Notes under the pieces: model-generated
What the model was told of the DNA's origin: nothing
Database searches by the model: none
The model's input: the letters and a program-made list of their open reading frames with translations, nothing else
Assembly: GCA_902783205.1 (NCBI GenBank)
Contig: CACZQE010000034.1
Span: 1 to 14,104 of the forward strand
Reading direction: 5' to 3'
DNA: 14,104 nt
Source: an uncultured Lachnospiraceae bacterium
Lineage (GTDB): Bacteria; Bacillota_A; Clostridia; Lachnospirales; Lachnospiraceae
Part shown: piece by piece, positions 1 through 14,104 of the stretch
Layout: each line of letters begins with the position of its first letter
Position numbering within the stretch: the stretch's first letter is position 1
Made by a program: the position numbers and the translations under genes

Positions 1-89
1 AAATCCATATAGAGCACGTCTCCGGTCAGCGACAGGATTTTTGTACACATTTCTTCTTCCCATGAAGAGGGGGATGTCTGCCTGGTCAT
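1..89 (-). CDS. Partial gene, N-terminal 29 codons only; possibly a VWA-like (DUF2201-type) protein
   Basis: On the minus strand an open frame starts with ATG at 87-89 and stays open to the left edge of the window, so only the first 29 residues are visible. The start is preceded by AGAAAGG with 8 bases of spacing, a good ribosome binding site, and lies 47 bases downstream of the LRR gene's stop, which suggests one operon. The visible peptide contains ILSLTGDVLYMDL. From memory this resembles the start of the VWA-like, predicted metallopeptidase proteins (DUF2201 type) that sit beside AAA ATPases and LRR proteins in Lachnospiraceae. The function is a weak inference from 29 residues; the existence of a gene is better supported. 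Confidence 0.55.
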   Translation of the reverse strand, partial: MTRQTSPSSWEEEMCTKILSLTGDVLYMD

Positions 90-136
90 AATAAAAACCT
101 TTCTGTAAAAAGGATTCTTTCGGGAAAATGAGTATC

Positions 137-1039
137 TCAGTCAAAGGAAAAGTCCGGTTCCGGCCCGGCACTTCGCATACCGCGCAGGAAGATGGCGCTT
201 CCTTCGGGCCACTTTGCCTCCCTGAGGAGGGAGAGGATTTGCGCTCTGTCGGCGGGTCCGGGCTTTACTGTCTGCAGAAGGAAATCCAGCATATGCCGGT
301 CCCGGTCCCTGATGACCATGCCAAAAGCCTCCGGACAATGATCATTAAGACAGCTTTTATACATTTTTTCCGCCTTTGGAGAAAGATCGTGAGGACTGGT
401 CAGTCTTACAAGAGCAGACCGGACCAGAAGACGCGGATCTTCCGTGCGCAGGGCGCTTTCAAAAAAACTATCATATTTACTGTAGTCAGGCACAGAGTCG
501 GTAAAGGCCTTTCTCAAACGAAATCCCACCCCGTTGATGGAGCGGGAGAAGAGATGGGCCGGCGCAATCTCATCGAGCCATTCATAGTATTCCGGGAAAA
601 AGAGTGAGGCAGTCACCTTTCCCTCCCTGTCTTCGAAACGGACAAGGAGACTGTCCGGGATGCGCTCCACGAGGACGGGAAGCCCTGTCCTGTCCCTGTG
701 ACCGGCCCGTATGGTCAGACGGGAAAGCAGACGGCAGTTGGTAAAAACATCACTGCCTATGCCGGTAAGCAGGGGACCGAGGGAAAGGCTCTCCAGCTGT
801 CTGCAGTTGTAAAATGCCCCATTATGAAGAACTGTTACAGGATCCGGGATCCGTACGGATCTGACGGAAGTCCTTGCGAAACAGTAGGGGCCGATTTCGG
901 TAACAGGCTGACCGTCGATTCTGTCAGGCAGTTCTATATCGGGGTCCGGGCCGCCGGCTTTAAGGATTCTGATGCCTGCTGCCGGATTTCCTTTGCCTGC
1001 CGGTTCCCATTGTAATTCCGGGGACTTGCTGGATTCCAA
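137..1039 (-). CDS. Cytosolic leucine-rich-repeat protein, BspA (LRR_5) type
   Basis: A 300-residue protein with a TTG start at 1037-1039, chosen because GAGGTG lies 7 bases upstream and because the frame reads straight into the repeat region. A nearby ATG (1043-1041) is in another frame. Residues about 34-110 hold BspA-type leucine-rich repeats: IELPDRIDGQPVTEIGPYCF, then SVRIPDPVTVLHNGAF and LSLGPLLTGIGSDVF, with the characteristic spacing of L/I, N and F/C. Residues about 140-300 are predicted mostly helical and show no motif I recognise. There is no signal peptide or membrane segment, so it is probably cytosolic and used for protein-protein contact rather than as a surface adhesin. It is followed by the partial gene at 1-89 and has its own promoter near 1073-1101. 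The repeat assignment is secure; the role is unknown. Confidence 0.85.
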   Translation of the reverse strand: MESSKSPELQWEPAGKGNPAAGIRILKAGGPDPDIELPDRIDGQPVTEIGPYCFARTSVRSVRIPDPVTVLHNGAFYNCRQLESLSLGPLLTGIGSDVFTNCRLLSRLTIRAGHRDRTGLPVLVERIPDSLLVRFEDREGKVTASLFFPEYYEWLDEIAPAHLFSRSINGVGFRLRKAFTDSVPDYSKYDSFFESALRTEDPRLLVRSALVRLTSPHDLSPKAEKMYKSCLNDHCPEAFGMVIRDRDRHMLDFLLQTVKPGPADRAQILSLLREAKWPEGSAIFLRGMRSAGPEPDFSFD

Positions 1040-1072
1040 TTCATTTCACCTCGTTTTCGGAATGTTAACTGC

Positions 1073-1101
1073 ATCATACCATGCAGGAAAAAACAATACA
1101 A
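1073..1101 (-). promoter_or_regulatory. Sigma-A promoter of the LRR gene
   Basis: On the minus strand TTGTAT (1096-1101) is separated by 17 bases from TATGAT (1073-1078), which is preceded by TGG, i.e. a TGn-extended -10. It lies about 34 bases upstream of the LRR start. Read by eye; no transcription data. Confidence 0.55.
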
Positions 1102-1119
1102 TGACAGGGCTGAAAGATT

Positions 1120-1147
1120 TTTACTATGCTGACAGGAGAAATATGAT
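1120..1147 (+). promoter_or_regulatory. Candidate promoter of proC
   Basis: TTTACT (1120-1125), 16 bases, TATGAT (1142-1147), about 26 bases upstream of the proC start. The -35 matches the consensus at only four positions, so this is the best candidate in a short divergent region rather than a strong call. Confidence 0.35.
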
Positions 1148-1173
1148 AGAATAAAGGTCGAGGAGGTGGAATT

Positions 1174-1953
1174 ATGAAGAAAACAGGTTTTATCGGCATG
1201 GGAAATATGGCCACGGCGATCGCCTCCGGGATGATCGGGAAAGGCCTCGCAAAAGGGCAGGATATACTGGCCTACGCTCCCCACTATGACAAGCTGAAAA
1301 GGAATGCGGACCGGATCGGCTTTGTTCCTGTTGAAGATATAAAAGAAATGGTAAGAGACTGTGATACGCTGATCATGGCATGTAAACCCTATCAGATTGA
1401 AGAGGTTCTTGATCAGATCGGCTCTCTGCTGGGAGGGAAAGCCCTGCTTTCCATTGCCGCGGGATGGGATTTTGACCGTTATGCCCCACTCCTGCCTCCT
1501 GAGACAAGATTTCAGTTTATTATGCCCAATACGCCGGTCATGGTGGGAGAAGGGGTCCTCCTCTTTGAGGAAAAGAACTCCCTCTTGGCTGACGAAAGGG
1601 AAGAATGGATAAGAGTTTTCGGCGCTCTCGGCATGGTGCGCAGCATACCTTCCCGCCTGATGGGAATAGCAGGCGCTATTACAGGATGCGGTCCCGCTTT
1701 TATTGACATGGTCATCGAAGCACTGGGAGATGCGGGTGTAAAATACGGTATAGCCAGAAAAGACGCCTATGCCATGGCAGCCAAGATGATCGCGGGCAGT
1801 GCCAGGCTGCAGCTGGAGACCGGAGAGCATCCGGGTGTCCTGAAAGATATGGTATGTTCACCGGCGGGAACCACGATCCGGGGAGTTGACGCTTTAGAAC
1901 ATGCTGGCCTGCGGGCAGCAATGATCGATGCCATCGACCGGATCATGAAATAA
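1174..1953 (+). CDS. proC: Pyrroline-5-carboxylate reductase
   Basis: Catalyses the NAD(P)H-dependent reduction of 1-pyrroline-5-carboxylate to L-proline, the last step of proline synthesis, in the cytosol. The 259-residue length is normal for the family (about 260-280). The N-terminal Rossmann fold shows GFIGMGNMATAI (residues 5-16), and TLIMACKPYQIEEVL and FIMPNTPVMVGEGV follow at the expected places. The C-terminal dimerisation/active-site region carries GCGPAFIDMVIEAL and SPAGTTIRGVDALE, the ProC signature. The start ATG has GAGGAGG seven bases upstream. It is a single-gene unit: divergent from the LRR gene and ending in a shared terminator with the minus-strand peptidase gene. No proA or proB is nearby. 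Confidence 0.97.
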   Translation: MKKTGFIGMGNMATAIASGMIGKGLAKGQDILAYAPHYDKLKRNADRIGFVPVEDIKEMVRDCDTLIMACKPYQIEEVLDQIGSLLGGKALLSIAAGWDFDRYAPLLPPETRFQFIMPNTPVMVGEGVLLFEEKNSLLADEREEWIRVFGALGMVRSIPSRLMGIAGAITGCGPAFIDMVIEALGDAGVKYGIARKDAYAMAAKMIAGSARLQLETGEHPGVLKDMVCSPAGTTIRGVDALEHAGLRAAMIDAIDRIMK

Positions 1954-1990
1954 AAAAAAGGAGCAGATCTGATCTGCTCCTCTGATTTTT
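1952..1990. terminator. Bidirectional terminator between proC and the NlpC/P60-like gene
   Basis: GGAGCAGAT / ATCTGCTCC forms a 9-bp stem (1960-1968 with 1972-1980) closed by a 3-base loop. On the minus strand it is followed by eight T (complement of 1952-1959), giving a strong terminator for the minus-strand gene. On the plus strand the tail TCTGATTTTT is weaker but serves proC. The A-run overlaps the proC stop codon. Confidence 0.85.
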
Positions 1991-2002
1991 AACGATATTT
2001 GT

Positions 2003-2716
2003 TTAATTGAAATCCTTAATGCGGATTACATAGGAAACTTTACGGTTGTTGAGATAATTCTCGGTACGCTTTCCATAAGATTTGTATTTGGCGCCGTTCC
2101 GGTTACCCTTGGTAGCAACCTTGCCCTGGTCGAACCACACTCGCTTGCCCTTGCTGTTTTTACCGGCATAGATACAGGCATGAGGAGTGGTAAAGCATAC
2201 AACGTCACCGGGCTGAAGATTGATTTTCTTGGCTTTCTTATAATAACGGATAACTTTTACGCCTTTGCCGAGGGATTTGCTGAGCTTGCCGCTTCCTTTT
2301 ACATAGAAGCATTTACCCTTGCTGATGGCGCCGTATTCCTGAAGACACCAGGAAACATAAAGTGCGCAGTTGCACTTTCTTCCTTTTTTGATGCCCTTGG
2401 CCAGAGTTTTCTTGGTTCCGCCGTTGGAATAACGGAAGCCTTTGTTCTTTAAAATCTTTCCGACTTCAGTACAGACATCATACCATTCCTGAAGTTTCTG
2501 AGCTTTGATCTCTTCTTCGGTAAGCTCTTCCTCTGCAGGAACCTCTTCGGTAAGTTCAGTATCTGTCTCAGAAGTGTTAATTTCTGTAGACGCTTCAGCT
2601 TCTGTTTCCTGTGTTTCTTCTGCATGCGCTACTGTTGAATTGATAAACAGGAAGCTGAATGCGAAAATAAGTATTATCAGACTTGCTTTTAATTCAAATT
2701 TTTTAATCGCTTTCAC
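2003..2716 (-). CDS. Secreted NlpC/P60-like cysteine peptidase (putative peptidoglycan hydrolase)
   Basis: 237 residues, GTG start at 2714-2716 with AAAGGAG six bases upstream. Residues 1-32 are a signal peptide: KKFELK, a hydrophobic core, then VAHA followed by EE. Residues 33-70 form a very acidic Glu/Thr-rich linker. The C-terminal domain (about 75-237) is strongly basic. CNCALYVSWCLQEYG puts Cys117 where NlpC/P60 enzymes have the nucleophile of DCSG, LQPGDVVCF matches the L.PGDLvfF strand, and His179 in TPHACIYAG matches the catalytic histidine. The usual D-C-S-G is changed to N-C-A-L, so it is a divergent member; a CHAP-like enzyme is the alternative. It would cut peptide bonds in cell-wall stem peptides outside the membrane. 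It is divergent from an LD-carboxypeptidase gene. The fold is fairly clear; activity is inferred. Confidence 0.78.
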   Translation of the reverse strand: MKAIKKFELKASLIILIFAFSFLFINSTVAHAEETQETEAEASTEINTSETDTELTEEVPAEEELTEEEIKAQKLQEWYDVCTEVGKILKNKGFRYSNGGTKKTLAKGIKKGRKCNCALYVSWCLQEYGAISKGKCFYVKGSGKLSKSLGKGVKVIRYYKKAKKINLQPGDVVCFTTPHACIYAGKNSKGKRVWFDQGKVATKGNRNGAKYKSYGKRTENYLNNRKVSYVIRIKDFN

Positions 2717-2762
2717 AGCTATCTCCTTTTTTGTAACTTAGTAATGTGTGTTGACATTGGAC

Positions 2763-2791
2763 ATATTACTATAATTATTAACAATTGTCAA
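2763..2791 (-). promoter_or_regulatory. Sigma-A promoter of the NlpC/P60-like gene
   Basis: On the minus strand a perfect TTGACA (2786-2791) is separated by exactly 17 bases from TAATAT (2763-2768). The distance to the GTG start is about 46 bases. The -35 box lies at the edge of the repeat cluster at 2779-2853, so a bound regulator could compete with or contact RNA polymerase. Confidence 0.75.
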
Positions 2792-2853
2792 GAATCTGTT
2801 AACAATTCTGTAATAATTACAAAAATAATCACGAATATTTTGTAACAATTACA
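2779..2853. promoter_or_regulatory. Operator-like repeat cluster between two divergent peptidase genes
   Basis: TAACAATT occurs at 2779, 2800 and 2843 and the variant TAATAATT at 2811, at offsets of 0, 21, 32 and 64 bases, i.e. close to whole helical turns. Two 13-base inverted repeats of the form TGTAA-N3-TTACA lie at 2809-2821 (a perfect 6-1-6 palindrome) and 2841-2853, with centres 32 bases apart. The 8-base palindrome TGTTAACA is at 2797-2804. Many of these contain the hexamer TGTWAH, the half-site of WalR-type response regulators. One pair, TGTCAA-N5-TGTTAA (2786-2802), has the exact WalR spacing but one mismatch. The regulator is not known. Confidence 0.45.
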
Positions 2854-2877
2854 GCATTGATTTGTAAAAATTATAGA
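2848..2877 (+). promoter_or_regulatory. Weak candidate promoter for the LD-carboxypeptidase
   Basis: ATTACA (2848-2853), 18 bases, TATAGA (2872-2877) is a possible plus-strand promoter whose -35 overlaps the TGTAACAATTACA repeat; it would give a leader of about 110 bases. The alternative is the TATAAT at 2962-2967, closer to the gene but with no good -35. The rest of 2885-2955 shows no feature I can name. Confidence 0.25.
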
Positions 2878-2993
2878 GGACTTTGTGGGTGCTCCAGTCC
2901 GGGTGACAGGACAATCAGACAAATTAGCTAAACGGGATATGATTATTCTGTGCAAAATGCATATAATTACATAAAAAGAATGGAGTGAAGACT

Positions 2994-4016
2994 ATGAGAT
3001 ACGGGAAATTTCTGAAAAAAGACGGGGCCATCGGCTTTGTGGCACCCTCTTTCGGATGTAATATCGAACCCTACAGAAGCGGATTTGACCGGGCGCAGAA
3101 AGTATTTGCACAAATGTCTTACAGGAGCCTGCCCGGGCCTAATGCCTATGAAGGCAGCGGGATCGGTATCAGTAATAGTCCCGTGGCCTGCGCAGAGGAG
3201 TTTACGGACTGGTATGAGAGGGATGATACAGATGTCCTGATCTCCTGCGGCGGAGGAGAACTCATGTGTGAGACAATCGGCGAGATTGATTTCGAAAGAA
3301 TCAGGAAAGCGCCGGCAAAATGGTTTATGGGTTATTCGGACAATACCAATCTGACCTTTCTGCTTCCGACACTCTGCGATACGGCAGCTATCTACGGCCC
3401 CTGTGCCGCAACTTTCGGCATGGATCCCTGGCACAGGAGTCTTTATGATGCCATGGAGATCCTGACCGGGCAGAGAAGGTCCGTGTCCGGCTATAAGGGA
3501 TGGGAGAAAGAGAGCCTTAAAACGGAAGATAATCCCTTTGCCTCCTATAATATAACGGAAAAGTCCCGCTACATCTGTCCGCCCGGCGGGGAGACGGTGA
3601 TGGAAGGCCGTCTTCTGGGAGGATGTCTGGATACCCTGTCCATCCTATGCGGCACAGTATACGACAGGGTCCGGGAGTTTGCGGACCGCTACAAAGAGGA
3701 CTCCGTTATCTGGTTCCTGGAATCCTGCGACCTGCCCCCCATGGGAGTGCGGCGTGCCCTCTGGCAGCTGTCCCGCGCAGGCTGGTTTGACAATGCCGCC
3801 GGATTCATAATCGGGCGCCCTTATCATTACGGAGAGGAAATGCTGGGACTGGACCAGTACAGTGCCGTGACGGGCATACTCGGGGAAAGGGGGCTTCCTC
3901 TTGTGATGGATGCCGATATCGGGCATCTTCCGCCCATGATGCCTCTGATTACCGGCAGCAAAGCTCTGGTCAGGGCAAATGAAAAGGAACTGCATATAGA
4001 AATGTCTTTAGTCTAG
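2994..4016 (+). CDS. LD-carboxypeptidase, peptidase family S66 (MccF-like)
   Basis: 340 residues. The ATG at 2994 is preferred over an in-frame GTG at 2985 because GGAG (2982-2985) overlaps that GTG and sits 8 bases before the ATG. Family S66 serine peptidases either remove the terminal D-alanine from murein tetrapeptides during wall recycling (LdcA) or cleave peptide-nucleotide antibiotics (MccF). The triad is visible: Ser115 in GYSDNTNL, Glu243 in WFLESCDLPP and His311 in DIGHLPPMMP. The spacing is close to that of E. coli MccF, as I recall it. CGGGELM, LLGGCLDTLSILCGT and GFIIGRP are further family blocks. There is no signal peptide, so it is cytosolic. It is divergent from another cell-wall peptidase and ends in a terminator shared with murG. 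The family is certain; the substrate is not. Confidence 0.93.
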   Translation: MRYGKFLKKDGAIGFVAPSFGCNIEPYRSGFDRAQKVFAQMSYRSLPGPNAYEGSGIGISNSPVACAEEFTDWYERDDTDVLISCGGGELMCETIGEIDFERIRKAPAKWFMGYSDNTNLTFLLPTLCDTAAIYGPCAATFGMDPWHRSLYDAMEILTGQRRSVSGYKGWEKESLKTEDNPFASYNITEKSRYICPPGGETVMEGRLLGGCLDTLSILCGTVYDRVREFADRYKEDSVIWFLESCDLPPMGVRRALWQLSRAGWFDNAAGFIIGRPYHYGEEMLGLDQYSAVTGILGERGLPLVMDADIGHLPPMMPLITGSKALVRANEKELHIEMSLV

Positions 4017-4025
4017 ATAAAAAAG

Positions 4026-4053
4026 AAGGAGTTGTCGTCAGACAACTCCTTTT
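4026..4053. terminator. Bidirectional terminator between the S66 peptidase and murG
   Basis: AAGGAGTTGTC (4026-4036) pairs with GACAACTCCTT (4041-4051) around a 4-base loop, an 11-bp perfect stem. The plus tail is only TTTTC; on the minus strand the stem is followed by CTTTTTT, so it is the stronger terminator for murG. Confidence 0.87.
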
Positions 4054-4069
4054 CAGAAATATTCGGAAA

Positions 4070-5164
4070 TCAGAGATCGGATCCGTCTTCCGGCGGGTCC
4101 TCTTTTACGGCCTGATTGATCAGGTCCATAATGATCGGTATGGCCCGGTTCAGGCTGCTTTCACTGAGGGCGCGGATATATTCGTCTCTCTCGTCGTATA
4201 CATAATGAATGGCCTTCTGCAGTGTCTCCACGGTCAGCTCTTCTTCCTGGAGAACATAACTGTATCCTGAATTCTCAAAGGAAGCAGCGTTCAGAAGCTG
4301 GTCACCCCTGCTCTGGGATGCGGGGAGGGGAATCAGGATGTTTGGCTTCTTAAGGGCGAGGAGCTCACAGATCGCATTGGCCCCGGCCCGGGAAACGATC
4401 AGGTCTGTGGCCGCAAAAAGGTGTTTAAGTTCCTTTTTTGCATACTCGAACTGTTTGTATCCCGCTCTGTCTTCCAGGGAGGGATCATAATTGCCTTTTC
4501 CGCACAGATGGATGATCTGGAAACGATCCAGGAGATTATCAAGGCAGCCGCGTACAGCCTGGTTGATGGCAACGGAGCCAAGGCTGCCTCCCATTACCAT
4601 GAGAACAGGCTTCTCGTCCGTGAAAGAACAGAGGGAAAGGCCTTCTTCCCTGCTGCCGCTAAAAAGTTCCTGCCTGATGGGGGAGCCTGTCAGTACCGCC
4701 TTGTCAGCCGGCAGATGGGACATGGTTTCCGGGAAATTACAGCAGACTTTGTCGGCGGAAGGAATGCAGATTCTGTTGGCCAGGCCCGGCGTGATATCCG
4801 ACTCATGAATGATCACGGGGATATGTCTTCTCTTTGCGGCAAGAACCACTGGCACAGCCACAAATCCGCCCTTGGAAAAGACGACATCCGGTTTCAGCTT
4901 CCGCAGCAGATGGGAAGCCTGGGCATAACCTTTTAAAACCCGGAAAGGATCAGAAAAATTCTTCAGGTCAAAATAGCGCCGGAGCTTGCCTGAGGAAATG
5001 GCATGGTATGGTATGTTGATATCAGAGATCAGCCGGCTCTCAATACCGTTTTTGGAACCAATGTACTGAATGTCAAACCCCGCTTCTCTGAGTGAGGGCA
5101 TAAGCGCCATATTGGGTGTGACATGCCCGGCCGTTCCGCCGCCTGTTAATACGATTCTTTTCAT
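4070..5164 (-). CDS. murG: UDP-GlcNAc:undecaprenyl-PP-MurNAc-pentapeptide GlcNAc transferase
   Basis: Transfers GlcNAc from UDP-GlcNAc to lipid I, making lipid II at the inner face of the membrane. The 364-residue length equals that of typical MurG. The open frame extends 54 codons further upstream, but the start at 5164 is right: MKRIVLTGGGTAGHV is the normal N-terminus and GGGGAGG lies 9 bases upstream. Motifs in order: GGTAGHVTPN (9-18), HESDITPGLANR (120-131), MGGSLGS (191-197), SRAGANAICEL (258-268) and the sugar-nucleotide loop PASQSRGDQLLNA (281-293). It stands alone here, outside any division and cell wall (dcw) cluster, divergent from mtnN. Confidence 0.97.
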   Translation of the reverse strand: MKRIVLTGGGTAGHVTPNMALMPSLREAGFDIQYIGSKNGIESRLISDINIPYHAISSGKLRRYFDLKNFSDPFRVLKGYAQASHLLRKLKPDVVFSKGGFVAVPVVLAAKRRHIPVIIHESDITPGLANRICIPSADKVCCNFPETMSHLPADKAVLTGSPIRQELFSGSREEGLSLCSFTDEKPVLMVMGGSLGSVAINQAVRGCLDNLLDRFQIIHLCGKGNYDPSLEDRAGYKQFEYAKKELKHLFAATDLIVSRAGANAICELLALKKPNILIPLPASQSRGDQLLNAASFENSGYSYVLQEEELTVETLQKAIHYVYDERDEYIRALSESSLNRAIPIIMDLINQAVKEDPPEDGSDL

Positions 5165-5240
5165 GAATATCTGCCTCCCCTGATTAATAATGCTTTGGTA
5201 AAGAAGCTCCGGTTCCGTGAGTTCCCTACAGACTGAAAAA

Positions 5241-5249
5241 AGTATAGCA
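5241..5249 (-). promoter_or_regulatory. Extended -10 promoter of murG
   Basis: On the minus strand TGCTATACT is a TGn-extended -10 (TATACT at 5241-5246), about 75 bases upstream of the murG start. It follows an A8 tract (complement of 5251-5258) that may act as an UP-like bend. No convincing -35 at 16-18 bases, which extended -10 promoters can do without. Confidence 0.45.
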
Positions 5250-5330
5250 CTTTTTTTTGATGATGGGTAGATGCAAATGACGAAAAGAAGAGGGAATATC
5301 CAAAGAATCGTAGTCCGGCCATGCATGTCG

Positions 5331-5339
5331 TGTTATAAT
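5331..5339 (+). promoter_or_regulatory. Extended -10 promoter of mtnN
   Basis: TGTTATAAT: a perfect TATAAT (5334-5339) preceded by TGn. The hexamer 17 bases upstream, TAGTCC, is a poor -35. Transcription would start near 5346 and give a leader of about 20 bases containing AGGAGGA. Confidence 0.55.
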
Positions 5340-5366
5340 GGATAATCATCACAGGAGGAAAGATAT

Positions 5367-6074
5367 ATGACTCGTATAGGGATAATCGGCGCCATGGACA
5401 GTGAGATCAGGGCCCTGATCAGCTGCATGGAGGAAGTGGAGACTGAAAAAATCGCGTCTATGACATTTTATAAAGGAAAACTCTGGGGAAAAGATACCGT
5501 GCTGGTCAAATGCGGGGTAGGCAAAGTCAACATGACTGCCTGTACCCAGATCCTTGCCAGCATCTATAAGGTAGGCACACTGATCAATACAGGAGTGGCG
5601 GGTGCTCTGAAAAAAGGAATGCGTGTGGGAGACATTGTCATTTCCAGTGACGCGGTGGAGCATGACATGGACGCTACGGGCCTGGGATTTGAAAAGGGAG
5701 TCATTCCCTATATGGATGAATCCGTTTTCCGGGCGGATCCTGATCTGGTGCAGCTGGCAAAGGATTCCTGCCGGGCGGTAAATCCCGATGTGAACTGCTA
5801 TGTCGGCAGAGTGGTGACGGGGGATCAGTTTATCAGCAGCCGGAAAGTGAAAAACAAGCTGGTAAAGACATTTGAAGGATTCTGTGCCGAGATGGAGGGA
5901 GCAGCCATGGCACAGGCCGCCTATCTGAACGGGATTCCCTTTGTGATCATCCGGGCAATCTCGGACAATGCGGATGACAGCGCCTCCGGAGACTTTGAGG
6001 AGTTTACGGAAAAAGCTGTCGAGCATACTACACATCTCCTGGAGGAAATGTTCCCCAGACTTCCTGACCGGTAA
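5367..6074 (+). CDS. mtnN: 5'-methylthioadenosine/S-adenosylhomocysteine nucleosidase
   Basis: Hydrolyses the glycosidic bond of methylthioadenosine, S-adenosylhomocysteine and 5'-deoxyadenosine, releasing adenine. It clears inhibitory products of methylation, polyamine and radical-SAM chemistry, and its S-ribosylhomocysteine product can feed LuxS. 235 residues, family-typical. IGIIGAMDSEIRAL places the general-base Glu13 where E. coli has Glu12. NTGVAGAL (74-81) is the purine-site loop, EMEGAAMAQAA (175-185) the ribose-binding block, and Asp200 in ISDNADDSASGD the proton donor. AGGAGGA lies 8 bases before the ATG. A monocistronic unit with its own terminator. Confidence 0.97.
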   Translation: MTRIGIIGAMDSEIRALISCMEEVETEKIASMTFYKGKLWGKDTVLVKCGVGKVNMTACTQILASIYKVGTLINTGVAGALKKGMRVGDIVISSDAVEHDMDATGLGFEKGVIPYMDESVFRADPDLVQLAKDSCRAVNPDVNCYVGRVVTGDQFISSRKVKNKLVKTFEGFCAEMEGAAMAQAAYLNGIPFVIIRAISDNADDSASGDFEEFTEKAVEHTTHLLEEMFPRLPDR

Positions 6075-6112
6075 AAAAAGCGGCCCCGGGGATTCGTCCC
6101 GGGGCCTTTTTT
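6073..6112. terminator. Strong bidirectional terminator between mtnN and the 89-residue gene
   Basis: GGCCCCGGG (6082-6090) pairs with CCCGGGGCC (6098-6106), a 9-bp all-GC stem with a 7-base loop, flanked by A7 on the left and T6 on the right. Both strands therefore have a stem followed by a T-run; the A-run overlaps the mtnN stop. Confidence 0.93.
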
Positions 6113-6138
6113 AAGAGGGATTCCCGTGTCATAAAGAA

Positions 6139-6408
6139 TCAGTAGTCCTCCTCGATGACATGAAAATCCATATAGTCAAAATCAACCGCCTCGATAAAGC
6201 TGTCCCGGTCAAACCTTGTTCCGGCATAGCGGAGGAATTCCTTTTTGTTCTTTTCAAGCCAGAGGGGCTTCTCCAGATCCATTTCATGGCAGGCATCCTC
6301 CAGACAGGCATAGACCTTCATGGTGCGTGTCATGGAGGGATCATTTTTCTCCACAAGCAGGTCTTTCAGCAGTCGGTTATCTTTTATCAGCTTACACCAT
6401 ATTCTCAT
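6139..6408 (-). CDS. Conserved small protein of unknown function (89 residues)
   Basis: The start is set at the ATG of MRIWCKLIKD because AGGAGG lies five bases before it; an upstream in-frame ATG at 6426 would place that site inside the gene. The product is 89 residues, mixed charged, with no signal peptide, membrane segment, cysteine motif or recognised domain. It ends in an acidic, aromatic tail (FDYMDFHVIEEDY). I recall similar short proteins beginning MRIW.K.IKDN and ending in a DFDY...VIEED block in other Lachnospiraceae, always unnamed. It is divergent from the six-gene zinc-ribbon/kinase cluster and shares its upstream repeats, so co-regulation is possible. Function unknown. Confidence 0.78.
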   Translation of the reverse strand: MRIWCKLIKDNRLLKDLLVEKNDPSMTRTMKVYACLEDACHEMDLEKPLWLEKNKKEFLRYAGTRFDRDSFIEAVDFDYMDFHVIEEDY

Positions 6409-6424
6409 CTTATCCTCCTGAGTC

Positions 6425-6466
6425 ATAGAAAATTCTATAAAACTATGATACACTGAATATAGTTTT
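6425..6466. repeat. Paired inverted repeats in the divergent region upstream of the kinase cluster
   Basis: ATAGAA-AA-TTCTAT (6425-6438) is immediately followed by AAAACTAT (6439-6446), which is repeated inverted as ATAGTTTT (6459-6466) across 12 bases. Together they give four ATAG/CTAT half-sites within 42 bases, between the minus-strand 89-residue gene and the plus-strand cluster. Candidate -10 boxes TATGAT (6444-6449, plus) and TATCAT (same place, minus) fall inside, so this could be an operator controlling both directions. No -35 box is convincing on either strand. Confidence 0.4.
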
Positions 6467-6495
6467 TTTGCGAGAAAATTTAAGGAGTCCTGCTT

Positions 6496-6879
6496 ATGAA
6501 TGTAATGATCATTATTATAATCCTTCTTCTGATCAGTTCAGCCTGTATGGCTTTTGTTGCGGTCAGGAGCGGAACAAAAAAACCGGTATCATCCGGCAGA
6601 CCGTCCCGCCCCCTGCCGAAAAGGCCGGACCCGGTACCCGTTCCCGGAAAGATGCCGGACGGTCCGTCAGGAGGGATAATTCCGCCGACTGAAAAACCGG
6701 CCCCGGCAGGAGGCCTGCAAAAACCGGAAAACAATGAGCCGGCTGTTGCCGAAGATATTGATATATTATATCAGTATTCCCGCGAATACCCTGTCTGGGT
6801 GTGCGGATACTGTGAGACGGAAAACAGGCTGGAAGAGAGCAGATGCGCAGTTTGTAATGAGAGAAATGACAGAGGTTGA
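6496..6879 (+). CDS. Membrane-anchored protein with C-terminal RanBP2-type zinc finger
   Basis: 127 residues, ATG preceded by AAGGAG at 8 bases. Residues 3-22 are one hydrophobic helix. The basic residues come just after it (R24, K28, K29), so by the positive-inside rule the remainder faces the cytosol. The helix holds a Cys in SSAC, but the -3 residue is wrong for a lipobox. Residues 28-80 are a Pro-rich linker. The C-terminus shows W101-V-C103-x2-C106-x3-N110-x6-C117-x2-C120, the pattern of the RanBP2 zinc finger (WxCxxC...N...CxxC), a family known for binding ubiquitin, single-stranded RNA or other partners. It is the first gene of the six-gene cluster; the next start lies 2 bases beyond its stop. 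Partner and role unknown. Confidence 0.8.
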   Translation: MNVMIIIIILLLISSACMAFVAVRSGTKKPVSSGRPSRPLPKRPDPVPVPGKMPDGPSGGIIPPTEKPAPAGGLQKPENNEPAVAEDIDILYQYSREYPVWVCGYCETENRLEESRCAVCNERNDRG

Positions 6880-6881
6880 AT

Positions 6882-7502
6882 ATGTTTTGTGAAAAATGCG
6901 GAAGGAAAATACGCCCCGGAGCAGGAGCCTGCCCGGAATGCGGACATGAGGTGACCGCAACCGAGTACTGCGGCGGTTTCTGGGGAATCAATTCAGATAA
7001 AAAGGACGAAAGGCCGGAAGAGGAAGCAGCGCAGGCGGGAATGGTTCCGCCGGCTGAGGATCCGGTCATTCAGGCGGCTCCCCCTGACAGTGAAGCGGCG
7101 CCGGAGATAAGAAGGCCGCAAAGGCAGGCACACAGACAGATGCAGAGACAGGCACAGAAACAGAAAAGAGAAGACCATCTGAGACTGCTGCCCTACATCC
7201 TCTGCGGAATCCTGATCATAGTTTCCTTTGTACAGCTGCTTCAGATCCACGGAATGAGAAAGACCAATCATAAACTGAAAAGAGAAGCGCAGGAGTGGCG
7301 ACGGGAAGCGGAAGCCGCGCAGGAAGAGCTGGAAGAAGCCGCCCGCCAGGAAAAAGAGTCAGAGGAAGAGACAAAAGATAATAATCAGAAAAAGGGCAAG
7401 AGTAAAGAAGACAACAGCAAAGAAGATAATAGCAAAGAAGACCAGGAGAAACAGGAACTGGAAGAGGAGATAGATTTTTCGGAATCCAGAGACGAGATAT
7501 AA
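6882..7502 (+). CDS. Single-pass membrane protein: N-terminal zinc ribbon, C-terminal coiled coil
   Basis: 206 residues. The ATG at 6882 is preferred over a TTG at 6876 that overlaps the previous stop; AGAGG is 6 bases before the ATG. Cys3, Cys6, Cys17 and Cys20 (FCEKCGRKI...ACPECGHEV) make a zinc ribbon. Residues 75-99 are rich in Arg and Gln (RQAHRQMQRQAQKQKRE). Residues about 102-122 are one membrane helix, and 126-165 a strongly charged coiled coil. The tail contains three KEDNS-type units encoded by a 15-base repeat and ends in acidic residues. The basic block before the helix suggests the ribbon is cytosolic and the coiled coil extracytoplasmic, though a basic stretch also follows the helix. 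It is tightly linked to the gene before it. Function unknown; a scaffold or sensor is plausible. Confidence 0.82.
   Translation: MFCEKCGRKIRPGAGACPECGHEVTATEYCGGFWGINSDKKDERPEEEAAQAGMVPPAEDPVIQAAPPDSEAAPEIRRPQRQAHRQMQRQAQKQKREDHLRLLPYILCGILIIVSFVQLLQIHGMRKTNHKLKREAQEWRREAEAAQEELEEAARQEKESEEETKDNNQKKGKSKEDNSKEDNSKEDQEKQELEEEIDFSESRDEI
7401..7445 (+). repeat. Three tandem 15-base in-frame repeats
   Basis: The units AGTAAAGAAGACAAC, AGCAAAGAAGATAAT and AGCAAAGAAGACCAG are consecutive and encode SKEDN-SKEDN-SKEDQ in the tail of the zinc-ribbon/coiled-coil protein. The third-position differences suggest the array is old or maintained for its peptide. Confidence 0.85.
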
Positions 7503-7512
7503 AAGAGAAAAA

Positions 7513-7556
7513 TGCTGATGACAACTTATATATAATGAAGCGATACAGATTCAGCA
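7513..7556 (+). promoter_or_regulatory. Possible internal promoter region before the VWA gene
   Basis: The 72-base gap holds TATAAT (7531-7536) with no good -35 at 16-18 bases. It is flanked by an inverted repeat, TGCTGA (7513-7518) and TCAGCA (7551-7556). This may be a weak internal promoter for the VWA-phosphatase-kinase part of the cluster, or a chance AT-rich gap. Confidence 0.3.
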
Positions 7557-7574
7557 CAAGAGAAAGGAGCGCTT

Positions 7575-8261
7575 ATGGGCAGTAACTATCGTTTTACATA
7601 TGGAGTGGATCTGGTGTTCTGTATCGATGCGACCGGAAGTATGAATCCGATCCTGGATACAGTAAAGAACAACGCATTGAATTTCTATCAGGATTTTCAG
7701 AACATCATGGCCAAAAAGAATAAGCATGTCGAGGAGTTCAGGATCCGCGTGATCGCTTTCCGGGACTATTATTATGACCGGGCCGATGCCATGCTCACAA
7801 CCGACTTTTTCCGTCTGCCGGATCAGACTAAGGAATTTGAGGCCTGTGTGAAGAGCATTACTGCAAAAGGCGGAGGGGATGACCCCGAGGACGGCCTTGA
7901 AGCGCTTGCCTTTGCCATGCGTTCCAAATGGAATCGTGAAACCATGAAAAAGAGACACGTGATCGTGGTATGGTCCGACGACGGAACCCACCAGCTGGGA
8001 TTCGGAAAGGAAGCGTCAAACTATCCCTCCAAAATGGCATCGGATTTTGACGAGCTGACGAAGTGGTGGGGAAGCAGGCAGACACAGGGCCTGATGGACG
8101 AGTCCGCAAAAAGACTGCTTCTTTTCACCCCGAGCAAGGACAGCTGGACCACCATCCGTGATAACTGGAATAATGTAATCCAGTATGAGTCGGAGGCAGG
8201 GGCCGGACTTAAAGACTATGATTATGACCAGATTCTGAATGCAATATGTAATTCAATCTGA
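7575..8261 (+). CDS. VWA-domain protein of a TerY-P-like triad
   Basis: 228 residues, essentially one von Willebrand factor A domain, ATG with AAAGGAG 5 bases upstream. DLVFCIDATGSMNPIL carries the metal-ion-dependent adhesion site (D18-x-T20-x-S22). GGGDDPEDGLEAL (99-111) is the block that often carries the second MIDAS segment in bacterial VWA proteins, and VIVVWSDDGTHQLG (129-142) supplies the third strand with Asp135/136. There is no signal peptide or membrane segment, so it is cytosolic. VWA proteins of this sort act as Mg-dependent interaction modules. Followed by a PP2C phosphatase and a kinase, it corresponds to the TerY position of TerY-P triads. It lacks an extra C-terminal zinc-ribbon domain; zinc ribbons are instead on the neighbouring proteins. 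Domain secure; partner unknown. Confidence 0.9.
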   Translation: MGSNYRFTYGVDLVFCIDATGSMNPILDTVKNNALNFYQDFQNIMAKKNKHVEEFRIRVIAFRDYYYDRADAMLTTDFFRLPDQTKEFEACVKSITAKGGGDDPEDGLEALAFAMRSKWNRETMKKRHVIVVWSDDGTHQLGFGKEASNYPSKMASDFDELTKWWGSRQTQGLMDESAKRLLLFTPSKDSWTTIRDNWNNVIQYESEAGAGLKDYDYDQILNAICNSI

Positions 8262-8287
8262 CAGCCAGAATACAAGGAGAACATTCA

Positions 8288-9280
8288 GTGAATACATTTG
8301 CCGGTAAATATGATTTTCTCTTTCTGATTCACAAAGAGGCTGTGGAGGGAAAGGGCGAAGACAGCTTTTACTGCTGCGCGGATCCCCTGGACGGACAGTC
8401 CGCGGCCGTGGCGGTATTTGACGGCAGCGGCGGCGCGGGATCCAGGATTCATGAGGAATTCGGCGGACATACGGAAGCCTATATTGCTTCCCGCTGCCTG
8501 AGCGGAGCCATGTGTGACTGGTATCACGAGAACGGAAAAGGCCACTGGCGGTCGGCAGTCCAGTTGAGGGACAGCCTGAAAACCTCCTTTGAAAAAGCAT
8601 TTTCCCTGTGCAGTGAAAAGAGCGACCGGAACCGGATGATCATGGGCAGCATGGTGAAAAGCTTTCCTACTACTGCAGCAATCGCCTACGCCCAGGAAGA
8701 CCCGGAAGGGATTCTTGTTCATGTTATGTGGGCGGGCGATTCCAGGGTTTATCTGATGGACCGGGAAGGGCTGGCCCAGCTGACGGAAGATGACCTTGAC
8801 GGTCAGGATGCCCTTGCCAATCTCTATGATGACGGTGTGATGACCAACATGCTGTCATCTGATGAGGAAGTAAAGCTTCACGCGAAAAGCTTCCGCATTT
8901 CAGGGCCGACTCTGATTTTTGCCGCGACGGACGGCTGCTTCGGTTATTTTCCGACACCGATGGACTTTGAGTATGTGATACTCTCGTCCCTGGACAGGGC
9001 CGGCAGGCCGGACCGTTTCAAGGAGAACCTGAAGGCCTGGTTTACGGAATATGCCGGCGACGACTTTGCCATGGGCCTTATGAGCTTTTTCCATGGTGAT
9101 TTCCGCAAGCTGAAAAAAACATATGCCGGCCGGACCCGGTACATCTATAACAGGTACATAGAGCCTCTTTCCCGATGCCGGGAAGAAAACAGACAGGACA
9201 CAGAGACATTTACGGCTGCTCTGTGGGAGGATTACCGGACCGGATATGAAAGATATCTGCAGAAAGAGAATGAATCATGA
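8288..9280 (+). CDS. PP2C-family Ser/Thr protein phosphatase
   Basis: 330 residues, GTG start at 8288 with AAGGAG 8 bases upstream and no better start near. PP2C enzymes are Mg/Mn-dependent phosphatases that reverse Ser/Thr kinases. The metal-binding and core motifs are present in order: GEDSFY (Asp25), VAVFDGSGGAGS (Asp45), FPTTAAIAY in place of GTT (127-135), VMWAGDSRVYLM (147-158) with LTEDD following, FAATDGCFGY (Asp215) and GDDFAMGLM (Asp258/259). All the aspartates expected for metal binding remain, so it is probably active. Residues about 270-330 form an extra helical tail rich in Arg, Tyr and Glu. There is no membrane segment. It overlaps the kinase gene by four bases (ATGA), the strongest sign of coupled expression. 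Confidence 0.92.
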   Translation: MNTFAGKYDFLFLIHKEAVEGKGEDSFYCCADPLDGQSAAVAVFDGSGGAGSRIHEEFGGHTEAYIASRCLSGAMCDWYHENGKGHWRSAVQLRDSLKTSFEKAFSLCSEKSDRNRMIMGSMVKSFPTTAAIAYAQEDPEGILVHVMWAGDSRVYLMDREGLAQLTEDDLDGQDALANLYDDGVMTNMLSSDEEVKLHAKSFRISGPTLIFAATDGCFGYFPTPMDFEYVILSSLDRAGRPDRFKENLKAWFTEYAGDDFAMGLMSFFHGDFRKLKKTYAGRTRYIYNRYIEPLSRCREENRQDTETFTAALWEDYRTGYERYLQKENES

Positions 9281-10251
9281 GCGAGATGATCAACGGATAT
9301 GAACTGCTCCAGCCGCTTCAGAACCAGAATGCAGGCTTCTGCAAATGGACATTTGTGCGGCGCTACGGACATGAATACTTTTTAAAGGAATTCGTGGATC
9401 CTGTTTACCCGGAGGAAAACGCCCTGTCACCCGAACTTCGTGACGAGCGGATCCGGATCTGCAAGGATTATGAAGAATCCAAGAAAAAACTCTACCGGGC
9501 CATCAATGAGGCATCGGACGGCGGTGCGGTAAGGATCTGGGAATTCTTCCGTTCAGGATCCCGTTACTATATTGTCATGACCAAAGTGGTCAATGAAGGA
9601 ATCGATATTGAGCGTATCACATCCCTTCCCATGGAGGACCGGATGCTGATACTGAAAAGCGCCGCGCACAGCCTGATGCTTTTACACCGGGCAAATGTGG
9701 TGCACTCAGACGTGAAGCCCGGAAACTTTCTTATTAAAAGGACTGCAAAAGGAAAGTATGTAACCCGGATCATAGACTTTGACTGCAGTTTCCTGGAGTC
9801 GGATCCGCCGGATGCCAGTGACGACCTGGGAGGAGACCAGGTTTATCTGGCGCCCGAAGCGGTAAGGTTTATGTTCGGAGAAGATGTAAAGATTACGACC
9901 AAGGCAGATGTTTTTGCCCTGGGTCTTCTGTTCCACCAGTATCTGACCGGAAGCCTGCCGGAATTCGACACCGGTGAATACGATTATGCGTGTGAAGCAG
10001 TCCTGGACGGTCAGGAAATTCTTCCGTCTCCCTCTCTGGAAGACCACCTGAGGGAGATGATCGGAGGAATGCTGAAAGCCGAACCGGAAGAAAGGTGGGA
10101 CATGGAAAAGGTATTTCGCTGTCTCTGCGGGGAAAGCGCGGAGACTGCGGTTAAAGCAGAAATAAAAGCAGCCCCGGAAAAGAAAGAGGATCCGGGCGGG
10201 TTTGATCCGTCCAATCCCTGGAAAATGGCTGATGACAGCGACCTGTGGTAG
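9277..10251 (+). CDS. Ser/Thr protein kinase of a TerY-P-like triad
   Basis: 324 residues, ATG overlapping the phosphatase stop (ATGA), AGAAAGAG upstream. Kinase landmarks: Lys37 in EYFLKEF, a Glu in the helix-C region (66/67), HSDVKPGN with catalytic Asp145, Lys147 and Asn150, Asp167 in IIDFDCSF, APE at 192-194 and Asp211 in KADVFALGLL. Two departures: the glycine-rich loop is replaced by QNAGFCKWTF, and DFG reads DFD. The metal-binding Asp is kept, so catalysis is likely. The QNAGFCKWTF...EYFLKEF...P style recalls the subfamily paired with PP2C and VWA proteins. There is no membrane helix. A linker (285-309) leads to a C-terminal motif, SNPWKMADDSDLW, shared with the next protein. Confidence 0.93.
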   Translation: MSEMINGYELLQPLQNQNAGFCKWTFVRRYGHEYFLKEFVDPVYPEENALSPELRDERIRICKDYEESKKKLYRAINEASDGGAVRIWEFFRSGSRYYIVMTKVVNEGIDIERITSLPMEDRMLILKSAAHSLMLLHRANVVHSDVKPGNFLIKRTAKGKYVTRIIDFDCSFLESDPPDASDDLGGDQVYLAPEAVRFMFGEDVKITTKADVFALGLLFHQYLTGSLPEFDTGEYDYACEAVLDGQEILPSPSLEDHLREMIGGMLKAEPEERWDMEKVFRCLCGESAETAVKAEIKAAPEKKEDPGGFDPSNPWKMADDSDLW

Positions 10252-10274
10252 AAACTGAAAGGAGAGTGAACCAA

Positions 10275-11480
10275 TTGAATTTTAAGATATGTATAAGACA
10301 TGCAGTCTGTGTCCTTGCTTTTTTCTTATGTATCTGTATCTTCCCTGCAGCCCTGAAGGTATCCATACAGGCAATGGGGGTAGAACTTTCCAGATCCATC
10401 AGCATGTTAAACCTGATCTTCGGTTTTGAAGTGGAAGGATATCATCTTGACGGGACGATCGTCCTTCTGATCACACTTTTTATTCCTCTGATCATGATTG
10501 TTCTGAATCTGATCGGGCAATCGCTGGGAAAGACACTGGCCATTATCAATATTGCTCTGGCTGCTGTGGATACTATCATCTGGTTCTTCTGCAGAGCCAT
10601 GTTTCTTAAGGGAATCAGGGAAGAACTTTCCATGGGAGGATTCGACCTTTCCTCCATGGTACATGTGCAGCTTGGCGGAGGCTTTATCATGACTCTGCTC
10701 TTCTGCTTTATAATCGCTGTTCTAAGCATCCTTTCCCTTATAGGGATTCTTGACCTCAATACGGTTCTTGCGGGCAAAGCATATGACGATACGCCGGTAG
10801 CAGTTGCAAGGCCGGCGCCTGAGAGACCGGAACCCGCTCACGGAAGCGGATTTCCGGAACCTTCCTTCGTGCCTGAACGTGCGGAGGAAAAAAGCGACGA
10901 GCCCTGGGTATGTCCTAACTGCGGATCTGTTCTGCGGCCGGTCGCAAAGTTCTGTACTAAATGCGGGGCAAAGAAACCTGTTGCGGCAGCTGCCGCAAAG
11001 CCTGTTGGCGTCTGGGAGCCGGGGCCTGCAGCAGAAAGCAGTGATACAGGAAGCCATACGGTGAAGATGGATCCGGTAGATATCCCCCTTCCTGATATGC
11101 CGGTATTCCCGGCAGGAGGAGCAGACGCGCCTACGGTGCCGCCCGTATCCGAAGTGCCGCCGGCAATACCTGTGCCTGAGGCAGCTCCGGTGTCGGAGAA
11201 GCCGCCTGTAACGCCTGCAGAGCCGGTCGGGGGAAAAGAAAAGCCATCCTCCACATCAAAACTCTGGGGAACAGATGCGGATGCGGAAACTCCGTCCCCG
11301 GCAGCAGGAAGGCCGGCGGCTCCGCCGCCTGCAGGGCCTGCACCTGCTTCGCCGTCGGGAAAAGAAGAACACGGACCCGTATATATACCTTCGTCAGAGC
11401 CTTCATCTGAGGATCAGATGAAAGTCGACACACCTGACAGTCCCTGGAAAGCAGCGGGAGATGCAGATCTTGATTTTTAG
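10275..11480 (+). CDS. Four-helix membrane protein with zinc ribbon and Pro/Ala-rich tail
   Basis: 401 residues from the TTG at 10275, chosen because AAAGGAG (10258-10264) lies 10 bases upstream. A GTG at 10266 is too close to that site, and one at 10245 has no site and would overlap the kinase. Four hydrophobic helices lie at about 9-28, 61-82, 87-107 and 135-159. Then come WVCPNCGSVLRP...FCTKCGAKKP, a zinc ribbon with Cys213, 216, 227 and 230, and about 160 residues rich in Pro, Ala, Ser and Glu, mostly disordered by appearance. The C-terminus SPWKAAGDADLDF nearly repeats the end of the kinase. With an even number of helices and both ends inside, the ribbon and tail should be cytosolic, within reach of the kinase and phosphatase. 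Likely an anchor or substrate of the triad. Function unknown. Confidence 0.85.
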   Translation: MNFKICIRHAVCVLAFFLCICIFPAALKVSIQAMGVELSRSISMLNLIFGFEVEGYHLDGTIVLLITLFIPLIMIVLNLIGQSLGKTLAIINIALAAVDTIIWFFCRAMFLKGIREELSMGGFDLSSMVHVQLGGGFIMTLLFCFIIAVLSILSLIGILDLNTVLAGKAYDDTPVAVARPAPERPEPAHGSGFPEPSFVPERAEEKSDEPWVCPNCGSVLRPVAKFCTKCGAKKPVAAAAAKPVGVWEPGPAAESSDTGSHTVKMDPVDIPLPDMPVFPAGGADAPTVPPVSEVPPAIPVPEAAPVSEKPPVTPAEPVGGKEKPSSTSKLWGTDADAETPSPAAGRPAAPPPAGPAPASPSGKEEHGPVYIPSSEPSSEDQMKVDTPDSPWKAAGDADLDF

Positions 11481-11490
11481 GAAGGCCTTT

Positions 11491-11561
11491 TTTATACAAA
11501 AAAGATGATTTCATAAAAAATAGCAGGAAAGCAAATGTTATTCCTGCTATTTTTGTATAAA
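11491..11561 (+). terminator. Terminator of the six-gene cluster, nested in a larger inverted repeat
   Basis: AAAAATAGCAGGAA (11516-11529) pairs with TTCCTGCTATTTTT (11541-11554), a 14-bp stem with 11-base loop and a T5 end. Outside it, TTTATACAAAAA (11491-11502) is the exact reverse complement of TTTTTGTATAAA (11550-11561). The outer arm shares the T-tract with the inner stem, so the two foldings compete for 11550-11554. Confidence 0.87.
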
Positions 11562-11568
11562 ACAATCA

Positions 11569-11597
11569 TTGTCAATTATCTTTTAAATTTGTATAAT
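11569..11597 (+). promoter_or_regulatory. Sigma-A promoter of serC
   Basis: TTGTCA (11569-11574), 17 bases, perfect TATAAT (11592-11597); start expected near 11604, 32 bases before the serC ATG. An 11-base palindrome, ACAATCATTGT (11562-11572), overlaps the -35 and is a possible operator. Confidence 0.78.
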
Positions 11598-11635
11598 AAA
11601 TATTCAGAAATAATACAATCAGGAGGAAACATAAG

Positions 11636-12718
11636 ATGGGCCGAGTATATAATTTTTCAGCAGGTCCGGCTGTACTGCCGGAAGAAGTATTGAGAGAAGC
11701 AGCAGACGAGATGCTTGATTATCGCGGATGCGGTATGTCCGTAATGGAAATGAGCCACCGTTCAAAGGTATATGACGACATAATCAAGGAGGCGGAAAAG
11801 GATCTCCGTGATCTCATGGATATTCCGGATAACTATAAAGTACTCTTCCTGCAGGGAGGAGCTTCCCAGCAGTTCAGTGCGATTCCCATGAACCTCATGA
11901 AGAACGGTGTGGCTGATTATATCGTCACCGGACAGTGGGCAAAGAAAGCTTATCAGGAGGCATCCAGGTACGGAAAAGCCGTCAAGATCGCATCCTCCGA
12001 AGATAAAACATTTACCTATATTCCGGATTGTTCCGACCTGCCGATCGATGATGATGCGGACTATGTGTACATTTGTGAGAATAATACAATTTACGGAACA
12101 AAGTTCCACCAGCTTCCCGATACAAAAGGGAAGACCCTTGTGGCAGATGTGTCTTCCTGCTTCCTTTCCGAGCCGGTTGATGTCAAAAAGTACGGCGTCA
12201 TCTATGGCGGCGTACAGAAAAATGTCGGACCGGCAGGTGTTGTGATCGTGATCATCCGTGAGGATCTCATCCGTGATGATGTAATGGAAGGTACACCGAC
12301 CATGCTCAAATACAAGACCCAGGCAGACAAGGACTCCCTTTACAACACACCGCCCTGCTACGGAATCTATATCTGCGGCAAAGTGTTTAAGTGGCTGAAA
12401 AAACAGGGCGGACTGGAAGCCATCAGGGAACACAATGAGAAAAAGGCAAAAATCCTTTATGATTTCCTTGACAGCAGCAGCCTCTTTAAGGGAACCGTGG
12501 AAAAGAAAGACCGTTCTCTGATGAATGTGCCTTTTGTCACAGGCGACAAGGACCTGGATGCGGAGTTTGTGGCTGCAGCAGAGCAGGCAGGATTTGTGAA
12601 TCTGAAAGGACACAGAAGCGTGGGCGGCATGCGCGCGTCAATCTATAATGCGATGCCTCTGGAAGGCGTGGAAAAGCTGGTCGCATTTATGAAAGATTTT
12701 GAGGAGAAACACTCCTGA
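11636..12718 (+). CDS. serC: Phosphoserine aminotransferase
   Basis: PLP-dependent transamination of 3-phosphohydroxypyruvate with glutamate, giving phosphoserine in serine synthesis (and 4-phosphohydroxythreonine in the DXP-dependent pyridoxal route where present). 360 residues, standard for SerC. YNFSAGPAVLPEEVL is the N-terminal signature, FLQGGASQQF (71-80) and VTGQWAKKA (97-105) are phosphate and cofactor contacts, Asp171 in VADVSS binds the pyridine nitrogen, and Lys195 in GGVQKNVGPAG forms the Schiff base. The C-terminal SVGGMRASIYNAMP block is intact. AGGAGG lies 9 bases before the ATG, and a clear promoter precedes it. The serA gene that often follows serC is absent; a membrane protein gene follows after 10 bases. 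Confidence 0.97.
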   Translation: MGRVYNFSAGPAVLPEEVLREAADEMLDYRGCGMSVMEMSHRSKVYDDIIKEAEKDLRDLMDIPDNYKVLFLQGGASQQFSAIPMNLMKNGVADYIVTGQWAKKAYQEASRYGKAVKIASSEDKTFTYIPDCSDLPIDDDADYVYICENNTIYGTKFHQLPDTKGKTLVADVSSCFLSEPVDVKKYGVIYGGVQKNVGPAGVVIVIIREDLIRDDVMEGTPTMLKYKTQADKDSLYNTPPCYGIYICGKVFKWLKKQGGLEAIREHNEKKAKILYDFLDSSSLFKGTVEKKDRSLMNVPFVTGDKDLDAEFVAAAEQAGFVNLKGHRSVGGMRASIYNAMPLEGVEKLVAFMKDFEEKHS

Positions 12719-12728
12719 ATACGGAGAT

Positions 12729-14003
12729 ATGGCAAATAAAATATATAATTATGAACTGTTCACAAATAAAAAAGAAAAACTGAGACGGTTCCAGAGATCC
12801 CGCATCCGGAGAAACAGGATGCGCATCTTTGTTGCCGCGGGGGTTGCACTCTTTGTCCTTTTCATTCTGCTTCTGGTCAACAGCAGCCGCTGTGAATACT
12901 ACGTATTTAAGAATGTCAGCGACGCGGAAGAGAACGGCGATGTGTCTTATATTCCTTTTTCGGAAGGTTACATAAAATACAGTACCAATGGCATTGAGTA
13001 TCAGAAAAAACTGGGGACCGCCGAGTGGAATTCTCCTGTGTCAAGCTCTCATCCCTTTGTGGTTACATCAAAGAACTATGCTCTCCTGGGTGACCGGGGC
13101 GGCAACACGATCATGCTCTTTGACAGCAAAGGAGAGGTAAAGAGGTTTACTTTAAAGTACCCCCTTGTATCAGCCTCCGTATCAGATACGGGGATCACGG
13201 AAGTCATACTGGGCGGCGAGCGGAACTCCTACCTTCAGGTATATGACAAAGAATTCTCCCTGGTAGCGGAATTCAGGACATCGGTCGGAGACATGGGCTT
13301 TCCCATGAGCGCGGCCATCTCCCCGGACGGGACAAGACTGGCTGTCAGCTTCTTCCAGATTAACGGAATGAAGACAAAAAGCTCTGTGGTATTCTATGAC
13401 CTGAGCCTTGAGGTGCCGGCCGAGGAATCCGCAGAGGCGGAAGAACTGTCTGCCGGCTTTGATTACGATGACATCATGATCCCCAGGCTGGACTTCCTCA
13501 ATAAAAATACTCTGGTTGCAGTGGGAGACGGCGTTGCCTTTTTCTACAGAGTATCTGCCGAACCGACGGAAATCGCGCGGGAAGAGTTTGACAGGACGAT
13601 CGAAAGTGTATTTTCCGGAAAAGGGAAAATAGGATTTGTCCTGGATAACACCGATGATCCGGAAGGCCGGTATGAGCTTGTTCTATATAACAGCAGAGGT
13701 TCACAGACCACGTCCCTGAAAGTGGATATGAACTATGAGACGATAGAAATGTACGGCAGCGAGATATATGCCTACAGAGGAAATGTCCTGACCATACTCA
13801 GTACATCCGGCCGGATTATTTATCAGGGCAGCCTGGACGGCGGAACCATACAGGCCATCATCCCGATCAGGGGGTGGAGAGCCTACCGCGTAATTTTCCG
13901 GGACAAGACGGCGGATATGCATCTGCGATTCTGGTCAGCAGAGACTGAGAAGAAACCGCAGATACCGGAAAAAGTGGAAATGAGTACGGAAGCAGGAAAC
14001 TGA
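12729..14003 (+). CDS. DUF5711-like membrane-anchored beta-propeller-like protein
   Basis: 424 residues from the ATG at 12729, where GGAG (12723-12726) is only 2 bases away, so translation may depend partly on coupling to serC, 10 bases upstream. A TTG at 12699 inside serC is less likely. Residues 15-32 are very basic, and 33-51 are one hydrophobic helix, so the protein is N-inside with a large extracytoplasmic domain. That domain has repeated beta-strand blades with WD40/PQQ-like phrases: KNYALLGDRGGNTIMLFDSKG, LQVYDKEFSLVAEF and AISPDGTRLAVSFF. This resembles the DUF5711 family found in Clostridia, an assignment made from memory. No catalytic motif is visible. It may bind wall or envelope ligands; the co-transcription with serC has no obvious functional logic. 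Confidence 0.82.
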   Translation: MANKIYNYELFTNKKEKLRRFQRSRIRRNRMRIFVAAGVALFVLFILLLVNSSRCEYYVFKNVSDAEENGDVSYIPFSEGYIKYSTNGIEYQKKLGTAEWNSPVSSSHPFVVTSKNYALLGDRGGNTIMLFDSKGEVKRFTLKYPLVSASVSDTGITEVILGGERNSYLQVYDKEFSLVAEFRTSVGDMGFPMSAAISPDGTRLAVSFFQINGMKTKSSVVFYDLSLEVPAEESAEAEELSAGFDYDDIMIPRLDFLNKNTLVAVGDGVAFFYRVSAEPTEIAREEFDRTIESVFSGKGKIGFVLDNTDDPEGRYELVLYNSRGSQTTSLKVDMNYETIEMYGSEIYAYRGNVLTILSTSGRIIYQGSLDGGTIQAIIPIRGWRAYRVIFRDKTADMHLRFWSAETEKKPQIPEKVEMSTEAGN

Positions 14004-14031
14004 TCCTGCCTGAAAGAAATCAAGACTTATG

Positions 14032-14079
14032 AAAAAACCTGTGACAACACTTAAAAAAGTGTTTGACACAGGTTTTTTT
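14032..14079 (+). terminator. Terminator of the serC operon
   Basis: AAAAAACCTGTG (14032-14043) pairs with CACAGGTTTTTT (14067-14078). Inside, AACACTT (14046-14052) pairs with AAGTGTT (14057-14063) around an AAAA loop, with a small 2x3 internal loop between the stems. A T7 run (14073-14079) ends it. Confidence 0.92.
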
Positions 14080-14091
14080 CTGTGATAAGAT
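14063..14091 (+). promoter_or_regulatory. Promoter overlapping the terminator, reading out of the window
   Basis: A perfect TTGACA (14063-14068) is followed by 17 bases and TAAGAT (14086-14091), which is preceded by TGA, a TGn-extended -10. The -35 box straddles the inner and outer right-hand arms of the serC operon terminator. The gene it drives lies beyond the window. Confidence 0.62.
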
Positions 14092-14104
14092 ATGGAAGTT
14101 CGCA

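Follow-up and report, generated by a model that had tools for sequence, protein, structure and literature searches.

A C-terminal tail shared by a protein kinase and a zinc-ribbon membrane protein in a TerY-P-like VWA/PP2C/kinase operon of an uncultured Lachnospiraceae bacterium

Introduction

The TerY-P triad, as far as it is described in the part of PMC11090510 available to us, consists of a TerY-like VWA protein, a PP2C phosphatase and an STK-zinc ribbon protein and is found in CoCoNuT loci. How kinases of the TerY-P type choose their partners is a question for which the accessible portions of the TerY-P literature gave us no account. It is raised again by a locus in which such a triad is flanked by membrane proteins with zinc-binding motifs. 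The window analysed here is the whole 14,104-nt stretch of contig CACZQE010000034.1 (assembly GCA_902783205.1, forward strand) of an uncultured, gut-type Lachnospiraceae bacterium.

Results

Six genes (g1 to g6) with short gaps occupy positions 6496-11480 on the same (plus) strand, as a preliminary description of this DNA had reported, and the open reading frames were confirmed at these coordinates. The intergenic spacings from g1 to g6 are -4, +72, +26, -4 and -7 bases. A terminator-like stem-loop (6082..6106, plus strand) 3' of the preceding gene (5367-6074) presumably marks the upstream limit of the unit. Another stem-loop with a T-run lies 3' of g6 (11500..11565, plus strand; -19 kcal/mol, z -5.1) and is a probable terminator; it is followed by a promoter-like site (11569..11597, plus strand) for serC, the gene that comes next, found in a promoter scan that gave 9 sites overall vs 7.2 in shuffles. 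Judged from the spacings, the flanking terminator-like hairpins and the promoter-like site for serC, all of them sequence features, the region 6496-11480 looks like one transcription unit.

The triad is encoded by g3 to g5, all on the plus strand. g3 (7575..8261; 228 aa; Pfam VWA_4, 1.2e-9) codes for a VWA protein with a predicted integrin beta-I-like fold and the MIDAS motif D18-x-T20-x-S22, E105, D135. g4 (8288..9280; 330 aa; PP2C_2, 3.2e-7) codes for a PP2C-type phosphatase that carries the metal-binding Asp motifs DGSGG, GDSR, TDG and DD, and g5 (9277..10251; 324 aa; Pkinase, 1e-23) for a Ser/Thr protein kinase with a C-terminal tail and the motifs K37 in LKEF, HSDVKPGN and DFD. We take the motifs listed for the three proteins to be their active-site motifs. 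A PP2C and a kinase are both found near the VWA gene in 73 of 80 related loci, and kinases pair with VWA proteins 46 to 46 in 44 related genomes. Two loci (L006 and L007) have a tailed kinase without an adjoining PP2C; the genomes concerned each have another triad that is complete (L002, L003).

The proposal that this is a TerY-P-like triad without Ter genes was borne out: TerD was absent from the ten window proteins scanned with Pfam and was not linked to the triad in the 44 related genomes, five of which have TerD, every time on a contig other than that of the VWA gene. A Ter stress module was rejected on these grounds; no restriction or Ter gene was noticed in the window. Type VII secretion was considered because of ORFs after the kinase of locus L008 whose sizes and ends are, as we assume, YukD- and EssC-like. 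A role as regulator of such a system was rejected, since none of the ten window proteins is a WXG100 protein and WXG100 genes occur within 15 kb of the VWA gene in only 3 of 44 genomes (G003, G004, G023). Prophage cargo was likewise discarded: 19 IMG/VR stretches fit a peptide pattern and none was confirmed as a relative. A single 12-kb unverified phage record carries a triad and is unconvincing as a phage. Plasmid relatives amount to 11 records, two of which contain most of the VWA protein. A triad of Herpetosiphon has a kinase without a zinc ribbon (Pfam) and without a clear tail.

Three predicted membrane proteins, all encoded on the plus strand, flank the triad. g1 (6496..6879; 127 aa) has an N-terminal TM segment and a C-terminal RanBP2-like four-Cys zinc finger, assigned from the ORF, the Cys pattern (103, 106, 117, 120) and a weak Pfam match below the cut-off (E 0.25); the four cysteines and the upstream position recur in related loci. 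g2 (6876..7502; 208 aa) combines an N-terminal zinc ribbon (Zn_Ribbon_1, 1e-5) with one TM segment and a charged, coiled-coil-like C-terminus. g6 (10245..11480; 411 aa) is a multi-TM protein with one zinc ribbon (Zn_Ribbon_1, 1e-7; Cys 223, 226, 237, 240) and a long Pro-rich linker. Hydropathy indicates one TM segment each for g1 and g2 and five windows, corresponding to four to five helices, for g6.

By profiles grown from g1 and g2 and applied to plus-strand ORFs at E up to 1e-6, 66 of the 77 related loci having the flank contain a zinc-ribbon ORF at a distance of up to 3 kb, and such ORFs number 0.257 per kb in the vicinity of the triad vs 0.023 farther off. The 11 loci without one at this cut-off include the L072-L076 group and L078; matches in L028 and L029 are slightly above it. 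A g1-like plus g2-like pair precedes the VWA gene on its 5' side in 30 of 80 loci. Gene calls in the related loci were made by a custom script that may miss small genes and misplace starts; when applied to the window itself, it failed to call g1 and gave truncated versions of g2 and g6. The search for homologues of g6 returned g6 alone among 7997 candidates scored, and a weak phmmer match (1.4e-5) related its TM part to one protein of L058. In the closest relative, L001, the order is VWA-PP2C-kinase-SerC without g6 in between, and SerC and DUF5711 follow the triad there as well. Of the earlier claim that zinc-binding membrane proteins flank the triad, the frequent zinc-ribbon neighbours are retained, and g6 has to be dropped as a conserved member.

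The kinase ends in the tail NPWKMADDSDLW (10213..10248, plus strand), which is matched by the C-terminal tail of g6, SPWKAAGDADLDF (11439..11477, plus strand); the variant common to both is PWKxAxDxDL. This conserved kinase C-terminus has the approximate consensus [W/F]F-x-x-A-G-D-L-COOH. A strict pattern fits 91 of 120 kinases among the matches listed vs 6 in shuffles, and also fits apparent chance ends such as gene 15 of L017, gene 7 of L022 and g2 of the window. At position -2, 14 of the 120 kinases listed carry N and another 8 carry T, S or V, so that some tails have no acid there. Alternative ends (e.g. FD, DLW, GF) are present in 14 of 72 loci, 17 of 72 belong to neither class, and in two of the 120 kinases listed (P0177, P0238) a zinc ribbon takes the place of the tail. 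The presence of a tail and that of a zinc ribbon were not significantly associated (Fisher p 0.46). Some tail bearers have an additional LKSTM-like motif farther upstream, which 8 of the 120 kinases listed contain. In the AF2 model of a relative kinase, P0129, the tail is disordered, with residues 296-312 and 318-320 below pLDDT 50.

The tail also stands at the extreme C-terminus of unrelated neighbours, soluble and membrane proteins alike, among them zinc-ribbon membrane proteins, second kinases, a TIR-kinase, and LRR and TetR proteins. Within each locus the tail variants agree, as found in permutation tests that ignore kinship between loci. In the first of these tests a bearer could be picked by its likeness to its own kinase; a second one, free of this bias, led to the same result. 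Because six of the 20 bearers with scores of 20 or more come from L032 alone, a version with one bearer per locus was included. Across the 44 genomes the motif is nearly restricted to triad loci. The tail that the kinases share with unrelated neighbours is newly noted here and had escaped the preliminary description; of the links between g6 and the kinase it is the strongest. The short shared tail may be a tag that holds a complex together. Acidic C-terminal tails likewise occur in operons of another type, with LRR, VWA-like DUF2201 and MoxR genes; the four genes scanned in L105, which has such an operon, include one for a VWA-type protein and none for a kinase or PP2C.

The predicted structure of the VWA protein has integrin beta-I domains as its best structural matches; they are the closest solved fold, and both possess MIDAS-type residues. 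The MIDAS residues are invariant in the relatives compared. They are identical even in L072 and L076, whose kinases have no tail, and MIDAS conservation thus does not follow the presence of the tail. E105 seems to replace the MIDAS T given in the consulted part of PMC11090510. The gamma C-terminus of fibrinogen, AGDV, is bound by the MIDAS of integrin beta3 (PMC4813479, seen in part), and the consensus tail described here ends in AGDL. Unlike an integrin beta subunit, g3 is a bacterial, single 228-aa domain without a TM segment by hydropathy, and it has SMNPIL after the MIDAS serine instead of the ADMIDAS Asp pair that the same source names in beta3. An integrin-like fold, here that of a model, by itself says nothing of function. 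Covariation of tail class with triad residues gave no signal for the VWA protein, whose columns were not enriched for tracking the tail class (mean excess information 0.074 vs 0.085 for PP2C and 0.099 for the kinase).

Discussion

The operon resembles TerY-P triads, within what the available part of PMC11090510 describes, in uniting a VWA protein, a PP2C and a Ser/Thr kinase; it differs in that the kinase has no C-terminal zinc ribbon by Pfam, the ribbons residing on separate membrane proteins, and in that the kinase tail is common to one of these. The same three enzyme classes make up a TerY-P-like antiphage system with a kinase-OB fold (Gao et al. 2020, as cited in that part of PMC11090510), whereas the window kinase gave no OB-fold match (Pfam). 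They recur, sometimes with TM helices, in actinobacterial GAP1-N2 neighbourhoods (kinase-zinc ribbon, PP2C, stand-alone vWA), where the VWA protein was proposed as a peptide binder; these belong to a different phylum, and the accessible part of PMC7159879 mentions no tail for them. For NorD and other VWA partners of MoxR, it has been suggested that an acidic residue on the target protein enters the MIDAS (PMC9976466, seen in part); here the partners are a kinase and a phosphatase, and no MoxR gene was noticed in the window.

We assume that the locus encodes a membrane-anchored, TerY-P-like reversible phosphorylation module in which the tails of the kinase and g6 dock on the VWA protein, and we put the probability of this reading at slightly above one half (about 0.52). 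The VWA protein would be the hub. The kinase and g6, each ending in a short acidic tail on a linker, would dock on its VWA domain, most likely with the acidic tail residue coordinating the MIDAS metal, in a geometry that we infer by analogy to integrin beta3 and the fibrinogen C-terminus AGDV. Tail-bearing clients would thereby be placed beside the kinase and PP2C for phosphorylation or dephosphorylation, and g1 and g2 would tether the complex to the cytoplasmic side of the membrane. Membrane proteins of the predicted topology might act as substrates or sensors. Several results speak against this reading: the covariation gave no signal for the VWA protein, the MIDAS residues persist in L072 and L076 with their tailless kinases, some tails have no acid at position -2 or belong to other end classes, tails and zinc ribbons show no significant association, and g3 does not have the ADMIDAS Asp pair.

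The tail could also be an assembly tag that is read by PP2C, by a kinase domain in trans or by the zinc finger of g1 or g2, the VWA protein having a separate role. We regard this as rather unlikely, even though the tail class covaries with kinase or PP2C columns no more weakly than with VWA columns, zinc-finger proteins often accompany the triad (66 of 77 loci), and zinc ribbons stand in for the tail in P0177 and P0238. The undocked tail of the P0129 model argues against reading by the kinase in cis, docking in trans being a separate matter, and the operon of L105 combines a VWA-type protein with no kinase or PP2C among its scanned genes. The tails of L006 and L007 without an adjoining PP2C also speak against PP2C, which may nevertheless be the reader since both genomes carry a second complete triad.

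That the locus is an ordinary antiphage or stress triad of the TerY-P kind, to which membrane genes, zinc-ribbon genes and tails are incidental, appears improbable. Such a reading would agree with the three enzyme classes of PMC11090510 and with the protection of P. aeruginosa against phages by TerY-P (PMC10889362; both sources seen in part), and for the kinase domain PADLOC returns defence kinases, e.g. mad6 (7e-25) and PD-T4-6. With an E cut-off of 0.1, however, the same tool recognises neither the VWA protein nor PP2C, the kinase has neither a C-terminal zinc ribbon nor an OB-fold by Pfam, and no VWA relative was confirmed in IMG/VR. The roughly tenfold excess of zinc-ribbon ORFs near the triad and the SerC and DUF5711 genes that also follow it in L001 do not fit incidental neighbours either. 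We consider it very improbable that the tail is a signal for processing, degradation or export rather than a docking peptide. Its extreme C-terminal position on soluble and membrane proteins and the WXG100 genes near three VWA genes would suit such a signal, but 24 of 44 genomes have no WXG100 match, and a locus-matched tail almost confined to triad loci is unexpected for a general protease or export signal.

Beyond docking on the VWA protein in this operon, a wider reading, which we hold tentatively and at somewhat under even odds, is that Clostridia possess an intracellular integrin-like code, in which VWA hubs read acidic C-terminal tails (AGDL and locus-specific variants) that can be carried by unrelated proteins, and thereby unite kinases and phosphatases with zinc-ribbon membrane, LRR and TIR proteins in a single signalling complex, with the LRR-DUF2201-MoxR operons as a second user. 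The tail common to the kinase and its unrelated neighbours allows candidate partners of each system to be listed from sequence alone. If the VWA protein reads the tail, bacteria and animals would have converged on nearly the same ligand, C-termini ending in AGDL and AGDV, with the same fold, the recognition taking place inside the cell in bacteria and outside in animals.

Organisation and conservation of the six-gene unit

As the preliminary description had it, the unit at 6496-11480 (plus strand) comprises six co-directional genes that overlap or are set apart by short gaps (spacings of −4, +72, +26, −4 and −7 bases). It is preceded by a strong terminator-like stem (6082-6106) and followed by SerC and DUF5711 genes (11636-14003); a T-run hairpin (folding energy −19 kcal/mol, z −5.1) and a promoter-like site lie between the unit and serC. 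Pfam confirmed the VWA protein, the PP2C phosphatase, the Ser/Thr kinase and two zinc ribbons, with active-site motifs as expected, and left only the RanBP2-type finger of the first protein (g1) weakly assigned. The kinase is 100 percent identical to a listed cluster (P0121, source label Eubacterium sp. MAG).

A VWA alignment search of GTDB genome contigs gave 136 relatives, the best 80 of which (L001-L080) are titled mostly Lachnospiraceae, Oscillospiraceae, Ruminococcus and other Clostridia, with one Solobacterium and one plain 'bacterium'. Near the VWA gene of these best 80 of 136 loci a PP2C gene is found in 76, a kinase gene in 76 and both in 73. TerD occurs in 5 of 44 related genomes, every time on a contig other than that of the VWA gene, which agrees with the earlier view of a triad without linked Ter genes. 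WXG100 is present in 20 of the 44 genomes, in 3 of them no more than 15 kb from the VWA gene. A PP2C-kinase-VWA triad is also carried by a 12-kb unverified 'bacteriophage' record (MT836186.1); its protein ends are identical to those of a Faecalibacterium locus (L059) and the triad adjoins ORFs that look integrase-like by eye. This record is perhaps a bacterial or mobile-element contig.

Zinc-binding neighbours are frequent, and not every one of the genes is conserved. In a count restricted to plus-strand ORFs, with profiles built from g1 and g2 (E up to 1e-6), 66/77 loci whose flank reaches 1.5 kb or more on one side have a zinc-ribbon ORF no further than 3 kb away, as do 51/56 with 2.5 kb on both sides; the density is 0.257 per kb near the triad versus 0.023 further off. 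A pair resembling g1 and g2 precedes the VWA gene in 30/80 loci. No such ORF was found within 3 kb in eleven loci, some of them short-flanked (L001, L024, L028, L029, L035, L072-L076, L078). In the nearest relative, L001, the gene order is VWA-PP2C-kinase-SerC-DUF5711. Only 266 bases separate kinase and SerC, too few to hold the last gene, g6, so g6 varies within a chromosomal site common to both; the L001 contig begins 322 bases 5′ of the VWA gene, so that any g1 and g2 there would lie beyond its end. Because SerC and DUF5711 trail the triad in both the window and L001, this looks like a chromosomal position that the two have in common and not like a mobile one. At three loci (L058, L062, L064) arrays of multi-TM and zinc-ribbon proteins lie 3′ of the PP2C gene, with one or two proteins per locus having four to seven zinc-ribbon motifs and one zinc-ribbon protein per locus having a GFxxxxDDDL-like end.

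A C-terminal tail shared by the kinase and its neighbours

The kinases end in a short conserved peptide, roughly [W/F]F-x-x-A-G-D-L. Among the 120 listed of 452 kinase homologues found, position −8 is W/F/Y in 101, −7 F in 97, −4 A/G/P in 105, −3 G in 93, −2 D/E/N in 99 and −1 L in 109, and some tails are free of acid. A strict pattern matches 91/120 listed kinases, against 6.25 after shuffling, and 0/120 listed VWA proteins. In gene calls it matches 51/78 kinases, 0/80 VWA, 1/75 PP2C, 19/103 zinc-ribbon proteins, 12/155 other genes of the same runs and 8/565 genes outside; a few of all these hits look like chance. Two triad-type kinases (P0177, P0238) end in a zinc ribbon with the tail missing, like described TerY-P kinases, a possible swap of the two elements.

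When compared with the last residues of their own kinase, 20 non-kinase proteins reach a score of 20 or more; they come from 15 loci, one of them the window. At a score of at least 22 the count is 16/283 in-run genes, 1/508 outside, 0/74 VWA and 0/72 PP2C. Among the tail bearers are zinc-ribbon membrane proteins (g6 of the window, L026, L048, L058, L062; L021 by pattern alone) and soluble zinc ribbons (L041, L049, L064, L071). Two kinases next to triads look like candidate clients: a second kinase (L004:7551-8576), a bearer by likeness to its triad kinase, and a TIR-kinase (L035:8520-9929), a bearer by pattern alone. By likeness, one 20-kb stretch (L032) encodes seven tail-bearing proteins (7546-18807): the triad kinase, a TetR protein, two similar LIM-like TM proteins (one with a weak, below-cut-off match), an LRR protein with a TM-like stretch and two further proteins without Pfam match. 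Several bearers (tail linkers of L021, L023, L027, L032, L033, L046, L049) have an LKSTM-like motif 26-43 residues before the end, a possible site of phosphorylation or docking.

Tails are matched within loci. When bearers are picked solely because they resemble the kinase tails of loci other than their own (41/790 genes, 34 in triad runs), they score 17.9 against their own kinase versus 7.8 for permuted loci (sd 2.0; 14.2 at most in 1000 permutations), in a test that treats loci as independent and ignores their relatedness. With one bearer per locus the values are 14.5 versus 7.1 (sd 1.4, maximum 11.5); a first version of the test gave 17.9 versus 7.9. At a stricter cut-off 27/28 bearers lie within triad runs, which hold 283/790 genes. 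The window is a clear case: the kinase ends in NPWKMADDSDLW and g6 in SPWKAAGDADLDF, with a score of 30 compared with at most 26 (mean 2.4) for the other 73 loci. Among the other 1055 gene ends, only that of the L048 kinase resembles the window kinase end more closely than g6 does. The PWK codons (CCC TGG AAA) are identical in both tails, and since the four later common residues (A, D, D, L) each have different codons, the likeness is kept at the protein level.

The DNA pattern F-x-x-[AP]-G-[DN]-[LF]-stop, which leaves out variant tails such as those of the window, gave 56 matches in 44 genomes, and the reversed pattern 17 (sum of control columns). Of 45 matches with an uninterrupted end, 25 lie in triad loci (0.84 Mb), one of them (G017:C44) a duplicate, at a contig end, of the L026 kinase end, and 20 elsewhere; as the pattern was derived from tails, only the scarcity outside is informative. 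Nineteen of these 20 close frames of 7 to 114 residues, which cannot be taken for genes; the last belongs to a genuine LRR gene, 306 residues long.

Candidate reader of the tail and related systems

That the tail is a tag is well supported; the VWA protein as its reader, presumably via the MIDAS metal-site residues, is less so, because covariation with tail class did not single out VWA, MIDAS is equally conserved in two loci with tailless kinases (L072, L076) and some tails are acid-free. Tail and zinc ribbons showed no statistical association (p 0.46). Two loci (L006, L007) have the tail without an adjacent PP2C gene, and the same genomes hold another complete triad; a Herpetosiphon triad has no clear tail. 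The window unit has the three enzymes that define TerY-P and differs in that its kinase is not fused to a zinc ribbon, and we therefore file it as a TerY-P variant. The passages on TerY-P retrieved from the open-access PMC literature, the original 2012 analysis not among them, do not describe a C-terminal tail common to several proteins.

The outside LRR gene (L105) has as neighbours a DUF2201 gene, which is VWA-like, and an AAA+ gene of MoxR-like type; kinase and PP2C are absent among the four genes scanned there. LRR relatives occur in 19/44 genomes (20 matches). After exclusion of three weaker ones (L147-L149; two frames run off the stretch, one ends otherwise), 16 of the 17 best (L130-L146) end in [DE][LWF], as in FDLGDL, FSLDDW or KEFDL, versus 15/538 background genes, a comparison given without p-value as the 17 are mutually related. 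By coordinates, 15/17 LRR genes adjoin a DUF2201_N match, and L132 and L133 hold a DUF2201-like frame. Of 41 retrieved DUF2201-like frames, 39 contain a D-x-[ST]-x-[ST] stretch; several genes are represented twice among these frames, and one hit or more (L143) is doubtful. The window itself encodes an LRR_5 protein (137-1039, minus strand; end EPDFSFD) with 29 percent identity (E 5e-21) to the L105 LRR protein; its downstream genes would fall past the left window edge. What the triad and LRR systems have in common is a VWA-type protein together with an acidic C-terminal tail.
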